Positions 1-64,000 of a stretch of 64,000 nucleotides of DNA are shown here, one piece after another. Origin of the DNA: Paraflavitalea pollutisoli (GTDB lineage Bacteria > Bacteroidota > Bacteroidia > Chitinophagales > Chitinophagaceae); assembly GCF_029360705.1 (NCBI RefSeq), contig NZ_JARKMX010000008.1:3278202-3342201 (forward strand), given 5' to 3'. Both the position numbers and the translations under genes were made by a program. How positions within the stretch are numbered: position 1 is the stretch's first letter; each line of letters begins with the position of its first letter. Under the pieces are notes generated by a model, which was not told the DNA's origin, did not search any database, and saw nothing but the letters and a program-made list of their open reading frames with translations.

Positions 1-80
1 TTTGCAGACAGCTTGACACCCGCTACCATTTGTCATTTACAAGCGGTAAGTGCATAGCTGCGTACGATACTGGTAGGTGC

Positions 81-151
81 AAAAAAAGAGTCCCGCCTTG
101 CGGCAGGACTGCACTAATCAAATACCATTAACCATTAAACCTTATCCTATG
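81..151 (-). ncRNA. Short terminator-ended element, copy A
   Basis: On the minus strand this segment reads AGGATAAGGTTTAATGG, then a five-codon ORF (M-V-N-G-I-stop), then a GC-rich hairpin (about 89-110) followed by CTCTTTTTTT. Two relatives lie at 25385-25490 and 29260-29358 in plus orientation. A promoter-like pair lies just upstream, which would give a transcript of about 70 nt. No protein-coding gene is visible elsewhere in 1-414. Whether this is an independent small RNA or a leader/attenuator of a gene beyond the window edge cannot be told from the sequence. Confidence 0.5.
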
Positions 152-157
152 AAAATT

Positions 158-185
158 CAAATATAAGATGTCTGCCGTAAATCAA
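158..185 (-). promoter_or_regulatory. Predicted Bacteroidota-type promoter for element A
   Basis: The minus strand shows TATATTTG (complement of 158-165), a perfect match to the -7 consensus TAnnTTTG. It is preceded after 17 bases by TTG (183-185) as a -33 box. Start would fall near 151, at the first base of the element. The call rests only on motif match and spacing. Confidence 0.45.
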
Positions 186-414
186 TGGTTGCACGCCAGT
201 ATTTTTTTTATGTAATTGATCCCGGTCAAACGCTGAATAGGGGATGATACCACCGGCATTCAACTGGATGCAGTAACCGTAAAGGCTAGAGCAGCTAATA
301 GCCTACCCGTCGCAGCTAAAACGTTATTCTTATCGTGCTCCCAGTTATTAACCGTTATTAGCCCTCTATTAACATATTTTAACATTTCACTGTCTACCTC
401 CCGGATTCAACTAT

Positions 415-942
415 CTACCAACTGGCTTTGAAGCTTCGTTGAAACTCACCAAAGTCTTTCTTTCCATCATGCCCTTCGCCGAAGTATTTGACGAGTAATT
501 CCAGTTCAGGGGGGGTAAGATATCCAGGTATGGCCTGCGGTTCTCCATTAACGGGAATAATGACCGTGGTGGGATAAGATAACTGCCCCCGGGTAAGGGC
601 CAGTGCCAGCTCGTTGGTCTTGTAGTCAGCGTTATAGGCGTAGCTCTTGCCCCGCCAATTGAGGACCTCGCGTGTTTCAGCGTCGATCTTTAAAGGATAG
701 AATTTTTGCTGCAGGTAAGCTGCTACGTTTTTGTTGGCGTAGGTCTTTTTATCCATCACCTTGCACCAGCCACACCAGCCTGTATACAGGTCGATGAGCA
801 CTGGCTTTTTACTGACCTTCAGGCTGTCCTCCACCTGAGCGAGCGTCAGCCAGCGTAATTTATCATTGCCGGCGACTGGCCTTTGTGCACAGGAAAAAAC
901 GGCGATCCAGCCGAACAAAAGCGCCACTTTGAGGGTTTGCAT
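415..942 (-). CDS. Thioredoxin-fold lipoprotein
   Basis: A 175-residue exported protein with a lipoprotein signal peptide (short hydrophobic stretch ending in AVFSC, so Cys18 would be lipidated) and one thioredoxin-like domain. The active-site motif CGWC lies near residue 57, in the context TGWCGWCKVMDKKTY. This is typical of Bacteroidota thioredoxin_7/DUF255-like periplasmic disulfide proteins that keep client cysteines reduced or act as oxidoreductases. The open frame runs further upstream to 1446, but that part is antisense to ubiX and lacks a signal peptide, so the ATG at 942 is preferred. It is transcribed divergently from ubiX with a 96-bp gap. The substrate is unknown. Confidence 0.85.
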   Translation of the reverse strand: MQTLKVALLFGWIAVFSCAQRPVAGNDKLRWLTLAQVEDSLKVSKKPVLIDLYTGWCGWCKVMDKKTYANKNVAAYLQQKFYPLKIDAETREVLNWRGKSYAYNADYKTNELALALTRGQLSYPTTVIIPVNGEPQAIPGYLTPPELELLVKYFGEGHDGKKDFGEFQRSFKASW

Positions 943-1038
943 ACTTATTTTTGTTAGTGGATGGCAACGGCAGGATGGTTTCCCTGCACGCTGTTCTTCT
1001 ATAACGTTATTTTGTTGTTTAAAGTTAACTGAATTCTC

Positions 1039-1611
1039 ATGCATAAAATTGTGCTTGCCATCACCGGGGCCAGTGGATCGATCTACCCCAAGTTGTTGTT
1101 GCAAAAGCTGCTGACCATTCCGGATCAGTGGAATGAGTTGGGCGTGGTGATGACCACCAATGCCCGGCAGGTATGGGAAACTGAATTGGGCAACGATGAA
1201 TATAAACAACTGCTGCAGGATACCGATAAAGTGAAGGTGTACGGCACTATGGACTTCAATGCCCCCTTTGCTTCTGGTTCCGGTCGCTTCAACACGGTGA
1301 TCATCGCCCCCTGCTCGATGGGTACGCTGGGACGTATTGCTACGGGCGTATCCTCCGACTTGATTACCCGGGCTGCCGACGTAGTCCTCAAAGAGCGGCG
1401 CAAACTGATCTGCATGATCCGCGATACCCCCTACAACCTGATCCATATCCGGAACATGGAAACGGTTACCCTGGCTGGAGGTATTATTTGCCCCGCCTCG
1501 CCTTCTTTCTACAGCAAACCTACCACGATCGAAGAAGTGGCCGCTACAGTAGCCGACCGGGTGCTGGACCTGGCAGGATTGGATATTTCCACGTTCCGGT
1601 GGGGGTCCTAG
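1039..1611 (+). CDS. ubiX: Flavin prenyltransferase UbiX
   Basis: A 190-residue protein, the usual length for UbiX. The N-terminal ITGASGSIYPKLLLQ segment is the FMN-binding start of the family, and ITRAADVVLKERRKLI with the following RDTPYN corresponds to the prenyl-phosphate binding region. UbiX makes the prenylated FMN cofactor from FMN and dimethylallyl phosphate for UbiD-type decarboxylases, for instance in quinone synthesis. No ubiD is adjacent. It is followed by a strong bidirectional terminator. Confidence 0.93.
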   Translation: MHKIVLAITGASGSIYPKLLLQKLLTIPDQWNELGVVMTTNARQVWETELGNDEYKQLLQDTDKVKVYGTMDFNAPFASGSGRFNTVIIAPCSMGTLGRIATGVSSDLITRAADVVLKERRKLICMIRDTPYNLIHIRNMETVTLAGGIICPASPSFYSKPTTIEEVAATVADRVLDLAGLDISTFRWGS

Positions 1612-1632
1612 TTAAGGATACGATAAGACATT

Positions 1633-1665
1633 AAAAAAGGCTGATGGTGATCATCAGCCTTTTTT
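1633..1665. terminator. Bidirectional intrinsic terminator between ubiX and lolA
   Basis: A 14-bp perfect stem with A-run and T-run flanks: arms 1633-1646 and 1652-1665, loop of 5 bases. It serves both convergent genes. Confidence 0.9.
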
Positions 1666-1686
1666 AGTTATTTGTGCCCGGAGTTA

Positions 1687-2361
1687 TCAGCGAAGATCTA
1701 CTTCTTCTACGCCGGGGTATTTGCTCTTGTCGAATACGAACATCGCATCGGTGAGGGGGGCTTTACCATTCAGCGAGCTAACGGTGTAGCTGATCTTGGT
1801 GCCACTCTTGTCGAGGATACGGGTGCTGTAAATGCTCTTGGAGGCTTTGTCTACCAGCAGGAATACCTTGTGAAAAGCCTTGGTTTTATCCACGGGTGTC
1901 ATTTCGATCTCCACCAGGGTTTTGCCGGCTTCTTTCTTCTCGCCATTCAGCTTGTAGAGAAAATCCTTGTCGTAGAAATTGGTAAACAATTTCTGGGGAG
2001 TAATCATGCTGCCAGAGCCATCAAGCTTGGTAATAGTCACCTCGTTGGCACTTTTGTCGTATGTCCAGATATTGGAGCCATCGCAGAAGATCTCGGTACC
2101 ACCAGCCAGGCTGACGCGGTATTTGGAGCCTTTCATGGAAACGGTTCCTTTCTTATTGTCGAGTACCTTGCCCTTACCATCTTCATTTTTAAGGGCAAAA
2201 GCTGCCTGTACTGCTTTGTAGGTCTTGAACTTTGCACTTACCTCGTCGAGAATTTTCTTAGCTGCTGGATCGCTGGTCACGGGTTGATCGCCCACCTTCG
2301 CCTGGGAAAACCCTGTAAATCCGGCCAGTATGCAGCTAACAACAAATAAAACAGATTTCAT
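1687..2361 (-). CDS. lolA: LolA-type lipoprotein carrier
   Basis: A 224-residue periplasmic protein with a Sec signal peptide ending near GFSQA. The rest fits LolA: an N-terminal helix (DPAAKKILDEVSAKFKTYK) followed by a half-barrel of strands, with KGTVSMKGSKYRVSL and the DGSNIWTYDKSANEVTI segment typical of the family. It would carry lipoproteins across the periplasm to the outer membrane. It lies just downstream of ftsK in the same direction, an order common in Bacteroidota, but a UUCG-loop terminator separates the two, so it probably has its own promoter. Confidence 0.9.
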   Translation of the reverse strand: MKSVLFVVSCILAGFTGFSQAKVGDQPVTSDPAAKKILDEVSAKFKTYKAVQAAFALKNEDGKGKVLDNKKGTVSMKGSKYRVSLAGGTEIFCDGSNIWTYDKSANEVTITKLDGSGSMITPQKLFTNFYDKDFLYKLNGEKKEAGKTLVEIEMTPVDKTKAFHKVFLLVDKASKSIYSTRILDKSGTKISYTVSSLNGKAPLTDAMFVFDKSKYPGVEEVDLR

Positions 2362-2512
2362 TTATAGGTATTTGTGATTGAATGTGTCGGTAAAAGCCGC
2401 AAAGATATTGGTTTGCGTCAAAAACTTAGACGCCGTTTCGTGGCCGACCGTTTAGTCGTTATGAATTAATTAACAGTTTTTGTGCCACGGCGGGAAAAGC
2501 GGGCAGGGCAAT

Positions 2513-2531
2513 AAAAAGGGACCGAAGTCCC
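2513..2531 (-). terminator. Intrinsic terminator of ftsK
   Basis: The minus strand reads GGGAC-TTCG-GTCCC followed by TTTTTATT, a stable UUCG-capped hairpin 14 bases past the ftsK stop. Confidence 0.85.
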
Positions 2532-2544
2532 CTATCCTATTCAC

Positions 2545-5127
2545 TTATATAAAGTTAGCCAAGTGCTGCTCGAGGTCCATCTCCGTTTTGATGAGTACAT
2601 CGCGGGCTTTGGAACCCTGGCTGGGACCTACAATCCCGGCCGCTTCGAGCTGGTCCATCAGTCGGCCCGCCCGGTTGTACCCGAGCTTCATACGACGCTG
2701 CAGCAGTGAGGTTGAACCGATCTGACTGGTCACGATCATACGTGCCGCATCTTCAAACAGGGAGTCGCGGTCGCTGAGGTCAAAATCTTTGCCTTCCAAC
2801 TCCTTCTCATCCACGTATTCAGGCAACATGAAGGCCTGGGGATAACCATTCTGGGCGCCAATGTTATCACACACGCTTTCTACTTCGGGGGTATCTACAA
2901 ACGCACACTGCAAACGCGTGAGCTCACCATTGTACGAGATCAACATATCCCCCTTACCGATGAGCTGCTCAGCACCACCCGTATCGAGGATGGTACGGGA
3001 GTCGATCTTGGACGATACTTTGAAGGCGATACGGGCCGGGAAGTTGGCCTTGATCGTACCGGTGATGATATTTACAGAAGGACGTTGCGTAGCAATGATC
3101 AGGTGAATACCAACGGCACGGGCCAGCTGGGCCAGTCGCGCAATCGGCATTTCTACCTCTTTACCAGCCGTCATAATCAGGTCGGCAAACTCATCCACCA
3201 CCAACACGATGAAGGGCAGGAACTGGTGGCCCTTCTCGGGGTTGAGGCGTCGCTTGACAAACTTCTCGTTGTATTCTTTGATATTGCGGGTACCGGCCTC
3301 TTTGAGCAGGTCGTACCGGTTGTCCATCTCAATACAGAGGGCATTGAGGGTGTGGATCACTTTCTTGGTATCGGTAATGATGGCCTCTTCTTCGCCGGGC
3401 AACTTGGCCAGGAAGTGGTTTTCGATGGTGCGGTAAAGCGTCAATTCCACTTTCTTGGGATCCACCAGTACCAGCTTCAACTGTGACGGGTGTTTCTTGT
3501 AGAGCAGCGACACGAGGATGGCATTGAGACCAACCGATTTTCCCTGACCGGTAGCACCGGCCATCAGCAAGTGCGGCATGGTGGCAAGGTCGACGATGAA
3601 GTTTTCGTTGTCGATCTTTTTACCAATCGCCACCGGTAAACTGAAAGTATTGGCCTGGAATTTCTCCGATGCCAGGAGGGTCTTCATACTCACCACGGTC
3701 TTCTTTACATTCGGCACCTCGATACCGATGGTTCCTTTACCCGGAATGGGCGCAATGATACGGATACCCAGGGCCGCGAGCGACAGGGCGATATCGTCTT
3801 CCAGGTTCTTGATCCGCGAAATACGTACACCAGCCGCCGGTACGATCTCGTAGAGCGTCACCGTAGGACCCACGGTAGCGCTGATCTTCTGGATATCGAT
3901 GTCGTAGTTCTTGAGGGTAGTGATGATCTGGTTTTTGTTGGTCTCCAGTTCGGCCGGGTCCTGGAAGATCTTTTCACTACCATGCTGCTCCAGCAATTCG
4001 AGCGAAGGATATTGGTAATCCTTCAGGTCGAGGGTGGGCTCGTACGGTATGTTCAGGTTGGGCTTGCGTTCTTCTACTACCGGCTCCTCTCCTTCTGCGG
4101 CCACGTCATCCACCTCTGGATATTCGGGCATGGACTTGATCTCGAGCTCGAGGTTGGCGGCGGCCTGCTTGGCTTTCTCGGCTTTAGTAACCCGGGGCGG
4201 CAGGGCAACAGGCTGCTGTATTACCGGGGGCGGTATTTCGAGGGGTTCTTCTTTTTCGGTGAGCTCGAATGGTGGTAGGTCTTCTTCTTCCAACTCCTCT
4301 TCTTCTTCCTCTTCGGGCCTTTCGATGAGCTCCATGTCTTCGAGCAGCTCCTCGTCTATTTCGAGCTTGGGCGCCAGCAGCGGGGCTGCCGTGTCGCCTT
4401 TCTTCAGTTTATTGCTGCGCTTGGGTTTAGGCTGTGGCTCCTGTTCTTCTTCATTGACCGGCAATACGGCTCCTTCCAACAATTCTTCGGCAGGCTTTTT
4501 CTTGGGCAGGCTGGGTACATTGAATACCGGATTAAAGCGCCAGATGAAATAAGCCAGTCCGCCGACGATCAGTACGCAGGCGGTCCCTACCTTACCGAGC
4601 AGGCTTTCGAGCCAGTCGCTGATCATGGTGCCGAAGGCGCCTCCCCAGGCAAACTGGCTTTTGCCTGCAAAGAAGGCAAAGCCGACACTGAAGAACACCA
4701 CGCCGACGATCAGGTAGCGGACATTGCGCCAGATGGAAAAGATCTTTTTTCCAAACAGGGCATTGGCGCCCATGACGAAAAAGAGGGTGCAAAACAGGAA
4801 GGACGCGAGTCCAAACCCATTGTAGAAAAACTGATGCGAGATATACGCGCCGATATTCCCCAACAAATTAAGGGTCTTTACCCCGGCGGAGGGCCAGAGG
4901 ATAGAGGCTCCCTTAAACACCTTATCCTGGTCTTCGGCCCAGGTAAATAAATAGGACGTAAAGGCAATGAACAGAAAAAGGCTTACCAGTAAGGATACGG
5001 TGCCGGCGATCTTGTGGGTACGCTCATCTTTCACTATCTGCTTCACCGAAACCTGTACTTCTTTCTCAGGTTTCAGTTTATCAGATTCAGAAGCTTTGCT
5101 TTTCCCCGATTTTAAGCGATTGGCCAT
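2545..5127 (-). CDS. ftsK: DNA translocase FtsK/SpoIIIE
   Basis: An 860-residue membrane-anchored DNA pump that clears chromosome dimers and terminus DNA from the division septum. Four hydrophobic segments lie in about residues 40-195. An acidic, proline-rich linker (E-rich run around 265-300) leads to the RecA-like motor with Walker A GATGQGKSVG near residue 527 and Walker B VLVVDEFADL. The C-terminal winged-helix gamma domain (TSLLQRRMKLGYNRAGRLM) would read KOPS-like sequences. Length and order are normal. The start at 5127 gives a short basic N-terminus before the first helix. Confidence 0.96.
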   Translation of the reverse strand: MANRLKSGKSKASESDKLKPEKEVQVSVKQIVKDERTHKIAGTVSLLVSLFLFIAFTSYLFTWAEDQDKVFKGASILWPSAGVKTLNLLGNIGAYISHQFFYNGFGLASFLFCTLFFVMGANALFGKKIFSIWRNVRYLIVGVVFFSVGFAFFAGKSQFAWGGAFGTMISDWLESLLGKVGTACVLIVGGLAYFIWRFNPVFNVPSLPKKKPAEELLEGAVLPVNEEEQEPQPKPKRSNKLKKGDTAAPLLAPKLEIDEELLEDMELIERPEEEEEEELEEEDLPPFELTEKEEPLEIPPPVIQQPVALPPRVTKAEKAKQAAANLELEIKSMPEYPEVDDVAAEGEEPVVEERKPNLNIPYEPTLDLKDYQYPSLELLEQHGSEKIFQDPAELETNKNQIITTLKNYDIDIQKISATVGPTVTLYEIVPAAGVRISRIKNLEDDIALSLAALGIRIIAPIPGKGTIGIEVPNVKKTVVSMKTLLASEKFQANTFSLPVAIGKKIDNENFIVDLATMPHLLMAGATGQGKSVGLNAILVSLLYKKHPSQLKLVLVDPKKVELTLYRTIENHFLAKLPGEEEAIITDTKKVIHTLNALCIEMDNRYDLLKEAGTRNIKEYNEKFVKRRLNPEKGHQFLPFIVLVVDEFADLIMTAGKEVEMPIARLAQLARAVGIHLIIATQRPSVNIITGTIKANFPARIAFKVSSKIDSRTILDTGGAEQLIGKGDMLISYNGELTRLQCAFVDTPEVESVCDNIGAQNGYPQAFMLPEYVDEKELEGKDFDLSDRDSLFEDAARMIVTSQIGSTSLLQRRMKLGYNRAGRLMDQLEAAGIVGPSQGSKARDVLIKTEMDLEQHLANFI

Positions 5128-5221
5128 GGTTACAAAGATAAGTAGTTGATCAAAACTGCCCCATATTCAAATAAAAGCGTTGCGTTGGTACTAAATATTG
5201 TATTTTACAAGGTCTATCAAC

Positions 5222-7276
5222 ATGAAACTCCGGGCGCACCTACCTGTCTCTTCGGATCATAACCCGATCCGCCGTTCCTGTATGGCTACGGTGGTCGCGG
5301 CGGTTTTCTTCTTCGCCTTGTTGGTGGCCAGCCTTCCCGGTTACGGCCAGTCCGACTCTTCCCATACCAATTCCGATGGCCGTGAAACGGTTTCCCCGAT
5401 TCCGGAGCCTGCTGCTCCCGCTGCTGATACCCTTTCGACCTTGACCCCATCCGGGGCCATCGATATAGCCCGCATCCGCTTTAACCGGTCGGATGTGGAA
5501 GGATTTGCCGTGGCGACCTTACCCATGTCGGCCGACTGGAATAAATCAGCGGGCATTCGTGATCTCCCCTATCAGCCACTCCAACGCCTGTTGCCCCCGC
5601 GGTACATCGAACAGGACGTATACGAGCGGTTCACCCTCACGAATAGCGGCGACTCTGCCCGGTCGATGCTCTTTTTGCCGGGCTTTTATTGCCGGAATAT
5701 CGAATTGTTCCGTGATTCAGCCGGTACATTCATAGCAGTGCCCGATACTATTCAGCGGAGGCGCATGTTGGGCGCTATTCTGGTCAGACTGGCCCCACAC
5801 GAAACCGCGACCTACTACTGCAAGTTCAATTTTGTACGAACCAACGTCAACAATATTATTCCCCGCCTGGTGGAAAAGGACTATTTCCGGCAATGGAAAT
5901 CATCTATCCGCGACCGCGATTACCTGCTGGATGTGGTGACCTATGTGGCCTGCGGTATCCTGCTGATGATGATCTTTTATTCGCTGGCGGTATACCTGCA
6001 AAATAAGAACCGGGAATTCATCTTCTATGCCCTGTATACTTTTTGTACGGCATTCCTGCTGTTTCTCAAATCGTACCTCAACCTGAGCGGCACCCATTTT
6101 CATTATTTCTATGAGGAATACCTGGATTTCATGTTGATGACGGCCAGTGTATTTACCTACCTGTACTTTGTGCGTCAGTTCCTGAATACGAAAGAACAGC
6201 ATCCACGGTTGGATCGCTTCATGCGCTGGAGCAAACTGGTGATGGTGGTATTCAGCCTGGTATTCTCCTTCCTGTATTTCTTCACCAACAAGTACATTGT
6301 ACTGGGGGTGATGGAAAATCTGGTGATGAAACTGATCTTCTTCGTCGTTGGCTTTACGTTCATTGTGTATAGCATCAAGAAGAAAGATACGTTGCTGAAT
6401 TACCTGGCGCTGGGCAACCTGGCGTTGGTGGTATTCTCCATGATCTCGCTGGCGATGTTGTTGTTCCGGATCTGGCCGGCCAACAACGATTCCCAATGGA
6501 GCATCTTCAACCGGTCGATCTTTTACTACGAGATCGGGCTGGTGCTGGAGTTGTCGTTCTTCCTAAGCGGATTGGCTTGGAAGAACCGCCGCGATATCGT
6601 GGAAAGGGTAAAAGAACGGGAAAGGCTGAAACTCGAGAACGAACGGAAGGAATTTGAAAAGCAGATGGCGGTAGTAACGGCGATGCAAGGCGAAAGAGAC
6701 CGTATATCAGCGGATATGCACGATGAACTGGGATCGGGGGTGACGGCCATCCGCCTGATGAGTGAGATCCTGAAAACGAAGATGAAGCACCAGGAGATAC
6801 CCGAGCTGGAAAAGATCTCTAACAATGCCAATGACTTGCTGGGTAAGATGAATACCATCATCTGGACCATGAAGAGCAGCAACGATACGGTGGAAAGCCT
6901 GATTGCCTACATACGCGCTCATGCCATCGAGTACTTCGACAATACGCCGATCGATGCTACGGTGAGGCTGCCGGCCGTGATCCCACAAGCGGACATCAGT
7001 GGCGAGAAACGCCGGAATATTTTCCTCAGTGTGAAGGAAGCGCTCAACAATGCCATGAAACACTCGCAGGCCAACCAGATCTGGATCGATATCGCCACGC
7101 AAGAGAATCTGTTGATCATCCGGATCGTAGACAATGGTGTGGGTATCGATACCGAGCAACTACGCCGCTTTGGCAACGGGCTCAGTAATATGCGCCGACG
7201 CATGGAAAGTATTGGTGGCGCTTTCAATATCGAGTGCGACGGGCAATGTGTGCTGACGTTTGAGGCGCCGATCTAG
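5222..7276 (+). CDS. 7TM-DISM sensor histidine kinase
   Basis: A 684-residue orphan sensor kinase. After a signal peptide (cleavage near GYGQS) comes an extracellular 7TMR-DISMED2-like beta domain (about 70-230). A seven-helix 7TMR-DISM region (about 235-455), a coiled linker and a HisKA_3-type dimerisation helix follow, with His500 in RISADMHDELGSG. The HATPase domain ends the protein (N-box SVKEALNNAMKHS, G-box VDNGVGI and NGLSNMRRRMESIGG). This architecture is the NarL/LuxR-partnered class, yet no response regulator lies next to it. The ATG at 5222 is preferred to a TTG eight codons upstream. Confidence 0.9.
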   Translation: MKLRAHLPVSSDHNPIRRSCMATVVAAVFFFALLVASLPGYGQSDSSHTNSDGRETVSPIPEPAAPAADTLSTLTPSGAIDIARIRFNRSDVEGFAVATLPMSADWNKSAGIRDLPYQPLQRLLPPRYIEQDVYERFTLTNSGDSARSMLFLPGFYCRNIELFRDSAGTFIAVPDTIQRRRMLGAILVRLAPHETATYYCKFNFVRTNVNNIIPRLVEKDYFRQWKSSIRDRDYLLDVVTYVACGILLMMIFYSLAVYLQNKNREFIFYALYTFCTAFLLFLKSYLNLSGTHFHYFYEEYLDFMLMTASVFTYLYFVRQFLNTKEQHPRLDRFMRWSKLVMVVFSLVFSFLYFFTNKYIVLGVMENLVMKLIFFVVGFTFIVYSIKKKDTLLNYLALGNLALVVFSMISLAMLLFRIWPANNDSQWSIFNRSIFYYEIGLVLELSFFLSGLAWKNRRDIVERVKERERLKLENERKEFEKQMAVVTAMQGERDRISADMHDELGSGVTAIRLMSEILKTKMKHQEIPELEKISNNANDLLGKMNTIIWTMKSSNDTVESLIAYIRAHAIEYFDNTPIDATVRLPAVIPQADISGEKRRNIFLSVKEALNNAMKHSQANQIWIDIATQENLLIIRIVDNGVGIDTEQLRRFGNGLSNMRRRMESIGGAFNIECDGQCVLTFEAPI

Positions 7277-7293
7277 TCGCTGCCTGTTTTCTT

Positions 7294-7689
7294 TTATATC
7301 GATTTACTTTTCAATATTGCTACAAAGAGGGCGATCCAGCCGGCGATGAAGAAGAGTCCGCCGAAAGGGGTGATGGCACCGATGCCACTCAATCCGACCG
7401 TATTGGTAGCTTTGAGGGCCGTCAGCACATACAAGGAACCAGAGAACAGTACGATGCCGATGATGAAAAAGATACCGGCATAGCGCAGCCAATCGGCATT
7501 CAGCTTATCGTACAACATCGCTACGGCGATGAGCGCAAAGACATGGTAAAACTGGTACCGCACGCCTGTTTCAAAAGTGCCGACGGTTTCTGGGGGCACG
7601 ATCTTCTTCAATCCATGGGCTCCAAAAGCACCAAGCGCCACAGAGAGTGCGCCCAGCAGGGCGGCTGTTTGCAAAAATCCTTTATGCAT
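7294..7689 (-). CDS. DUF423 family membrane protein
   Basis: A small four-helix membrane protein of 131 residues matching the DUF423 family: GALSVALGAFGAHGLKK near the N-terminus, FETGVRYQFYHVFALI, and a C-terminal GAITPFGGLFFIAGW. The biochemical role of the family is not established. The start ATG (7687-7689) overlaps the last codons of the upstream kinase gene (stop at 7682-7684), indicating translational coupling. The longer reading frame to 7713 would overlap that gene further and is not needed. Confidence 0.88.
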   Translation of the reverse strand: MHKGFLQTAALLGALSVALGAFGAHGLKKIVPPETVGTFETGVRYQFYHVFALIAVAMLYDKLNADWLRYAGIFFIIGIVLFSGSLYVLTALKATNTVGLSGIGAITPFGGLFFIAGWIALFVAILKSKSI

Positions 7690-8683
7690 GTAGAACGGTT
7701 TGTATGAATTCATTCATGGAGATGGCATCTTCCTGGTCGAGGATCACATCGGCCTGCTCATAGTACATTCTGCGTTCGTTCAGCTTGCGCAGGATATAGG
7801 CACGAAGGTCTTCATCTGTAATATCTTTAATGAGTGGCCGTTTGGCCTTTTCTTTCAGCAAACGCTGCAGCAACACATCGACCTGGGTATTGAGCCATAC
7901 CACGATCCCAACCCGCTTCATGTATTCGATGTTGTTGAAGAAGCAGGGCGTGCCTCCTCCGCAAGAAAGCACCAACGATTCGTGGCCTTCGACAAGGGCT
8001 TCCAGCGTATGTTTTTCCAGCTGACGGAAGTATTCTTCGCCCGCATCGGCAAAGATCTCCGTCACAGTTTTGCCTTCTGCCTTCACGACTTCTTCATCGA
8101 GATCGAAGAAAGGAAGTTGCAGGCGGTGCGCAACCTGTTTGCCCCAGTGTGTTTTTCCGGACCCCATGAATCCTATCAATATAATCCTCATCGGTTGTGG
8201 TTTGTCGAATGTGTACGTATAAAAGATCGTATCAAGCGGCATGGCCGGAAAGGTGGCCGGCAGTTCTTCTTTTGCCACGCGGTGAAATCCATTGCGTTCA
8301 TAAAACCGGTGGGCCGCCTTGAAAGGCTCGATGGTGCCGAGGTGTATGGCTTGTACGTGTTGCCGCTTGCACCAGGCAAATACGACGTCCATCAGTTGTT
8401 GTGCCACGCCTTTGTCGCGCCCCCTGAAATCGGGGTGAACGAACATTTTGCGCAAAGCTACTTCGTTGTGGCCGATATCGATCAGTGCGATCGTCCCTAC
8501 GACTGTATTTTCTTCGATGGCCAGCCAGAAATTGCCGTTGCCATGCTGGTAAAAGGTGGGTACTGAGCGCAGGTCGGGCTGGTCGGCGGCGGTAATGGGT
8601 ACGCCAAATTCGCCTGCCTGTATGCCTACGATGAGGTGGATGGTCTGGTCTTCGTAGGGCTTGCTGTGTTCTATGATCTGCAT
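7682..8683 (-). CDS. GNAT acetyltransferase-shikimate kinase fusion
   Basis: One uninterrupted 333-codon frame encodes two enzymes. Residues 1-160 are a GNAT N-acetyltransferase (MFVHPDFRGRDKGVAQQLM acetyl-CoA loop, then HRFYERNGFHRV). Residues 165-333 are a complete shikimate kinase: P-loop GFMGSGKTHWGK (Lys177), DLDEEV, SCGGGTP, and the lid AKRPLIKD. Shikimate kinase phosphorylates shikimate in the chorismate pathway. An internal ATG at 8191 would give a free 169-residue kinase of normal size, so either a fusion or two products is possible. An upstream 39-codon extension is rejected because it lacks domain similarity. Downstream DUF423 overlaps it. Confidence 0.85.
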   Translation of the reverse strand: MQIIEHSKPYEDQTIHLIVGIQAGEFGVPITAADQPDLRSVPTFYQHGNGNFWLAIEENTVVGTIALIDIGHNEVALRKMFVHPDFRGRDKGVAQQLMDVVFAWCKRQHVQAIHLGTIEPFKAAHRFYERNGFHRVAKEELPATFPAMPLDTIFYTYTFDKPQPMRIILIGFMGSGKTHWGKQVAHRLQLPFFDLDEEVVKAEGKTVTEIFADAGEEYFRQLEKHTLEALVEGHESLVLSCGGGTPCFFNNIEYMKRVGIVVWLNTQVDVLLQRLLKEKAKRPLIKDITDEDLRAYILRKLNERRMYYEQADVILDQEDAISMNEFIQTVLHA

Positions 8684-8799
8684 TCGCTTCGTTTCTTTTC
8701 TGCTGTTACATGCCCTCGTTTGAGGGCGCTGGTCAGCGGATTTGGTGATCGACTGGCCTGTATAACAATTTGCGGACGCCGTTGTTGCTGCCAATCCCA

Positions 8800-9984
8800 T
8801 TATTTAAAAGCATTGAGCCCGGTAACATCCATGCCGGTGATGAGCAGGTGGATATCGTGAGTACCTTCGTAGGTGATCACGCTTTCAATATTCATCATAT
8901 GGCGCATGACGGAATACTCGCCGGTAATACCCATGCCACCCAGCATTTGCCGGGCATCGCGGGCTATACTGGCAGCGATCTCGCAGCCGTTGCGCTTGGC
9001 CATGGACACCTGTTGGGGTGTGGCCTTGTGCGCGTCCATCAAAACGCCCAGCCGCCAATTGAGCAATTGGGCTTTGGTGATCTCGGTGATCATTTCTGCC
9101 AGTTTCTTTTGCTGTAGCTGGAAGCCACCAATGGGACGGTCGAACTGTACGCGCTCGAGCGAATAGCGCAGGGCGGTATCGTAGCAATCCATGGCGGCGC
9201 CCACGCTACCCCAGGCGATGCCATAACGGGCGCGGGTGAGGCAGCTCAGGGGGCCTTTCAGCCCCTTGACATTGGGCAGTATGTTTTCTTTGGGCACTTT
9301 GACATTGTCGAAGACCAGCTCGCCGGTAGCGGATGCGCGCAGGCTCCATTTACCGTGGGTGGTGGGGGTGGAGAATCCTTCCATCCCACGCTCCAGTATG
9401 ACGCCCCGGATATCGCCGGCTTCGTCTTTAGCCCAAACCACCGCCACCTGTGCAAAGGGAGCGTTGCTGATCCACATCTTGGTACCGTTGAGGATGACAT
9501 GATCGCCTGCGTCTTTGATGTTGGTGAGCATGCCGGCAGGATTGGAGCCGTGGTCGGGCTCCGTCAATCCGAAGCAACCCAGCCATTCTCCGCTACCCAG
9601 TTTGGGCAGGTATTTGCGGCGTTGTTCTTCGCTGCCAAACTCATAGATAGGAAACATGACGAGCGAACCCTGTACGGAGGCCGTAGAGCGTACGCCACTG
9701 TCACCGCGTTCCAGCTCCTGCATCATGAGGCCATAGCTGACATAATCCAGCCCTCCCCCACCGTATTCGGCAGGTATGGTGGGACCGAAGCAGCCGAGCT
9801 CGCCGAGCTGCTTAACGATGTGCTGCGGAAATTCGGCCCGTTGCGCATAATCTTCTATGATTGGGCTGATCTCTTTTTTTACGTAGTTGCGGACGGTTTC
9901 GCGGATGAGCTTGTGTTCTTCTGTTAGCAATTCATCGATGGCGAAGTAATCGGGACTGGTGAAATGGTCTGTTTTAGCGGCCAT
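8800..9984 (-). CDS. gcdH: Glutaryl-CoA dehydrogenase
   Basis: A 394-residue acyl-CoA dehydrogenase that best fits the glutaryl-CoA branch, which oxidises and decarboxylates glutaryl-CoA to crotonyl-CoA in lysine and tryptophan breakdown. The supporting motifs are GVRSTASVQGSLVMFPI with the substrate-binding Arg, CFGLTEPDHGSNP (FAD and acyl contacts), RARYGIAWG, and TYEGTHDIH with catalytic base Glu373. The family length is normal. The nearby kynureninase at 14.3 kb would fit an aromatic amino-acid theme, but the genes are not in one operon. It is separated by 116 bp from the downstream fusion gene. Confidence 0.88.
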   Translation of the reverse strand: MAAKTDHFTSPDYFAIDELLTEEHKLIRETVRNYVKKEISPIIEDYAQRAEFPQHIVKQLGELGCFGPTIPAEYGGGGLDYVSYGLMMQELERGDSGVRSTASVQGSLVMFPIYEFGSEEQRRKYLPKLGSGEWLGCFGLTEPDHGSNPAGMLTNIKDAGDHVILNGTKMWISNAPFAQVAVVWAKDEAGDIRGVILERGMEGFSTPTTHGKWSLRASATGELVFDNVKVPKENILPNVKGLKGPLSCLTRARYGIAWGSVGAAMDCYDTALRYSLERVQFDRPIGGFQLQQKKLAEMITEITKAQLLNWRLGVLMDAHKATPQQVSMAKRNGCEIAASIARDARQMLGGMGITGEYSVMRHMMNIESVITYEGTHDIHLLITGMDVTGLNAFK

Positions 9985-10025
9985 GTTTCCTCGTTTTTGT
10001 CAATGTGGTGCTAATGTACGAATAA

Positions 10026-10073
10026 AGGCCTAAAGGCAGCAAGGCACCTAGGCATCGAAGGGAAAAGGCAAGA
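10026..10073. repeat. AGGCAnnn octamer tandem repeat, locus 1
   Basis: Six consecutive 8-base units, of which AGGCAGCA, AGGCACCT and AGGCATCG are the clearest and the outer ones decayed. It lies between the divergent gcdH and sigma factor genes and belongs to the same family as the arrays at 13341, 18180, 49226 and 59020. Confidence 0.7.
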
Positions 10074-10200
10074 CATTGATAAGTAGTAAGTTGAGCCCAT
10101 TTTAGGGTATTTAAGAGCGATAAAGTCTAAAATGCGGGCAATATCTGCGAAGGGTTGAGGCCCAACTAAAAAGGCTAATGCGAAAAAAGTTATATTGGAT

Positions 10201-10821
10201 ATGCAACATCCTTTTGATGGCGCTGTCTCTTTCTATGAACAAACACTAAATCATTCATCTGTGGAGCTGACTGCAAACACCGTCCGGGATGAATTGGTAG
10301 AACGATGTAAGGCGGGCGATAGCCTGGGTTATCAATTGTTGTATCAACGTTATTCCAAAGCCATGTATAACACGAGTCTGCGTATTGTGAACAATACGGC
10401 AGACGCGGAAGATGTTCTCCAGGAAGCGTTCCTGGATGCCTTCCGGTCGCTGCACGATTTTCATTACCGGTCGACCTTCGGGGCCTGGTTGAAGAAGATC
10501 GTCATCAACAAGTCGATCAATACGCTGCGCAAGCGACGCGGTTATACCGTAGAGATCGACGAAGAACGGGAAGATGGCGTCAACGCCATTGTCCAGGAAG
10601 ACCCGATCGACGAAGCAGAGATCCAGTATCGGGTAGATGAAGTGAAGCGGGGCATTCAACGGTTGCCAGATGGTTACCGCGCCGTAGTGAGCCTCTACCT
10701 GCTGGAGGGGTACGACCAGGAAGAGATAGCAGGCATATTAGGGATCTCGCACAACACGGTGCGGACCCAGTATGTAAGAGCGAAACAAAAATTACTGAAC
10801 ATTATCAAACAAGGAGTTTAA
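10201..10821 (+). CDS. ECF-type RNA polymerase sigma factor
   Basis: A 206-residue sigma-70 family protein of the extracytoplasmic class. Region 2 lies around residues 45-110 (LYQRYSKAMYNTSLRIV, then NTADAEDVLQEAFLDAF and GAWLKKIVINKSINTLRKR), and region 4 lies near 150-200 (LPDGYRAVVSLYLLEGY, then EEIAGILGISHNTVRTQY). The ATG at 10201 is chosen over a TTG two codons upstream. Three bases separate it from the following gene, which has one membrane helix and is the likely anti-sigma factor, so the three genes to 12370 appear to be one operon. Confidence 0.92.
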   Translation: MQHPFDGAVSFYEQTLNHSSVELTANTVRDELVERCKAGDSLGYQLLYQRYSKAMYNTSLRIVNNTADAEDVLQEAFLDAFRSLHDFHYRSTFGAWLKKIVINKSINTLRKRRGYTVEIDEEREDGVNAIVQEDPIDEAEIQYRVDEVKRGIQRLPDGYRAVVSLYLLEGYDQEEIAGILGISHNTVRTQYVRAKQKLLNIIKQGV

Positions 10822-10824
10822 GCT

Positions 10825-11415
10825 ATGAGTAGCAGATTAGAACAATACATGCGTGAGCACCGGGACGAATTCGATAGCGAAGTACCAGCACCACAGGTGT
10901 GGAGCAAGCTCGAACAGGAACTGATGCCGAAGAAGAACAAAGGCAAGGTGTTTTCCATGACCATTTTACGCTGGAGCGTTGCCGCAGCGATCCTCGTGCT
11001 GGCTGGTATGGGTGTGTTTCATTTGTTCAATGCCGGCAACGGTGGAGCTGTACAACCGACTATTGTGAAGAACGAAGGCGATGTATTGCTGAAGGACATC
11101 AACCCCACGTATGCTAAAGAGGTATACCATTTCACGCAGCTTATTGAACTGAAGCAAAATGAGCTGAAGAAAATTGAAAAAGACAACCCCGATCTCTATA
11201 AAAAGTTCCTCGGCGACATCACCAAGCTGGACAGTTCGTACAATGTACTCAAGAGCGAACTGCCTACCAATGCCAACCGGGAACAATTGTTAGAAGCGAT
11301 GATCCAGAATTTGCGGCTGCAGACCGAGTTACTGAATCAACAGCTTCAGATCATTCAACAAATCAATCAATCTAAAAATTCGGATAGCGATGAAAGCAAT
11401 AGTAAAATTTCATAG
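10825..11415 (+). CDS. Putative anti-sigma factor, single-pass membrane protein
   Basis: 196 residues: a cytoplasmic N-terminal part of about 45 residues beginning MSSRLEQYMREHRDEFD, one transmembrane helix (about 48-68, LRWSVAAAILVLAGMGVF), and a periplasmic part rich in charged helices and C-terminal Q/N-rich heptads. It shows no zinc-binding HxxxCxxC anti-sigma motif. The assignment rests on position, topology and the four-base spacing after the sigma factor gene. Its 3' end overlaps the next gene by 26 bp. Confidence 0.65.
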   Translation: MSSRLEQYMREHRDEFDSEVPAPQVWSKLEQELMPKKNKGKVFSMTILRWSVAAAILVLAGMGVFHLFNAGNGGAVQPTIVKNEGDVLLKDINPTYAKEVYHFTQLIELKQNELKKIEKDNPDLYKKFLGDITKLDSSYNVLKSELPTNANREQLLEAMIQNLRLQTELLNQQLQIIQQINQSKNSDSDESNSKIS

Positions 11416-12370
11416 TGCACTTCTTTTAGTATCTGCCATAACCCTTGGCCAACCTGTACTGGCAGCGAACGACCCGCTGGTAGAAAAAACAAAAACGATC
11501 TCTAAAACCTATCCTGTCAGCTCATCGGACCAGATCGATCTCAGCAACTCGTTTGGCGAGATGAAGATCAGCACCTGGAATAAAAACGAAGTGAAGGTCG
11601 ATATTGTGATCACTACGGAAGCAGGCACCGAAGAACGTGCCCAGGAATTATTGGATGCCATCAGCGTCAACGATGGTAAATCCGGCAACCGGATCTACTT
11701 TAAAACCAAGGTGGGTGATAACAGCAGCTCCAATAAGCGCGGCAAAGGCGAGAAACAAAGTTTCAGGATCAATTATACCGTGTTTCTGCCCGACAATGCC
11801 AACCTGGATGCTACCAATGAATTTGGGCCCATGTCGATCGGCGACTTCAATGGCAAGGGAGACTTCACGAACAGATTTGGCAGCTTCACAGCAGGCAAAC
11901 TGAATAATCCGATGGTCAACGTGGAATTTGGCAAGGCCAATATCGAGTCGATCAACAATGGTGGCAATATAACGATCAAGTTTTCCCGTGCCATCATCGG
12001 CGGTATGTCGGGCGATATCAGGGCTTCTTTCGAGCATTGCAATGGTATCAAGATCAAGCTGAACAATGACCTGAAGTCGATCGATGTACGGAATGCGTTT
12101 TCTCCGCTGTATGTGGATGTGCCTACCAACTTCTCTGCGCGGTATGATGTACGTACCAGCTTCAGCAAGTTGAAAAACAATACTTCGTTCTCAATCCCCG
12201 AGGAAGGTGAAGATGATCGCGGGCCTAAGTTTGACCACCGCTACAACGGTAGTTCCGGTAGTGGCAGCGCGAATATCAAGATCAAGTCCGAATTCAAAGA
12301 TGTATCGATCGGTCATAACCAAACTTTCGACGTCAACTCCGACGACAAGAAGAAAGCGAAAGATATTTAG
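11390..12370 (+). CDS. Secreted DUF4097-like beta-helix protein
   Basis: A 326-residue exported protein with a signal peptide ending near PVLAAND. The remainder has repeated short strands with turns (SNSFGEMKISTWNKNEVKV, then FGPMSIGDFNGKG, and FGKANIESINNGG), as in putative auto-transporter adhesin/DUF4097 proteins that form a right-handed beta-helix. The function of the family is unclear. It starts inside the preceding anti-sigma-like gene and is followed by a strong terminator, so it closes the sigma operon and may be a member of its regulon. The C-terminus is polar (KKKAKDI). Confidence 0.7.
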   Translation: MKAIVKFHSALLLVSAITLGQPVLAANDPLVEKTKTISKTYPVSSSDQIDLSNSFGEMKISTWNKNEVKVDIVITTEAGTEERAQELLDAISVNDGKSGNRIYFKTKVGDNSSSNKRGKGEKQSFRINYTVFLPDNANLDATNEFGPMSIGDFNGKGDFTNRFGSFTAGKLNNPMVNVEFGKANIESINNGGNITIKFSRAIIGGMSGDIRASFEHCNGIKIKLNNDLKSIDVRNAFSPLYVDVPTNFSARYDVRTSFSKLKNNTSFSIPEEGEDDRGPKFDHRYNGSSGSGSANIKIKSEFKDVSIGHNQTFDVNSDDKKKAKDI

Positions 12371-12422
12371 TACGTTAACAGATGAAACGAGCAGTCAGCA
12401 GAGTCGAAAAGACTCTTCTACG

Positions 12423-12460
12423 CGGGACGCCCCGGAAACGGGTGTGTCCCGTTTTTTTTT
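12423..12460 (+). terminator. Intrinsic terminator of the sigma operon
   Basis: Outer stem CGGGAC/GTCCCG encloses an inner CCCG-GAAA-CGGG hairpin, followed by nine T. It lies 52 bases after the stop of the adhesin-like gene. Confidence 0.88.
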
Positions 12461-12560
12461 GAGGCAATCCCGCCATGCAGCGGGACAACGTAGGGAAAGG
12501 CAGTAACGATATTGTACAGATCGGCGGATATAGTTAACTTTAACTACCTAAAACAACGCC

Positions 12561-12986
12561 ATGAAACAACTACTGCTTGCGGGCCTGCTGGCCCTGGGAA
12601 CGGCTTCTTTCGCACAAAACTCGTCTTCTGCGACTACCACCCAAAAGCCGGAAGAACAGATCCGTCAATATTGGTTTGTTATGCTAACCAAGGGACCAAC
12701 GCGTACGCAGGATTCTGCTACCGCGATGGCCATCCAAAAGGCGCATATAGACAATATCAACAAGCTGTACAACGAAGGCAAGATCAAAGTGGCCGGCCCC
12801 TTTGGCAAGAACGATCAGGGCTGGCAGGGTGTATTTATCTTCGACTGCCCTACCCGGGAAGAAGTGGAGCGCCTACTGCAAACTGATAAGGCCGTTGCTT
12901 CCGGTCGCCTGGCATTTACCGTTACGCCCTGGTACACCGCTCCTATTGGTAGTTTTGTAGCAGGTATACCTGAGAAGAAATATTAA
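12561..12986 (+). CDS. Secreted YCII-related protein
   Basis: 141 residues with a signal peptide (cleavage near ASFAQ) and a YCII-like dimeric ferredoxin-type fold: YWFVMLTKGPTRTQDS, then AIQKAHIDNINKLYNEGKI and VAGPFGKNDQGWQGVFIFD. YCII relatives include dehydrochlorinases, but for most members no activity is known. Secretion is common for Bacteroidota versions. It is followed after four bases by the YjbR-like gene and probably cotranscribed with it. Confidence 0.8.
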   Translation: MKQLLLAGLLALGTASFAQNSSSATTTQKPEEQIRQYWFVMLTKGPTRTQDSATAMAIQKAHIDNINKLYNEGKIKVAGPFGKNDQGWQGVFIFDCPTREEVERLLQTDKAVASGRLAFTVTPWYTAPIGSFVAGIPEKKY

Positions 12987-12990
12987 TCGT

Positions 12991-13338
12991 ATGACCATTG
13001 AAGCCATTCAAGCCATCTGTATGGGTTTTCCCGGTGCCACGGAAGACATCAAGTGGGAGGATCGCCTGGCCTTCTGCGTGTGTGATAAAATGTTTTTGAT
13101 CACCGTGCCGGATGAAGTGCCACAAAGGGCTTCCTTCAAAGCCACTGAAGAGGAGTATGAAGAGCTGATCAACCGGGAAGGTATCGTGCCCTCTCCCTTT
13201 TTGGCCAAGCACAAATGGGTGCGGATAAACGATATCAAAGTGCTGAGCAAGAAGGAGTGGACGTATTATATCGGGCAGTCGTACCAATTGATCACTTCCA
13301 AACTGCCGGCGAAGAAGCGGAAGGAGTTGGGGTTGTAA
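12991..13338 (+). CDS. MmcQ/YjbR family protein
   Basis: A 115-residue protein with the typical opening of the family (MGFPGATEDIKWEDRLAF), the central KMFLITVPDEVPQRASFKA and C-terminal IGQSYQLITSKLPAKKRKE. Members have a CyaY-like fold with DNA-binding proposals and no assigned pathway. It starts 4 bases after the YCII gene. The stop is followed at once by an octamer tandem repeat. Confidence 0.85.
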   Translation: MTIEAIQAICMGFPGATEDIKWEDRLAFCVCDKMFLITVPDEVPQRASFKATEEEYEELINREGIVPSPFLAKHKWVRINDIKVLSKKEWTYYIGQSYQLITSKLPAKKRKELGL

Positions 13339-13340
13339 AA

Positions 13341-13364
13341 AGGCATCGAGGCAGCAAGGCAATC
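13341..13364. repeat. AGGCAnnn octamer tandem repeat, locus 2
   Basis: Three units (AGGCATCG, AGGCAGCA, AGGCAATC) begin two bases after the stop codon of the YjbR-like gene. Decayed G-rich relatives continue to about 13415. Confidence 0.7.
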
Positions 13365-13425
13365 CTGGCATTTGCCGGTGGAAAGACAGTGGTAAAGGGG
13401 CAGCAAGGCCAAGAGGGTATTAAAA

Positions 13426-13460
13426 TATTAAAGCCCGTCCAGCTGTAAGGCGAGACGGGC
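13426..13460 (-). terminator. Probable terminator of pyrF
   Basis: On the minus strand a GCCCGTC/GACGGGC stem (arms 13433-13439 and 13454-13460) is followed by TTTAATATTTTAAT. Confidence 0.6.
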
Positions 13461-13475
13461 CAATATAATCACTGA

Positions 13476-13495
13476 AGCGGCTGCGGCCGCTTTTT
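13476..13495 (+). terminator. Probable terminator of the YCII-YjbR unit
   Basis: AGCGGC-TGCG-GCCGCT stem directly followed by TTTTTATT on the plus strand, between two convergent genes. Confidence 0.65.
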
Positions 13496-13503
13496 ATTGG
13501 TTG

Positions 13504-14307
13504 TTATTGCAGGTAGCCAGCCATTTCCTGCTGGTATTCCTTCGCCACTTTGGTGGCGGCTACGGCAAAGTCTTCGCCGGTAGACGCATAGATAATTGCA
13601 CGGCTCGCATTCACGAGGATCCCTACCTCCTTGTTCATCGCTTTTTCGGAGATCTCTTTCAGGCTTCCTCCCTGCGCTCCTACACCCGGTACGAGGTAGA
13701 AATGGTCGGGCGTGAGTTTGCGGATATTCGTGAACCAGTCGCTTTGTGTAGCACCGATCACGTACATCAGGTTATCGGGTGTACCCCATTGCGCGGCGGT
13801 GGTCAACACTTTTTCATAGAGCTGTCCGTCGCCGGCGGGTTGCAGTTCAAAATCGGCAGCGCCACTGTTGGACGTGAGTCCGAGCAGGATGGTCCACTTG
13901 TCTTTGTACTCCAGGAATGGCTTCACGCTATCGGCTCCCATGTAAGGCGCTACTGTGATGGCATCGAAATTCATGGTTTCGAAGAATGCCTTGGCATATT
14001 GCGAGGAAGTGTTGCCAATGTCGCCGCGCTTGGCATCGGCAATCTTGAAATGCGTATCGGGTATATAATCGACGGTGCGCTCCATAGCCTCCCAGCCTAC
14101 CAGGCCCAGTGCTTCATAAAACGCGGTATTGATCTTATAGCTAACACAGTAATCTTTGGTGGCATCGATGATGCGCTTGTTGAATTCAAACACCGGCTCG
14201 GGCGACGACAACAGGTGCCGGGGTATCTTGGTGATATCGGTATCGAGGCCTACGCAGAGGTAACTCTTCTTTGTTCTGATCTGCTCTACTAATTGTGCGC
14301 GTGTCAT
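13504..14307 (-). CDS. pyrF: Orotidine 5'-phosphate decarboxylase
   Basis: A 267-residue enzyme of the longer (type 2) OMP decarboxylase group that makes UMP from OMP. The catalytic DxKxxD array is seen in DAKRGDIGN (Asp91, Lys93, Asp96). LCVGLDTD near residue 20 and VPGVGAQGGS in the C-terminal phosphate-binding loop agree. The gene follows kynU with a nine-base gap and ends at back-to-back terminators. A pyrimidine gene behind a tryptophan-degradation gene is an unrelated pairing that may simply share a promoter. Confidence 0.94.
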   Translation of the reverse strand: MTRAQLVEQIRTKKSYLCVGLDTDITKIPRHLLSSPEPVFEFNKRIIDATKDYCVSYKINTAFYEALGLVGWEAMERTVDYIPDTHFKIADAKRGDIGNTSSQYAKAFFETMNFDAITVAPYMGADSVKPFLEYKDKWTILLGLTSNSGAADFELQPAGDGQLYEKVLTTAAQWGTPDNLMYVIGATQSDWFTNIRKLTPDHFYLVPGVGAQGGSLKEISEKAMNKEVGILVNASRAIIYASTGEDFAVAATKVAKEYQQEMAGYLQ

Positions 14308-14316
14308 GTATTATTT

Positions 14317-15594
14317 TTATTTATTCAATATGCCCCTCAGTACTTCTACAAATCGCCATACTTCTTCGTACGTATTGTACAGGGCCACGGGTGCCAGGCG
14401 AATGACGTTGGGCTCGCGCCAGTCGACGATGATGCCGGCAGCTGTCAGTGCATCGAAACAGGTGCGTCCGTCGCGGTGCATGAGCAAAGATACCTGACTA
14501 CCGCGACTCTCCGCCGTACGGGGCGTAATGATCTCCATAGCGCCGGCGGGTATGGTTGCTTCCAATTGTTCGAGCAGGAACCACAACCAACTATTGAGTT
14601 GCTGTCGCTTTTGCTGGATGGCTTCCCAGCCTGCTTCTTCCACTATATCAAGTGCTGCCTTATGAGCAGCGTACAACAGCATGGAGGGCGTACTGAGGTT
14701 CCATCCTTCCGCGGTTGCGACCGGCACAAAGCCTTTCTCCATCCGGAAGCGGGTTTCTTTGTCGTATCCCCACCAGCCTGCAAAGCGATGGACGGATGCG
14801 TCGTTGTGGTAACGTTCGTGGATGTATACCCCACCAATGCCACCGGGCCCACTGTTCAGGTATTTGTAACTGCACCAGGCAGCAAAATCGACGTTACAGT
14901 TGTGCAATTGAATAACGACGTTTCCGGCCACATGCGCCAGGTCGAAACCGACCTTGGCTCCCACGGCCTGCGCTGCCTTGGTAATGGCCGCCATATCGAA
15001 CAACTGTCCTGTATAATAGTTGATGCCTCCCCAGAGTACGAGGGCGAGCTCATCTTTGTGTTGTTCGATGGCCGCCAGGATATCTTCTTGCCGAAAGGTG
15101 TGCTCACCGGCTCGTGGCGCGAGTTCTACCAACACTTCGTTGGGATCGAGCCCGAGGTGCCTGATGTGCGTTTCGAACATGTATTGATCACTGGGGAAGG
15201 CTTTTGCTTCGCAGAGAATTTTGCGTCGCTTTGCTTCGGGCCTATAGAAGCTAACCATCAACAAATGCAGGTTGACGGTGAGCTGGTTCATCACCACTAC
15301 CTCGTGAGGCAGGGCACCTACTACTTTGGCCAATGGTGCAGTCAGCGTATCGTGGTATTTCAGCCAGGGTTGATCGCCCATGAACCAGCCTTCTACGCCA
15401 TACTGGCCCCAAGAATCGAGCACTTCCTGTAACCTTGCTTTGGTACGATAAGGCTGCAGGCCCAGTGAATTGCCGAGCAAATAGATCTGCTCGCCCCCAT
15501 CGTGTGGCGGTATGATAAACTCCCGGCGAAAATGGGCCAGTGGATCTGCCTGATCGAGTGCCAGGGCCTGAGTGATGGTATTGCTGAATGTCAT
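14317..15594 (-). CDS. kynU: Kynureninase
   Basis: A 425-residue PLP enzyme that cleaves kynurenine or 3-hydroxykynurenine to anthranilate or 3-hydroxyanthranilate plus alanine. IYLLGNSLGLQP opens the fold, the cofactor Asp lies in GFDLAHVAGN, and the Schiff-base lysine is Lys244 in CSYKYLNSGPGG. HRFAGWWGYDKETRFRM is the substrate-site segment of the family. It sits 14 bp after the SDR gene and 9 bp before pyrF. No other kynurenine-pathway gene is in the window. Confidence 0.93.
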   Translation of the reverse strand: MTFSNTITQALALDQADPLAHFRREFIIPPHDGGEQIYLLGNSLGLQPYRTKARLQEVLDSWGQYGVEGWFMGDQPWLKYHDTLTAPLAKVVGALPHEVVVMNQLTVNLHLLMVSFYRPEAKRRKILCEAKAFPSDQYMFETHIRHLGLDPNEVLVELAPRAGEHTFRQEDILAAIEQHKDELALVLWGGINYYTGQLFDMAAITKAAQAVGAKVGFDLAHVAGNVVIQLHNCNVDFAAWCSYKYLNSGPGGIGGVYIHERYHNDASVHRFAGWWGYDKETRFRMEKGFVPVATAEGWNLSTPSMLLYAAHKAALDIVEEAGWEAIQQKRQQLNSWLWFLLEQLEATIPAGAMEIITPRTAESRGSQVSLLMHRDGRTCFDALTAAGIIVDWREPNVIRLAPVALYNTYEEVWRFVEVLRGILNK

Positions 15595-15608
15595 GTAGGA
15601 ATGTTCGT

Positions 15609-16394
15609 TTAGATAGATCCTGTTTTGCCGCCATCTACCGGTATGCTGACGCCGTTGACGTATCCGGCGGCGGGACTGGCGAGGAAGGCAGCGACCGCTG
15701 CCAGCTCCTCTGCTTCACCGAATCTACGGGCGGGAATTTCATTGAGCATGCTTTCTTCGACTTCCTCGCTACTCTTGTTGAGCCGCCTGGCCGTTCCCTC
15801 GATGAGGCTGGTGAGTCGTTGCGTTTTTGTCAGCCCTGGTAAGATATTATTAACGGTGGTCCCGAACTGACCTACTTCATTCGCAAGCGTTTTAGCCCAG
15901 GAGGCAGTTGCTCCCCGGATGGTATTGCTAACGCCGAGATTAGCAATGGGAATGCGTACGGAGGTGGAGACGATATTGATGATGCGGCCATAGCCAGCTT
16001 CTTTCATGCCGGGTAATACTCCCTGTACTAAGAGCTGGTTGCATATGATGTGCTGGCTGAAGGCGGCGAGCAGGGCTTCGGATGTAGCCTCCGTGATAGG
16101 CCCTGGTGGCGGACCACCCGTATTGTTAACCAAAATATGAACGGGCTGATGGGCGACGATTTCGTCAATCGCCTGTTGCACCTGGGTGGGCTGTGAGAAG
16201 TCGGCCAGTTTGTAGCTGTGTGGCTGCTGGTGAGGAGTAGCCAGGCCAGCCACCACCTGTTGCAGGGCTTGTTCGTTGCGGGCGAGCAGGATGCAGGTAG
16301 CACCGAGCTGGGCCAGCTCTTCTGCAATGGCCTTTCCGATACCCTGTGTACTACCACCGATGACGGCCGTTTTTCCCTGTAAGGATGTGTTCAT
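15609..16394 (-). CDS. Short-chain dehydrogenase/reductase
   Basis: A 261-residue classical-type SDR. It has the Rossmann glycine motif GGSTQGIGKAIAEEL, NNTGG in place of NNAG, and a C-terminal NGVSIPVDGG. The catalytic Tyr-x-x-x-Lys is not in its standard context: the stretch after IINIVSTSVRIP reads GVSNTIRGATASWAKTLA, where the usual Tyr is replaced by Asn and the Lys by Arg. This places it with the divergent 3-oxoacyl-reductase-like SDRs and questions ordinary catalysis. The ATG at 16394 removes an unneeded eight-residue extension. It leads the SDR-kynU-pyrF unit. Confidence 0.85.
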   Translation of the reverse strand: MNTSLQGKTAVIGGSTQGIGKAIAEELAQLGATCILLARNEQALQQVVAGLATPHQQPHSYKLADFSQPTQVQQAIDEIVAHQPVHILVNNTGGPPPGPITEATSEALLAAFSQHIICNQLLVQGVLPGMKEAGYGRIINIVSTSVRIPIANLGVSNTIRGATASWAKTLANEVGQFGTTVNNILPGLTKTQRLTSLIEGTARRLNKSSEEVEESMLNEIPARRFGEAEELAAVAAFLASPAAGYVNGVSIPVDGGKTGSI

Positions 16395-16456
16395 AAGCGG
16401 GATGATTTGCAGGGGCAAAGGTAGTGGAAAGGCAACGAGGGGAGGCGGGGTGGCAA

Positions 16457-16486
16457 TAAAAAAGCGTCCGACATGGGCCCGGACGC
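16457..16486 (-). terminator. Intrinsic terminator of the glycerophosphodiesterase gene
   Basis: On the minus strand GCGTCCG, a 9-base loop and CGGACGC are followed by TTTTTTATTG. Confidence 0.85.
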
Positions 16487-16508
16487 TGCGTGTTGATAAG
16501 TGTACGAT

Positions 16509-17423
16509 CTAGAACAAGTTGGGATAATCGCTAATGATGCCGTCGACGCCCATGGCTTTGAGCTTTTCAATGGTGGGTTTGTCGTTGACCGTCCAGGGCA
16601 GGATGCGCACCTGTTGGTCGTGGCATTCCTTCACCATTTCCGGCTTTACGAGAGTATACAGCGGACTATAGATATCGGGTTTGAACCCGAGCAATTTGAT
16701 GTGTTCTGCAATACCTTTGGCATCAGCTACGAGGGCAGCTGTTATCATGCTCGGATATTTGCTGTTGATCACCTGCAGCGTGCGGAAGTCGAATGACTGT
16801 ATGATCACGCGGGCACCAATGCCTTTTTTGTTGATCACTTCCATCAGCTTCGTAACAAACTCATCGGGTGCAGGATGATATTGTCCATCCGTCTTAGGGC
16901 TGCATTTTGTTTCTATGTTGTAGAAGACGGGCTTCAATCCTTTCTTCTTGATATACGTTTCAACTGAATCGATCACATCGGCCAGGCGGGGTTTGGTGGC
17001 AGCCATTTTCTGCTGGTCTTTGAACCCGGGATTCACTGCGAGACCTACGTCATACCGCTGCGTTTCTTCGTAGGTCATGCCAAATATATTCAAGCTGCGC
17101 TCTTCTGTCGATGTAACTCGGCTGCCATCAGGTTTGGTAGCGATGGAAGCAGAAAAGAATGGCTCGTGTGAGAGGATCACTTCTCCATCTTTGGTAATCA
17201 CCGCATCCATCTCCAGTGTATTGACGCCGATATCGATGGCTTTGTACATGGCAGCCACGGTATTTTCGGGCATGAGGCCACGGCAACCGCGGTGCCCTTC
17301 TTTGTCAAATGCAGGAAGGTCGGAGGTTTTGGTCAGGGAATCTGTGCTTTTACGCGTTGCGTGACAGCTGACTACCAATAATACGATCAATGCCAGTTCT
17401 AATACGTCTCTCATTCGTTTCAT
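16509..17423 (-). CDS. Glycerophosphodiester phosphodiesterase lipoprotein
   Basis: A 304-residue enzyme with a lipobox (LLVVSC, Cys20) and a GDPD TIM barrel. The catalytic HRG of GHRGCRGLMPENT (residue 44 area), TLEMDAVITKDGEVILSHEP with the metal-binding Glu and Asp and second catalytic His, and C-terminal LPWTVNDKPTIEKLKAMGVDGIISDYP are all present. It hydrolyses glycerophosphodiesters to glycerol 3-phosphate and an alcohol, here probably at the cell envelope. It is a single gene with its own terminator. Confidence 0.92.
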   Translation of the reverse strand: MKRMRDVLELALIVLLVVSCHATRKSTDSLTKTSDLPAFDKEGHRGCRGLMPENTVAAMYKAIDIGVNTLEMDAVITKDGEVILSHEPFFSASIATKPDGSRVTSTEERSLNIFGMTYEETQRYDVGLAVNPGFKDQQKMAATKPRLADVIDSVETYIKKKGLKPVFYNIETKCSPKTDGQYHPAPDEFVTKLMEVINKKGIGARVIIQSFDFRTLQVINSKYPSMITAALVADAKGIAEHIKLLGFKPDIYSPLYTLVKPEMVKECHDQQVRILPWTVNDKPTIEKLKAMGVDGIISDYPNLF

Positions 17424-17462
17424 TGTTCAAGATTACAGCATCTTCCGAAGGGAGATGTTGTA

Positions 17463-18095
17463 CTAGCCTTTAAATAATTGTGATCTTCTTCTTTCCATTT
17501 CTTCGGCAATCGTTTGGGCATCGGCAGGACCTGCTTTCAATTCGTTCGTGATGTTGTCGAAGCTTGCTTCGTCACGATTCTGGCTAAGCTTAAAGACATT
17601 GTCGACCTGTGTTACGTTGATCTCGATGGCGACAATGGCTTTGATGAGCTTCTGAATGTATTCTTCGGGTAAAGCATCATAGGCACCCGGTGTATGTGGG
17701 CTGCCTTCAAAGTGGGTGGTAGCATCGCGCAGGGTGTTTCGCAGTTCGGCCTCATCGAGGAAGCGAACGGTACCCTGGGCCTGTACGGTGATGTAGTTCC
17801 AGGTGGAGCCCTGGTGCGGATTGGTATACCAACTGGCGCTTACATAAGTATGCGGGCCGGTGAAAATAGCGAGGACATTGGGATTTTGCTGCAACGCTTT
17901 GTGGTGGTCGGTATTGCGCATGATGTGACCGCGGAGGGTAAGCTGGTCATCTTGCTGGCGGATGAGTACGGGTACCTGGGTGGCTACCGGCTTATGGGCA
18001 GCATCCACGCCTGTGAGGACGATGAAAGGATTGGCCTTCATAAATGAAAGCACCTCCTCAAAGTTGTTCTCCTTGAAATAAGGCAAATGGTACAT
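17463..18095 (-). CDS. PaiB-type FMN-binding protein
   Basis: A 210-residue split-barrel flavoprotein of the FMN-binding negative transcriptional regulator family. The N-terminus MYHLPYFKENN, HIMRNTDHHKAL, YVSASWYTNP and STWNYITVQAQGTV correspond to the usual conserved segments, and the C-terminal part has VFKLSQNRDEASF. The name comes from Bacillus PaiB; DNA binding has not been shown for most relatives, and a flavin-dependent detoxifying role is as likely. An octamer repeat array lies just upstream. Confidence 0.88.
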   Translation of the reverse strand: MYHLPYFKENNFEEVLSFMKANPFIVLTGVDAAHKPVATQVPVLIRQQDDQLTLRGHIMRNTDHHKALQQNPNVLAIFTGPHTYVSASWYTNPHQGSTWNYITVQAQGTVRFLDEAELRNTLRDATTHFEGSPHTPGAYDALPEEYIQKLIKAIVAIEINVTQVDNVFKLSQNRDEASFDNITNELKAGPADAQTIAEEMERRRSQLFKG

Positions 18096-18179
18096 GTGTG
18101 AAGGGTTGCGGGCGCGAAAATACTTGATCTAAGACAATTTTAGACGTAAAAGTGGGGAATGGGGAAAACAGGCAGTAAA

Positions 18180-18251
18180 AGGCATCGAGGCAACCAGGCA
18201 CAAAGGCAGCGAGGCGGTCACCTACAAAGGCAACAAGACACCAGGCAGCCG
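18180..18251. repeat. AGGCAnnn octamer tandem repeat, locus 3
   Basis: Nine 8-base units in strict register: AGGCATCG, AGGCAACC, AGGCACAA, AGGCAGCG, AGGCGGTC, ACCTACAA, AGGCAACA, AGACACCA, AGGCAGCC. This is the longest array in the window and fills the gap between two minus-strand genes. Confidence 0.8.
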
Positions 18252-18295
18252 GGTTCAGCAGCAGTCCCGGCAACGCTGGGACAAAGGGCAATGAC

Positions 18296-18472
18296 TTAGT
18301 GTTTCTTCTGTTGACCTGGGGCGTAGGGCTTGGCCGATTTAGAGCCAGTAACTTTTTTGGCCTGACCGGGTGGCAATGGTTTTGACCTGCTGCCGGAAAT
18401 CAGTCCTTTACTGGAACAGGCAGGTGCCACTAATATGGTGACGGCGGCGAAGAGGCTAAGCAGGGTTTTCAT
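18296..18472 (-). CDS. Small lipoprotein with PGQ-K repeats
   Basis: A 58-residue protein with lipoprotein signal (LVAPAC lipobox) and a short mature part made of two similar units, LPPGQAKKVTGSKSAK and YAPGQQKKH. The mature part is strongly basic. Such small proteins are, from memory, widespread in Bacteroidota and often carry unsupported automatic names such as quinol oxidase subunit 4. No function is inferred here. The ATG at 18472 is chosen because it starts a proper signal peptide. Confidence 0.7.
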   Translation of the reverse strand: MKTLLSLFAAVTILVAPACSSKGLISGSRSKPLPPGQAKKVTGSKSAKPYAPGQQKKH

Positions 18473-18517
18473 GTGTTGTCGATTTGGGTGCAGTGTAAGC
18501 AAATAACGGGCCGGGCA

Positions 18518-18554
18518 TAAAAAAAGCCGGTAAAGGATCGCTCCCCTGCCGGCT
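18518..18554 (-). terminator. Intrinsic terminator of the mrp gene
   Basis: AGCCGG/CCGGCT stem with further pairing inside; the minus strand continues with TTTTTTTATG. Confidence 0.8.
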
Positions 18555-18577
18555 AGTATCTCAGCAATATATAGTTA

Positions 18578-19681
18578 TTATTCAATCACTTCTGCTACTT
18601 TTCGGCTACCGAGGTTGGCATTGCGCATCGAAATGCTGCGGATGGTATTATCGGCAAACTCTTCAAATGCTGCCTTAGTGACGGCATCGTCGCCGACCAT
18701 CGCGGGAATACCCTGGTCGCCACCTTCGCGGATGGACTGTACCAGCGGAATCTGACCCAGGAACGGTATTTCGTACTCGTCGGCCAGCTTTTTACCGCCC
18801 TCTTTTCCGAAGATGTAATATTTATTATTGGGTAATTCGGCTGGTACGAAATAGCTCATGTTCTCCACCAGCCCGATCAGGGGCACTTTCAATTGAGCCT
18901 GTCCAAACATGGCGATCGCCTTTTTGGCGTCGGCCAGGGCCACATCCTGTGGCGTGGTAACCACCACCACCCCGGTAACGGGCGCGGTTTGCATGAGGGT
19001 GAGGTGGATATCGCCGGTACCGGGAGGCATGTCGATAAACAGGTAATCGAGCTCATCCCAGTACACATCTGTCACAAATTGTTTGATGGCGGAAGAAGCC
19101 ATGGGGCCGCGCCAGACCACCGCATTCTTTTCATCGACCAGCAGACCGATCGACATCAGTTTGATGCCGTAGCGCTCCAGGGGCACGATCATGCCTTTAT
19201 CAGACCCTTCCACAGATTTCATCATGGGCCGCTCGCCGCGTACGCCAAACATAATGGGTACGGAGGGACCGTAAATGTCGGCATCCATCAGCCCCACGCG
19301 GGCACCTTTTTTCGCGAAAGCGAGTGCCAGGTTGGCAGCAACGGTGCTTTTCCCTACACCGCCTTTACCAGAAACGACGGCGATAATATTATTAACAGTA
19401 GGCAATACGGCACGGGTATCGCGACGGTTGGAAGTAGTGTTGGACGTGAAGTTGACGACGACCGTGGCTTCTTTATTGACCAGCAACTTAACGGCATTCA
19501 CGCAGGCATTGCGGATATGGTCTTTCATGGGGCAGGCAGGTGTAGTCAAGACAACCGTAAAGGATACGAAATTGCCTTCTATCACTATGTCTTTGACCAT
19601 GTTAAGTGTCACAATGTCTTTTCCAAGATCTGGTTCCTGCACATTACTCAAAGCCTCTAAAACTTTGTCGGGGGTCATCAT
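18578..19681 (-). CDS. Mrp/ApbC-type Fe-S cluster carrier ATPase
   Basis: A 367-residue protein made of an N-terminal DUF59/MIP18-like domain (about 1-85, with TPACPMKDHIRNACVN) and a ParA-like ATPase. The deviant Walker A is VVSGKGGVGKSTVAAN near residue 110, followed by DADIYGPSVP and DYLFIDMPPGTGDIHLT. Proteins of this type bind and transfer Fe-S clusters and affect apoprotein maturation. Two ATG codons are adjacent at the start. It is followed by its own terminator and faces away from the carboxypeptidase-regulatory-like gene upstream. Confidence 0.93.
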   Translation of the reverse strand: MMTPDKVLEALSNVQEPDLGKDIVTLNMVKDIVIEGNFVSFTVVLTTPACPMKDHIRNACVNAVKLLVNKEATVVVNFTSNTTSNRRDTRAVLPTVNNIIAVVSGKGGVGKSTVAANLALAFAKKGARVGLMDADIYGPSVPIMFGVRGERPMMKSVEGSDKGMIVPLERYGIKLMSIGLLVDEKNAVVWRGPMASSAIKQFVTDVYWDELDYLFIDMPPGTGDIHLTLMQTAPVTGVVVVTTPQDVALADAKKAIAMFGQAQLKVPLIGLVENMSYFVPAELPNNKYYIFGKEGGKKLADEYEIPFLGQIPLVQSIREGGDQGIPAMVGDDAVTKAAFEEFADNTIRSISMRNANLGSRKVAEVIE

Positions 19682-19781
19682 CTAATTGTTTTGTTAAAAT
19701 GATTCTGTTTGCTGCAAAATTAACCAATAACATGGTGATTTTGTTGACCGTATTTGAGGTTATCCTGTATATTTGAACCGC

Positions 19782-20423
19782 ATGAAGAGACATTTACTAC
19801 TTGCCGTTTTATTTGCAGTAGCTTTTCCGTTCCTGGCCAATGCCCAATTCGAGAAGCTGAAGGATTCCGTTATTCAATTATATGGTGTGGTGATGACCGC
19901 CGATAGCCTGAAAGCGTTGCCTTCGGTGAGTGTGGTGGTGAAAAGTGACGGCCGTGGTACCCAGACGAACGAGCAGGGTGTGTTTTCTATCGTTGTGCAA
20001 AAAGGCGACAAAGTAGAGTTTACCATCATCGGTTACAAGCCTAAAATCGCTGAAATTCCCCGCGACCTGGAGGGAAACCACTATAGCCTGATCCAGCTGA
20101 TGGTGATGGACGCCCAGTTTCTGCCGGTAACTATCATTAAACCCAGGCCTACCAAGGAGCAGTTTGAGCGGGATTTTGTGAATGTACCGGTACCCGACGA
20201 CGACCTGGAAACGGCCCGGAAGAACAATGACGAGACGAAACGCCGGGTGATTGCGCGGACCTTACCGCGGGATGGCCAGGAAAACAGCAATATGATGCTG
20301 AACAATACCAGCCGCAGTTATTATTACCGCGGTCAGGCCCCTCCCCAGAATATCTTCAACCCCTTTGCGTGGGGCGAATTCATCAAAGCCTGGAAACGGG
20401 GAGACTTCAAGAACAAGAACTAG
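19782..20423 (+). CDS. Secreted CarboxypepD_reg-like protein
   Basis: 213 residues with a signal peptide (cleavage near ANAQF). An N-terminal Ig-like carboxypeptidase-regulatory domain (about 30-105: LYGVVMTADSLKALPSVSV, then GTQTNEQGVFSIVVQKGD and FTIIGYKP) matches the domain at the start of SusC-type transporters, but here it stands alone. The C-terminal half is charged and without recognised domain, ending FNPFAWGEFIKAWKRGDF. The ATG at 19782 is used in place of a TTG three codons earlier. The role is unknown. Confidence 0.78.
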   Translation: MKRHLLLAVLFAVAFPFLANAQFEKLKDSVIQLYGVVMTADSLKALPSVSVVVKSDGRGTQTNEQGVFSIVVQKGDKVEFTIIGYKPKIAEIPRDLEGNHYSLIQLMVMDAQFLPVTIIKPRPTKEQFERDFVNVPVPDDDLETARKNNDETKRRVIARTLPRDGQENSNMMLNNTSRSYYYRGQAPPQNIFNPFAWGEFIKAWKRGDFKNKN

Positions 20424-20448
20424 CTTTAGTGCCATTGATATATTTGTG

Positions 20449-20473
20449 AAAGCGCCTTTCCAGGCGCTTTTTT
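20449..20473 (+). terminator. Intrinsic terminator
   Basis: AAAGCGCC/GGCGCTTT stem followed by a T-run, 25 bases after the stop at 20423. Confidence 0.88.
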
Positions 20474-20486
20474 CGTGCCCTACGAC

Positions 20487-20514
20487 AAAAAGCGCCCTTG
20501 TGCGGGACGCTTTT
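20487..20514. terminator. Second tandem hairpin terminator
   Basis: AAAGCGCCC and GGG-A-CGCTTT arms with T-run and A-run flanks, immediately after the first terminator. Confidence 0.6.
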
Positions 20515-20854
20515 ATGCCCGGTGGATTAAGGCCGGGACCGGAAGGGCTGCCCAGCGTCTGGGCGATTATAGGTTTGTAAGGTGACCCTCCCCCACTTGT
20601 CGGGCAATCATTTGGCTGGTTATTGCCGGTACACGTGTAGGGTGATAGATGCCCCTGGATTCCATACGCGACGCCTGATTAAAATTGCTGTTGGCTTTAC
20701 GAACCGATGGGCGACCAGTGAGACAGCCCCTCTTTAGCCCCGCAAGCAATGACCCGATAGGAGCATTGTCTAAGCTGCGGTGGGCGGTTCCTCATAATTC
20801 CTATTGCGTTATCCCTGTTCGTTAGTGATAGTTTACAGTTTTTAGCTCATAAAT
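20515..20854. other. Gap without recognised gene
   Basis: No convincing coding frame. A 60-codon minus-strand frame at 20567-20749 has no start context and no recognised similarity. The stretch is moderately GC-rich with local inverted repeats; it may be decayed sequence. Confidence 0.4.
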
Positions 20855-20884
20855 TTTGCTATGTGGTAAATAGCTTTACCTTCG
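20855..20884 (+). promoter_or_regulatory. Predicted promoter of an orphan transcription unit
   Basis: TTTG (20855-20858), 18 bases, then TACCTTCG (20877-20884). This has the same boxes and spacing as the susC promoter of this window (51478-51507). No annotated plus-strand gene follows before a strong terminator at 21232. Confidence 0.5.
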
Positions 20885-20890
20885 CAGCCT

Positions 20891-21260
20891 CCTGGATTCA
20901 ATGAACCGTAGCAACCCAGATCCAACTTCTTGTAAAACTCCACTATCCATCCAATTTTCTTGTGTATCCATGGCTGTTATTTATACAATTCGTTACGCGT
21001 TCCTTATACCTTTCTAACGGAAAGTAGCCCAACCAGACCATTCACTTTCCAATACATTTTTGTGTTTTTTTTAGTTAGGTGTGGCCGACCGACCCACCCA
21101 AGGTTTGCATTGCGCATCAGCCTACCGCTGTGCTGCAGCTGCTGACTATCGATGTGCTCATGCCATTGGTTCGCCGATATCGCCGAAAGGTGTCGACATA
21201 TGTGGTTTTTCATAGGATACGTGGATTTCACGGAGGCGCATGTCTATGCGCCTCCTTTTT
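20891..21260 (+). ncRNA. Candidate non-coding RNA of about 370 nt
   Basis: The segment is bounded by a promoter-like pair at 20855-20884 and a textbook terminator at 21232-21260, and no convincing protein is encoded. The only ATG frame near the 5' end (20901, 38 codons) shows no family resemblance. The 3' half folds locally: GCGCATC near 21113 pairs with GATGTGC near 21152, extended by GCAT/ATGC and an inner CAGC/GCTG. It does not show the CCA-ending acceptor of tmRNA nor the GAGGAAAGTC signature of RNase P RNA. Boundaries are inferred. Confidence 0.4.
21232..21260 (+). terminator. Strong orphan terminator
   Basis: GGAGGCGCAT-GTCT-ATGCGCCTCC, a perfect 10-bp stem followed by TTTTT on the plus strand. 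The nearest plus-strand CDS ends 800 bp upstream and has its own terminators. Confidence 0.85.
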
Positions 21261-21293
21261 GCTATACCGGTTGGCTGTAAGAGTCTGCTACAT

Positions 21294-21324
21294 AAAAAAA
21301 GGCCCATACAAACCGTATGGACCT
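21294..21324 (-). terminator. Intrinsic terminator of groEL
   Basis: A ten-base stem with one mismatch (arms 21300-21309 and 21315-21324); the minus strand continues into TTTTTTT. It lies 26 bases past the groEL stop. Confidence 0.85.
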
Positions 21325-21349
21325 GACTTTAGGTAACACAACAAACTAC

Positions 21350-22978
21350 TTAATAATCCATGCCCATCGGTGCGGTGGCGGGTGCCGGGGCCAATTCTTT
21401 TTTTGGCCTATCACATACAACACACTCGGTCGTCAGCAGCAAGCCAGCAATAGAAGCCGCATTTTCGATGGCAATACGTGACACTTTGGTGGGATCGATG
21501 ACTCCTGCCTCAAACAGCGACCCATAGCTGTCCGTCCGGGCATTGTAGCCAAAGTCCTTCTCCCCCTCTTTTACTTTTTGCACTACGATGCTTCCTTCCT
21601 GTCCACTATTGTGAACGATCTGGCGCAAGGGTTCTTCCAAGGCCCGCCGTACAATGGCTACGCCGGTATTTTCGTCTTCATTGGCTGCGTGTACAGCAGT
21701 AAGAGCGCCAGCTGCCCTGATGTAGGCGATGCCACCTCCTGGCACGATGCCCTCCTGGATGGCAGCACGCGTTGCGTGGAGTGCATCATCCACCCGATCC
21801 TTCTTCTCCTTCATTTCCACCTCTGTGGCTGCCCCTACATATAAGACGGCCACGCCACCGCTCAATTTGGCCAGGCGCTCCTGGAGCTTCTCGCGGTCAT
21901 AGTCGGACGAGGTATTTTCCAGCTGCGCCCGGATCTGCGCTATCCGTGATGCAATGCTTTCCTTTTCGCCCTTTCCACCGACTATTACGGTATTGTCTTT
22001 GTCGATGGTAATGGATTCGGCTGTGCCCAGGTGACTGAGGTCAGCATTCTCCAGTTTATAGCCTTGCTCTTCACTGATCACGGTACCACCCGTGAGCATG
22101 GCCATATCCTGCAACATCTCTTTGCGCCGGTCGCCAAAGCCAGGCGCCTTAACCGCAGCCACTTTCAACGTACCGCGTATTTTGTTGACCACCAGGGTAG
22201 CCAGTGCTTCCCCTTCCAAATCTTCGGCAATGATCAACAGGGGTCGTCCGGTTTGCGCTGTTTTTTCCAGCAAACCGATCATATCTTTCATCGATGAAAT
22301 CTTTCGGTCGCAAAGCAGGATGTAAGGATTATCCAACTCTGCCTGCATCTTGGCTGTATTGGTAACAAAATAGGGCGAAATATAGCCGCGGTCAAATTGC
22401 ATACCCTTCACCACCTCGACGGTAGTATCGGTTCCTTTGGCTTCTTCTACGGTAATCACGCCGTCGTTGCCCACTTTGCCAAACGCTTCTGCAATCAGGG
22501 CGCCAATGGTTTCATCATTGTTGGCGGAAATGGTAGCTACCTGCCTGATCTTTGCAGCATCGGTACCTACCGTTTGTGCCTGTTGCTGCAGGTTGTCGAC
22601 CACTGCCTGCACGGCTTTGTCAATACCACGTTTGAGATCCATCGGATTAGCTCCTGCAGCAACGTTCTTCAGGCCTTCGCCAATGATCGACTGAGCCAGT
22701 ACGGTTGCGGTGGTGGTACCATCGCCGGCAATGTCGGCTGTTTTAGAGGCCACCTCTTTCACCATCTGCGCGCCCATGTTTTCAATGGGATCTTCCAATT
22801 CAATTTCTTTGGCAACACTAACGCCGTCCTTCGTTATGGCTGGTGCGCCAAATTTCTTTTCCAATACAACATTGCGGCCTTTTGGACCAAGGGTTACTTT
22901 TACGGCATTCGCCAGGGTATCAACGCCTGCTTTCATTTTATTGCGGGCGTTGAGGTCAAAAAAAAGTTGTTTTGCCAT
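21350..22978 (-). CDS. groL: Chaperonin GroEL
   Basis: A 542-residue GroEL: start [20 protein letters not shown], nucleotide-site [21 protein letters not shown] and [11 protein letters not shown], and apical [17 protein letters not shown]. It forms the double-ring folding chamber with GroES. The C-terminal tail is short and ends [12 protein letters not shown] instead of the long GGM repeats of many GroELs, as in several Bacteroidota. It follows groES after a 63-bp gap in the same operon and has a terminator. This could be the sole or an extra copy; the window cannot tell. Confidence 0.97.
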
Positions 22979-23041
22979 ACACTTTAATTTGATAGTGATT
23001 CAATAGGTAATTAGGTTAATAGCTTACAAAAGGATCTTACA

Positions 23042-23323
23042 TTACAGGATCGCGAGGATATCGCTTTCGCGCATGATCAACAGTTCCTGGTTTTCATAAC
23101 GGAACTCAGTACCTGCGTATTTGCCAAACAGTACTTTGTCGCCGCTCTTGACGGTTACCGGCTCGTCTTTTTTTCCAGGGCCTGCCGCTACCACGATGCC
23201 AGTGAGTGGTTTTTCTTTTGCGGTGTCGGGAATGATGATGCCGCCGGCGGTTTTCTCTTCCGCTTTGGCAGGCTTAACGATAACACGATCGTGTAATGGA
23301 GTTGCCTTTACATTGTCTGCCAT
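23042..23323 (-). CDS. groS: Co-chaperonin GroES
   Basis: A 93-residue GroES with [11 protein letters not shown] at the start, the mobile loop [18 protein letters not shown] and C-terminal [13 protein letters not shown]. It caps the GroEL ring. It is the first gene of the groES-groEL operon. About 120-250 bp upstream is an array of five related motifs, which may be a heat-stress control region. Confidence 0.97.
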
Positions 23324-23445
23324 ACTTGATGAATTTTGAATTGGTTACTATAAATCAAATTAGGTTTAAACAGATTGGCTGTTACAGCCTTAAAAATGGG
23401 TCATCAACCGGTATGCCAATGACTGCTGCTGATTCAATAGCCTTT

Positions 23446-23570
23446 CAAAATGTCAGCGTGGGCGAAAATCTGACATTAGGATTGGGGGAACCGCTTGTCA
23501 AAATTTCAGCTTGGGTGCCTATTCAACTTATCAACCAAAATGCCAGCAGCATGGACGGAAAAAATGGCAG
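23446..23570 (-). promoter_or_regulatory. Reiterated motif array upstream of groES
   Basis: On the minus strand five copies of a CTGNCATTTTG-like motif lie in one orientation: GCTGACATTTTG (23446-23457), ATGTCAGATTTTC (23464-23476), GCTGAAATTTTGAC (23497-23510), GCTGGCATTTTGG (23535-23547) and CTGCCATTTTTTCC (23557-23570). The first two also form an AATGTCAG/CTGACATT inverted repeat. The gap 23324-23809 contains no gene. A binding site series for a stress regulator is inferred. Confidence 0.5.
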
Positions 23571-23809
23571 TGATGGCTGGTGCAGCTTGACGGACAATGG
23601 CTGCCCCCCTTGCGCAAGTAAAAACACTTATTGTCTTGTTTAAAGTACCTGAAAGGAAGGATTGTTTCGGCAAAGTATGGTTGCCGGGGCCTATTGTTCC
23701 GTTATATTATTGGTGCTCCCAACGCCCAACCAACCAGTCACGTACTTATACTCCCACCCCGGGGCCATTGGCCTGTGCTTACCATTCAATCACCCTAGTA
23801 CTGACGCTT

Positions 23810-24241
23810 ATGAAATGGCGCTTTTTGCCCTTTTTATTGTTCTGGCTGTTCCTAACGGCCACCTTCTTCGTGCCTGTTGATTTTAACCTACTGGTATTGC
23901 CAGGCATTCATTTGACGGTGCTACCCGTGCATTTTGCGTTTAGCCTGGTAGTCATCGTAGTATTGCTGCTGGTCGTGGCAGGGTACTGGCGTATCGCGCA
24001 CACGCCAGTACGATTCCGGGTGAGGTTCTACCTGCTGCACCTGGTGCTTACAGTGGCGACGGTGATCCCCTTCTGGTTTCCCGGTCTTTTCTATTACTTT
24101 TTCTATGCGCCGGGGGAATGGCCCCTGAACGCGACGAGCCTGCAATGCATATTCAGCCTGGTGGTATTGCTGTTGTTCTTTGTGGCGCAGATCGTATTTG
24201 GCGCCAACTACTATAAGGGGTTGCGCAAATGGGGTACCTGA
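23810..24241 (+). CDS. Four-helix membrane protein, paralogue 1
   Basis: 143 residues with about four hydrophobic segments and a central basic segment (TPVRFRVRFYLLHLVLT). Along its length it resembles the protein at 25750-26199: a PGxHxT segment after the first helix, then R-x-R-x-Y-x-LHL-x-LT, IP and a C-terminal Q-x-x-F. No known family was recognised. The ATG at 23810 is chosen because the frame upstream is not membrane-like and has no signal. The last 31 bases overlap the convergent gene. Confidence 0.65.
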   Translation: MKWRFLPFLLFWLFLTATFFVPVDFNLLVLPGIHLTVLPVHFAFSLVVIVVLLLVVAGYWRIAHTPVRFRVRFYLLHLVLTVATVIPFWFPGLFYYFFYAPGEWPLNATSLQCIFSLVVLLLFFVAQIVFGANYYKGLRKWGT

Positions 24242-24885
24242 CCTGCTTTGGCTTTCAGCTTTCTATTCCAGTAAATGATGTAGATGGTGCCGATGAAGGT
24301 GGGCGCCATCCAGATGATGACGGTACCAATGTTGAGCCCGGCGACCAGGAAGGCAGTAACGGAAGCGATCAATGCGCCGACCATGCGGCCCAGGTGGCTG
24401 ATGAGCCACGCATTCTTTTGCTGGGTGAAGATCTTGAAGGTCTGGAAATCTTTGGCCGTCATAAAAGCGCCGAAGGCGCCAAAGAAGATGTAGAGGATGC
24501 TGTTGCCAGCACTGTGCACCATACCGATGGTGCCTACCACCAACATGATGACGGATACGATCATCATGGCGCCGGAGATGGCTTTATCCTTCCATTCGGC
24601 AGTTGTTTTGCTCTTGCTTTTGAGGGTGAGTGCCCGGTTGCCGGCGAGCACCAGATAGATGGTGAAGATACCTATGAGGAAGAGGAACAGGTTTTCGTGG
24701 CGGGGCATACGTGCAATGAACAGGGATATGAGTGAGCTGATGACCATGGCATAAGAGAACAGGATGCCGGTGCGCCGGTGGTTGACGCCTCCTTTTTTTA
24801 CGGCAATGCTGATGATGCCTGTGATGAGGCCAATACCGCCAAAGAAGGCGTGAATGTAAATGAGGATGCTGATGGTTCGCTCCAT
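24211..24885 (-). CDS. Multi-pass membrane protein of DUF2306-like type
   Basis: 224 residues with about seven transmembrane helices: ISILIYIHAFFGGIGLITG, then SYAMVISSLISLFIA, FLIGIFTIYLVLAGNRAL and further helices. The first helix His and the VNHRRTGILFSYAM segment resemble heme-anchor-like predicted membrane proteins of the DUF2306 kind, but this is a weak impression. The ATG at 24885 is preferred over 24942, as the extension is polar. It overlaps the convergent gene at its 3' end. Function unknown. Confidence 0.6.
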   Translation of the reverse strand: MERTISILIYIHAFFGGIGLITGIISIAVKKGGVNHRRTGILFSYAMVISSLISLFIARMPRHENLFLFLIGIFTIYLVLAGNRALTLKSKSKTTAEWKDKAISGAMMIVSVIMLVVGTIGMVHSAGNSILYIFFGAFGAFMTAKDFQTFKIFTQQKNAWLISHLGRMVGALIASVTAFLVAGLNIGTVIIWMAPTFIGTIYIIYWNRKLKAKAGQVPHLRNPL

Positions 24886-25384
24886 GGGGTGTAGGGGATT
24901 TTGCCGCAGTGCAAAATTGCAGGAATTGACGATACCGGGCAATTAGTCAGGAAAAGATGACTAGTATCGTGCAATGCGAAGAAGTGATCCTTCTGGAGCA
25001 TGGGCATCAGCTATCAGGTTTATTTTCGCATAAACCGACGTTTTTGGTTCAGTACGGAGTTTTGATACACTATCTATGGGACATCTATGCTTTATCGATG
25101 GAATATCCATACTCTATCCTACCCTTTTCGTATTTTATTAATTGCTGCTTCTCTGTTACTGATTGCTAGATATGCAAAGATACTATTGCCACTGGATGGC
25201 TTCCAAATGAGGCTTGTCCGAAAGTGGTTGTTTTGTCCGAAATGTCCGAAATGTCCGGATGGATTCGGACAGTCAGTTGATAAGCACCGATAGAAAATGC
25301 CAAACTCTACATAAGACCTGCTTGAACGATCTGATACAGGCACTCCTGGACAGCAATAATTTTCTAAAAAAATCCTGATTTCCT
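24886..25384. other. Gap with TGTCCGAA repeats
   Basis: No gene recognised. Between 25214 and 25271 the octamer TGTCCGAA occurs three times, two of them in 9-base register (TGTCCGAAA then TGTCCGAAA), followed by TGTCCGGA and the inverted TTCGGACA. The rest shows nothing notable. Confidence 0.5.
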
Positions 25385-25490
25385 TTAGTACCACATCGCC
25401 ACTTTGTTGTTATATAAGAAAGGATAAGGTTTAATGGTTAACGAATTTGATTAGCGACGCCCTGCGTTTCCACGCGGGGTTTTCTTTTTT
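25385..25490 (+). ncRNA. Short terminator-ended element, copy B
   Basis: Contains AGAAAGGATAAGG (complementary in part to the 16S 3' end), then ATG and a six-codon ORF M-V-N-E-F-D-stop, then a CCCTGCGT/ACGCGGGG hairpin and T-rich tail. The segment is nearly identical over about 90 bases to copy C at 29260 and related to copy A at 81-151. The next gene in this orientation starts at 25750. Confidence 0.55.
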
Positions 25491-25603
25491 CTACTGGCTA
25501 ACGTTCTATTAATCAAGACTAACCAACTGTGGCGACCGGAAAATGGTGAGAATACCTCATGCGCGTTTCTTGTAATCGATTCCATAATTCTGTTTTTTTA
25601 TCA

Positions 25604-25643
25604 CTACGCCCCCCTGCCTCTTTTGCGGCGGGGGTAGTTTTTT
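25604..25643 (+). terminator. Strong hairpin terminator
   Basis: GC-rich stem with CTAC/GTAG extension (25604-25637) followed by six T. There is no CDS directly upstream; only element B precedes it. Confidence 0.75.
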
Positions 25644-25749
25644 ATGCCCGATTAGGACCAGATGATTCACCGTTTCAGGCAATACGCTTTTGCCATACTG
25701 CCCCGGTTTCCCGATCTTTGGAAGCAACCCAACCCCCTCCAACCTAGTC

Positions 25750-26199
25750 ATGAAATTTCCTCATATCCCTTTCATCCTGGTATTCATCTTTTCGCTACTC
25801 CCTTTGCTTTTCGGAGATTGGGCCGTATCGGTAATCCCCGGCTGGCATACCACCATCTTCTCCACCCCGCCTCCCTACGTGGTGTTGGTATGTCCCTGGC
25901 TGTTGCTGGTGATCATTCTTTACAGGCTTCTGTATCGCAGGAGGGTAGTGATACGGTTGAGGCTATATATACTACACCTTTTACTCACTATTGCCCTACT
26001 CATTCCTGTACAGTACCCCCAACTGCTGATTTCCAGTACGATCTGGTTGCCGGAAAGCGCCATGAAAGACGCACTCTGGCTATTTATGGGGCCGAACCTA
26101 ATCGGCCTCGCCTTCGCATTGGTACAGGTCGCCTTTGTCGTGTACGCCTTCAAAACAATCACCAATATGCCCGCCAAGAATAGTGACCTTTCCGCCTAA
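25750..26199 (+). CDS. Four-helix membrane protein, paralogue 2
   Basis: 149 residues, four hydrophobic segments, with VIPGWHTTIFSTPPPYVV, a basic turn (YRRRVVIRLRLYILHLLLT) and C-terminal AFALVQVAFVVYAFKTI. It is a diverged paralogue of the protein at 23810-24241. No known family was recognised. The ATG at 25750 begins the first hydrophobic stretch; the 20-codon upstream extension is polar and unlikely. The preceding 260 bp contain two terminators and the copy-B element, which could act as a control region. Confidence 0.65.
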   Translation: MKFPHIPFILVFIFSLLPLLFGDWAVSVIPGWHTTIFSTPPPYVVLVCPWLLLVIILYRLLYRRRVVIRLRLYILHLLLTIALLIPVQYPQLLISSTIWLPESAMKDALWLFMGPNLIGLAFALVQVAFVVYAFKTITNMPAKNSDLSA

Positions 26200-26341
26200 A
26201 AACAGCGCATTTATTGATCCTGTTTTTCGCGCATAACCGATTGTTTATGACAGGTTTTCGGGCCAAAATAAATTAGCATATTTTAAATCCAAAGCCAATC
26301 TGTAAATCGTATATCTTCACGCATTCGGGCAAGGGCCCCAT

Positions 26342-26545
26342 GCAGTACTAACATACTGCGAACTACTTCAATAATATTTGAAGGCATTCGCTTTGATTCT
26401 CGGTTATGAAACGTAGGAAATTTCAATCCACGAGAAGAGAAGTGAAGAATACCGCTCCATAAGCAGTGCGGGTTCTCTCTTGTCTGTGGATAGGCTTCCT
26501 ACGGCCTCATAACCAGATAAGCAGAGGCCCGCACTGTCGTTTTTG
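26342..26545 (+). ncRNA. Candidate structured RNA with pseudoknot-like pairing
   Basis: No protein is visible in 26200-26655. A hairpin GCAGTA/TACTGC (26342-26359) is followed by a long two-part stem: GGTTATGA plus CGTAGGAA (26402-26419) with TTCCTACG plus TCATAACC (26496-26514). Inside it, 26428-26441 pairs with 26473-26489, and the loop sequence GCAGTGCGGG (26463-26472) is complementary to CCCGCACTG (26528-26536) outside the stem, so the pairing crosses. A T-run follows. This could be a regulatory RNA linked to the SymE-like cassette. Boundaries are guesses. Confidence 0.4.
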
Positions 26546-26655
26546 CGTAAGCGCGCACGCACTACCGGCATTTCCCGCCATCTGCTTCATTCTTTACGCA
26601 ATCAGTATTTCCCGGGCCTCCCCGCCCGCATTCTTCATCTTTAAACTATTGACAA

Positions 26656-26910
26656 ATGCCCAAGACATTTGAACGGCTGTACATCGGCCAGGAGGAGAGC
26701 TATGCGGATGACCCAAAGAAGATCATCAAAGCCTTCTTCCGTGACTTTCACCCGCAAGACGTACATCATTACCTCAACCGGTTATTGCTGTGCGCCCTCA
26801 CCGAAAGCAATACCTTATTCCACACACCGCAGGAACGTGGTAATGCCATCCTGTTTTGCGAACAGGTGTGGTACACCCTGCAAGCCATCCATCAACTTCA
26901 TAAAAAGTAA
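26656..26910 (+). CDS. Small protein of unknown function
   Basis: 84 residues, no signal peptide or membrane helix, mostly helical and rich in His and aromatic residues (FFRDFHPQDVHHYLNRLL). No family recognised. It starts a cluster of three closely spaced genes with the SymE-like toxin (11-bp gap) and another unknown protein. Codon use looks like that of the chromosome rather than the AT-rich island. It may be a partner or antitoxin of the SymE-like protein, but only position suggests this. Confidence 0.6.
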   Translation: MPKTFERLYIGQEESYADDPKKIIKAFFRDFHPQDVHHYLNRLLLCALTESNTLFHTPQERGNAILFCEQVWYTLQAIHQLHKK

Positions 26911-26921
26911 TTGGCCACACT

Positions 26922-27434
26922 ATGAAAAGACAATCTACAACGTCCGTAAAGCGGCAAAAGGGCTTCGAGATCCCGATGAGCCTCTTTACGCCACCGACCG
27001 ACGGACCCATTGTGCAGCCAACTGCTGCTCAATTGCCTCATCCCCTTCCGCATCCACTACGTGATGCCGTGTTTCAGCAATTACAGTTATTGCAGGCCCC
27101 TGTGCTTCGCGCTCGTAACCTCAAGTTGTACGGTAAGATGCTGAACCCGCAAGGTCTTAAAAGAACGGAAGTGCCGGATATACGCCTTTCCGGCAAATGG
27201 ATGCACGATGCAGGTTTCACCCAAATGGATCGTTTTTTCCTATACGCCTATGATGGTATGATCATCCTGGTACCGCAAGGGCCACCACCCTGCCCCGAAG
27301 CCAGGCAGTCGTGGGAGGGACATCCGAGTATCTGGCGGAAACGAAAGAAAACGAAGTTGGAGATCGAGCGGGAGTCAGTACCCTCCAAATATGCGGTGCT
27401 TTGGGGCACTAAGACCGAGAACCAAATTTCCTAA
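26922..27434 (+). CDS. SymE-like toxin domain protein
   Basis: 170 residues. Residues 66-118 match the SymE toxin/AbrB-like fold: NLKLYGKM, then VPDIRLSGKWMHDAGF and FFLYAYDGMIILVP, where SymE has a GRWLEEAGF-type centre. E. coli SymE is an SOS-induced toxin whose mRNA is held by an antisense RNA, SymR. Here the domain sits behind a 60-residue Pro/Gln-rich N-terminal part and before a basic tail (IWRKRKKTKLEIE), so the protein is about 50 percent longer than SymE. The neighbours are two unknown proteins and a foldable non-coding segment upstream. Confidence 0.72.
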   Translation: MKRQSTTSVKRQKGFEIPMSLFTPPTDGPIVQPTAAQLPHPLPHPLRDAVFQQLQLLQAPVLRARNLKLYGKMLNPQGLKRTEVPDIRLSGKWMHDAGFTQMDRFFLYAYDGMIILVPQGPPPCPEARQSWEGHPSIWRKRKKTKLEIERESVPSKYAVLWGTKTENQIS

Positions 27435-27451
27435 CCAAAAAATCCGATACC

Positions 27452-28012
27452 ATGCTCACCCATCTACTAAAGCATACAACTGGCTGTCTATACCATTACC
27501 GGGTAGTAGAAAACTACGATGCCTGGAAGGCCATTGGTCACGCCTTCAGCATGTATGATGTTGACCAAATGTCAACAGACTTTTACGTTATGTATGATAC
27601 CGCTACCAGCCATCTACAAACCTATTTGCCCGAAAGCGTCATTGCGCGATTAACGCGTACCTACGAACAACTGCTCATTACCATTGAAGCGCTGTACTTT
27701 ATGGCGAGGGATAAAGGCATCGATGTGAATGAGCGTCCACCCGAAGCGGGATTTTACCCGGCGTGGGCGCACGAACGGGTGACCCCGGAGGATATTATTC
27801 AATATTGCTGTAGCCAGAGCGAGCCACACGTAACCCGCAACGACCTGTGGATGCTGTTTGAAGGGGCTTTCGGACCCGAGTGGCCCCAGTTATCGAAACA
27901 GCGGCGCAAGCGAATGATGACCTTGTATGAAAGACTGGTGGACCTGGCAACGGCAGCGTACGTGATCGCTGTGCAGATGACGCTGTCTAAAAAGCCCCAC
28001 CTGAAAGTCTAA
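27452..28012 (+). CDS. Unknown protein, third gene of SymE-like cassette
   Basis: 186 residues, soluble, mainly helical, with no recognised motif; segments include YEQLLITIEALYFMARDKGID and a C-terminal RRKRMMTLYERLVDLATAAYV. It starts 17 bp after the SymE-like gene and ends 58 bp before a dehydrogenase gene. Whether it acts with the toxin is unknown. Confidence 0.6.
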   Translation: MLTHLLKHTTGCLYHYRVVENYDAWKAIGHAFSMYDVDQMSTDFYVMYDTATSHLQTYLPESVIARLTRTYEQLLITIEALYFMARDKGIDVNERPPEAGFYPAWAHERVTPEDIIQYCCSQSEPHVTRNDLWMLFEGAFGPEWPQLSKQRRKRMMTLYERLVDLATAAYVIAVQMTLSKKPHLKV

Positions 28013-28070
28013 CCGCCCACCGGCCCGGCAATGCGAGATTGGTAGCTTTGGATAACAAACTACCATTAGC

Positions 28071-29078
28071 ATGAAAGCAATTCACCTGGCGCAATTTGGC
28101 ATCGACCACCTGCGGGCCGTGGACCTACCCACCCCCACCTTTACGGATGATGAAGTGCTGGTACGTACCACTGCGGTGGCGCTGGAATACCATGACCTGC
28201 TGGTGATCGAAAACAGGTTACCGTTTGGTATCCCGTTACCGCATATACCGGTGAGCGAGGGGGTGGGTATTGTGGAGGCGGTAGGCAGCCGGGTGACGCG
28301 CTGGCAAAAAGGTGACCGGGTGATGATACCCTTTATTGGCCGGTGGGAAGCGGGCAGGAATACGCCCTATAACAATGCCTGGCGGACGGGGTTTACCCGC
28401 CCTGGCCTGCTGGCCGAGTACACTGTACAACCCGAACATACGCTGGTGCGCACGCCGGCTAACCTGACGGATGAGGCCGCTGCCTCGCTGCCCGTATGTG
28501 GCCTGACGGCGTGGACCGTGCTGATAGAAAAGGCACGCATCCGCCCCGGGCAAACGATACTGGTGCAGGGCAGCGGCGGCGTATCCCTGTACGCCTTGCA
28601 GATAGCGCGGCTTTGTGGACTACGCGTGATCGCCACCACCAGTAGCCCCGAAAAGGCTGAACGCCTGCGGGAGCTGGGTGCCGAAACGGTTATCAGTTAC
28701 AAGGAATACCCGAATTGGAGCGAGGAAGTCAGGAAGGCAAACGGCGGCATAGGCGTGGATGTAACCCTCGACATTGCTGGCACGGACACCATTGCCCAAA
28801 GTACGCTATCTGTGAAGGAACATGGCTTTGTAGGGCTGATCGGCCTGCTGACCGGCCTGGACCTGACGATGAACTTTATCCCGCTCATCAGCAACTACGT
28901 ACGCCTACAGGCCTACTCGGTAGGCAATGCCCAGGAGCTGGGAGATTTCGTCAAAGCCATCGAGGTCAATAACCTGCAACCGGTGGTTGATGGCGTATAC
29001 CCGTTTGACCAGGTAAAAGCCGCTTTGTATCGTTATAAGTCGGGGGAGGCCTTTGGGAAGGTGGTGGTTGCTTTGTAG
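28071..29078 (+). CDS. Medium-chain dehydrogenase, quinone-oxidoreductase type
   Basis: A 335-residue NAD(P)H-dependent oxidoreductase of the MDR superfamily. It has the GroES-like N-terminal domain (about 1-130, VSEGVGIVEAVGSRVTRWQ) and a Rossmann domain (VQGSGGVSLYALQIARLCG near 165). The catalytic-zinc residues of alcohol dehydrogenases are replaced (ALEYHDLLV in place of the Cys region), so it belongs with the zinc-free quinone reductase-like enzymes. The substrate cannot be told. It is a single gene upstream of the AT-rich island. Confidence 0.88.
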   Translation: MKAIHLAQFGIDHLRAVDLPTPTFTDDEVLVRTTAVALEYHDLLVIENRLPFGIPLPHIPVSEGVGIVEAVGSRVTRWQKGDRVMIPFIGRWEAGRNTPYNNAWRTGFTRPGLLAEYTVQPEHTLVRTPANLTDEAAASLPVCGLTAWTVLIEKARIRPGQTILVQGSGGVSLYALQIARLCGLRVIATTSSPEKAERLRELGAETVISYKEYPNWSEEVRKANGGIGVDVTLDIAGTDTIAQSTLSVKEHGFVGLIGLLTGLDLTMNFIPLISNYVRLQAYSVGNAQELGDFVKAIEVNNLQPVVDGVYPFDQVKAALYRYKSGEAFGKVVVAL

Positions 29079-29259
29079 CCGATATCGTAGCATATCGTTT
29101 GAGATTCTTGGCACCAGATGCTGGGGATTTTTGCATAGTAAAATAGTACTCTAGAAGACCTGATTCGAGCATAGATGTGCTTAAAGGCTTGATTTAAATC
29201 AATTCAAATCCCGAATTTTATCAGATTTTTTCTACTTACAAAATAAATCTATTGGCCGC

Positions 29260-29358
29260 TTAGTACCATCAGGCAGTTATGTTGTTATAATAGAAAGGAT
29301 AAGGTTTAATGGTTAACGAAATTGACTAGCGACGCCCTGCGTTTTCACGCGGGGCTTT
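29260..29358 (+). ncRNA. Short terminator-ended element, copy C
   Basis: Near-identical to copy B: AGAAAGGATAAGG, then a six-codon ORF M-V-N-E-I-D-stop and a CCCTGCGT/ACGCGGGG hairpin with a shorter T-tract (GGGGCTTTTGCCC). It lies at the left edge of the AT-rich island in the otherwise gene-less 29079-29535. The next plus-strand gene begins at 29536. Confidence 0.55.
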
Positions 29359-29535
29359 TGCCCTTTGCCGAAGCCTTCTTCTATTTTTTATGTGCATTTG
29401 TCCTTAATTAGCCGTCGGCATAATATTTCGCATAGCGTATACGTTCAACGTTTGGCCGTTTATAGTGAACATACATTTGTCTAAAATAGCTTCCCGTTTA
29501 ATTACTCCACAGTTAATCAAGTTAAAAAAGTATTT

Positions 29536-30402
29536 ATGAAATTGGTCTCGGCAACTTTAATCTTGCTATCAATTTGTTTTGTGGCTTCATCACAAGATTT
29601 ACCGCTTAACTCCGCCGGTTTTGTATACATCGGCGATTCAATCAAAACAAATGGAAAGTCGTTGCAAGAAGTCAAAAGCATTATGTCAAAATGGGCGCAT
29701 TCACTACTTGATCAAGCCCATATAAGCAGGGTATATAATCTAAATAATTCTAAACAGACAGAAAGTGTGTCCATTAATCTCCCTCTAGGATCGATTCTGA
29801 CTCATGAGCAAGGCAACAATAAATTTGTCTCAAACGGAACTTTAGTTTATACCAAAACTAAAAAAGTAGCATTTACACCTGTTGTGACATTTGGCGCTGT
29901 AAAATTTTCACTGTCATACTACTTAACCAGGTCGCTCATAGTTTATGATTTTGTAAACCTAGAATACAGCCATGACATGCAGCACTATGGCAAATTCGAA
30001 GAGGAAAAAGGACCAAAAGATGCCTATAATAACTCATTACTTTTAAAAATGAGTAAGAAAGAATGGTCATCAGTAAAAATTGAATACTATAACTACCTTA
30101 AAATTTTAGCGAGAAACCTAAACGACTATTTGCAAGTTTCGTTTTCTAATACTAACGAAGTTGCTACAAACGCAGGCATAAATTATGACTGTTACAAAAA
30201 AATTATTATTGGCATGAGTTATGAGGAGGTGATCAAAATTCTTGGAGAAGAGGGAAAAGAGACCACTAACGGATCGACTAAATTAGAAGGGAAAACTGTC
30301 AGTCAGCAAGCTTTTATTTGGAAGGCTCTAGATCATTCCAAAAGTATAAGCATAATATTCATTGATGGTAAAGTCTCGGCAAAATCACAATCCAATCTTT
30401 AA
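29536..30402 (+). CDS. Secreted DUF4468-like protein with C-terminal BLIP/SmpA-like domain
   Basis: 288 residues with a signal peptide (cleavage near ASSQD). The N-terminal part, LPLNSAGFVYIGDSIKTNGK with a later SLSYYLTRSLIVYDFVNLEYSH, resembles the DUF4468 (TBP-like fold) domain of Bacteroidota secreted proteins. The C-terminal 65 residues (YKKIIIGMSYEEVIKILGEEG, then AFIWKALDHS) resemble the small beta-lactamase-inhibitor/SmpA fold. Composition is clearly more AT-rich than the genes to its left. Role unknown. Confidence 0.65.
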   Translation: MKLVSATLILLSICFVASSQDLPLNSAGFVYIGDSIKTNGKSLQEVKSIMSKWAHSLLDQAHISRVYNLNNSKQTESVSINLPLGSILTHEQGNNKFVSNGTLVYTKTKKVAFTPVVTFGAVKFSLSYYLTRSLIVYDFVNLEYSHDMQHYGKFEEEKGPKDAYNNSLLLKMSKKEWSSVKIEYYNYLKILARNLNDYLQVSFSNTNEVATNAGINYDCYKKIIIGMSYEEVIKILGEEGKETTNGSTKLEGKTVSQQAFIWKALDHSKSISIIFIDGKVSAKSQSNL

Positions 30403-30884
30403 AGTCACTCATGCAGCTTAACTTCAGCTGTAATAATCGATCTCACCAAATAGAATAACGACAGCTAGTTGATAAAACACATTCCCCAACATACATGAAG
30501 CAATTCCCTCCTGCATACATGTAGTCACTAGCCTGCAAAAAGATTTGCGAATTATCTAAATCACTTGTCGAACCAGGCAAATATATTCACTCACTAGTAT
30601 ATGCTCTGGTGGTAGCATTTGAATTAAACTTCATAAAGTTGAAATGTCAGGGATGGCTACAGCTACTCTAAGTAAGTTTCACGGCCATAAAATCCACTTA
30701 AAACTTTGACCATCAGAAAATTAAAAAACCAAAATACCTTTTTCCAGATTCGCCTAAATTTGCTAATGTTGCCCTAAACCGTCCAAATTCCATAAAGTGA
30801 AGCTAAAATACTTTGAGATCTATTAGGATTTCGCCTCCTTATTGGAATTTATGGCCATTCAATTGAATAATACCAAGATAATTA
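30403..30884. other. AT-rich gap before the methyltransferase operon
   Basis: No coding frame or strong hairpin recognised in 480 bp. It probably contains the promoter of the methyltransferase-helicase-nuclease operon, but no clear TTTG/TAnnTTTG pair could be assigned. Confidence 0.4.
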
Positions 30885-33626
30885 ATGAATGCAGTTGAGA
30901 TAGAAGAAGCTATTTCGCTATTAGCCGAACAACCGTTCGACCCACAGGAATTTCCTTATTCCTTTCTAGAGGCGTTCGGTAATAAAGCTACCACAATAAA
31001 ACGTCTTAGAACAGGGAATAATAATAAATCAGATGTAGATGGAGGAGTATTACAACAAAATAATATTCATATAGCGGTTTGTGAAGAGGGAGAAACAGAA
31101 AACACGTTAACGAAATTACGAGAAAGCACTGCAACAAGTAAAGGCAAAGTAAAGTATATACTTACTACTGATGGTAAAGAATTTCAGGCCGAAGAACTAA
31201 ACAGTGGCGAAACGATAGTTTGTACATATACATCCTTTCACGATCATTTCGGCTTTTTTCTACCGCTCGCAGGAATCAGCACTGTTAAACAAATCCGGGA
31301 AAACGCCTTTGATATTAAAGCGACAAGCCGCCTAAATAAGCTATATATCGAACTGCTACGCCACAATCCGGAATGGGCAACGGCAGAACGCCGCCATGAT
31401 ATGAATCACTTTTTAGCGCGTCTAATTTTTTGTTTCTTTGCGGAGGATACCGATATATTTGTAGAGGCCCGGCTTTTCACTGATACCGTACAAAAAATGA
31501 GCGCACCTGATGCTTCAGATACTCATGAAGTTATAAGTGAAATATTTCGGTCAATGGATATTAAACATGAGGAGCGAGCCGAGAAGAAGGTAAAGAATTG
31601 GGCAAGAAAATTCCAGTATGTCAATGGGGAACTATTTTCAGGATCGACCGAAACACCAAAATTTACAAAAATTGCCAGATCTTACCTTCTTCATGTAGGC
31701 AATCTTGATTGGAAAAAAATCAATCCCGATATATTTGGTTCGATGATTCAGGCTGTAGCGGACGAAGGCGAACGCAGTTTATTAGGCATGCACTATACAT
31801 CTGTACCAAATATTCTGAAAGTTCTAAATCCGCTGTTTCTTGATGATTTGAGGGCACAGTTATATGAAGCCGGTGACAATGCCCGCAAATTATTAAACCT
31901 GCGGAAACGGATTTCACGAATACGTGTTTTTGATCCAGCATGTGGATCAGGTAACTTCCTCGTAATCGCCTACAAACAGTTGCGAGAAATTGAATTTGAA
32001 ATTAACAAACGCCGCGGGGAAAATAACAAACCAACAGAAATTCCATTGACTAACTTTAGAGGGATAGAATTGCGTGATTTCTCAGCGGAAATTGCACGAT
32101 TGGCGCTTATTATTGCCGAGTATCAATGTGATACACTTTATCGCGGGCAGAAATTAGCACTTGCCGAGTTTTTACCATTGGATGCTGAAAACTGGATTAT
32201 TTGCGAAAATGCGCTTCGAATAGATTGGATTTCACTGATGGATGTGAGAGGAACCGGTGTAAAGCTAAATGGCCATGACCTATTCTCAACGCCCACAGAT
32301 CAATCCCAAGTTGATTTCGTAAATGGAGGTGGGCAAATTTATATCTGCGGCAATCCGCCGTATTTAGGCCGAAAATATCAGTCAGACGAGCAAAAAAATG
32401 ATCTTAAAAACGTTTTCTCCGGGAGAACAAAAGATACACTCTCGTTGGACTATGTATCAGGTTGGTTCATTAAAGCAGCTGATTTTATACTACAAGCAGA
32501 ATCAAAAGCAGCTTTTGTTACTACTAATTCCATTTGCCAAGGAATTCAGGTTTCAGCCATGTGGCCCGTCATTTTCAAGCAAGGTGTATTCATCTCATTT
32601 GCATACCAATCATTTAAGTGGTCGAACCTTGCTAGTCACAATGCAGGCGTCACCGTTTCTATTATAGGACTATCAAAAAAAGAGCCTTTCAGAAGAATAT
32701 TTACGGTCGATAATGCTAATGAAACCATAGTTAAAGAGGTTGATAATATTAATGCCTACCTGGTTGCCGCATCCAACGTCTTTGTATCCCAAAAAAGTAA
32801 AGCGCCCGACGATCGGACGCCTATGCAATTTGGCAATCATCCATACTATGCCAATGAACTAATGCTAAAGCCAGACGACGCTCGATCAATAATAAGACAG
32901 AATTCAACGGCACGAAAATTCGTCCGACCCCTATACGGATCTGCAGAACTTATTTCCGGCACACCAAGAATGTGTCTATGGATAAAAGAAGACACTCTGC
33001 AAGAAGCGGAAAGTATATCTGAAATTTCAGCAAGAATTAATATCGTAGCTGCTACGAGAAAACAAGTTAAAAACGATGTTCAGGCACAAAAGCTTGTATC
33101 GACCCCTTATAGATTCCGTGATCAATATGAAGCAATAAATCATTTAATTGTCGTACCAATAGTAAGTTCTGAAAGTAGACAGTATCTTCCAGTCGGCGTG
33201 GTAGACGCCGATGCTGTAGTGCACAACAAAGCTTTCGCTTTATATGATGCTCCCTTATGGAATATGTCAATAATTGCCTCTAGCATGCATATTGCTTGGA
33301 TAGGGGCAGTATGTGGTAGATTAGAGATGCGGTTTTCATATTCAAATACACTCGGCTGGAATACATTTCCTCTACCAACTTTAACTTCAAATAATAAAAA
33401 AGATTTAACCTCTGCCGCTGAAAACATCCTACTTGCTCGAGAAAAGCATTTTCCTGCCAATATCGCTGACTTATATGACCCTGAAAAAATGCCTAAAGAT
33501 TTGCGTATCGCACATGATTGGAATGATGAAGTTTTGGAACGTATCTACATAGGCCGGCGTTTTAAGAATGACACAGAACGCCTTCAGAAATTATTTGACC
33601 TTTATAGTTCGATGACCACAAAATGA
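30885..33626 (+). CDS. Class I DNA methyltransferase, large (type IIG-like)
   Basis: A 913-residue N6-adenine-type DNA methyltransferase. SAM motif I is FDPACGSGNF (349-358) and the catalytic motif IV is NPPY (490-493). An N-terminal helical region with DMNHFLARLIFCFFAEDTDIF-like sequence (172-192) is shared with MmeI/YeeA/DrmMI-type enzymes, and the C-terminal third should hold target recognition (SNTLGWNTFPLP). The first 130 residues (SDVDGGVLQQNNIHIAVCEEG region) show no D-ExK nuclease site that I can see. It is first in a three-gene operon, 10 bp before the helicase, and would supply self-protection. Confidence 0.9.
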   Translation: MNAVEIEEAISLLAEQPFDPQEFPYSFLEAFGNKATTIKRLRTGNNNKSDVDGGVLQQNNIHIAVCEEGETENTLTKLRESTATSKGKVKYILTTDGKEFQAEELNSGETIVCTYTSFHDHFGFFLPLAGISTVKQIRENAFDIKATSRLNKLYIELLRHNPEWATAERRHDMNHFLARLIFCFFAEDTDIFVEARLFTDTVQKMSAPDASDTHEVISEIFRSMDIKHEERAEKKVKNWARKFQYVNGELFSGSTETPKFTKIARSYLLHVGNLDWKKINPDIFGSMIQAVADEGERSLLGMHYTSVPNILKVLNPLFLDDLRAQLYEAGDNARKLLNLRKRISRIRVFDPACGSGNFLVIAYKQLREIEFEINKRRGENNKPTEIPLTNFRGIELRDFSAEIARLALIIAEYQCDTLYRGQKLALAEFLPLDAENWIICENALRIDWISLMDVRGTGVKLNGHDLFSTPTDQSQVDFVNGGGQIYICGNPPYLGRKYQSDEQKNDLKNVFSGRTKDTLSLDYVSGWFIKAADFILQAESKAAFVTTNSICQGIQVSAMWPVIFKQGVFISFAYQSFKWSNLASHNAGVTVSIIGLSKKEPFRRIFTVDNANETIVKEVDNINAYLVAASNVFVSQKSKAPDDRTPMQFGNHPYYANELMLKPDDARSIIRQNSTARKFVRPLYGSAELISGTPRMCLWIKEDTLQEAESISEISARINIVAATRKQVKNDVQAQKLVSTPYRFRDQYEAINHLIVVPIVSSESRQYLPVGVVDADAVVHNKAFALYDAPLWNMSIIASSMHIAWIGAVCGRLEMRFSYSNTLGWNTFPLPTLTSNNKKDLTSAAENILLAREKHFPANIADLYDPEKMPKDLRIAHDWNDEVLERIYIGRRFKNDTERLQKLFDLYSSMTTK

Positions 33627-33636
33627 TTTTTTCCAC

Positions 33637-35688
33637 ATGGATAATAAAAAGTTCTTCCCATCAATAACTGTCAATTATAAAAGCACAGGAAGTTCAACTC
33701 AGTCTAATGAGCTTGGAATGCGGCAGATGCAGGAACGTGTGTATAATAAACGTGGAGAACAATATTTGTTGATTAAGTCCCCCCCAGCTTCTGGAAAAAG
33801 CCGTGCTTTAATGTTTATTGCTTTGGACAAATTAAACAATCAAGGCATTAAACAAGCGATTATCACCGTACCTGAGAAATCCATTGGCTCTAGTTTTCAT
33901 AATGAACCACTTACAAATTTCGGCTTCTACTACGACTGGCAGGTAGAGCCAAGATGGAACCTTTGTAATTCACCTGGAGAGGAAGGAAGCAAGGTAAAGT
34001 CCGTGAAGGCATTTCTTGAAAGCACTGATAAGGTACTCGTTTGTACGCATTCAACTTTTCGATTTGCAGTAGAACGGTTTGGCGTAGAAATTTTCGATGA
34101 GCGTCTGATTGCCATTGATGAATTCCATCACGTGAGCGTCGATGAGGGCAACGTACTTGGTTCTCAATTAAAGCAGCTGGTAACACGCGATAAGGTTCAT
34201 ATTGTGGCAATGACCGGTTCATATTTTCGCGGGGATGCCAACCCAGTTCTAATGCCAGAGGACGAAGCTAAATTCGATACAGTAACTTATACATATTACG
34301 AACAGCTTAACGGATATGAGTACCTAAAAACCCTTAATATTGGTTACTTTTTTTATGGAAATGCATACGTGGATGAGATTTTGAGCATTTTAAATCCCAA
34401 CGAAAAAACTATCATACACATACCAAACGTTAACTCCAGGGAAAGCATGGGGGATAAAATCAAAGAGGTTGAGCATATCATGCATGAGTTGGGCGAATGG
34501 TTGGGAGCAGACACAAATACTGGCTTTCATTTGATAAAAACAGAGGGTGGTAAAGTTTTAAAAGTCGCAGACCTCGTAGATGACGAGCCGACAAAACGCA
34601 ATAAGGTTTCTGCTTCATTAAAACTACCAGAAGCTAAAAGCAACCGTGATCATGTGGACATTATTATTGCGCTTGGTATGGCAAAGGAAGGCTTTGATTG
34701 GATTTGGTGTGAGCATGCCCTAACCGTTGGCTATCGCTCGAGTTTAACAGAAATTGTACAAATTATTGGCCGAACTACTCGCGATGCTCCTAATAAAACT
34801 CATGCCCGTTTTTCAAACTTGATTGCTGAGCTTGATGCCACAGAAGGGGCTGTTACAGATGCCGTGAATGATACACTCAAGGCCATTTCTGCAAGTTTAT
34901 TGATGGAACAGGTACTGGCTCCGAGGTTTAATTTCACACCTAAGCGACCTCAAAGCGGTCCTGTTGACGGATTTGACTACGGAGAAGAAGGCTATAATCC
35001 CAACAAAGAAAACATTGGATTTAATGAACAGACTGGTCAGTTTCAAATTGAAATAAAGGGGCTTTCCATGCCCAAGAGTGAAGATGCACAACGTATTTGC
35101 AGAGAAGATCTCAATGAAGTAATTGCAGCGTTTGCCCAAGATAAGCAAACGATTGAACGTGGTCTTTTTGATAAAGAGATCATCCCACAAGAACTAACGC
35201 AAATCCGGTTTGGAAAAATCATCAAAGACCGATATCCTGAATTGACTGAAGATGATATCGAGGCAGTGCGACAACATGCAATAGCCGCACTAAATCTTAC
35301 ACAAAAAGCCAAAGAGACCCTCAATAACGATGAGGAACTCAGCAGCCGGGGAAACACAGCACTCATTGACGGCGTACGTAAATTTGCAATGGATGTCCGA
35401 GATCTTGATGTAGATTGGATTGATAGTATTAATCCATTTAACGAAGCTTACGCCATTTTGTCCAAGGCAATGAATGAGCATAGCCTAAAAGCGATGGCTG
35501 AGGTAATATCCGCCAAGAAACCTAACATTTCGTTAGAAGAAGCACGGGAACTGGCGAAACGGGCAATAAAATTCAGAAAGGAAAGAGGCAGATTACCAGA
35601 AATTAATTCTGCTGATCCATGGGAACAACGAATGGCGCAAGGTATTGCTTATCTTGCAAGGCTAAAAGCAGAAGAAAGAAATGGCTAA
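33637..35688 (+). CDS. DEAD/DEAH-like helicase of an RM-type operon
   Basis: A 683-residue superfamily 2 helicase or translocase: Walker A SPPASGKSR (48-56, Lys54), Walker B IAIDEFHH with DEFH box (161-164), motif III-like AMTGSYFRG and motif VI QIIGRTTRD (375-383). No nuclease domain is apparent, unlike HsdR or type III Res. The last 39 residues contain a GRLPE module (651-655, then WEQRM 662-666) also present at the N-terminus of the next protein. Its stop lies inside the start of the nuclease gene (8-bp overlap), implying coupled translation and perhaps a complex. Confidence 0.9.
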   Translation: MDNKKFFPSITVNYKSTGSSTQSNELGMRQMQERVYNKRGEQYLLIKSPPASGKSRALMFIALDKLNNQGIKQAIITVPEKSIGSSFHNEPLTNFGFYYDWQVEPRWNLCNSPGEEGSKVKSVKAFLESTDKVLVCTHSTFRFAVERFGVEIFDERLIAIDEFHHVSVDEGNVLGSQLKQLVTRDKVHIVAMTGSYFRGDANPVLMPEDEAKFDTVTYTYYEQLNGYEYLKTLNIGYFFYGNAYVDEILSILNPNEKTIIHIPNVNSRESMGDKIKEVEHIMHELGEWLGADTNTGFHLIKTEGGKVLKVADLVDDEPTKRNKVSASLKLPEAKSNRDHVDIIIALGMAKEGFDWIWCEHALTVGYRSSLTEIVQIIGRTTRDAPNKTHARFSNLIAELDATEGAVTDAVNDTLKAISASLLMEQVLAPRFNFTPKRPQSGPVDGFDYGEEGYNPNKENIGFNEQTGQFQIEIKGLSMPKSEDAQRICREDLNEVIAAFAQDKQTIERGLFDKEIIPQELTQIRFGKIIKDRYPELTEDDIEAVRQHAIAALNLTQKAKETLNNDEELSSRGNTALIDGVRKFAMDVRDLDVDWIDSINPFNEAYAILSKAMNEHSLKAMAEVISAKKPNISLEEARELAKRAIKFRKERGRLPEINSADPWEQRMAQGIAYLARLKAEERNG

Positions 35689-36892
35689 GAAGAAGAAACT
35701 TACAGAAGAAGACAATGAGCTTTTGGCAGAACTTGGCATTGAAATAGAGGCCAAGAAAGCGGGTGCTTATACTGCACGCGAAGAGCGGATTATAGCCGGG
35801 TTTGAAGAAATTCAAAAATTCGTGGAAGAGCAAGGCCGTTTACCCGAACACGGAGAAGACAAAGATATATTTGAAAGGATGTACGCCGTTAGGCTTGACC
35901 AAATCCGCAAACAGAATGAATGCAAGACTCTTCTTAAAGCAATGGATTTTCAAAACCTTTTAGACATCGACAATATTAAACCGTTTAACATTCCGGATGA
36001 CTTGAAAGACGATGAATTGTTAGCACAACTTGGTCTCGACGAAGACGAGGACAATTCTATAACCAACCTTAAGCACGTCAAATCCCGCGCAGAAAGAAAA
36101 GCGGCTGAGGAAATAGCCAACCGGACTCGTTGTGAAGATTTTGAGCAATTCAAACCCCTATTTGAGGCGGTAAAAAAAGATATTGACACAGGTCAAAGAG
36201 TAACTGTTCGTTTTAGAAAAGACGCAGGCTTTACCAAAACAACTTTGAAAAATGGGCAATTCATCATCGTCGGCGGCCTTCTATCCTACATTTCAGAAGT
36301 AGGTGAATCTTTTAAAGCCCCAAATGGCGAAGACGATGCTAGATTAAGAGTTATCTACGCCAACGGCACTGAAAGCAATATTCTGCTAAGGTCGCTCATC
36401 AGAGGGATGTACAAGGACGATACAAGTAGATTTGTCACTGAAAATAACAATGGCCCGCTTTTCTCTGGTGAGTCTGACGAAAACGACATAGATGCAGGAA
36501 CGATCTACGTACTTCGAAGCCATTCAGACCACCCACTTGTTAAAGAAAACAGGAACATTGTCCATAAAATAGGTGTGACTGGAGGCGATGTAAAAAAAAG
36601 GCTGGCAAATGCTAAATTTGATCCAACTTTTCTTATGGCTGATGTAGAAATCATCGCAACTTACCGGTTAGCAAACATCAATCGAATAAAGCTTGAAAAT
36701 GTTATTCACAAATTTCTAGGCGCAACAAAACTAGAGGTTGAGGTTAAAGACCGTTTCGGAAAGCGAGTTAAATCCAAGGAATGGTTTTTGGTCCCATTAT
36801 TTATTATAGATCAAATGGTTGAAAAAATTAAAGATGGAACAGTAGGCGATTATTACTATGACCATAAAACTGCTGAGTTAAAACGGTACTAG
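35681..36892 (+). CDS. GIY-YIG (T5orf172-type) nuclease of an RM-type operon
   Basis: 403 residues. The C-terminal domain is a GIY-YIG nuclease: IYVLRS (275-280), HKIGVT (295-300), the Arg of KRLAN (306-310) and the metal-binding Glu339 in LENVIHKF. The N-terminal part has a GRLPE...FERM module (52-67) like the helicase C-terminus and a middle domain of unknown fold. By position it is the DNA-cutting subunit that would act on unmethylated DNA recognised or pumped by the helicase. It ends 16 bp from the convergent GIY-YIG gene. Confidence 0.85.
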   Translation: MAKKKKLTEEDNELLAELGIEIEAKKAGAYTAREERIIAGFEEIQKFVEEQGRLPEHGEDKDIFERMYAVRLDQIRKQNECKTLLKAMDFQNLLDIDNIKPFNIPDDLKDDELLAQLGLDEDEDNSITNLKHVKSRAERKAAEEIANRTRCEDFEQFKPLFEAVKKDIDTGQRVTVRFRKDAGFTKTTLKNGQFIIVGGLLSYISEVGESFKAPNGEDDARLRVIYANGTESNILLRSLIRGMYKDDTSRFVTENNNGPLFSGESDENDIDAGTIYVLRSHSDHPLVKENRNIVHKIGVTGGDVKKRLANAKFDPTFLMADVEIIATYRLANINRIKLENVIHKFLGATKLEVEVKDRFGKRVKSKEWFLVPLFIIDQMVEKIKDGTVGDYYYDHKTAELKRY

Positions 36893-36908
36893 TGTACAAA
36901 TAACCTAT

Positions 36909-37409
36909 TCAGTCAGCCAAGTTAGCAAATGGTCTTTTGTCAAATTGCCTGACAAAAGCCTTTATTAAATCTTGTTCTACTTTTCTGGGCTCCAAATCAG
37001 ATAATGTTTTCCAACATACTACCAGTTCCCGAGCGCCTTCAATTTGCCATACCAGGCGGCCTCCCCAATGGCCAACGTTTCTTCCTTGACCAAATTTAAA
37101 ATATTGATTTAATCTGGAATGCAGCGTAGCTTTCCCAGTAGAACTGCCTGCTTTGCCTATATAAAGAACCTTGGCACCTTCAACCCATTTCTCGTGCAGG
37201 AAAGGCAGTGCTACATTGGGATCCTTCCCTTTAAAGAATCCACCTGTTCCTTTCGGCAAAAAACTCATCTTATTTCCCCTTCCAACTATAAGGTATACAC
37301 CCTTTTTACGGGAAATGCAACTACTATCAAAAAATAATTCTTGATAGGTTTTGAAGCCTGTGAAACCTGCTGCTTCTAACGCTATCAGGTCATCAAAATC
37401 ATTCACCAT
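36909..37409 (-). CDS. Small GIY-YIG family protein
   Basis: 166 residues forming a single GIY-YIG domain with the full residue set: GVYLIV (37-42), LYIGKA (82-87), Arg99 in LHSRLNQY, Glu145 in VEQDLIKAF and the C-terminal RPFANL. It is distinct from the nuclease at 35681, with hardly any similarity outside the motifs. It is last of a minus-strand set of three genes, 19 bp after the DUF4268 gene. It could be an endonuclease of the same defence island. Confidence 0.8.
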   Translation of the reverse strand: MVNDFDDLIALEAAGFTGFKTYQELFFDSSCISRKKGVYLIVGRGNKMSFLPKGTGGFFKGKDPNVALPFLHEKWVEGAKVLYIGKAGSSTGKATLHSRLNQYFKFGQGRNVGHWGGRLVWQIEGARELVVCWKTLSDLEPRKVEQDLIKAFVRQFDKRPFANLAD

Positions 37410-37428
37410 TAAACATTCATTTTATTAG

Positions 37429-38589
37429 TTATTGCTCCGGCTCCAAAACCTCTAGTCCCTCATCAGCAATATTGCGTAGGGCTGTTTTCAAGTCCCCTAT
37501 AAAAGGCCTAATAGCTTTTTCTAGCCTGTTGATGTGCTCAACAAGAAAAGAAATTATGGCTGGCCACTCAACTTCATTATAATAATTCTGCGCCGGTGCA
37601 TAGAAGGCCACTGAGGACCTAATTATACCTTCACTACGCTCCCAGGAGAGGTTATCACCAAACTCCTTGTCGATCGCTTCTTTGTACCTATATAAGGCAT
37701 CAAATAAAACCTTATTCTCCTCCTGTGATGCTCGCCCAAAGTTCACTTTAACGTATGATTTATCACTACTAATGACAACCTGGTAGGTTACATGTGTCAC
37801 ACCCACTCCAGCTAAAAGCGCATTATCCTTCGTGGGATTAGAATTCTGGTATAGTGGTGATTTAGTTTTTATCGCCTTCAAAAATTCACTCCAAAACCTA
37901 AGCCTTATTTTACTTCTTGTTTTATTAGACTCATCGGTTGAAACTTCCTCCTGCACCTTGTTGTTCATCGAAATAATGTATTCCTGCGCATCTTTTATTG
38001 GAATAATCTGATCGAAGGTGAGAAAATACTGTCCATTCAATTCATACGGAGTAGTTTTGAAACACTGCAAATGAATGTTAAAATTCATCAACCACAGCGC
38101 AGTGGAAGTAACTTCCTTTCTAAAATTCGCTGCCACCAAAATAATTCGCTGAGACATTCTTTGATTCAAAACCAATTCAGAGTATTCCTTTTCATCGAAA
38201 AATTCTTCCAATATATCTGTTGCAGTTTTACCTTCAGCGTTGCTATCCAGATACTTTTGAAAAATATCTCGAATATTTTCTTTGGTCAAAGTACTTCCAT
38301 AGCTAGCGTACTTTAATGCCTGCCAGGTAACATCTCGTCCCGAATCATCCAGTTTATTTTCTATGACGACCAAATTCCCTGCCTTATCTAAAGCTAGTAA
38401 ATCCGGACGCTCATACGTATCCTGAAATTCGTTAAACTCTTTCTGAATAATTAGCAGCTTCTCGCCAAACACTTCCGGATGACTAACTATCCATTCCTGA
38501 AGATGAGCACGTTCCGAAAAACCTGATTGAGAGAAAGTTTTCCTTAATAAGGGAAGAATTGTATTATTTACCTTATCAACTACATACAT
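37429..38589 (-). CDS. DUF4268 protein with PD-(D/E)xK-like nuclease domain
   Basis: 386 residues. The N-terminal domain resembles the NucS/endonuclease-like core: Asp63 in ERPDLLALDK, a strand, then Glu77-Asn78-Lys79 in VVIENKLDD, and Gln90 in VTWQALKYAS. The C-terminal part (about 230-370, RLRFWSEFLKAIK) is the DUF4268 domain found beside restriction and defence genes. The ENK arrangement fits a functional metal site. It lies 19 bp before the small GIY-YIG gene and 55 bp after the 429-residue gene, all on the minus strand. Confidence 0.8.
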   Translation of the reverse strand: MYVVDKVNNTILPLLRKTFSQSGFSERAHLQEWIVSHPEVFGEKLLIIQKEFNEFQDTYERPDLLALDKAGNLVVIENKLDDSGRDVTWQALKYASYGSTLTKENIRDIFQKYLDSNAEGKTATDILEEFFDEKEYSELVLNQRMSQRIILVAANFRKEVTSTALWLMNFNIHLQCFKTTPYELNGQYFLTFDQIIPIKDAQEYIISMNNKVQEEVSTDESNKTRSKIRLRFWSEFLKAIKTKSPLYQNSNPTKDNALLAGVGVTHVTYQVVISSDKSYVKVNFGRASQEENKVLFDALYRYKEAIDKEFGDNLSWERSEGIIRSSVAFYAPAQNYYNEVEWPAIISFLVEHINRLEKAIRPFIGDLKTALRNIADEGLEVLEPEQ

Positions 38590-38644
38590 TGTTTAATCCT
38601 ATTAATTTACCAGAAATTGAATAATTGGCTACAGATCTTCTTTA

Positions 38645-39934
38645 TCAATTGGACATACGAAGAAATTCCCTTCCATCCTTTCCTATTATTCTTAATCCTT
38701 CACCAATTGATCGAAGCAACAAATTCCCCAGCTCGTTCTTACTATCAAACTCTTCCGCTTCTTTGCCCGTTACAGTGTAAATAGCCCCAAATCCAGGACA
38801 AATATTTAATGCTTGCATTGCTGTTCGGTAAAACTTATCCTGGAGTTTTCTTTCATCCTCGGCCCCAACAATAATAACACCTTCTTCTTTTAGCCAATCG
38901 AAATATTCTCGAACAGTCTCTTTTTTCTGTTGATATATTTCATGTGAATTTTCCGTCCAGAACGAAACATACTTCTTAGGATCAGGAACATCCTCGAACC
39001 ACACTAAATTGCTTGATCGAAAAGCAACATGGAAATTTGCACTAACTTCCCAATCTTCCGAAAGATGGTCAACTTTAGGACTTGCGGCATAAAAGGCTTT
39101 GGCTTGAGTTTGCGTATCTCCAAAAAAGAGTGACAAATCGAGCCACCATTCGTTTTCTTTTACCCCATAGATTAATCCTATCTGCCTAATCTCGGGGTAT
39201 GGAGTTTCAATGTAAAACCCCCAACCATAGTGGTATTTTACAGAGTCCTCATTAATTACAATTGATTTAAGCAGATTCTGTATTCTGCGATAAATGAGTT
39301 GCTGATTCCCCTTACATAAGTGAAAAGCGTCGTAAGGATTTAGAAAAGGAAAACGGTGATCAATAAAGGCAAGAAAATCCTCAATCATCATCTTCTCATA
39401 TCCAGCAACAGAAGGAAGTTTAAGTAAATGACTTAACTGCCTAACAATCTCCTTCCATTCGAGTATTATCGGATTTTGGTAGACCTTGGTTTCTGAAGAA
39501 AGCCCCTCTCTGGAAGGCTCAACCTGACCAAACCAGACGTTAGCTGAGTTGGGTTTATTTTCAATGATGAATGTTAATTGATCGCCAAAAGTAATAAGGC
39601 CATCATACCGGGCATACCGGTCGCTGACCGCTAAACCACTAACAGTTGTCTTTATAGGAAGATCTGTAATCAAAACCGAGGCGAGCCAGTCGGATTCAAT
39701 AACTGGATTAGATTTTTGCGTTTCAATTTGCCAACCATGCTCTACTAATTCACAAAGTGCGAAAGATTTCTCTTCCTTCGAAAGATCAAGGGTCAACTTA
39801 CTTTTACAATAGTCAACAAAGATAGAAAAAGCATGAAAAGAATGTTTCAGTACAACAAGGTGCGCCCTGGTCAATTGATCCTCGTGGTATCCTTCTTTTG
39901 ATTGATAGGGATTGAAATAATTCAAACGTTCCAT
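38645..39934 (-). CDS. PD-(D/E)xK-like defence-island protein of unknown family
   Basis: 429 residues without signal or membrane helix. A nuclease-like motif is visible: Asp111 in ARYDGLITFGD followed after 13 residues by Glu125-Asn126-Lys127 in FIIENKPN, the same D-x13-ENK spacing as in the neighbouring DUF4268 protein. The rest (for example HRFPFLNPYDAFHLCKGNQ) has no recognised family. First gene of the minus-strand trio. A nuclease or a substrate-binding relative is inferred from the motif. Confidence 0.65.
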   Translation of the reverse strand: MERLNYFNPYQSKEGYHEDQLTRAHLVVLKHSFHAFSIFVDYCKSKLTLDLSKEEKSFALCELVEHGWQIETQKSNPVIESDWLASVLITDLPIKTTVSGLAVSDRYARYDGLITFGDQLTFIIENKPNSANVWFGQVEPSREGLSSETKVYQNPIILEWKEIVRQLSHLLKLPSVAGYEKMMIEDFLAFIDHRFPFLNPYDAFHLCKGNQQLIYRRIQNLLKSIVINEDSVKYHYGWGFYIETPYPEIRQIGLIYGVKENEWWLDLSLFFGDTQTQAKAFYAASPKVDHLSEDWEVSANFHVAFRSSNLVWFEDVPDPKKYVSFWTENSHEIYQQKKETVREYFDWLKEEGVIIVGAEDERKLQDKFYRTAMQALNICPGFGAIYTVTGKEAEEFDSKNELGNLLLRSIGEGLRIIGKDGREFLRMSN

Positions 39935-40115
39935 ACGGCCTAGAGGTTTAAATCCAATTTTGGTTACAAGATTCTAATAGAAGTGGAAGATATTGTATTT
40001 TCAATTACGCGGAAATAATGGGCGAATGACTTAGATCAACCTTTTGACATTTACGTATTACTACGTATAGTCATCAATTGAAGATATGGTACAAGTGAAC
40101 CCAATAATAGATTAC

Positions 40116-40874
40116 TTACGCTGTAAACACCCCCTCCTTTCTAAACCCATAATACTCCCTCCTCCTGACATACCCCAATTGGTTGGTCAACATCCGGGTA
40201 TTCCCAATCAAAAATTCCGGCGAATTCTGGTGGTGATGCCCATAGATCCAGGCATCGATGGGAGAAGCGGCGATGAAATCGCTCATTTCTGTGGCAAAGG
40301 CCTCATTGACCGGCGAACCCATGAACTGTTTCGGGTAATGCATGAAGGTAGGGACATGGTGCGTAACAACAATACGGGAACCCGTAGCTTCCCCCACCGC
40401 CTGGGCAATGAAGTTCCGGCAATCCCGGTGCAGCTGGTTGCTGTGCAATGGCCGAAAGCGGTCAGCACCATATTGAATGTTCCGGTAGTCGGTCACGGCG
40501 CGGGAAACCTCCCACTCGGCCGCCGGCGACACATGCGACCATAAAGTCGAAAAGATAAGCGCCAGACCGTCCAACTGCTCTACCTGGTTATTGAGCAGAA
40601 TGACGTTACTCCGGATCGACTCCCGGAAAGACCCAATACGCTCCGTAATATCGCTGCCAAAATACTCGTGGTTGCCCGGCAGCCAATACACCGTCTTGAA
40701 CTGATCGCTTACCAGGCTAAAAAATTCCTGTGCCAAATCAAGTTCTGCAAAAGGAATGATATCACCTGCCAGCACCAACAGCTCCGCTTTCGGGATCAGC
40801 GGATTCGCCCGCAGCCACTTCGCATTTTCCGGCATCTCCAAATGCAGGTCTGAACAGTACTGTATCGTCGTCAT
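40116..40874 (-). CDS. Calcineurin-like metallophosphoesterase
   Basis: 252 residues with the complete dimetal motif set: YCSDLHLE (residue 6 on), GDI, LPGNHEY, VVTHHVP and GHHHQN. The enzyme would hydrolyse a phosphoester such as a nucleotide or phosphoprotein; the substrate is not evident. ATG codons at 40883 and 40874 are both possible. The longer frame to 40958 is rejected because a terminator for the next gene lies at 40891-40922. Composition returns to that of the chromosome, marking the right side of the AT-rich island. Confidence 0.88.
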   Translation of the reverse strand: MTTIQYCSDLHLEMPENAKWLRANPLIPKAELLVLAGDIIPFAELDLAQEFFSLVSDQFKTVYWLPGNHEYFGSDITERIGSFRESIRSNVILLNNQVEQLDGLALIFSTLWSHVSPAAEWEVSRAVTDYRNIQYGADRFRPLHSNQLHRDCRNFIAQAVGEATGSRIVVTHHVPTFMHYPKQFMGSPVNEAFATEMSDFIAASPIDAWIYGHHHQNSPEFLIGNTRMLTNQLGYVRRREYYGFRKEGVFTA

Positions 40875-40890
40875 TGTACCCATGAATATA

Positions 40891-40922
40891 AAACAAAACA
40901 GGAGAACCTGCCGGCTCTCCTG
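40891..40922 (-). terminator. Intrinsic terminator of the small lipoprotein gene
   Basis: CAGGAGA and TCTCCTG arms; the minus strand continues TTTTGTTTTAT. It lies between the lipoprotein gene and the phosphoesterase. Confidence 0.75.
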
Positions 40923-40994
40923 CTGTCTTCTTTTTGTTGGGCATCGTAGCACACCCATTTTGCTTTACCTATTTCCTAGTTATCGTCTCCGCTG

Positions 40995-41375
40995 TTAGTC
41001 GACCCAATTGGCAGGTGTACATTGGTCAGCCGTGATAGTCTCCGTACGCTCGGACCATTTATCCACCTGCTTGCCATCTTTGAACTGCAGCGCACTTACC
41101 TTGTGCGTACCTACCGGCAACACAATCGCCGCCGCATAATCGGAATTGGCAGCACCGCACTTGGGCTTCACGATACCATAAGGCTTGGTGATTGACCCCG
41201 CCACCTTACCATCAACCAGGATATCGATGCGGTCAAATACCGTGGTCTTCATGCTGGTGTAGTTGAGCAAGGTGCCTGTAGGCGTCTTCGGTTCATCCTT
41301 TTCCTTCTTACAACTTACAAATACGATAGCGAGGCCCAGTGCCAGAACGAATGATGCAATGTTTCTTGTTTTCAT
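40995..41375 (-). CDS. Small lipoprotein, DUF4397-like
   Basis: 126 residues with a lipobox (IVFVSC, Cys22) followed by KKEKDEP. The mature part, LLNYTSMKTTVFDRIDILVDG then AAIVLPVGTHKVSALQFKDG, looks like a single Ig-like beta domain such as DUF4397. No function can be assigned. It has its own terminator. Confidence 0.7.
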   Translation of the reverse strand: MKTRNIASFVLALGLAIVFVSCKKEKDEPKTPTGTLLNYTSMKTTVFDRIDILVDGKVAGSITKPYGIVKPKCGAANSDYAAAIVLPVGTHKVSALQFKDGKQVDKWSERTETITADQCTPANWVD

Positions 41376-41499
41376 GACTATACTTTTGTTTGTTTATTTT
41401 GATAGTGCAAAGCTACCCGAGACGCTCCCCGACTTCAAACGCTTGTGACCGAAGCGGGGCATCTATCTCCGCGAAGCGTAGTGAAGAATGCCGCAGTTG

Positions 41500-43308
41500 C
41501 TATAGCGGCTTTACTGACCATTTAAGAATATCATGTTGCTGATACGATCCACTGGTGGATGACGTAAGTCCAATATAGTACTGACCACTCAGCCCGAGCG
41601 TAGCCGTCAGGTCCACCGCATACTCCAGCGCCAATGCACCATCGAAATACACGGTGATCTTACCCGCCGTATACCTGATCTTCACCACATGCGGCACCCC
41701 ATCCTGAAACTCGGGCAGGTTATCTTTCGTAGCCACCCGCGCCGTATAATGTGTACTGTTGGGCTCTGTACCTTTGGTATGTATCGCCAGGTGATTGCTG
41801 TTCTCTCCCACCTCACTCTGCGTATCGAACTCGATGGCCAATGAATTGGGCACGCCCTCATACCCCAGCTTACCCTTGTTGCCGGGATAAGCATTGTCTA
41901 CCAGCGTTGGTTTTGCTTTGGCGATTAACAGCGTGATACCATCTGCACCGCCATTGGCTGAATAGGGAATGCGAAAACTGAACTCCGTTTCAAAACCCGC
42001 CGTCATCGGCGTGGTCCAGAATGCCTGGCCCGCCAGGAATACCTTGGCCTTGGTAAGCCGGATCACGTTATCGGTCAATGTAGCATCGCCCTGCAGCTCG
42101 ATATTGTCCATCGGGAAAGGCGCCTGCCCTGCCGGCCAGTTCTTCATTTCCCAGGCCGCTTCGGTGGCCAGTTGCTCGTTGTTGGTGGCCGCCACATCGA
42201 ATATGCAACCACTCAATGCAGGCTCCCCTTTTACACCTGCGGCTTCACACACGCCTTTTGCCCATGCTTTCCGATCGGGCTTGATGTCTACCACCGTACT
42301 GGGGAAATTCTTTTTGGTATAGCTGGTCGTCGTTTTACCGGAGGGATAATAGAACAATGACTTAGCCTGCTCGATACGCCAACCATCGGCATAGGTAGGA
42401 TACAATCCTGCAAAAGTGAGCGGTACCGACTGTCCCCCCGGCATCACCAGGTCATTGGCCGGGTTACCATCATTGTTGCCCAACAGTCCAATCACTTTTC
42501 CGGCACGGCCTGTTGCGAGCTTTACCGTATAATCTACGTGCGTACCCAGGTAGCCCTTAGTAAGACGCACCTTTACCCGATCGCCCTTGCTGGACTTGAT
42601 CACCAGCACCGGAAAGTTCTTTTCCATACCGAGCGACAGGCTGGCGCCACCCTGCAAGGCAAGGGTCTGAAAATCGATGGCCCGCTGCACATTGTTGATG
42701 TACAGGTTTTGCGGTCCGGCCGAAACACTGATGATATCTGTGCCCGTATGCACAGCGACACCTGTTGTAAAAGTGGCCTGCAAGGAACCAACAACAGCCT
42801 CCTGCCTTACCTGTACTTCAAAATTATCTGTCGTCGACTTCACTCCGATGAACTCGCCGTATCCCTGGAAGTCGTAGAAATATCCATCGGGCGTAAACAA
42901 GTGCGGATCTCCATGTCCGCCCCCTTCTCCATCACCTTCCTGGGGCTCGTCTTTGCAACTACCTGCCCCCTTCGACTGTGCCCCGTAGTTCATGGCTGCC
43001 GGCATAATGCTCATGGCAAAACTTTCGAAGTCGATACCATTGGAATAGGTCTCGGCAAATCCAGAGATGGCATTGAGGTTATCGGCCGTACTGATGCAAC
43101 CAAAGGCCGGCTCGCCCTTCATCAGGTTGCCGATGGCATCGGCCGTCGACTTACAATTCTGGTAGGTATTGTAACCTGCCCATAGCGCGGCGACCGGACC
43201 ACCCATCGCAATACCACCTACGCCCATGGCACAACCGAAAGCGCCCGTAAGCACGTAGGTCGCCTGCGCCAGCCACTCATCAGACCCCGGCTCTTTGACA
43301 ATTATCAC
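41500..43308 (-). CDS. VWD and L-type lectin domain protein, apparently 5'-truncated
   Basis: 602 residues from a GTG at 43308. A von Willebrand type D domain begins at GHGDPHLFTPDGYFYDFQG (131-150) and runs to about 290; a legume-lectin-like domain (FSFRIPYSANGGADGITLL, then YEGVPNSLAIEFDTQSEVG) fills about 430-600. There is no signal peptide, though both domains are normally extracellular. The frame continues upstream of the GTG with coding-like sequence (YATFGHKDKYGELDSIH) to an in-frame TAA at 43366-43368, without any ATG. The gene is therefore probably the 3' remnant of a longer secreted protein. Confidence 0.7.
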   Translation of the reverse strand: MIIVKEPGSDEWLAQATYVLTGAFGCAMGVGGIAMGGPVAALWAGYNTYQNCKSTADAIGNLMKGEPAFGCISTADNLNAISGFAETYSNGIDFESFAMSIMPAAMNYGAQSKGAGSCKDEPQEGDGEGGGHGDPHLFTPDGYFYDFQGYGEFIGVKSTTDNFEVQVRQEAVVGSLQATFTTGVAVHTGTDIISVSAGPQNLYINNVQRAIDFQTLALQGGASLSLGMEKNFPVLVIKSSKGDRVKVRLTKGYLGTHVDYTVKLATGRAGKVIGLLGNNDGNPANDLVMPGGQSVPLTFAGLYPTYADGWRIEQAKSLFYYPSGKTTTSYTKKNFPSTVVDIKPDRKAWAKGVCEAAGVKGEPALSGCIFDVAATNNEQLATEAAWEMKNWPAGQAPFPMDNIELQGDATLTDNVIRLTKAKVFLAGQAFWTTPMTAGFETEFSFRIPYSANGGADGITLLIAKAKPTLVDNAYPGNKGKLGYEGVPNSLAIEFDTQSEVGENSNHLAIHTKGTEPNSTHYTARVATKDNLPEFQDGVPHVVKIRYTAGKITVYFDGALALEYAVDLTATLGLSGQYYIGLTSSTSGSYQQHDILKWSVKPL

Positions 43309-43574
43309 ATGGATACTGTCCAGCTCGCCATACTTGTCTTTGTGGCCAAAGGTGGCGTACTGGGTTTACCCGCATCCACCAACGGGGGATGATTAAGCTA
43401 CTTTTGATTTGCATGGCTATGTATTTACTGAGGATGCAAACCTAACCTGCCTGTACAGCGCCGGGAAACGCTGCTTACCGAACGGGGTCGTTCGCTACCG
43501 GGAAGCGGGGAAATTTGGGCCGCAGGCGTTGGCCGTTATTTTGTATTTTAGCGTATCCTTTTATAGACTGGCAT

Positions 43575-43973
43575 ATGAACATTACCAAAACCCTCACACT
43601 GATCGCCTTTATTTCTTGCTTAGCATCATCTTGTGGTGCCCCTGCCGCTAACCACCAACTGGCCGGCACCTGGCAATCGCTCTGGAAAGAAGACATGAAG
43701 CTGCAAATTCATTTTGATGGTAAAAACAGTTTCAAGACCACGCTGCAAAGGACCGGACAGGAACACACCAATTATGGCTGGTATGCCGTGCAAGACAATA
43801 TTTTCCTGGTAAAAGACTCCATCGATCTTCCCCTACCCGTGTGCAACTACACGGATACCGGCAAATACCGTATACAGGTAGGGAGCGATACCCTCAGCTT
43901 TGAGCTGATCGCCGACACCTGCGAGCACCGTGGGCTGGCATTGCGACTCGCGAAGTTTGTGAGGGTGAAATAG
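43575..43973 (+). CDS. Small lipoprotein
   Basis: 132 residues with a lipobox (SCLASSC, Cys20) and a beta-rich mature part (LAGTWQSLWKEDMKLQIHFD, then GWYAVQDNIFLVKDS) resembling a small lipocalin-like domain. No function assigned. The ATG at 43575 begins the signal peptide. It is convergent with the LytTR regulator gene, separated by three bases. Confidence 0.7.
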   Translation: MNITKTLTLIAFISCLASSCGAPAANHQLAGTWQSLWKEDMKLQIHFDGKNSFKTTLQRTGQEHTNYGWYAVQDNIFLVKDSIDLPLPVCNYTDTGKYRIQVGSDTLSFELIADTCEHRGLALRLAKFVRVK

Positions 43974-43976
43974 CAG

Positions 43977-44750
43977 CTACCTGTCGAACCATTTTTTAAA
44001 GGCAGGCGCCTTTTCGCGGCTCACATCGGTTTCTGTATTGAGCGGTGCAATCATCTTCAGGGTCAGCTTCTGGTTATCCAATAATTTTATGCTCTTAATG
44101 GCATCTATGTTGACAATGTATTGTCGGTTGGCCCGGTAAAACCTGTTGGGGTCCAATAGCTCTTCAATCTCTTCCATCGAGGTATAATCGAGGATATGCT
44201 TTTCGCCAGAGAAGGTATAGAGATAAACGACTGCCTCTTTGACCAGGCAGGCTACATCGGCGGTGTTGACGGGCGTCCACTGTTGCCGGATATTGATGAT
44301 GAATTTTTCCTTGTATATGGGTTTCTGTTGGCCGCCACTGGCGAATATATCCAGCAGTTGCTGCACATTGATCGGTAACTGCGCAGCAGCACGCGCCACC
44401 AACTGCCGGCACTTGTCGATGGCGCGCCTGAGCTCATCTACTGATACCGGTTTCAACAGGTAATCGACCCCATTGACTTTGAATGCCTTGATCGCATACT
44501 CATTGTACGCGGTCGTGAAAACGACGGGGCATTTAAGCGTAAATTCTTCCAGCAGGTTGAAGCTGACACCATCACCCAATTGTATATCCATGAACAGCAC
44601 ATCGGGCTCTGCATTCTCCAGGAACCAGCGTTTGGCGATTTTCAAGGTAGCCAGTTTGGCCACGATCTCTACATCCGGCGCCACGGCGGCTATCTTGGTT
44701 TCCAGCTCGCGGGCTACCAGGCTTTCGTCTTCGATGATCACTGCTTTCAT
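43977..44750 (-). CDS. LytTR-family response regulator
   Basis: 257 residues: a receiver domain (KAVIIEDESLVARELETKI, phosphoacceptor Asp in DVLFMDIQLGDG, VFTTAYNEYAIKAF, and VDYLLKPVS) and a C-terminal LytTR DNA-binding domain (about 155-255, ending RFYRANRQYIVNIDAI and LTLKMIAPLNTETDVSREK). It follows the propeller kinase gene with a 25-bp gap and forms a two-component pair with it. Targets are unknown; its closeness to the sialic acid locus makes that a candidate. Confidence 0.93.
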   Translation of the reverse strand: MKAVIIEDESLVARELETKIAAVAPDVEIVAKLATLKIAKRWFLENAEPDVLFMDIQLGDGVSFNLLEEFTLKCPVVFTTAYNEYAIKAFKVNGVDYLLKPVSVDELRRAIDKCRQLVARAAAQLPINVQQLLDIFASGGQQKPIYKEKFIINIRQQWTPVNTADVACLVKEAVVYLYTFSGEKHILDYTSMEEIEELLDPNRFYRANRQYIVNIDAIKSIKLLDNQKLTLKMIAPLNTETDVSREKAPAFKKWFDR

Positions 44751-44775
44751 ATATGGTTGTTTTTACGCTTTACTA

Positions 44776-47700
44776 TTATAGGAGCGGCACTTTCACCATG
44801 AAGTGTTCCGCCGTTTCGATGATCTCCACCGGTCGCTGCGACAGGAACTGGTAGAGGGACTGGAGCTGCGCCAATCCCTGGCGGTTGCTGGTTTCCACAA
44901 AACTCTTTTTATTCAGCACATTCTTTACGATGAGTGTTTCCTGCTCTACAAAAACATCCATCACCAGGGGTTCATCGACCGTAACGATGTTGTGCTTGAT
45001 GGCGTTTTCCAACAGGTTTTGCAGGGTGACCGGTGCTATGCGCAAATGATGGTATTGCTCCTCTACCCTGATGCGTACCTGCAAGGCTTCTTCAAAACGG
45101 ATCTGCTGCAGGCGGAGGTAGTTTTCGGAAAACTGCACTTCATCGCCCAACGGCACCAACTCTTTATCGCGGTTTTGCAGGATGTACCGGTAGGTACGGC
45201 TGAGCCCATCGAGGAATTCGCCGGCCATGTTGGCGTCGATACGAATGAGGCTACTGAGGGAAGTCAGCGAATTGAACAGGAAGTGGGGGTTCAACTGCTG
45301 CTTGAGACTCTCGTACATGACCATAGCCTTTTCTTTCTCGAGCAGGCTGGCCTTGGTTTGGAGTTCGTAAAACAACCGTTGGTTGCGCAGCCGGATTCGA
45401 TAGACGATATAAATCACAGCACAAAACAGCGCAAACACGCTGGCAGCAAACCACCATGTTTTATAGAAATAGCCTGCTACATAGATGGAGACCGATTCTA
45501 CACTGCCTTCCTCCTGCCCAGAGCCGCCTACTGCTTTTACGCGGAAGGTATAGTTGCCCGCCGGCAGGTTGGAATAACCCGCATAGCGGGTACGGGTGTA
45601 GATCCAATTTTTATCAACCCCTTCCAGCATATAAGCATAGCGCTGGCTGCCCACGCGGTTGAAATCGATGCTGGCAAACTCGAAGGTGAACTGATTTTCG
45701 GATGGCTTGAGCCTGATCTGACTAAAGCTGCCCAGGTCATTGCCATAGTATCGCTGTTGCCCGTTGACGGTAAATGACGTGATGAGTAGTTGTGTATTGT
45801 AGAGGGCGATATCCAGTTCGCTGGGCCAAAACTCGTAGTAGCCACCCGTGCTCGTAATGATCATATCGCCCGTTTTGGTGGTATCGATGCGACTGCCGAT
45901 ATACGGATTCTCCAGCCCTTCGCCGGTGCCATAATTGACAACGATACCAGTGCGGGGATCGAGGCGACAGAGGGCGGTTTGCGTGATACACCAGATTTGT
46001 CCGTCGATACCGGCCACTACACTTTGGACCATATCGGAGAGGATGCCATTTTCGGCGGTATACACTTTTTGAAAGACGGGCTTATGATCTATGGTCTTGT
46101 ATTGCAACAATCCGCCATCGGTGCCTACCCAGGTGCTGCCGTCTCTGCCGGCCACAATACCGGTAACGACATGCACGGACATACCCAAGCCCGTATTGAT
46201 GGTAGTAAAGCTTCGATCGCCGCGGGCCAGCCGCCCCAGGTACCCCTGACTGCCCCCTATCCATATACCGCCGTATGCATCGGGCTGAATGGCCCGGATA
46301 TCGGCCACGGGCAGATGCCGCCCGCCCGTTGCATCGGGTGCGTAGTGTGCCAATACCTGGTCATTATCGGCATCATACACATAACAACCGCTGTACCGCG
46401 TGCCGATCCAGAGTCGCCCCTGCGCATCTTCGCGCAGCAATTGCAGGTGGGTACTGAGCCCATTGGACAAAGCGCCCAACCCAGGCTGTACGATGGTCAG
46501 TGTTTTGCGTTGCGGATCGAGGCGGTGCAGGTAGTCGCGGGTGAGTACCCATATTCTGCCCTGGCGGTCTTCGTGTATATCGGTCACCTGCAGGTCATTG
46601 TCTTCGGCAGGCAGGTTGTGAAAGGGTAGGGTGGTGCGCTGCTTCGTTCGTTTATCCAACAGGTGCAGGCCATCGCCATTGTGCAGACCAGTGAGCTGGT
46701 AGCGGGCATTTACAAATACCTTGCTGACAGCATATTGCTCGCGCCCGGGGGCCCTGGCTATAGGCACCGGGATGTAGGAAAAGCGGCGTGCCAGGTTCCA
46801 GATGCGCAGCAACCCACGATCACTGGCGACCCACACATTGTTGGCCTTATCGCGGATGATGTCTTTGTACTGCCCGGTACGTTGATCTGCTGCTTCCAGG
46901 AAACTGAACTTGCCGGTTGAGCGTTGAAATACGGCTGGACCTTTGTTATCGGTGAGCACCCAGATAGTATCGTTACCCTGCAGGTTGAGGTCGACGATGC
47001 GGTGCGTATTGGCGTCGCCGGTTTGTATCATATTGTATTGCCCCCACTGATGCGTGTCGATGTTGTAAGACAGAAGGCCACCGGAGCGGGAGCCCAGCCA
47101 CAGGGTTTGCTGATCGCGCGCGACGGTTTGAAACCATTCGTCGTTACCGGCTGTAGCGGTAAGGGGTTGGCGTCTTACCGTCGTCATTTGCCCATTGGCG
47201 GTATTGAACTGGTAAAGACCTGCGCGGGTGGCAAGCCAGAGCAATCCATTGCTTCCTTCCCGAGCTGCATAGACGGTGTTGTATCCAGCGCCGAGCGTGG
47301 CGGCCAACGGTTGACCGTCGCTGCCAGTAAGTGGGTAGTTGCGGTATTTGCCGGTGGCTTTATCGAGCAGGTAGAGCCCCTCGTGTTGTACACCGATCCA
47401 TACCTGATTGAGGTGATCGATGAAGAGCATGGTAATCTCTCCCTGGCGGTCACTGGTGGTATCGCGCTTGAGCGGAAAATGCCGAAAGCGACCGGTGGCG
47501 ATGTTATAGCGGCTTACGCCGCCATAGAGGTAGCCGATCCAGATATCGACGGTTTTATCTTCGGCGAGTTTGGTGACATAGTTGGAGCTAATAGAATTGG
47601 TATCGGTACTGCTTTTGCGAAGGACGTTGAAATTGTAGCTGTCGTAGTAATGAAGCCCATCGGGGGTGCCGAACCAGAGTACGCCGCGGCTATCCTGTAG

Positions 47701-47841
47701 CAGGCATTGGATGAGGCGACTGCTGAGTCCGTCGGACTCGGTATACTCGGTGATCTTGCGCTCCACCCGTTGCGCACGAGCGTCCTTGCCCAGGAAGAGC
47801 AGGAAAAGGAGCACGCAGGCGATGAATGGCATTCTGGGCAT
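44776..47841 (-). CDS. Propeller-type LytS-like sensor histidine kinase
   Basis: 1021 residues. A signal peptide (cleavage near DARAQ) is followed by about 14 beta-propeller repeats (WFGTPDGLHYYD, WIGVQHEGLYLLD and similar), a Y_Y_Y domain (about 690-790), one membrane helix (about 795-815) and a His_kinase domain of the PF06580 class with His853 in LNPHFLFNSL and N-box LQNLLENAIKHN. The glycine box near the end is atypical (RQGLAQLQSLYQFLS). This is the split form of the hybrid sensors that control polysaccharide loci; the regulator is the separate LytTR gene downstream. Confidence 0.92.
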   Translation of the reverse strand: MPRMPFIACVLLFLLFLGKDARAQRVERKITEYTESDGLSSRLIQCLLQDSRGVLWFGTPDGLHYYDSYNFNVLRKSSTDTNSISSNYVTKLAEDKTVDIWIGYLYGGVSRYNIATGRFRHFPLKRDTTSDRQGEITMLFIDHLNQVWIGVQHEGLYLLDKATGKYRNYPLTGSDGQPLAATLGAGYNTVYAAREGSNGLLWLATRAGLYQFNTANGQMTTVRRQPLTATAGNDEWFQTVARDQQTLWLGSRSGGLLSYNIDTHQWGQYNMIQTGDANTHRIVDLNLQGNDTIWVLTDNKGPAVFQRSTGKFSFLEAADQRTGQYKDIIRDKANNVWVASDRGLLRIWNLARRFSYIPVPIARAPGREQYAVSKVFVNARYQLTGLHNGDGLHLLDKRTKQRTTLPFHNLPAEDNDLQVTDIHEDRQGRIWVLTRDYLHRLDPQRKTLTIVQPGLGALSNGLSTHLQLLREDAQGRLWIGTRYSGCYVYDADNDQVLAHYAPDATGGRHLPVADIRAIQPDAYGGIWIGGSQGYLGRLARGDRSFTTINTGLGMSVHVVTGIVAGRDGSTWVGTDGGLLQYKTIDHKPVFQKVYTAENGILSDMVQSVVAGIDGQIWCITQTALCRLDPRTGIVVNYGTGEGLENPYIGSRIDTTKTGDMIITSTGGYYEFWPSELDIALYNTQLLITSFTVNGQQRYYGNDLGSFSQIRLKPSENQFTFEFASIDFNRVGSQRYAYMLEGVDKNWIYTRTRYAGYSNLPAGNYTFRVKAVGGSGQEEGSVESVSIYVAGYFYKTWWFAASVFALFCAVIYIVYRIRLRNQRLFYELQTKASLLEKEKAMVMYESLKQQLNPHFLFNSLTSLSSLIRIDANMAGEFLDGLSRTYRYILQNRDKELVPLGDEVQFSENYLRLQQIRFEEALQVRIRVEEQYHHLRIAPVTLQNLLENAIKHNIVTVDEPLVMDVFVEQETLIVKNVLNKKSFVETSNRQGLAQLQSLYQFLSQRPVEIIETAEHFMVKVPLL

Positions 47842-47954
47842 CAGTACTTTACAGGGTTTTCAGACCACTAAAAATAGGAGGTAAACCGTGTTGCCCAATG
47901 GATTAGCACCACTTTTTGACGGAAGCGTAGTAAATGCGGGGCGGAAGCGTGGGA

Positions 47955-49205
47955 TTATCCCTCGTAATCGATATGCTTCGGCCGCAGGAAGAGTAGCTGC
48001 ACCAACAATACCGCCAGCACGATCACGGACAGCATAGCAAAGTCACGCCCCAGGTTGCCGGCATCGGTCGACTTGCCCAGCCAGTCTGTAATGAAAGCGC
48101 CGGAACATACCCCCATCATATTCATGAGCCCATAAGCCGTTGCCCTATAACGGGGCGCCACAAACTGGCAAAGGATCGGCATATTGTTGGCATCGAACAT
48201 ACCAAACCCAAAACCAAAACAGAAGGCGGCGGCTATGATACTAAACAAAGAGGCACCGAAGCCGACTAGCAAAAGCGCCGGTATCGTAAGCCCCAAGCCA
48301 ATCGCACTGGTATAGATACGCCCCTTGAGGAGCCGTTGCACCCAACGGTCTGACAATACCCCACCAGTAATCACACCCAGGAAAGAAGAGGCGGCAATGG
48401 TAATGGTCGCCAGCGGACCCGCTGTGGCCATATCGATGTTGAGCTTGTTCGCAAATAAGGTAGGCAACCAGTTCTTCACGCCCCACCCCGGTATACTCGG
48501 CACGGCGAAGTAAAAAAGAATGATCCAGAAGGAAGGATTGCCGAGTAAGGTAGCCAGTCCCTTAAATAGGCCGGGACGTGGCGTTGCATCCTGCAAAGCG
48601 GGTGCCGGCTCCGTTAGCCGTGGCTTATCCCGCAGGAATAACAACAACACGACCGAATACACCATGCCAATTAACCCAAAGGAAAGAAACGCATGTTGCC
48701 AGGAGAAGGTACCGGCAATGGTAGCACCAAAGCCACCCAGTGCCTGCCCCATGTACAGTCCCGTCATGTGTATACCTATAGCCAGTGAACGCGTGCGGGA
48801 GGTATGGTAGTCGGCAATCATGGCCAATCCGGCCGGTATGTACACCGCCTCACTGACACCCATGATGGCGCGCAGCCAGTACAACTGATCGAAGGTAGTA
48901 GCATATCCCATCGCAAACGTAACGCCCGACCAGATGAACAGGCTGGCCACGATGAGCCATTTGCGATTGACCTTATCGGCAATGATGCCCGCCACCGGGC
49001 TCATGAAGGCATATATCCAGAGAAAGATGGCCATGAGCCGCCCGAAATTGGTAGCACTTTGTAGTTCGCTGATATCGATCTGCATGGATGGTCGCATGGT
49101 ACTCAGCATTTGCCGGTCCATGTAATTGAGCAGGGCCACGACCCACAGCAAGCCAACGACGATCCAGGGGTAGGTTTTATTTTCTTGGCGCAAAACGTGT
49201 TTCAT
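47955..49205 (-). CDS. MFS permease, probable sialic acid transporter
   Basis: A 416-residue major facilitator with twelve predicted helices in the anion:cation symporter style: LNYMDRQMLSTMRPSM after helix 1, ADKVNRKWLIVASLF in loop 2-3, GVSEAVYIPAGLAMIADY, and WQHAFLSFGLIG. Context points to uptake of free sialic acid (or an epimer) across the inner membrane: it follows the mutarotase gene in the same direction and lies in the sialidase locus. The substrate is not proved by sequence. An octamer repeat lies in the 95-bp gap to the mutarotase gene. Confidence 0.85.
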   Translation of the reverse strand: MKHVLRQENKTYPWIVVGLLWVVALLNYMDRQMLSTMRPSMQIDISELQSATNFGRLMAIFLWIYAFMSPVAGIIADKVNRKWLIVASLFIWSGVTFAMGYATTFDQLYWLRAIMGVSEAVYIPAGLAMIADYHTSRTRSLAIGIHMTGLYMGQALGGFGATIAGTFSWQHAFLSFGLIGMVYSVVLLLFLRDKPRLTEPAPALQDATPRPGLFKGLATLLGNPSFWIILFYFAVPSIPGWGVKNWLPTLFANKLNIDMATAGPLATITIAASSFLGVITGGVLSDRWVQRLLKGRIYTSAIGLGLTIPALLLVGFGASLFSIIAAAFCFGFGFGMFDANNMPILCQFVAPRYRATAYGLMNMMGVCSGAFITDWLGKSTDAGNLGRDFAMLSVIVLAVLLVQLLFLRPKHIDYEG

Positions 49206-49225
49206 TTATGGTGAAGCAATATAAA

Positions 49226-49257
49226 AGGCAACTAGGCATAAAGGCAACCAGGCAACG
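49226..49257. repeat. AGGCAnnn octamer tandem repeat, locus 4
   Basis: Four units in register: AGGCAACT, AGGCATAA, AGGCAACC, AGGCAACG. It lies between the mutarotase and permease genes, inside what should be one transcript. Confidence 0.75.
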
Positions 49258-49300
49258 AGGTTCGCGGACAGGAAATTTTCCCGCGGACACGTCCCGGAAA

Positions 49301-50419
49301 TTACTGCCCGCATGGCACCCCGACCAGCACCCTTGGCGTGCGGGTAGCGGGTCGTACTTCGCCACCGGGCAATACCAACCTTCCCTCCCACTGCACCAAG
49401 GTTGTTGTAACGGGTGCCCACACACTGTTGTTGGGATGCTCTACGGCATCAGTTTCTTTGCGCGTCATTATTTTACCCCCTGTATGCCAGCGATTCTCTT
49501 TTGTATTATAGACCAGGACGGCATCACTAAAACCGGGATGCTGCTCTTTCAGTTCTCCCGCCTTCGGTGCCAGCACCCCATCATCGCCACCCACGATCAG
49601 CAACTGACCATTCGGGGTTGTATAGGCCGGTGAAGGCGCAGCTACTACGGAATGCGGCAATGGCGGTAATATTTTCCAACCTTCTGCCGTGCTGTATACA
49701 TAGGCATCCGTCAGGTATTGACGTTTACCGTCTACGAGTTGTGTACCGCTGAACAAATAGAAACGATCATCCACAGCACCAGCTACCGCCAGCATCCGCG
49801 AAGGGCCGGGCCAGTGTGGCAATTGCCGCCAGCCATCGCCGAGAGCGTTCAGGTCCAGTTGTAAGAAGGCCAATGATGTAGCGGTGGAATCAGCTGACTG
49901 CAAGCCACCTGCTATATATAGGTAATGACCGGCCACCGCACCACTGGTATTTGCCAGGGTGAATGGTAGCGAGGGAAGAGAATCGATTTGCAGCGCTCCC
50001 CCTTGCCAGCGAAGCTTGTATACTTTATCGGTATGCCCGTGTTCGTTGCTGCCACCTGCAATGATGAGTCCGTCGGGTACAGAGGCTGATACACCATATC
50101 CCAGTGGCATAGGCAGTTGGCCTGCTTCGCACCAGTTGCGCCCAAATTTTTCCAATACAAATACTTTATTATACCAGGTTTTGACGGAGCCGGGCTTCCA
50201 GGGTGCGCCGCCATTGGGAAAATTGGCCCCACCGGCAACGATCATTACACCATTGCTGATGCCAGCAAAGGAGCCAGCAAATCCGGTATTATCGGGTATG
50301 GGTGGCAAGCTATCCCAGGTAAAAGCGTTGTCGGGGCAGGATGGTTTGGTACCATCGGTACAGTGCAGATTCATGAGCAGGATTGTAATAATGATGGCAA
50401 ATAACGTTGTCGTCCGCAT
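49301..50419 (-). CDS. nanM: NanM-type sialic acid mutarotase/epimerase (kelch)
   Basis: 372 residues with a lipoprotein-like signal (LLMNLHC) and six kelch blades (VMIVAGGANFPNG, LIIAGGSNEHGH, YLYIAGGLQS, FYLFSGTQLVDG, LLIVGGDDG, LVLPGGEV). It resembles the cyclically permuted mutarotase group, with AGGANFPNGGAPW near the start. Such enzymes speed the alpha/beta interconversion of N-acetylneuraminate released by sialidases before transport. The ATG at 50419 is chosen for the signal; 50440 is possible. The promoter has a TACATTTG box and a palindromic operator shared with susC. Confidence 0.85.
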   Translation of the reverse strand: MRTTTLFAIIITILLMNLHCTDGTKPSCPDNAFTWDSLPPIPDNTGFAGSFAGISNGVMIVAGGANFPNGGAPWKPGSVKTWYNKVFVLEKFGRNWCEAGQLPMPLGYGVSASVPDGLIIAGGSNEHGHTDKVYKLRWQGGALQIDSLPSLPFTLANTSGAVAGHYLYIAGGLQSADSTATSLAFLQLDLNALGDGWRQLPHWPGPSRMLAVAGAVDDRFYLFSGTQLVDGKRQYLTDAYVYSTAEGWKILPPLPHSVVAAPSPAYTTPNGQLLIVGGDDGVLAPKAGELKEQHPGFSDAVLVYNTKENRWHTGGKIMTRKETDAVEHPNNSVWAPVTTTLVQWEGRLVLPGGEVRPATRTPRVLVGVPCGQ

Positions 50420-50466
50420 GTTTGTTAAGTGTTTAGGCATGGCGGGTTGATGCGATATGCTGTCTT

Positions 50467-50479
50467 TATGTACTACATA
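50467..50479. promoter_or_regulatory. Operator palindrome upstream of nanM
   Basis: TATGTA-C-TACATA, a perfect 13-base palindrome four bases downstream of the nanM -7 box and 47 bases before its start codon. Identical to the core of the site before susC, so it is a probable binding site of the adjacent FadR-type regulator. Confidence 0.7.
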
Positions 50480-50483
50480 TCGC

Positions 50484-50516
50484 CAAATGTAAGGCTTATT
50501 TTGGGATGACGACAAA
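50484..50516 (-). promoter_or_regulatory. Predicted promoter of nanM
   Basis: On the minus strand TTTG (complement of 50513-50516), 21 bases, then TACATTTG (complement of 50484-50491), a perfect -7 match. It lies in the gap after the regulator stop codon at 50521. Confidence 0.6.
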
Positions 50517-50520
50517 AAAT

Positions 50521-51237
50521 CTAAGCGGTTTCCCCCGGTGCCGGATGCTCCAGCCGGTCGAAATGGGGGCGCAGGTGCTCCAGCATGCCCTGACGGAAGG
50601 CTTCTTTGTTGCCGGTTTTGAGCAACTCAACCAGTCCACTGTGGGAGATCTTGCCGCGTGTGGGCTTTTCTTCGAGCGTAATCACATAGGCGAAGATGGG
50701 CAACAACAGCGACTGGAACCGCTTGAGGGTATTGTTGCCAGTGATCTCGTACAACTTGCCGTGGAAGGCTATTTCATTCTGTATCCGGAAGTTATCGGTA
50801 GCCTGCTCTTCCCGGGCAATCTTCTCCAGCTCAGCCACATGGGCGTCTGTCAACCGGGGAAACAGCAGATCGGGTAGCCCCATTTCCAACACCAGGCGCA
50901 GCTCGAAAATATCGCGCATGGTGGTTTCATCGATCATGATGGGGTCCAGCACCTTCTCGAAAGAACCCAGGATATCCGGTTGCGTAATCACCATGCCCCG
51001 CTTCTTACGGGTTTCGATAATGCCCAGCATCCGCAGGCGGCTCAACGCCTCCCTTACTACGTTACGGCTGACACCCAACCCCTCTGCCAGCTCCATTTCA
51101 GTGGGCAGGGAATCACCAGGTTTGTAGTTCTTGTTGCGGATAAACTCGCGCAGACGGGCTTCTACGATGTCGGCCATCGTTTTGTTCAGGATAGGTTCAA
51201 GGTCGTGTGTGGCGCTCAAAATCGACATAGCTGGCAT
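50521..51237 (-). CDS. FadR/GntR-family regulator of the sialic acid locus
   Basis: 238 residues: N-terminal winged helix (about 20-80, YKPGDSLPTEMELAEGLGV and SRNVVREALSRLRMLGIIETR) and a C-terminal FCD ligand domain with metal-binding histidines (FRIQNEIAFHGKLYEI, then LEHLRPHF). This is the same class as enterobacterial NanR, though the target may respond to a different sugar. ATGs at 51237 and 51228 are both possible. It sits between two divergent promoters carrying the same palindrome, and a degenerate copy lies before its own gene. Confidence 0.9.
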   Translation of the reverse strand: MPAMSILSATHDLEPILNKTMADIVEARLREFIRNKNYKPGDSLPTEMELAEGLGVSRNVVREALSRLRMLGIIETRKKRGMVITQPDILGSFEKVLDPIMIDETTMRDIFELRLVLEMGLPDLLFPRLTDAHVAELEKIAREEQATDNFRIQNEIAFHGKLYEITGNNTLKRFQSLLLPIFAYVITLEEKPTRGKISHSGLVELLKTGNKEAFRQGMLEHLRPHFDRLEHPAPGETA

Positions 51238-51257
51238 ATTAATGCTAAATTAATTTA

Positions 51258-51268
51258 TTGTTCTACAA
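51258..51268. promoter_or_regulatory. Degenerate operator upstream of the regulator gene
   Basis: TTGTTCTACAA shares 8 of 11 positions with ATGTACTACAT and lies inside an imperfect inverted repeat (51255-51272). It would allow autoregulation. Confidence 0.4.
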
Positions 51269-51477
51269 ATAAGGAAATAATAATAAGGTCCCTCTGCAGG
51301 CTGCGGGCCTCTACCCCGACACAGGTTACCCTTGTATTATTTCTCAACTTTAATATTCTACGAGTCAATCATTTACTGAATTTTACCGGAGTGCTGGACT
51401 TGTAGGTGGTCGCCGCCACCGCTGCCCTCCTTTCACTGTCCACCACCGGACACCCGGTCTCAAAAAAATAGTGGGTA

Positions 51478-51507
51478 TTTGTTGAATGCAATTATCCCCT
51501 ACCTTCG
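51478..51507 (+). promoter_or_regulatory. Predicted susC promoter
   Basis: TTTG (51478-51481), 18 bases, TACCTTCG (51500-51507). The operator follows without a gap, so a bound repressor would cover the start site. The leader to the ATG at 51563 is about 50 nt. Confidence 0.6.
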
Positions 51508-51522
51508 TTATGTACTACATAA
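51508..51522. promoter_or_regulatory. Operator palindrome 1 of susC
   Basis: TTATGTA-C-TACATAA, a perfect 15-base palindrome at the predicted start of the susC transcript; 13 bases are identical to the nanM site. Confidence 0.7.
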
Positions 51523-51528
51523 TTACAA

Positions 51529-51539
51529 AAGTACTACTT
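51529..51539. promoter_or_regulatory. Operator palindrome 2 of susC
   Basis: AAGTA-C-TACTT, a second perfect palindrome with the same GTACTAC core, centred 19 bases (about two helical turns) after operator 1. Confidence 0.55.
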
Positions 51540-51562
51540 CTCTAAATCTTAAATTACTGTTT

Positions 51563-54500
51563 ATGCGACTAACGATTCGCTGCGCGCTACCCTGGCTGAC
51601 CCTATTGTGTCTGCTTGTAGGCCAGGGGGCAGGTCTCGCCCAAACGACCGGCACCAAAATCACGGGTGTGGTCAATGATGCCAAAACCGCCACCCCCATC
51701 GAAGGGGCTACCGTTCAGGTAAAGGGCACTCAACTCTTCACCGCTACCGACGCAGCTGGTAAATTTTCCATCGAAGTAAAAGATCCCGCCACCGCCACCT
51801 TGATCATCTCCTTTGCAGGGTTTTCTGAAAAAGAACTAGCCCTGAAAGGTCAGCGTGTGGTAGCACTGAACCTCGACCCTTCCAGCAAGGGCATGGATGA
51901 AGTAGTGGTCATTGGTTATGGCAAACAAAGCCGCGCCACCGTTACCAGCTCTATTTCTTCTGTCAACACCAAGGAGCTGGAAAATACGCAAGGCGCCAAC
52001 CCGCTCGTTGCCCTGCAAGGCAAGGTAGCAGGCTTGTCGCTGCAGATCAGCGACGGCCAGCCCGGCGCTTCGCCCCAGATCTTCATTCGCGGCGGTAGCT
52101 CCACCTCACCCGAAGGCGATGCGCCTTTATTGGTCGTAGACGGCGTGGTAGGCCAGATGCGCAATATCAGCGACCTCAACCCCGACGATATTGAATCGGT
52201 ACAGGTGTTGAAAGATGCGGCCTCTACCGCTATTTACGGTGCCCGTGCCGCCAATGGTGTGATCATTGTGAAGACCCGTTCGGGCAAAGTGGGTAAACCG
52301 GTAGTAACCTTTAAGGTAACCCGCGGACTCGATCAGCTGGGAAAAAAGTACAACTTCACCAGCGCCCGTGATTATATTGCTGTGAGTCGCAAGAACATTG
52401 CGCAATTCAACACCACCAATCCGCAGACCTTTCTCTCCGGTGGCACGTATGGTATGAGCACCGGCAATCCACGCAACAGCAAAAACACCCTCGAGTTTCT
52501 CGATACCTATATCGCCAACTACGGTGCCGACTATGTATCGGACCTCATCGACAAGCAGGGCTGGGAAACCATGGAAGATCCGGTCACCGGCAAGAAACTC
52601 ATCTTCAAAGAAACCAACTACCAGGATGTAACCTTCCGCGATGCCAACAAAACCGAATATGACCTCAACATATCCGGTGGTACCGATAAGATCACTTACT
52701 ACGCTGGCCTGGGCAGCCTGAACCAGGAAGGAATTGTACTGGGTACGGGATACAAACAATTGAGCGCGTTGCTCAACACCAACTTCAAACTGAGCGAGGT
52801 ACTGAGCCTGAACACGAACGTCAGCTACCAATACCGCAGCTCGAGCGGCGCCTGGAACTACCAGAACGTACTCAGCCGTTCGGTGACGATGCCTTTCACC
52901 TACCGCCTGAATTATGAGGACGGTCTGCCCGCGCCTGGTGAAGGCGTTGCCTCCTTCCGCAACCGTAACCACGAAGTATATTACAAAGAGAATTACAACG
53001 ACATCAATGTATACCGTACCACGGTCAACCTGGGCCTGGAATGGAACGTGCTGCCTGGCCTCACCTTCAAGCCGGCCTTCTATTATTTCACCACGGAAGG
53101 CGTTGAGAATTATTTCGAAGCCTACAATGAAGTGAACAGGAACCGCAACATGTCGGCCGAGCACAATTTTGACCGCCAGAGCCAGTTTGACGGCGTATTC
53201 AACTACGACAAATCATTTGGCAAAAACCATCATATCAACGCCGTACTGGGTGGCAGCTTCATTGAAACTTATGCCTACCGTATGAGTGGCAGTGGCCGTG
53301 GCGCTCCTACCGACTACATCACTACGTTGAATGCCGCCGTAGACTCGACCAAGCGCATATCGACTACGAAAGCATTTGATAAGATCACCAGTTTGTTTGG
53401 CCGTATCGACTACAATTTCCGTCGCAAGTACATGGTAGCCGTCAGCCTGCGTCGTGATGGATCGTCGAAATTTGCCGAAGACAAACTGTTTGGTTATTTC
53501 CCCGGTGTATCTGCCGGCTGGAACATCCACAGTGAATCTTTCTTCCGCAACCTGGGCATCGGTGACTATGTAAACACCCTGAAACTGCGCTCCAGCTGGG
53601 GCCAGACAGGTAACAACGAATTATCGGCCAGCGACACACGGGGCGCTTATACCACCGGCAACAACTATGCTGGTCAGGCCGGTATCCTCAACACCACCCT
53701 GCCCAACCGTACCCTGCTGTGGGAGACGACCTCTTCGTTTGACATTGGTCTCGACATCGGTTTGCTCAACAACCGCGTGAACCTCCTCGTAGACTATTAC
53801 AGCAAAACAACGACAGACCGCCTGTTTGCCAAGCCTCTCGATGCTACGTCCGGTTTCTCTTCCATCCGCAGCAACTTTGGCAGCCTGCTGAACCAGGGTT
53901 TTGAAGTGGAACTGTCTGCCACTCCTGTCCGCACCAAAAACATCAACTGGGAAGTGAATTTCAACTTCGCGTTCAATGCCGGCATTGTAAAAGAACTGCC
54001 TGCCAACAAGCAATTGAAGAACCGTACCGGCGGCAACGAAGTATATAACAAAGCAACCAAGCAATACGAGCGCGTAGGGGGCTTTGCCGAAGGCGAACGT
54101 TACGGCGAGCGCTGGGCTTACCACCTGATCGGTGTGTATGCTACCGACGAAGAAGCAGCCGGCGCCCCCATCGATTCTGAAACACCTACCCGTGTAAAAC
54201 AAGGTGGTGATGCCATTTTTGAAGATGTGGATGGCAATGGTATTATCGACAACCGCGACATGGTGTTCATGGGTTATATCCGCCCCGACAAAACCGGCGG
54301 TTTCTCTACCACCTTTGGCTATAAGCAATTCTCGGTACGTTTTGTTACCGACTTTGCCGTAGGGCATGTGATCGACAACTCGTTCCGCGGCCGTTCCATC
54401 GCCAGTGCACGCAACAACAATATGACGCTGACCGATGTGCTCGGCGATGATATCTGGAAAGAGCAGGGGGACATCGCTTCTATCCCCAAATACACCGTGA

Positions 54501-54829
54501 TGAGCGATGCAGACTATCGCTACCGCAACCACCTGCGCAACCCCAACGGGTTGGGTTCTGGCTCGGGTTATACCACCAACAATTCGCTGTACTACGAGAA
54601 AGGTGATTTCCTCGCCTTCCGTGAAGTATCGGTGACCTACCAGGTGCCGCTGCCTGCCATGCTAAAGAATGCGCATGTACAGGGCCTCAACCTCTTTGCC
54701 GGTGTGTTTAACCTTGGTTACCTCACATCCTACAAAGGTCTGATGCCGGAGATCTATACCGGTAATGACCAGGGCTCTTATGCCCGTCCACGCATGTACA
54801 ATATTGGCGCTAAACTGACTTTTAAATAA
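51563..54829 (+). CDS. SusC/RagA TonB-dependent outer membrane transporter
   Basis: 1088 residues: signal peptide (cleavage near GLAQT), a carboxypeptidase-regulatory-like domain (ITGVVNDAKTATPIEGATV), the SusC signature region DEVVVIGYGKQ as TonB box, a plug domain (NPLVALQGKVAGLSL, then GDAPLLVVDGVVG and STAIYGARAANGVI), and a 22-strand barrel to the C-terminal aromatic residue (YNIGAKLTFK). It imports sialylated oligosaccharides or sialic acid with the SusD lid. It is the first gene of the six-gene operon. The ATG at 51563 fits the signal peptide; upstream codons are operator DNA. Confidence 0.95.
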   Translation: MRLTIRCALPWLTLLCLLVGQGAGLAQTTGTKITGVVNDAKTATPIEGATVQVKGTQLFTATDAAGKFSIEVKDPATATLIISFAGFSEKELALKGQRVVALNLDPSSKGMDEVVVIGYGKQSRATVTSSISSVNTKELENTQGANPLVALQGKVAGLSLQISDGQPGASPQIFIRGGSSTSPEGDAPLLVVDGVVGQMRNISDLNPDDIESVQVLKDAASTAIYGARAANGVIIVKTRSGKVGKPVVTFKVTRGLDQLGKKYNFTSARDYIAVSRKNIAQFNTTNPQTFLSGGTYGMSTGNPRNSKNTLEFLDTYIANYGADYVSDLIDKQGWETMEDPVTGKKLIFKETNYQDVTFRDANKTEYDLNISGGTDKITYYAGLGSLNQEGIVLGTGYKQLSALLNTNFKLSEVLSLNTNVSYQYRSSSGAWNYQNVLSRSVTMPFTYRLNYEDGLPAPGEGVASFRNRNHEVYYKENYNDINVYRTTVNLGLEWNVLPGLTFKPAFYYFTTEGVENYFEAYNEVNRNRNMSAEHNFDRQSQFDGVFNYDKSFGKNHHINAVLGGSFIETYAYRMSGSGRGAPTDYITTLNAAVDSTKRISTTKAFDKITSLFGRIDYNFRRKYMVAVSLRRDGSSKFAEDKLFGYFPGVSAGWNIHSESFFRNLGIGDYVNTLKLRSSWGQTGNNELSASDTRGAYTTGNNYAGQAGILNTTLPNRTLLWETTSSFDIGLDIGLLNNRVNLLVDYYSKTTTDRLFAKPLDATSGFSSIRSNFGSLLNQGFEVELSATPVRTKNINWEVNFNFAFNAGIVKELPANKQLKNRTGGNEVYNKATKQYERVGGFAEGERYGERWAYHLIGVYATDEEAAGAPIDSETPTRVKQGGDAIFEDVDGNGIIDNRDMVFMGYIRPDKTGGFSTTFGYKQFSVRFVTDFAVGHVIDNSFRGRSIASARNNNMTLTDVLGDDIWKEQGDIASIPKYTVMSDADYRYRNHLRNPNGLGSGSGYTTNNSLYYEKGDFLAFREVSVTYQVPLPAMLKNAHVQGLNLFAGVFNLGYLTSYKGLMPEIYTGNDQGSYARPRMYNIGAKLTFK

Positions 54830-54839
54830 CTATTCCCAT

Positions 54840-56282
54840 ATGAAAAGGATACCCAAAAAATTATGTTACCTGCTGGGGGCCGTATTGCTACTGGCCAGCT
54901 GTAAAAAAATGCTCGACATCGATACGGTGTCGACCATCGACTCGTCCAGCTACTGGAAAGCGGAAGGTGATGTAGAAGGCTATATGATCGGCATTTACGA
55001 TGACCTGCGCGAACTGATGAACAACTCTTTTCATTTTGAAGATCGTGGCGATGTGTTTATTCCCGGCATTGAAGGCCCTGCTTCTACGGCCTGGGAACAA
55101 AACCTGAACGACCAGAATGCACCGAACTGGGTCAATTATTACAACCTGGCTTTCCATTGTAACCTGTTGCTGAAGCATACCCCCGGTATCACCTTCGTGC
55201 AGGAAGCTAAGAAAAACCGCCTGATGGCCGAGGCACTGACGGTAAGGGCGTATGTATACTTTCTACTCACCAAATCCTGGAACAATGTACCCATTGTACT
55301 GGACGCGATTGAAAGCGACAACTACGAAATGCCTGCCCGTAATACACCAGGTGAAGTGATGACACAGATCATCAAGGACCTGGACCAGGCCATCAGCCTG
55401 TATCCCGAAGATGGTTTCGTGAATAAGAACCGGGTATCGAAGCCTTTCGCCAATGCCCTGAAAGCAGATGCCTTGCTGTGGAAATTCAAAGTACAAAAAG
55501 GTACCAATGCCGACCTGGAAGCGGCCCTTACGGCGGTGAACCAACCGTTGGGTGTAACGGCCCTCGTGGACAGTTTTGCCCTGATCTTCAGCACGACCAA
55601 TAAACTGAACAGTGAGATCGTGCTGGGCATGCGTTTCATGCGCGATGAGAAAAGCGATCATTATGGTAGCCGTATGAAACCTCGCGACCTGTTTCTGAAC
55701 CCCGCGGTGAACAAAGCCGATGTGGCTTATTCCATCAACGGTTCACGCAGTGTATACCAACCCAGTCCGAAGATCGAAGCCGCTTTTGCCGAGAACCCCG
55801 CAGACAAACGTAAGGCTGCTTCCATCATCCGTGCCGTGAACGCCACCGGTGGTACCATCGGCATCTTCGACAACAAGTTTCGCGGCACCATGTTCGAAGA
55901 CCGCTACTACGACAATGACATCATCATCTACCGCCACGGTGGTTTGCTGCTGACCAAAGCAGAGATCCTGGCAGCGTTGAACCGTGCACCGGAAGCCATT
56001 ACCGAGCTGAACAAAGTGCGCAAGCGCGCCAATATCGGCGACTATACTGGCAGCAATGTTCCGGCTACAGTGGAGAAGGAAATCCTGAAAGAGCGTTTCC
56101 GTGAACTGTATTTCGAGTTTACCCGCTGGCACGACCTGGTGCGTGCGCATTACTACGGCACCATCGATATCTATAAGGAAGTGCCGAACCTGGTGGGCAA
56201 GACGGTTCCACTGTTTTTCCCTATCCCTCGAGCCCAAAGGGACATCAACGACAAACTCACGCAAACCGAAGGATACAACTAA
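54840..56282 (+). CDS. SusD/RagB glycan-binding lipoprotein
   Basis: 480 residues with lipobox LLASC (Cys21) followed by KKMLDIDTVS, four TPR-like helical pairs and a C-terminal SusD_RagB domain (RKRANIGDYTGSN, then ERFRELYFEFTRWHDLVR and FPIPRAQRDIND). It forms the hinged lid of the preceding SusC transporter and binds the glycan at the surface. Ten bases separate it from susC. Confidence 0.95.
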   Translation: MKRIPKKLCYLLGAVLLLASCKKMLDIDTVSTIDSSSYWKAEGDVEGYMIGIYDDLRELMNNSFHFEDRGDVFIPGIEGPASTAWEQNLNDQNAPNWVNYYNLAFHCNLLLKHTPGITFVQEAKKNRLMAEALTVRAYVYFLLTKSWNNVPIVLDAIESDNYEMPARNTPGEVMTQIIKDLDQAISLYPEDGFVNKNRVSKPFANALKADALLWKFKVQKGTNADLEAALTAVNQPLGVTALVDSFALIFSTTNKLNSEIVLGMRFMRDEKSDHYGSRMKPRDLFLNPAVNKADVAYSINGSRSVYQPSPKIEAAFAENPADKRKAASIIRAVNATGGTIGIFDNKFRGTMFEDRYYDNDIIIYRHGGLLLTKAEILAALNRAPEAITELNKVRKRANIGDYTGSNVPATVEKEILKERFRELYFEFTRWHDLVRAHYYGTIDIYKEVPNLVGKTVPLFFPIPRAQRDINDKLTQTEGYN

Positions 56283-56306
56283 TTCAAACCTGACTCAATC
56301 AGCCAT

Positions 56307-57494
56307 ATGCTTATAAAGAAGTTTTCAATAAAGGGTTTGTGCGCAGTAGCGCTTCCTGCCCTGGTATTGCTGGCACTGGCCTGCAACAAAGGCAAACGGG
56401 AATGGGACCTGAGTGTCAAGAACGAAGAACCTGTGCTCGACCTCAATGAAGGCGATTCCACCTTCAACTATATCTTCCGCCAGCGGTATGAGGGCTATGC
56501 CTGCTACCGCATTCCGGCACTGATCCGTGCCAAGGATGGTACCCTGATCGCTTTTGCAGAGGCCAGACGTTTCAGTTGCAGCGACATTGGCGATATCGAT
56601 ATGGTGATGAAACGATCCAAAGACAACGGCAAGACCTGGGGTCCTTTGGAAAAGATCTGGGATGACGGCGCCAATACCTGCGGCAACCCCGCTCCCGTAT
56701 TGGATGAAACCACCGGCGAGCTGCACCTGCTGCTGACCTGGAACATCGGCACCGACGACATCAGCGATATCAACAAAGGCACCGGCAAGGATACCCGCCG
56801 CGTATACGTGTGCAAATCGACCGACAACGGTGCCAGCTGGAGTGCTCCGAAGGAGATCACCAGCAGCGTAAAAAGGCCTGAATGGGGTTGGTATGCTACT
56901 GGACCCTGTCACGGTATTCAACTAACAGAAGGTCCCAAGGCCGGCCGGCTCGTTATTCCCTGCGATTATATTGAGAAGGGTTCGGGCGGTCGCTCTTACT
57001 CGCATGTCATCTATTCCGATGATCATGGCGCCACCTGGCAGATCGGTGGCATCTCTCCGCTCGACAAGGCCAACGAATCGACCGTGGCTACTTTATCCAG
57101 CGGACAGCTGATGCTGAACATGCGACACAGTGGTGGTTTCCGATACGTGGCGACCAGCGACGATGACGGTCTTACCTGGAAGAATATGAAGACCGACCAA
57201 TCGTTGGTAGAACCGGTATGCCAGGGCAGCCTGCTATCCTTTAAAGTGAACAGCAAGCATACCCTGTTCTTCAGCAACCCGGCCAGTACGCGCCGCGAGA
57301 AAATGACCATCAAGCTGAGTGAAGACGACGGCAAGACCTGGACGAAACAAAACCTGGTGTACAGCGGTCCTACCGCTTATTCGGACCTTATCCAGGTTTC
57401 CGGTACCGAGGTAGGTATCCTGTATGAAGCTGGCAAGGCATCTCCCTATACCGGTATTTCTTTCAAAACCGTTTCCGTCAACCAATTTAAATAA
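56307..57494 (+). CDS. Exo-alpha-sialidase, lipoprotein
   Basis: 395 residues of glycoside hydrolase family 33 type with a lipobox (LALAC, Cys26). The catalytic arginine motif is YRIP (67-70), the acid/base Asp lies in the CSDIGDIDMVMKR region, and five Asp-boxes follow (SKDNGKTW, STDNGASW, SDDHGATW, SDDDGLTW, SEDDGKTW). The nucleophile Tyr/Glu pair sits near YSGPTAYSDLIQV. It would release terminal sialic acid from host-type glycans at the cell surface. Fourth element of the locus after SusD, 24-bp gap. Confidence 0.93.
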   Translation: MLIKKFSIKGLCAVALPALVLLALACNKGKREWDLSVKNEEPVLDLNEGDSTFNYIFRQRYEGYACYRIPALIRAKDGTLIAFAEARRFSCSDIGDIDMVMKRSKDNGKTWGPLEKIWDDGANTCGNPAPVLDETTGELHLLLTWNIGTDDISDINKGTGKDTRRVYVCKSTDNGASWSAPKEITSSVKRPEWGWYATGPCHGIQLTEGPKAGRLVIPCDYIEKGSGGRSYSHVIYSDDHGATWQIGGISPLDKANESTVATLSSGQLMLNMRHSGGFRYVATSDDDGLTWKNMKTDQSLVEPVCQGSLLSFKVNSKHTLFFSNPASTRREKMTIKLSEDDGKTWTKQNLVYSGPTAYSDLIQVSGTEVGILYEAGKASPYTGISFKTVSVNQFK

Positions 57495-57500
57495 CCGACA

Positions 57501-59018
57501 ATGACTTACTATATGAAAAGATGGCTTCCAGGACTGTTGCTGCTGATGATGGTCGCAGTGGGTGCCTGTAAAAAGGACGAGGACCGTGCACCGTTGGTAG
57601 CGGCCATCGAAGGCGAGCAATTCGAGATACTCGCCGGCAACAGCATCGACTTCAAGGATGTGTCGCAAGGGCAGGCATCGCATTGGAAGTGGACCTTTGA
57701 AGGCGGCACACCCGAAACCTCTGAGCTCTCTTCGCCTACTGTTAAATATGATAAAGCGGGTAAGTACAAAGTAACATTGGTGGTGAGCAATGCCAGCCAA
57801 TCGAGCACCATTACCAAAGAGCAGTTTGTAACGGTAGGCTACAACACGATCAACGTGAATTTCACCGCCGACAAAACGGTCGTGATGCAGGATGAAGCAG
57901 TAACCTTTACCGACCAGACGACAGGCATTCCCGAAACCTGGAGCTGGGAATTCATTCACGAAACGAATGGCAAGCTGTACAGCAGTACACAAAAGAACCC
58001 CGTGATCAGCTTTGTGGTAGCGGGTAAATACAGCGTAAAACTGACAGCTACCAACCCGGGTTCTACCGGCACCAAGACGGTGGAGAAGATGATCGAAGTG
58101 ATCGACAAGACCTTCGTATCGGCCGACCTGAAAGTGAGTACCACGGCTACCTATACCGGCGCCAATGTGGTATTTGAAGATATCTCGCTGGGTAATGTGG
58201 AAACACGTACCTGGACCTTTGAGGGTGGCAACCCCGCAACTTCTTCCGAAGCCAGGCCAACGGTCGCTTATGCTGCACCGGGCCGCTACAAAGTGAAGCT
58301 GACCGTATCCAACCCCTACCTCAGCTCGGACAAAGAGATCGACAAATTCATACTCGTAGTGCCCGGCGATCAATTGCTGGCCTTTCTGCCCTTCAACGGC
58401 GGGGCGGTGGATGCTGGCCCGCTGGCCATTCCAACTACCATCGTGGGAACTCCCGCCTTTGCACAGGATGACCGGCTGAATGGCACAGGCAATGCAGTAA
58501 CCTTTGACGGCGCTTCGGGTGTAATGCTGGAAAGCGCTACCCTGCTAAACCTGGGTACCGGTGACTACTCCGTATCTGCCTGGATCAAGACCAGCAGCAC
58601 GGCCAGGATGATGGTATGGCAGGAAAGCGGTAAGAATGGTTCGGGTGACAACCAATCATGGGTGCGCATCAACGACAATGCGACTACGCAGTTCCTGCGC
58701 TTCAATACGGAGCAACCCGGTGGCTCGAGCATCCTCAGCATCGGCACGCCCGGTAAGGTGAATGATGGTACCTGGAAACATATCGTGGCCGTACGTCGTG
58801 GTGTGGAAATGCTGGTATACATCAATGGCGTGAAGGCCGGCGAACTGGCCAGCAAACCAGCCACCCCACGCAACGTAACCGGTAACCAACCGTTTAAGAT
58901 CGGCCTGCAGCAAGGCGCCAGCAGCAACAGCAATTTCTTCAACGGACAGATCGACGACCTGATGATCTACAGGAAAGCGCTGACCGAAGCGGAGATTACG
59001 GCGTTGTATGGGCTTTAA
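57501..59018 (+). CDS. PKD-LamG surface glycan-binding lipoprotein
   Basis: 505 residues with a lipobox (AVGAC followed by KKDED), three PKD domains (about 30-115, 118-210, 212-295; each ending in AGKYKVTLVVSN-like strands) and a C-terminal LamG/concanavalin-like domain (about 300-505, with WIKTSSTARMMVW, DGTWKHIVAVRRG and GQIDDLMIYRKAL). It takes the place of SusE/F-type surface binding proteins and probably holds sialoglycans near the sialidases. Either ATG at 57501 or 57513 can start it. Its stop is followed directly by an octamer array. Confidence 0.9.
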   Translation: MTYYMKRWLPGLLLLMMVAVGACKKDEDRAPLVAAIEGEQFEILAGNSIDFKDVSQGQASHWKWTFEGGTPETSELSSPTVKYDKAGKYKVTLVVSNASQSSTITKEQFVTVGYNTINVNFTADKTVVMQDEAVTFTDQTTGIPETWSWEFIHETNGKLYSSTQKNPVISFVVAGKYSVKLTATNPGSTGTKTVEKMIEVIDKTFVSADLKVSTTATYTGANVVFEDISLGNVETRTWTFEGGNPATSSEARPTVAYAAPGRYKVKLTVSNPYLSSDKEIDKFILVVPGDQLLAFLPFNGGAVDAGPLAIPTTIVGTPAFAQDDRLNGTGNAVTFDGASGVMLESATLLNLGTGDYSVSAWIKTSSTARMMVWQESGKNGSGDNQSWVRINDNATTQFLRFNTEQPGGSSILSIGTPGKVNDGTWKHIVAVRRGVEMLVYINGVKAGELASKPATPRNVTGNQPFKIGLQQGASSNSNFFNGQIDDLMIYRKALTEAEITALYGL

Positions 59019-59019
59019 A

Positions 59020-59067
59020 AGGCAAAGAGGCACCAAGGCAACGAGGCAACGAGGCAACGAGGAAATA
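59020..59067. repeat. AGGCAnnn octamer tandem repeat, locus 5
   Basis: Begins two bases after a stop codon, inside the sialic acid operon: AGGCAAAG, AGGCACCA, AGGCAACG three times, AGGAAATA, then decayed units to about 59085. The three identical units make it the freshest array. Confidence 0.8.
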
Positions 59068-59120
59068 CAGGCCTGAAGGCAAATTGAAAATGTAGACATT
59101 TGAAGACTGAAAACGTAACT

Positions 59121-60827
59121 ATGATCAAAGCAAATAGAAATCTACTTAAACATACACGGTGGATGGCCACCTGCCTGCTGTTGCAGGCAGGTGTGGCCCT
59201 GCCCGCCGCCGCACAAACCATCGCGCCCGTTAGCCGGCAATATGAAGTACCGGTATTGAAAGAAAACGACGCGACCGCCCTGGAAAGGGTGGCTGTGAAC
59301 ATACCGGCCGACGGCAAAGCAGCCTGGCTACAACAGGTGCAACTGTCCTTCACAGGTACTACACAGCTGAACCAGTTAACCGGGGTACGCGTCTATTCCG
59401 CCAACGGCGATACCACTTACCTGACACCGGAGAAGACTACAACGGCAGCCTTGTTTGCCCGCTATACGGCAACGCCTGCAGCCAACACGTTGACCTTGAC
59501 GGGCAACCTGCGGCTGAACAAAGGCACGAACTACTTGTGGGTGGCACTGTCGGTGAAACCCACGATTCCACTCCTGCACAAAGTCGCGGTGCAGGTGTCG
59601 GGACTGCAGATCAACGGGCAGCGGGTTTCGCTGCCTACCGCAGCTCCTGTAACCCATCGCGTGGGCACGGCAGTCCGCAAGGGGATGCAGGACAATGTGC
59701 ACACCTCCCGCATTCCCGGCATCGCCACGGCCAACAATGGTGACCTGCTGGCGATCTACGATGCGCGTTATGAACTGGGTCGCGACCTGCAAGGCGATAT
59801 CGATATCGCCCTCAACCGCAGTACCGACAAAGGCGCCACCTGGCAGCCGCTGCAAGTGGTACTGGACAAAGGCACCTGGGGCAACCTGCCCGAGAAGTTC
59901 AACGGCGTATCTGACCCCTGTATCGTGGTCGATAAAAAGACCGGCACCATTTATATCGCCGGCTTGTGGATGTACGGCGTATTGGACCCCGAAACCGGTA
60001 AATGGATCGATGACCTCACGGATACCAGCAAGATCTGGAACCACCAGTGGCGCTCCAAGGGATCCCAGCCAGGTTTTGATCCAAAACAAACATCCCAGTT
60101 CCTGCTGACGAAGAGTACCGATAATGGTAAAACCTGGAGTGAACCCGTGAACCTGACCGCGATGTGCAAGCGGCCCGAGTGGTGGCTGTGGGCACCTGCG
60201 CCAGGATCGGGCATCGTACTCACCGATGGCACCCTCGTGTTGCCTACACAGGGCCGCGATGAAACGGGTAAACCCTTCTCGAATATCACCTATAGCAAGG
60301 ACGGTGGCAAGACCTGGGCCACCAGCAACCCGGCCGTGGAAGGACAAACCACCGAATGCATGGCCGTGCAACTAAACGATGGCTCGGTGATGCTGAACAT
60401 GCGCACCAATGCCAATAAAGGATTGACGGGTGCAGGCAACGGGCGTACGGTATCAGTGACAAAGGACCTGGGCAAAACCTGGATCGAGCATCCAACTTCG
60501 CGTAAGGCTTTGCCCGAGCCGGTTTGTATGGCAAGTATTTTCAAACACAACTATACCCGAGCTGGAAAACAGGAATCCGTACTCCTTTTTCTCAATCCGC
60601 ACTCGACCACCCAGCGCAATAGGATCACGCTGCAGGCGAGTTTCGACGATGGCAAGACCTGGCCGGCGGCCCACCACATCCTGCTGGATGAGCTGAATGG
60701 CCGTGGTTATAGCTGCATCACGTCGGTCGACAACAACACGATTGGCTTACTGTATGAAAGCAGCCAGGCACACCTGGTATTTCAACAAGTCAGCATGCAA
60801 GAAATTATTGAACAGAAGAACAAGTAA
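59121..60827 (+). CDS. Second sialidase, with N-terminal BNR-associated domain
   Basis: 568 residues, signal peptide ending near PAAAQ, no lipobox, so probably periplasmic. An N-terminal beta-sandwich (about 25-175, ending near VTHRVG) is of the BNR-associated type found in family 33 enzymes of gut Bacteroidota. The catalytic propeller has SRIPGIATANNGDLLAIYDAR (RIP arginine), Asp-boxes STDKGATW, STDNGKTW, SKDGGKTW, TKDLGKTW and SFDDGKTW, and C-terminal RGYSCITSVDNNTIGLLYE. It is distinct from the first sialidase and may trim oligosaccharides after import. The ATG at 59121 is preferred over a TTG at 59100. Confidence 0.92.
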   Translation: MIKANRNLLKHTRWMATCLLLQAGVALPAAAQTIAPVSRQYEVPVLKENDATALERVAVNIPADGKAAWLQQVQLSFTGTTQLNQLTGVRVYSANGDTTYLTPEKTTTAALFARYTATPAANTLTLTGNLRLNKGTNYLWVALSVKPTIPLLHKVAVQVSGLQINGQRVSLPTAAPVTHRVGTAVRKGMQDNVHTSRIPGIATANNGDLLAIYDARYELGRDLQGDIDIALNRSTDKGATWQPLQVVLDKGTWGNLPEKFNGVSDPCIVVDKKTGTIYIAGLWMYGVLDPETGKWIDDLTDTSKIWNHQWRSKGSQPGFDPKQTSQFLLTKSTDNGKTWSEPVNLTAMCKRPEWWLWAPAPGSGIVLTDGTLVLPTQGRDETGKPFSNITYSKDGGKTWATSNPAVEGQTTECMAVQLNDGSVMLNMRTNANKGLTGAGNGRTVSVTKDLGKTWIEHPTSRKALPEPVCMASIFKHNYTRAGKQESVLLFLNPHSTTQRNRITLQASFDDGKTWPAAHHILLDELNGRGYSCITSVDNNTIGLLYESSQAHLVFQQVSMQEIIEQKNK

Positions 60828-60829
60828 CT

Positions 60830-61771
60830 ATGAAAAAGATTGAAGGACTCATTGCCGCTACGTTTTGCGGCTTCCGTGCCGATGGCAGTATCAACCTGGA
60901 GGTAATTCCCGTACTCGTAGAAAAACTGATCGCCGATGGCGTAAAGGGAATTTTTATTTGTGGCACGAATGGGGAAGGTCCAAACCTGACCATCGAAGAG
61001 CGTAAACAAATTGCAGAAGCGTATATCAAAGCGGTGCGCGGTCGTGTACTCGTGTTTGTACATGTTGGCCATACAGCCATTGCCGAATCGAAGAAGCTGG
61101 CCGCCCATGCAGCATCCATCGGCGCCGATGCCATTTCCTCAGTCGCCGCGTTCTATTTCAAACCGACCAGCGTAGAAAACCTGGTAGCTTGTATGGCGGA
61201 GATTGCGGCAGCAGCCCCTTCCCTGCCCTTCTACTACTACCATATTCCGGTGCTGACGGGCATCGTGATCGACATGACCGCCTTCCTGGCGCTGGCGGAA
61301 GAACGCATTCCCAACCTGGCGGGTATCAAGTATACTGCGGCGACCATTCATGAATACCAATCCTGCCTCAACTACAAGCAAGGAAAATACGATATCCTGT
61401 TTGGGTACGATGAGCTGTTGTTGCCTGCGCTGGCCGTGGGTGCCCGTGGCGCGATTGGCAGCACGTATACTTTTGCTACGCCGCTGTATCGCAAGGTGAT
61501 GGAATGTTATTTCAACAACCAGGCGGATGAGGCACGTCGCTGGCAGCTGCTGGCCGTGGAGATGATCCGCTGGTTTGCGCAGTTCCCGCCGATCCCTGCA
61601 CAGCGGGCGATCATGGAGTTGCTGGGCTATGAGCTGGGTGATTGCCGCTTGCCGCTGACACCGCTGACGGCTGCGCAAAAGCAAACACTGAAAAGTGGGC
61701 TGGATAAACTAAACTTCTTTAAAGAATTGGCAGCACTGCAAGAGGAAGCGCTTGCGGTGAACCACGCATAA
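60830..61771 (+). CDS. nanA: N-acetylneuraminate lyase
   Basis: 313 residues of the DHDPS/NAL aldolase family. GTNGEG (45-50) binds the carboxylate, Tyr137 lies in FYYYHIPVLTG and the Schiff-base lysine is Lys167 in AGIKYTA. The YYYHIPxLTG form is typical of the branch that includes the animal enzymes. It splits N-acetylneuraminate to N-acetylmannosamine and pyruvate. It starts two bases after the second sialidase gene and is last in the operon, followed by a terminator. Genes to process N-acetylmannosamine further are not in the window. Confidence 0.93.
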   Translation: MKKIEGLIAATFCGFRADGSINLEVIPVLVEKLIADGVKGIFICGTNGEGPNLTIEERKQIAEAYIKAVRGRVLVFVHVGHTAIAESKKLAAHAASIGADAISSVAAFYFKPTSVENLVACMAEIAAAAPSLPFYYYHIPVLTGIVIDMTAFLALAEERIPNLAGIKYTAATIHEYQSCLNYKQGKYDILFGYDELLLPALAVGARGAIGSTYTFATPLYRKVMECYFNNQADEARRWQLLAVEMIRWFAQFPPIPAQRAIMELLGYELGDCRLPLTPLTAAQKQTLKSGLDKLNFFKELAALQEEALAVNHA

Positions 61772-61794
61772 ATTTCGTTTCGCAATTCCCCCTA

Positions 61795-61834
61795 AGGTGG
61801 CAGGTATGCATGCAGGCATCCTGTCACCTTTTTT
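61795..61834 (+). terminator. Intrinsic terminator of the sialic acid operon
   Basis: Ten-base stem with one G-T pair (arms 61795-61804 and 61820-61829) followed by six T. Confidence 0.88.
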
Positions 61835-61905
61835 GTTGGTGTCGTCTTCGCCGATCATTTGCCCGGTACCGGCAACATGATCATCGATGAACTTTTACAG
61901 GGCAC

Positions 61906-61941
61906 AAAAAAGCCGGACGGCATTCAGGGTACCGACCGGCT
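61906..61941 (-). terminator. Intrinsic terminator of the small membrane protein gene
   Basis: AGCCGG/CCGGCT stem with inner CGG/CCG pairing; the minus strand ends in TTTTTTG. Confidence 0.8.
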
Positions 61942-61964
61942 GCTAACTATGATAGACCAATTGT

Positions 61965-62306
61965 TCAAATACTGGCAAGTGCTGCCGCAACTACCACGAG
62001 GTCGATCAACACACTGAAAAAGAAGACGGGTATGGTGATCCTGGTAGGCATAGCCGCCAGGTTTACGATGAGCGAGATAGCCATCGCAAACAGGGCTGCC
62101 ATGAAAAGGACGAGGTTCATACCGGCAAGCGATACGAATAAGATGGTGATAGGGGTAATGGCACAGCCGAAACCACCGAGGGCGATGGCGAGCCACATAA
62201 ACCTGTTTTCTTCCTGGCCTTTGGCCCAATCGATGAAGCGTGTCCAGAGGCCAGTATGTTGTGCGGTATAAGAAGTTTGAACGGAAGGATGAATTGTTGT
62301 TGCCAT
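61965..62306 (-). CDS. Small membrane protein of unknown function
   Basis: 113 residues with three transmembrane helices (FMWLAIALGGFGCAITPITI, then VLFMAALFAMAISLIVNLAAM and IPVFFFSVLIDLVVVAAALA) after a cytosolic N-terminal 35 residues. No family recognised beyond a general Bacteroidota membrane protein. The ATG at 62306 is chosen; the longer frame to 62423 would run into the hemN stop and has no helix. It carries its own terminator. Confidence 0.7.
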   Translation of the reverse strand: MATTIHPSVQTSYTAQHTGLWTRFIDWAKGQEENRFMWLAIALGGFGCAITPITILFVSLAGMNLVLFMAALFAMAISLIVNLAAMPTRITIPVFFFSVLIDLVVVAAALASI

Positions 62307-62419
62307 AACGGTTCGTTTTTTACAACTCAAAGATCGCTCGCGTACAGTTCCTGAAAGTTGACTACGGTTGTCTGCCGGGATGATCTTGATCAGGGTGGGA
62401 TGACGTAGCGCAGGTTTCC

Positions 62420-63775
62420 TCAAATCGCCTTGCTAAACACCTGCACACCATCAGTTAAGTGCGCGTCGAAGGCCGCGCAGACATGGCGCAGGAAATAGTG
62501 GCCTAGCTCTGTGAGGCGGATATGCTTACCCTTCGAGACGATTAAGCCATCCGCTTCAAGCGCTTCCAGGCGGAAAAAACAATACTCCGCCAGCGCGGGC
62601 ACATCCACCGCCCTGATCCGCGTTTGCCCCTTACAACTGATATCCAGTATATAACGACGCACCGCCACTTCTTCCTCATTCAAAATATACCCTTTCCTTA
62701 CCGGCAACTCACCCGCCTGTACCCGTGTATAATAATCATGCAGGGTCTTTTCATTCTGGGCAAACGCATCCCCCGCATCACTGATCGACGACACTCCCAA
62801 TCCGACCAACAAACCAGTATGCTGTGTAGTATAGCCCATAAAATTGCGGTGTAGCGTACCTGCCTGCCAGGCCTGGTACAGTTCATCGGAAGGTAGTGCA
62901 AAATGATCCATACCGATATCGGCATATCCTGCCTGTGTAAGTAATTCACGTCCCAGCTGATACAAGGCCAATTTAAGCGCTGCATCGGGCAGATGCCCCT
63001 CATGAAACAGGCGCTGTGCGCGGCTTGTCCACGGCACATGGGCATAACTGTAAAACGCGATGCGGTCGGGCCGCAAGGCGATCACTTCCTGGATGGTACG
63101 TTCCATGCTCGCGAGGGTCTGTAGAGGCAATCCATAGATGAGATCGAAATTAACAGAGCTATACCCCAATTCCCGCGCTTCCCGTGTAGCGCGGTATACA
63201 TTCTCCAGCGGCTGCACGCGGTTGATGATGAGCTGCACCGTGGGGTCATTGTCCTGCACGCCATAACTGATGCGACGAAAGCCGAGCTCCGCCAACGTTT
63301 GCAAATGCTCCCGGGTAGTATTGTTGGGATGCCCTTCGACGGAGAAAGCATGATCGGGATGGATATCGCAACCCTCCAGCAGCGTGGTGATCAGCTTGTG
63401 CAAATTGGCCGCATTAAAAAACGTCGGCGTGCCACCTCCCAGGTGCAGTTCGCGCACCAATGGCCTGCCCGTCATCTGTTGGCGGTACAGTTGCCATTCT
63501 GCGAGGATTGCCTCCATATACTCCTCTTCTACACGATGGTTGGTGGTGATCTTTTTGTTGCACCCGCAGTACGTACAGAGTGATTCGCAGAATGGCAGGT
63601 GCAGGTACAGGGAAATACCCCGGGTAGTGTTCTCCCGTTGATACGCAGCGACAAACGCATCGCGCCAGCGTTCAACGCCTATTTCGGGTTCCCATACCGG
63701 TACGGTGGGGTAACTGGTATAGCGGGGCACGGGACGGTTGTACCGCTCCAATAATGCAGGATCGATGTGCAGCAT
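62420..63775 (-). CDS. hemN: Oxygen-independent coproporphyrinogen III oxidase
   Basis: 451-residue radical SAM enzyme of the HemN type. PRYTSYPTVPVW is near the start, the 4Fe-4S motif CxxxCxxC (Cys63, Cys67, Cys70) is followed by the extra GC typical of true HemN, HLGGGTPTF is the SAM-binding GGE-like segment, and a C-terminal HemN_C domain (ILDISCKGQTRI) ends the protein. It converts coproporphyrinogen III to protoporphyrinogen IX anaerobically in heme synthesis. Single gene. Confidence 0.95.
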   Translation of the reverse strand: MLHIDPALLERYNRPVPRYTSYPTVPVWEPEIGVERWRDAFVAAYQRENTTRGISLYLHLPFCESLCTYCGCNKKITTNHRVEEEYMEAILAEWQLYRQQMTGRPLVRELHLGGGTPTFFNAANLHKLITTLLEGCDIHPDHAFSVEGHPNNTTREHLQTLAELGFRRISYGVQDNDPTVQLIINRVQPLENVYRATREARELGYSSVNFDLIYGLPLQTLASMERTIQEVIALRPDRIAFYSYAHVPWTSRAQRLFHEGHLPDAALKLALYQLGRELLTQAGYADIGMDHFALPSDELYQAWQAGTLHRNFMGYTTQHTGLLVGLGVSSISDAGDAFAQNEKTLHDYYTRVQAGELPVRKGYILNEEEVAVRRYILDISCKGQTRIRAVDVPALAEYCFFRLEALEADGLIVSKGKHIRLTELGHYFLRHVCAAFDAHLTDGVQVFSKAI

Positions 63776-63851
63776 GGCACAAAATTACCTTGCCAACGCT
63801 GCGCCGGGCATGACCAGCGTCAGGTCGCCTCCTTATAATGATCAACTCATG

Positions 63852-63884
63852 AAAACGGCCCCGTTACCAGTAGTAACAGGGCCG
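63852..63884 (-). terminator. Intrinsic terminator of the gene entering from the right
   Basis: Twelve-base stem with one mismatch (arms 63856-63867 and 63873-63884), loop CAGTA, followed on the minus strand by TTTTC. Confidence 0.8.
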
Positions 63885-63904
63885 CGTTCGAATTGGACAA
63901 TCAA

Positions 63905-64000
63905 TTATTGGGTGATCTTGTTTTTCAAGAATCGCTCCGCGTAGGCCCGCTCCAAACTTTCACGTTGATCAGGATGCGCGATGCTGATGAGCGCCTTCGC
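63905..64000 (-). CDS. C-terminus of a probable acetyl-CoA hydrolase/transferase (partial)
   Basis: Only the last 31 codons are inside the window. ALISIAHPDQRESLERA, followed by YAERF, resembles the conserved end of acetyl-CoA hydrolase/CoA-transferase family proteins, which move CoA between acetate and other acids. The stop TAA is at 63905-63907. The assignment rests on this short tail alone. Confidence 0.5.
   Translation of the reverse strand, partial: AKALISIAHPDQRESLERAYAERFLKNKITQ

Follow-up and report, generated by a model that had tools for sequence, protein, structure and literature searches.

An intact DnmA-YeeB-YeeC-type operon of Paraflavitalea pollutisoli, likely a restriction–modification system with a separate GIY-YIG nuclease

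A 64,000-nucleotide stretch of the Paraflavitalea pollutisoli genome (hereafter, the window) carries an operon of three genes, encoding a DNA methyltransferase, a helicase and a GIY-YIG nuclease. The operon almost certainly belongs to the DnmA-YeeB-YeeC kind, the Bacillus subtilis proteins having been compared by their published description: an MmeI-homologous methyltransferase without a nuclease motif is followed directly downstream by the helicase and, second downstream, by a T5orf172/GIY-YIG protein. The trio is already known in print as DnmA(YeeA)-YeeB-YeeC, and the window copy is an intact further example. It is likely that the operon works as an ATP-driven Type I/ISP-like restriction–modification (RM) system with a separate GIY-YIG nuclease. 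The cluster probably marks the DNA of its host cell and cuts foreign DNA that does not carry the mark. The features of the locus are listed in Table 1.

Table 1. Genes of the operon and its neighbours in the window.
Feature	Position	Strand	Evidence
MmeI-type gamma-class adenine-N6 DNA methyltransferase (DnmA/YeeA homolog, 913 aa)	30885..33626	+	Pfam, PADLOC, phmmer, triad columns
SF2 DExH helicase/translocase (YeeB homolog, 683 aa)	33637..35688	+	Pfam, plasmid homologs, invariant motifs
T5orf172/MUG113 GIY-YIG nuclease (YeeC homolog, 403 aa)	35681..36892	+	Pfam, invariant residues, structure model
Small GIY-YIG-like protein of 166 aa, transcribed towards the trio; neighbour, outside the system	36909..37409	-	Pfam GIY_YIG_2, sub-threshold
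DUF4268 protein, weak NucS similarity, PADLOC candidate PDC-S11; neighbour, outside the system	37429..38589	-	Pfam, PADLOC

All three trio frames start with ATG and are uninterrupted. The methyltransferase and helicase genes are separated by 10 bp, and the helicase and GIY-YIG genes overlap by 8 bp. The GC-content is 0.405 in the trio and 0.392 over positions 29200-40000, against 0.516 in the remainder of the window. An earlier note on this DNA, made from the sequence alone, had described three genes packed in this way in an AT-rich island, and the coordinates and GC values agree with it. A Bacteroidota-type promoter pattern matched five times in the window (1.45 expected), with no match immediately upstream of the trio. 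The island ends yielded short degenerate repeat pairs only, with no clear att-like repeat. No clean empty site was found in two genomes of the same genus (G777 and G779), because the genes on either side have their best matches there on separate contigs.

The methyltransferase contains all five MmeI domains (MmeI_N, _hel, _Mtase with 374 bits, _TRD and _C), matches MmeI (5hr4) with 430.8 bits in phmmer and is scored by PADLOC as REase_MTase_IIG with 919 bits. The NPPY motif occupies residues 490-493. The earlier note had called this motif properly and had overlooked the homology to MmeI (Type IIL) without a nuclease site. The N-terminal domain of the window protein matches MmeI_N and lacks the D...ExK triad. 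In aligned columns, the MmeI PD-ExK triad (D...E.K) is present in 0/96 trio methyltransferases, three loci being counted twice, versus 33/36 enzymes without the partners. A pattern search in whole frames found the triad in 38 of 40 partner-less methyltransferases, the other two lacking an N-terminus. Hence, judging by sequence, the N-terminal domain of the trio enzymes is predicted no longer to cut, its catalytic triad being absent; since the triad is confined in this way to partner-less enzymes, cutting appears to have passed to YeeC. A quickly built tree (34 + 24 rows, N-terminal domain left out) places the trio and partner-less methyltransferases on opposite sides of one branch (SH-aLRT 100).

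The three genes were found to travel together. Among the 80 closest helicase loci, the GIY-YIG gene is present in all 80 and the methyltransferase gene in 78, the remaining two loci lying at contig ends. Gene order and strand are kept in 78/80 genome loci and in 9/9 plasmid loci, the latter fetched via helicase matches; this is the co-occurrence count that the earlier note had asked for, and the trio is conserved as a unit. Conversely, 58 MmeI-type methyltransferase loci drawn from three genome samples comprise 18 with both partners, 40 with neither and none with only one. The B. subtilis control genome was positive for the MmeI_Mtase family. In the close clade around the window copy (73 trios), the protein distances correlate in Mantel comparisons, with r 0.73 for helicase and nuclease, 0.48 for methyltransferase and helicase and 0.37 for methyltransferase and nuclease. 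Within this clade, identity to the window proteins is 55-68% for full-length methyltransferases and about 65-86% for helicases; the values for distant copies (Vibrio, Niallia, Rhodococcus, etc.) are 36-40% and 46-50%. Chance adjacency is ruled out by the co-occurrence, the whole unit recurring in other genomes and plasmids. The first gene is labelled Type IIG/MmeI by both PADLOC and Pfam, as an ordinary Type IIG/IIL (MmeI-like) enzyme with two unrelated neighbours would be; however, the triad missing from the window enzyme and the strict co-occurrence make this reading highly improbable. Clusters of the DnmA-YeeB-YeeC type are widespread, conjugative plasmids included.

The helicase matches Pfam DEAD and ResIII, with Helicase_C under the cut-off and no nuclease domain, as the earlier note had remarked. 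Its motifs are Walker A (G53-K54), D161-E162 and motif VI (Q375/R379/R382). Homologs on plasmids are up to 72% identical, and one of them, at 65.1%, is annotated as YeeB. The structure model (pLDDT 66.9) gave low-TM matches to SF2 motors generally, including HsdR and the Type ISP enzyme LlaBIII. Weak matches to PbeA (17.9 bits) and Cas3 (13.1 bits) were also seen. The third protein matches T5orf172 (44.5 bits) and MUG113 (42 bits), with a predicted nuclease domain at residues ~271-385. The helicase motif residues, K54 included, are invariant in 89/89 aligned helicases, and G273, Y276, K296, G298, R307 and E339 in 87/87 aligned GIY-YIG proteins, broken or odd-length copies having been removed beforehand, which biases both counts toward invariance. 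The residues singled out previously are therefore correct, NPPY standing at the position given above, Lys54 in Walker A and Glu339 in the GIY-YIG domain, and the domain matches agree with the proposed three-component modification-type system whose nuclease is a separate GIY-YIG subunit. Structure comparison was weakly informative overall. The YeeC model (pLDDT 74.8) had no convincing relative and no GIY-YIG enzyme among its best 50 rows (best E 0.002, TM 0.12), and its central beta-rich region bears a weak likeness to EF-P domain I (5wxk, TM by target 0.66, E 0.016).

The DISARM set consists of drmA/drmB/drmC and a methyltransferase, and the BREX core of brxC/pglZ with PglX. A PADLOC scan of the seven proteins encoded at 29536-39934 revealed neither drmA/B/C nor the partner genes of Zorya, and of BREX there is only a weak PglX similarity, so the absence of these gene sets claimed by the earlier note holds. 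Its statement that the trio matches no known system does not, while its guess at a catalogued but uncharacterised cluster was a good one, given the described B. subtilis DnmA(YeeA)-YeeB-YeeC cluster (PMC7261158, PMC9973331). According to the available portions of these papers, the clusters of B. subtilis and Vibrio crassostreae share with the window copy the three families in identical order, an MmeI homolog without a nuclease motif, a C-terminal T5orf172 domain in the third protein and a GC minimum at the locus (PMC9973331, PMC7261158). The window copy differs in belonging to a close clade apart from the Vibrio, Niallia and Rhodococcus copies.

The conclusion published for B. subtilis, as far as the available text goes, is that an RM system has decayed and left an orphan methyltransferase with an epigenetic role: methylation regulates genes, and the helicase and nuclease are relics (PMC9973331). 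Two results in the same portions speak against the RM reading: the cluster does not restrict plasmid transformation (PMC7261158) and its deletions cause no change with phages Nf, phi29 and SBS-phiJ (PMC9973331). For the window operon this reading seems unlikely: all three genes are intact, the active-site residues are invariant in the filtered alignments, and deletions of the V. crassostreae dnmA and yeeB homologs reportedly raise sensitivity to some phages (cited in PMC9973331). The cluster literature, in its available portions, also describes B. subtilis YeeB and YeeC as lacking C-terminal stretches that V. crassostreae has (PMC9973331 / PMC7261158); it yielded no report of nuclease or translocase activity for YeeB or YeeC, and no paper in the portions of the open-licence literature covered was recognised as demonstrating cleavage by the cluster. 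The B. subtilis cluster is the best-studied member and may be decayed. The window copy is a clean candidate for testing cutting, since it is complete and keeps every predicted catalytic residue.

Defence of a BREX- or DISARM-like effect, in which phage replication is blocked without cutting of unmodified sites or the GIY-YIG protein has another substrate, is judged equally improbable. It would fit the lack of avoidance of the DnmA motif in phage genomes, reported in the available part of PMC9973331, the weak similarity of the methyltransferase to DrmMI (100.5 bits) and PglX (28 bits, far under the NCBIfam cut-offs) and the EF-P-like region of YeeC, but the DISARM and BREX partners are absent among the seven scanned proteins and the GIY-YIG catalytic residues do not vary.

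In the preferred RM reading, the MmeI-like enzyme would, as its family suggests, read an asymmetric site via its TRD and methylate one adenine. At an unmethylated site, it would recruit or activate the helicase, which would move along DNA powered by ATP. The cut would be made by the GIY-YIG protein, whose active site is intact and whose gene adjoins the helicase in every locus examined, probably on the meeting of two translocating complexes, in the manner of Type I and Type ISP enzymes. With only one strand methylated, replication would produce, for each asymmetric site, one copy that carries no methylation at all, a problem that the two-complex requirement would solve. In effect, such a system would be a Type ISP/Type I enzyme divided into separate proteins, with its nuclease exchanged for another. 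Motor, gamma-methyltransferase and TRD are common to the trio and these enzymes; whereas a Type ISP enzyme unites all of these and a nuclease in one chain, the trio consists of three proteins, GIY-YIG replaces the PD-ExK/QxK nuclease and a separate S subunit is absent. No HsdM/HsdS/HsdR subunit set was detected among the seven proteins of 29536-39934 (Pfam, PADLOC). With the MmeI family (Type IIL/IIG), the window trio shares the five domains of the methyltransferase; it differs in lacking the PD-ExK triad and gaining helicase and GIY-YIG partners. CMoRE (PD-T4-3), a GIY-YIG Type IV enzyme, likewise uses this nuclease in phage defence, but is described in the available text as one gene that cuts modified-cytosine DNA, without methyltransferase or helicase (PMC12923530).

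The all-or-none swap between a fused PD-ExK nuclease and the helicase + GIY-YIG pair is a sharp, testable link, relating a simple MmeI-type enzyme to an ATP-dependent system. More tentatively, and with somewhat less than even confidence, the trio may represent a separate RM architecture, a ‘split Type ISP’, in which a single event separated the MmeI-type methyltransferase from its nuclease and cutting is done by an inseparable helicase and GIY-YIG pair. Exchangeable anti-phage or toxin-antitoxin genes, from a pool common to Type I hsd operons, would be carried as cargo in a slot where the specificity gene meets the motor pair. Other genes occupy the slot between the methyltransferase and helicase genes in 37/78 loci, and some of these accessory genes occur inside both hsd operons and relatives of the trio. 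RhuM-kind slot genes have Type I hsd genes alongside in five of nine places examined and none in four; for the AlbA_2 kind, the counts are one and two of three. This argument is drawn entirely from relatives, the window copy itself carrying no gene in the slot.

The genes beyond the trio were considered as further components and rejected. The product of 36909-37409 scores 17.2 bits for GIY_YIG_2, under the Pfam cut-off of 22.4, and relatives occur in 26 plasmid records. It is counted as a neighbour because it is absent from the 80 genome trio loci (tblastn, E 1e-8; loci with no more than 7 kb of flank) and lies ~4 kb past a trio in one Rhodococcus plasmid. The 429-aa protein at 38645-39934 has no relatives in the 295 other sampled genomes of the phylum (E 1e-5) and no match on plasmids. 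The product of 37429-38589 matches DUF4268 (94 bits, Pfam) and PDC-S11 (492 bits, PADLOC), and is present in one of the 80 genome trio loci (L045). In keeping with a role in defence, PDC-S11 adjoins the window copy, and CBASS and McrBC adjoin one plasmid copy of the trio.

Open reading frame analysis of the window bears out the three genes proposed in the earlier note, with a 10-bp gap, an 8-bp overlap and an AT-rich setting (GC-content 0.39 versus 0.52 in the surroundings). The methyltransferase contains all five MmeI domains according to Pfam, with MmeI (5hr4, 430.8 bits) as its top PDB relative, and the whole protein has one match in the host genome (8.76 Mb, 16 contigs). The helicase was correctly read as an SF2 enzyme without a nuclease domain: it belongs to the DExH type, and Pfam finds no nuclease in it. 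Its AlphaFold model (pLDDT 66.9) resembles SF2 motors generally, including EcoR124I HsdR and Type ISP LlaBIII, at low TM. The third protein carries a C-terminal T5orf172/GIY-YIG domain (Pfam), as expected of the predicted GIY-YIG nuclease. Its model (pLDDT 74.8) features helical and beta-rich regions N-terminal to this domain, the latter weakly similar to EF-P domain I; in a structure search with the model, all matches stayed short of E 0.001 and the 50 listed included no GIY-YIG enzyme. Among named homologs, the nearest are mostly from Bacteroidota (Pontibacter, Phaeodactylibacter, Mesonia).

The trio is real, well conserved and of an already described kind. Scanning the genome collection with a helicase profile gave at least 558 relatives, of which the best 80 were kept, so that these loci represent the closest relatives and not a random sample. 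A GIY-YIG gene lies beside the helicase in all 80 (truncated by the contig end in L011) and the methyltransferase is present in 78; in the other two, L065 and L084, the contig starts 0.4 and 1.1 kb ahead of the helicase match. All three genes are co-stranded in the 78 complete loci, where the helicase and nuclease genes overlap or almost abut, by estimate, and the methyltransferase-helicase gap is <150 bp in 41, 150–800 bp in 11 and at least 800 bp in 26. Among plasmids, tblastn matches to the nuclease lie in 224 records, to the methyltransferase in 422 and to the helicase in 264, 154 of which cover at least 80% of the query at one place; some records hold only a partial helicase. The trio stands in order in 9/9 plasmid loci retrieved via helicase matches and in L180, a locus retrieved for a different gene. 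The co-occurrence count suggested earlier shows the trio kept together in 78 of the 80 closest helicase loci and on plasmids. Among phage records, the helicase search gave only three weak or partial matches.

Helicase residues G53, K54, D161, E162, Q375, R379 and R382 are identical in 89/89 sequences, and nuclease residues G273, Y276, K296, G298, R307 and E339 in 87/87, in sets that exclude interrupted or odd-length frames and hence under-count decayed copies (genome-locus frames retained: 79/80 helicases, 77/80 nucleases, 70/78 methyltransferases). NPP[YFW] occurs in 77/80 methyltransferases; its absence from L002 (5233-7998, NPQF instead), L062 and L064 may reflect changed chemistry or inactivity. 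Distance correlation among the trio proteins is highest for helicase versus nuclease, a pattern that fits a fixed motor-nuclease pair with a looser methyltransferase.

The same association was assessed from the methyltransferase. Three genome samples supplied the MmeI_Mtase matches: the window's phylum (296 genomes), the class to which G298 belongs (229; G298 is the Vreelandella genome of L083) and that of G296 (250; the Fictibacillus genome of L052). From these, 58 loci were retrieved (32 + 15 + 11). The phylum sample excludes matches below ~268 bits, the window itself and G270:C65:14653, which lies inside a retrieved region; the G298-class sample excludes fragments in G376, G508 and G473. 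Helicase and nuclease are both present in 18 loci, both absent from 40 and never found singly, absence being less certain in six of the 40 with <4 kb of downstream sequence. Three of the 18 (L154, L159 and L178) belong to the two genomes on which the class samples were centred, picked for carrying the trio; the split is 15 : 40 without them. In L157 (G418:C4:44000-57000), which has matches to both helicase and nuclease, the methyltransferase match falls in a frame of 145 aa that seems interrupted.

The nuclease domain of MmeI comprises residues 1-155, and efficient cleavage requires two sites (PMC4833311). When the N-terminal domains of both groups are aligned together, the D...E.K columns are occupied in 33/36 partner-less enzymes and 0/96 trio enzymes (L154, L170 and L178 duplicating L083, L057 and L052). 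The three exceptions have G in the D column (two) or gaps (one); the motif of L176, judged by eye, is offset by one position, and that of L177 probably likewise. The alignment omitted four partner-less loci: a whole-frame pattern search found the motif in L143 and L147, while L151 and L152 are without an N-terminus, giving 38/40 partner-less enzymes by this count. Seven of the 96 trio proteins have a loose-pattern string within the first 130 residues, never at the aligned position. A quick tree built on columns outside the N-terminal domain places 34 trio methyltransferases and 24 partner-less ones on opposite sides of a single branch (SH-aLRT 100). A single loss or gain is enough to account for the exchange; its direction is not given by the tree because the root is a midpoint. 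DnmA of B. subtilis likewise lacks the motif and has YeeB/YeeC adjacent (Morgan et al. 2009, as cited in PMC9973331 and PMC7261158).

The comparisons establish the gene set, the missing nuclease triad in cis, the intact nuclease and motor residues in trans and the co-inheritance. The methyltransferase would modify one asymmetric site, ATP would drive translocation, YeeC would cut where complexes collide and the system would serve phage defence. Type ISP enzymes behave as half Type I enzymes requiring two head-to-head sites, and MmeI-type one-strand methylation creates a self-protection problem (PMC3874165). The analogy with Type ISP is attractive because a motor needing two convergent complexes would spare freshly replicated host DNA. 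DnmA produces m6A without affecting plasmid transformation, and a Type I-like system was previously proposed for its cluster (PMC7261158). Its recognition site is GACGAG, and yeeB- and yeeC-like families are the most common in 368 DnmA-homolog neighbourhoods, at +1 and +2; three phages were unaffected by the cluster, viewed by the authors as a relic, and V. crassostreae homologs are cited there as altering sensitivity to some phages (PMC9973331). PMC12923530 and PMC12602166 deal with other systems. What gives the trio its value is that this copy is clean and complete, together with the sharp all-or-none nuclease exchange, which makes the restriction hypothesis directly testable.

Neighbours of the trio and example genes of the methyltransferase-helicase slot
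Feature	Position	Strand	Remarks
288-aa protein	29536-30402	+	weak C-terminal DUF3862/BLIP-like match; upstream of trio, within AT-rich island
Small GIY-YIG-like gene	36909-37409	-	second GIY-YIG-like gene; convergent with trio, end 16 bp from it
DUF4268 protein	37429-38589	-	weak NucS similarity; PADLOC candidate PDC-S11, 492 bits
429-aa protein	38645-39934	-	no match at E 0.1 to Pfam, PADLOC or PHROG
Slot example	L086:5971-6981
Slot example	L072:5338-6810
Slot example	L080:5308-6941

Relatives of the small GIY-YIG-like gene occur in 26 plasmid records, most of them actinobacterial, as well as in 3/295 other sampled genomes of the phylum; the 429-aa protein has neither a plasmid match nor a relative among these 295. 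The PDC-S11 match suggests that the DUF4268 gene may be a second defence gene in the island. CBASS and McrBC adjoin one plasmid copy of the trio.

The space between the methyltransferase and helicase genes, which holds no gene in the window, reaches at least 150 bp in 37/78 genome loci (L011-L090). A mechanical call gave 50 ORFs there, part of them on the opposite strand. Pfam, run on 20 of them, identified two RhuM, three AlbA_2 ATPases, one DUF1016_N, one DUF3800, one AbiEii and one DUF6088 (both in L080), two weak PLD/NgoFVII-like matches and one T5orf172 under the cut-off; eight had no match at E 0.01. PADLOC on ten of these 20 assigned DUF1016 to PDC-S02 and a RhuM protein to PDC-S05. At E 1e-40, 45 plasmid records contain RhuM homologs, of which 12 were listed; five of nine places (eight neighbourhoods viewed, plus plasmid record H224 from its listing) lie within or next to Type I hsd genes and four elsewhere. 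Three AlbA_2 matches were viewed of the 12 listed: one lies in an hsd operon, one in another defence cluster and one in neither. One plasmid trio copy carries RelE/ParE and addiction-module genes in the slot, and in other plasmid records the methyltransferase match is overlapped or directly flanked by VapC or HigA genes.
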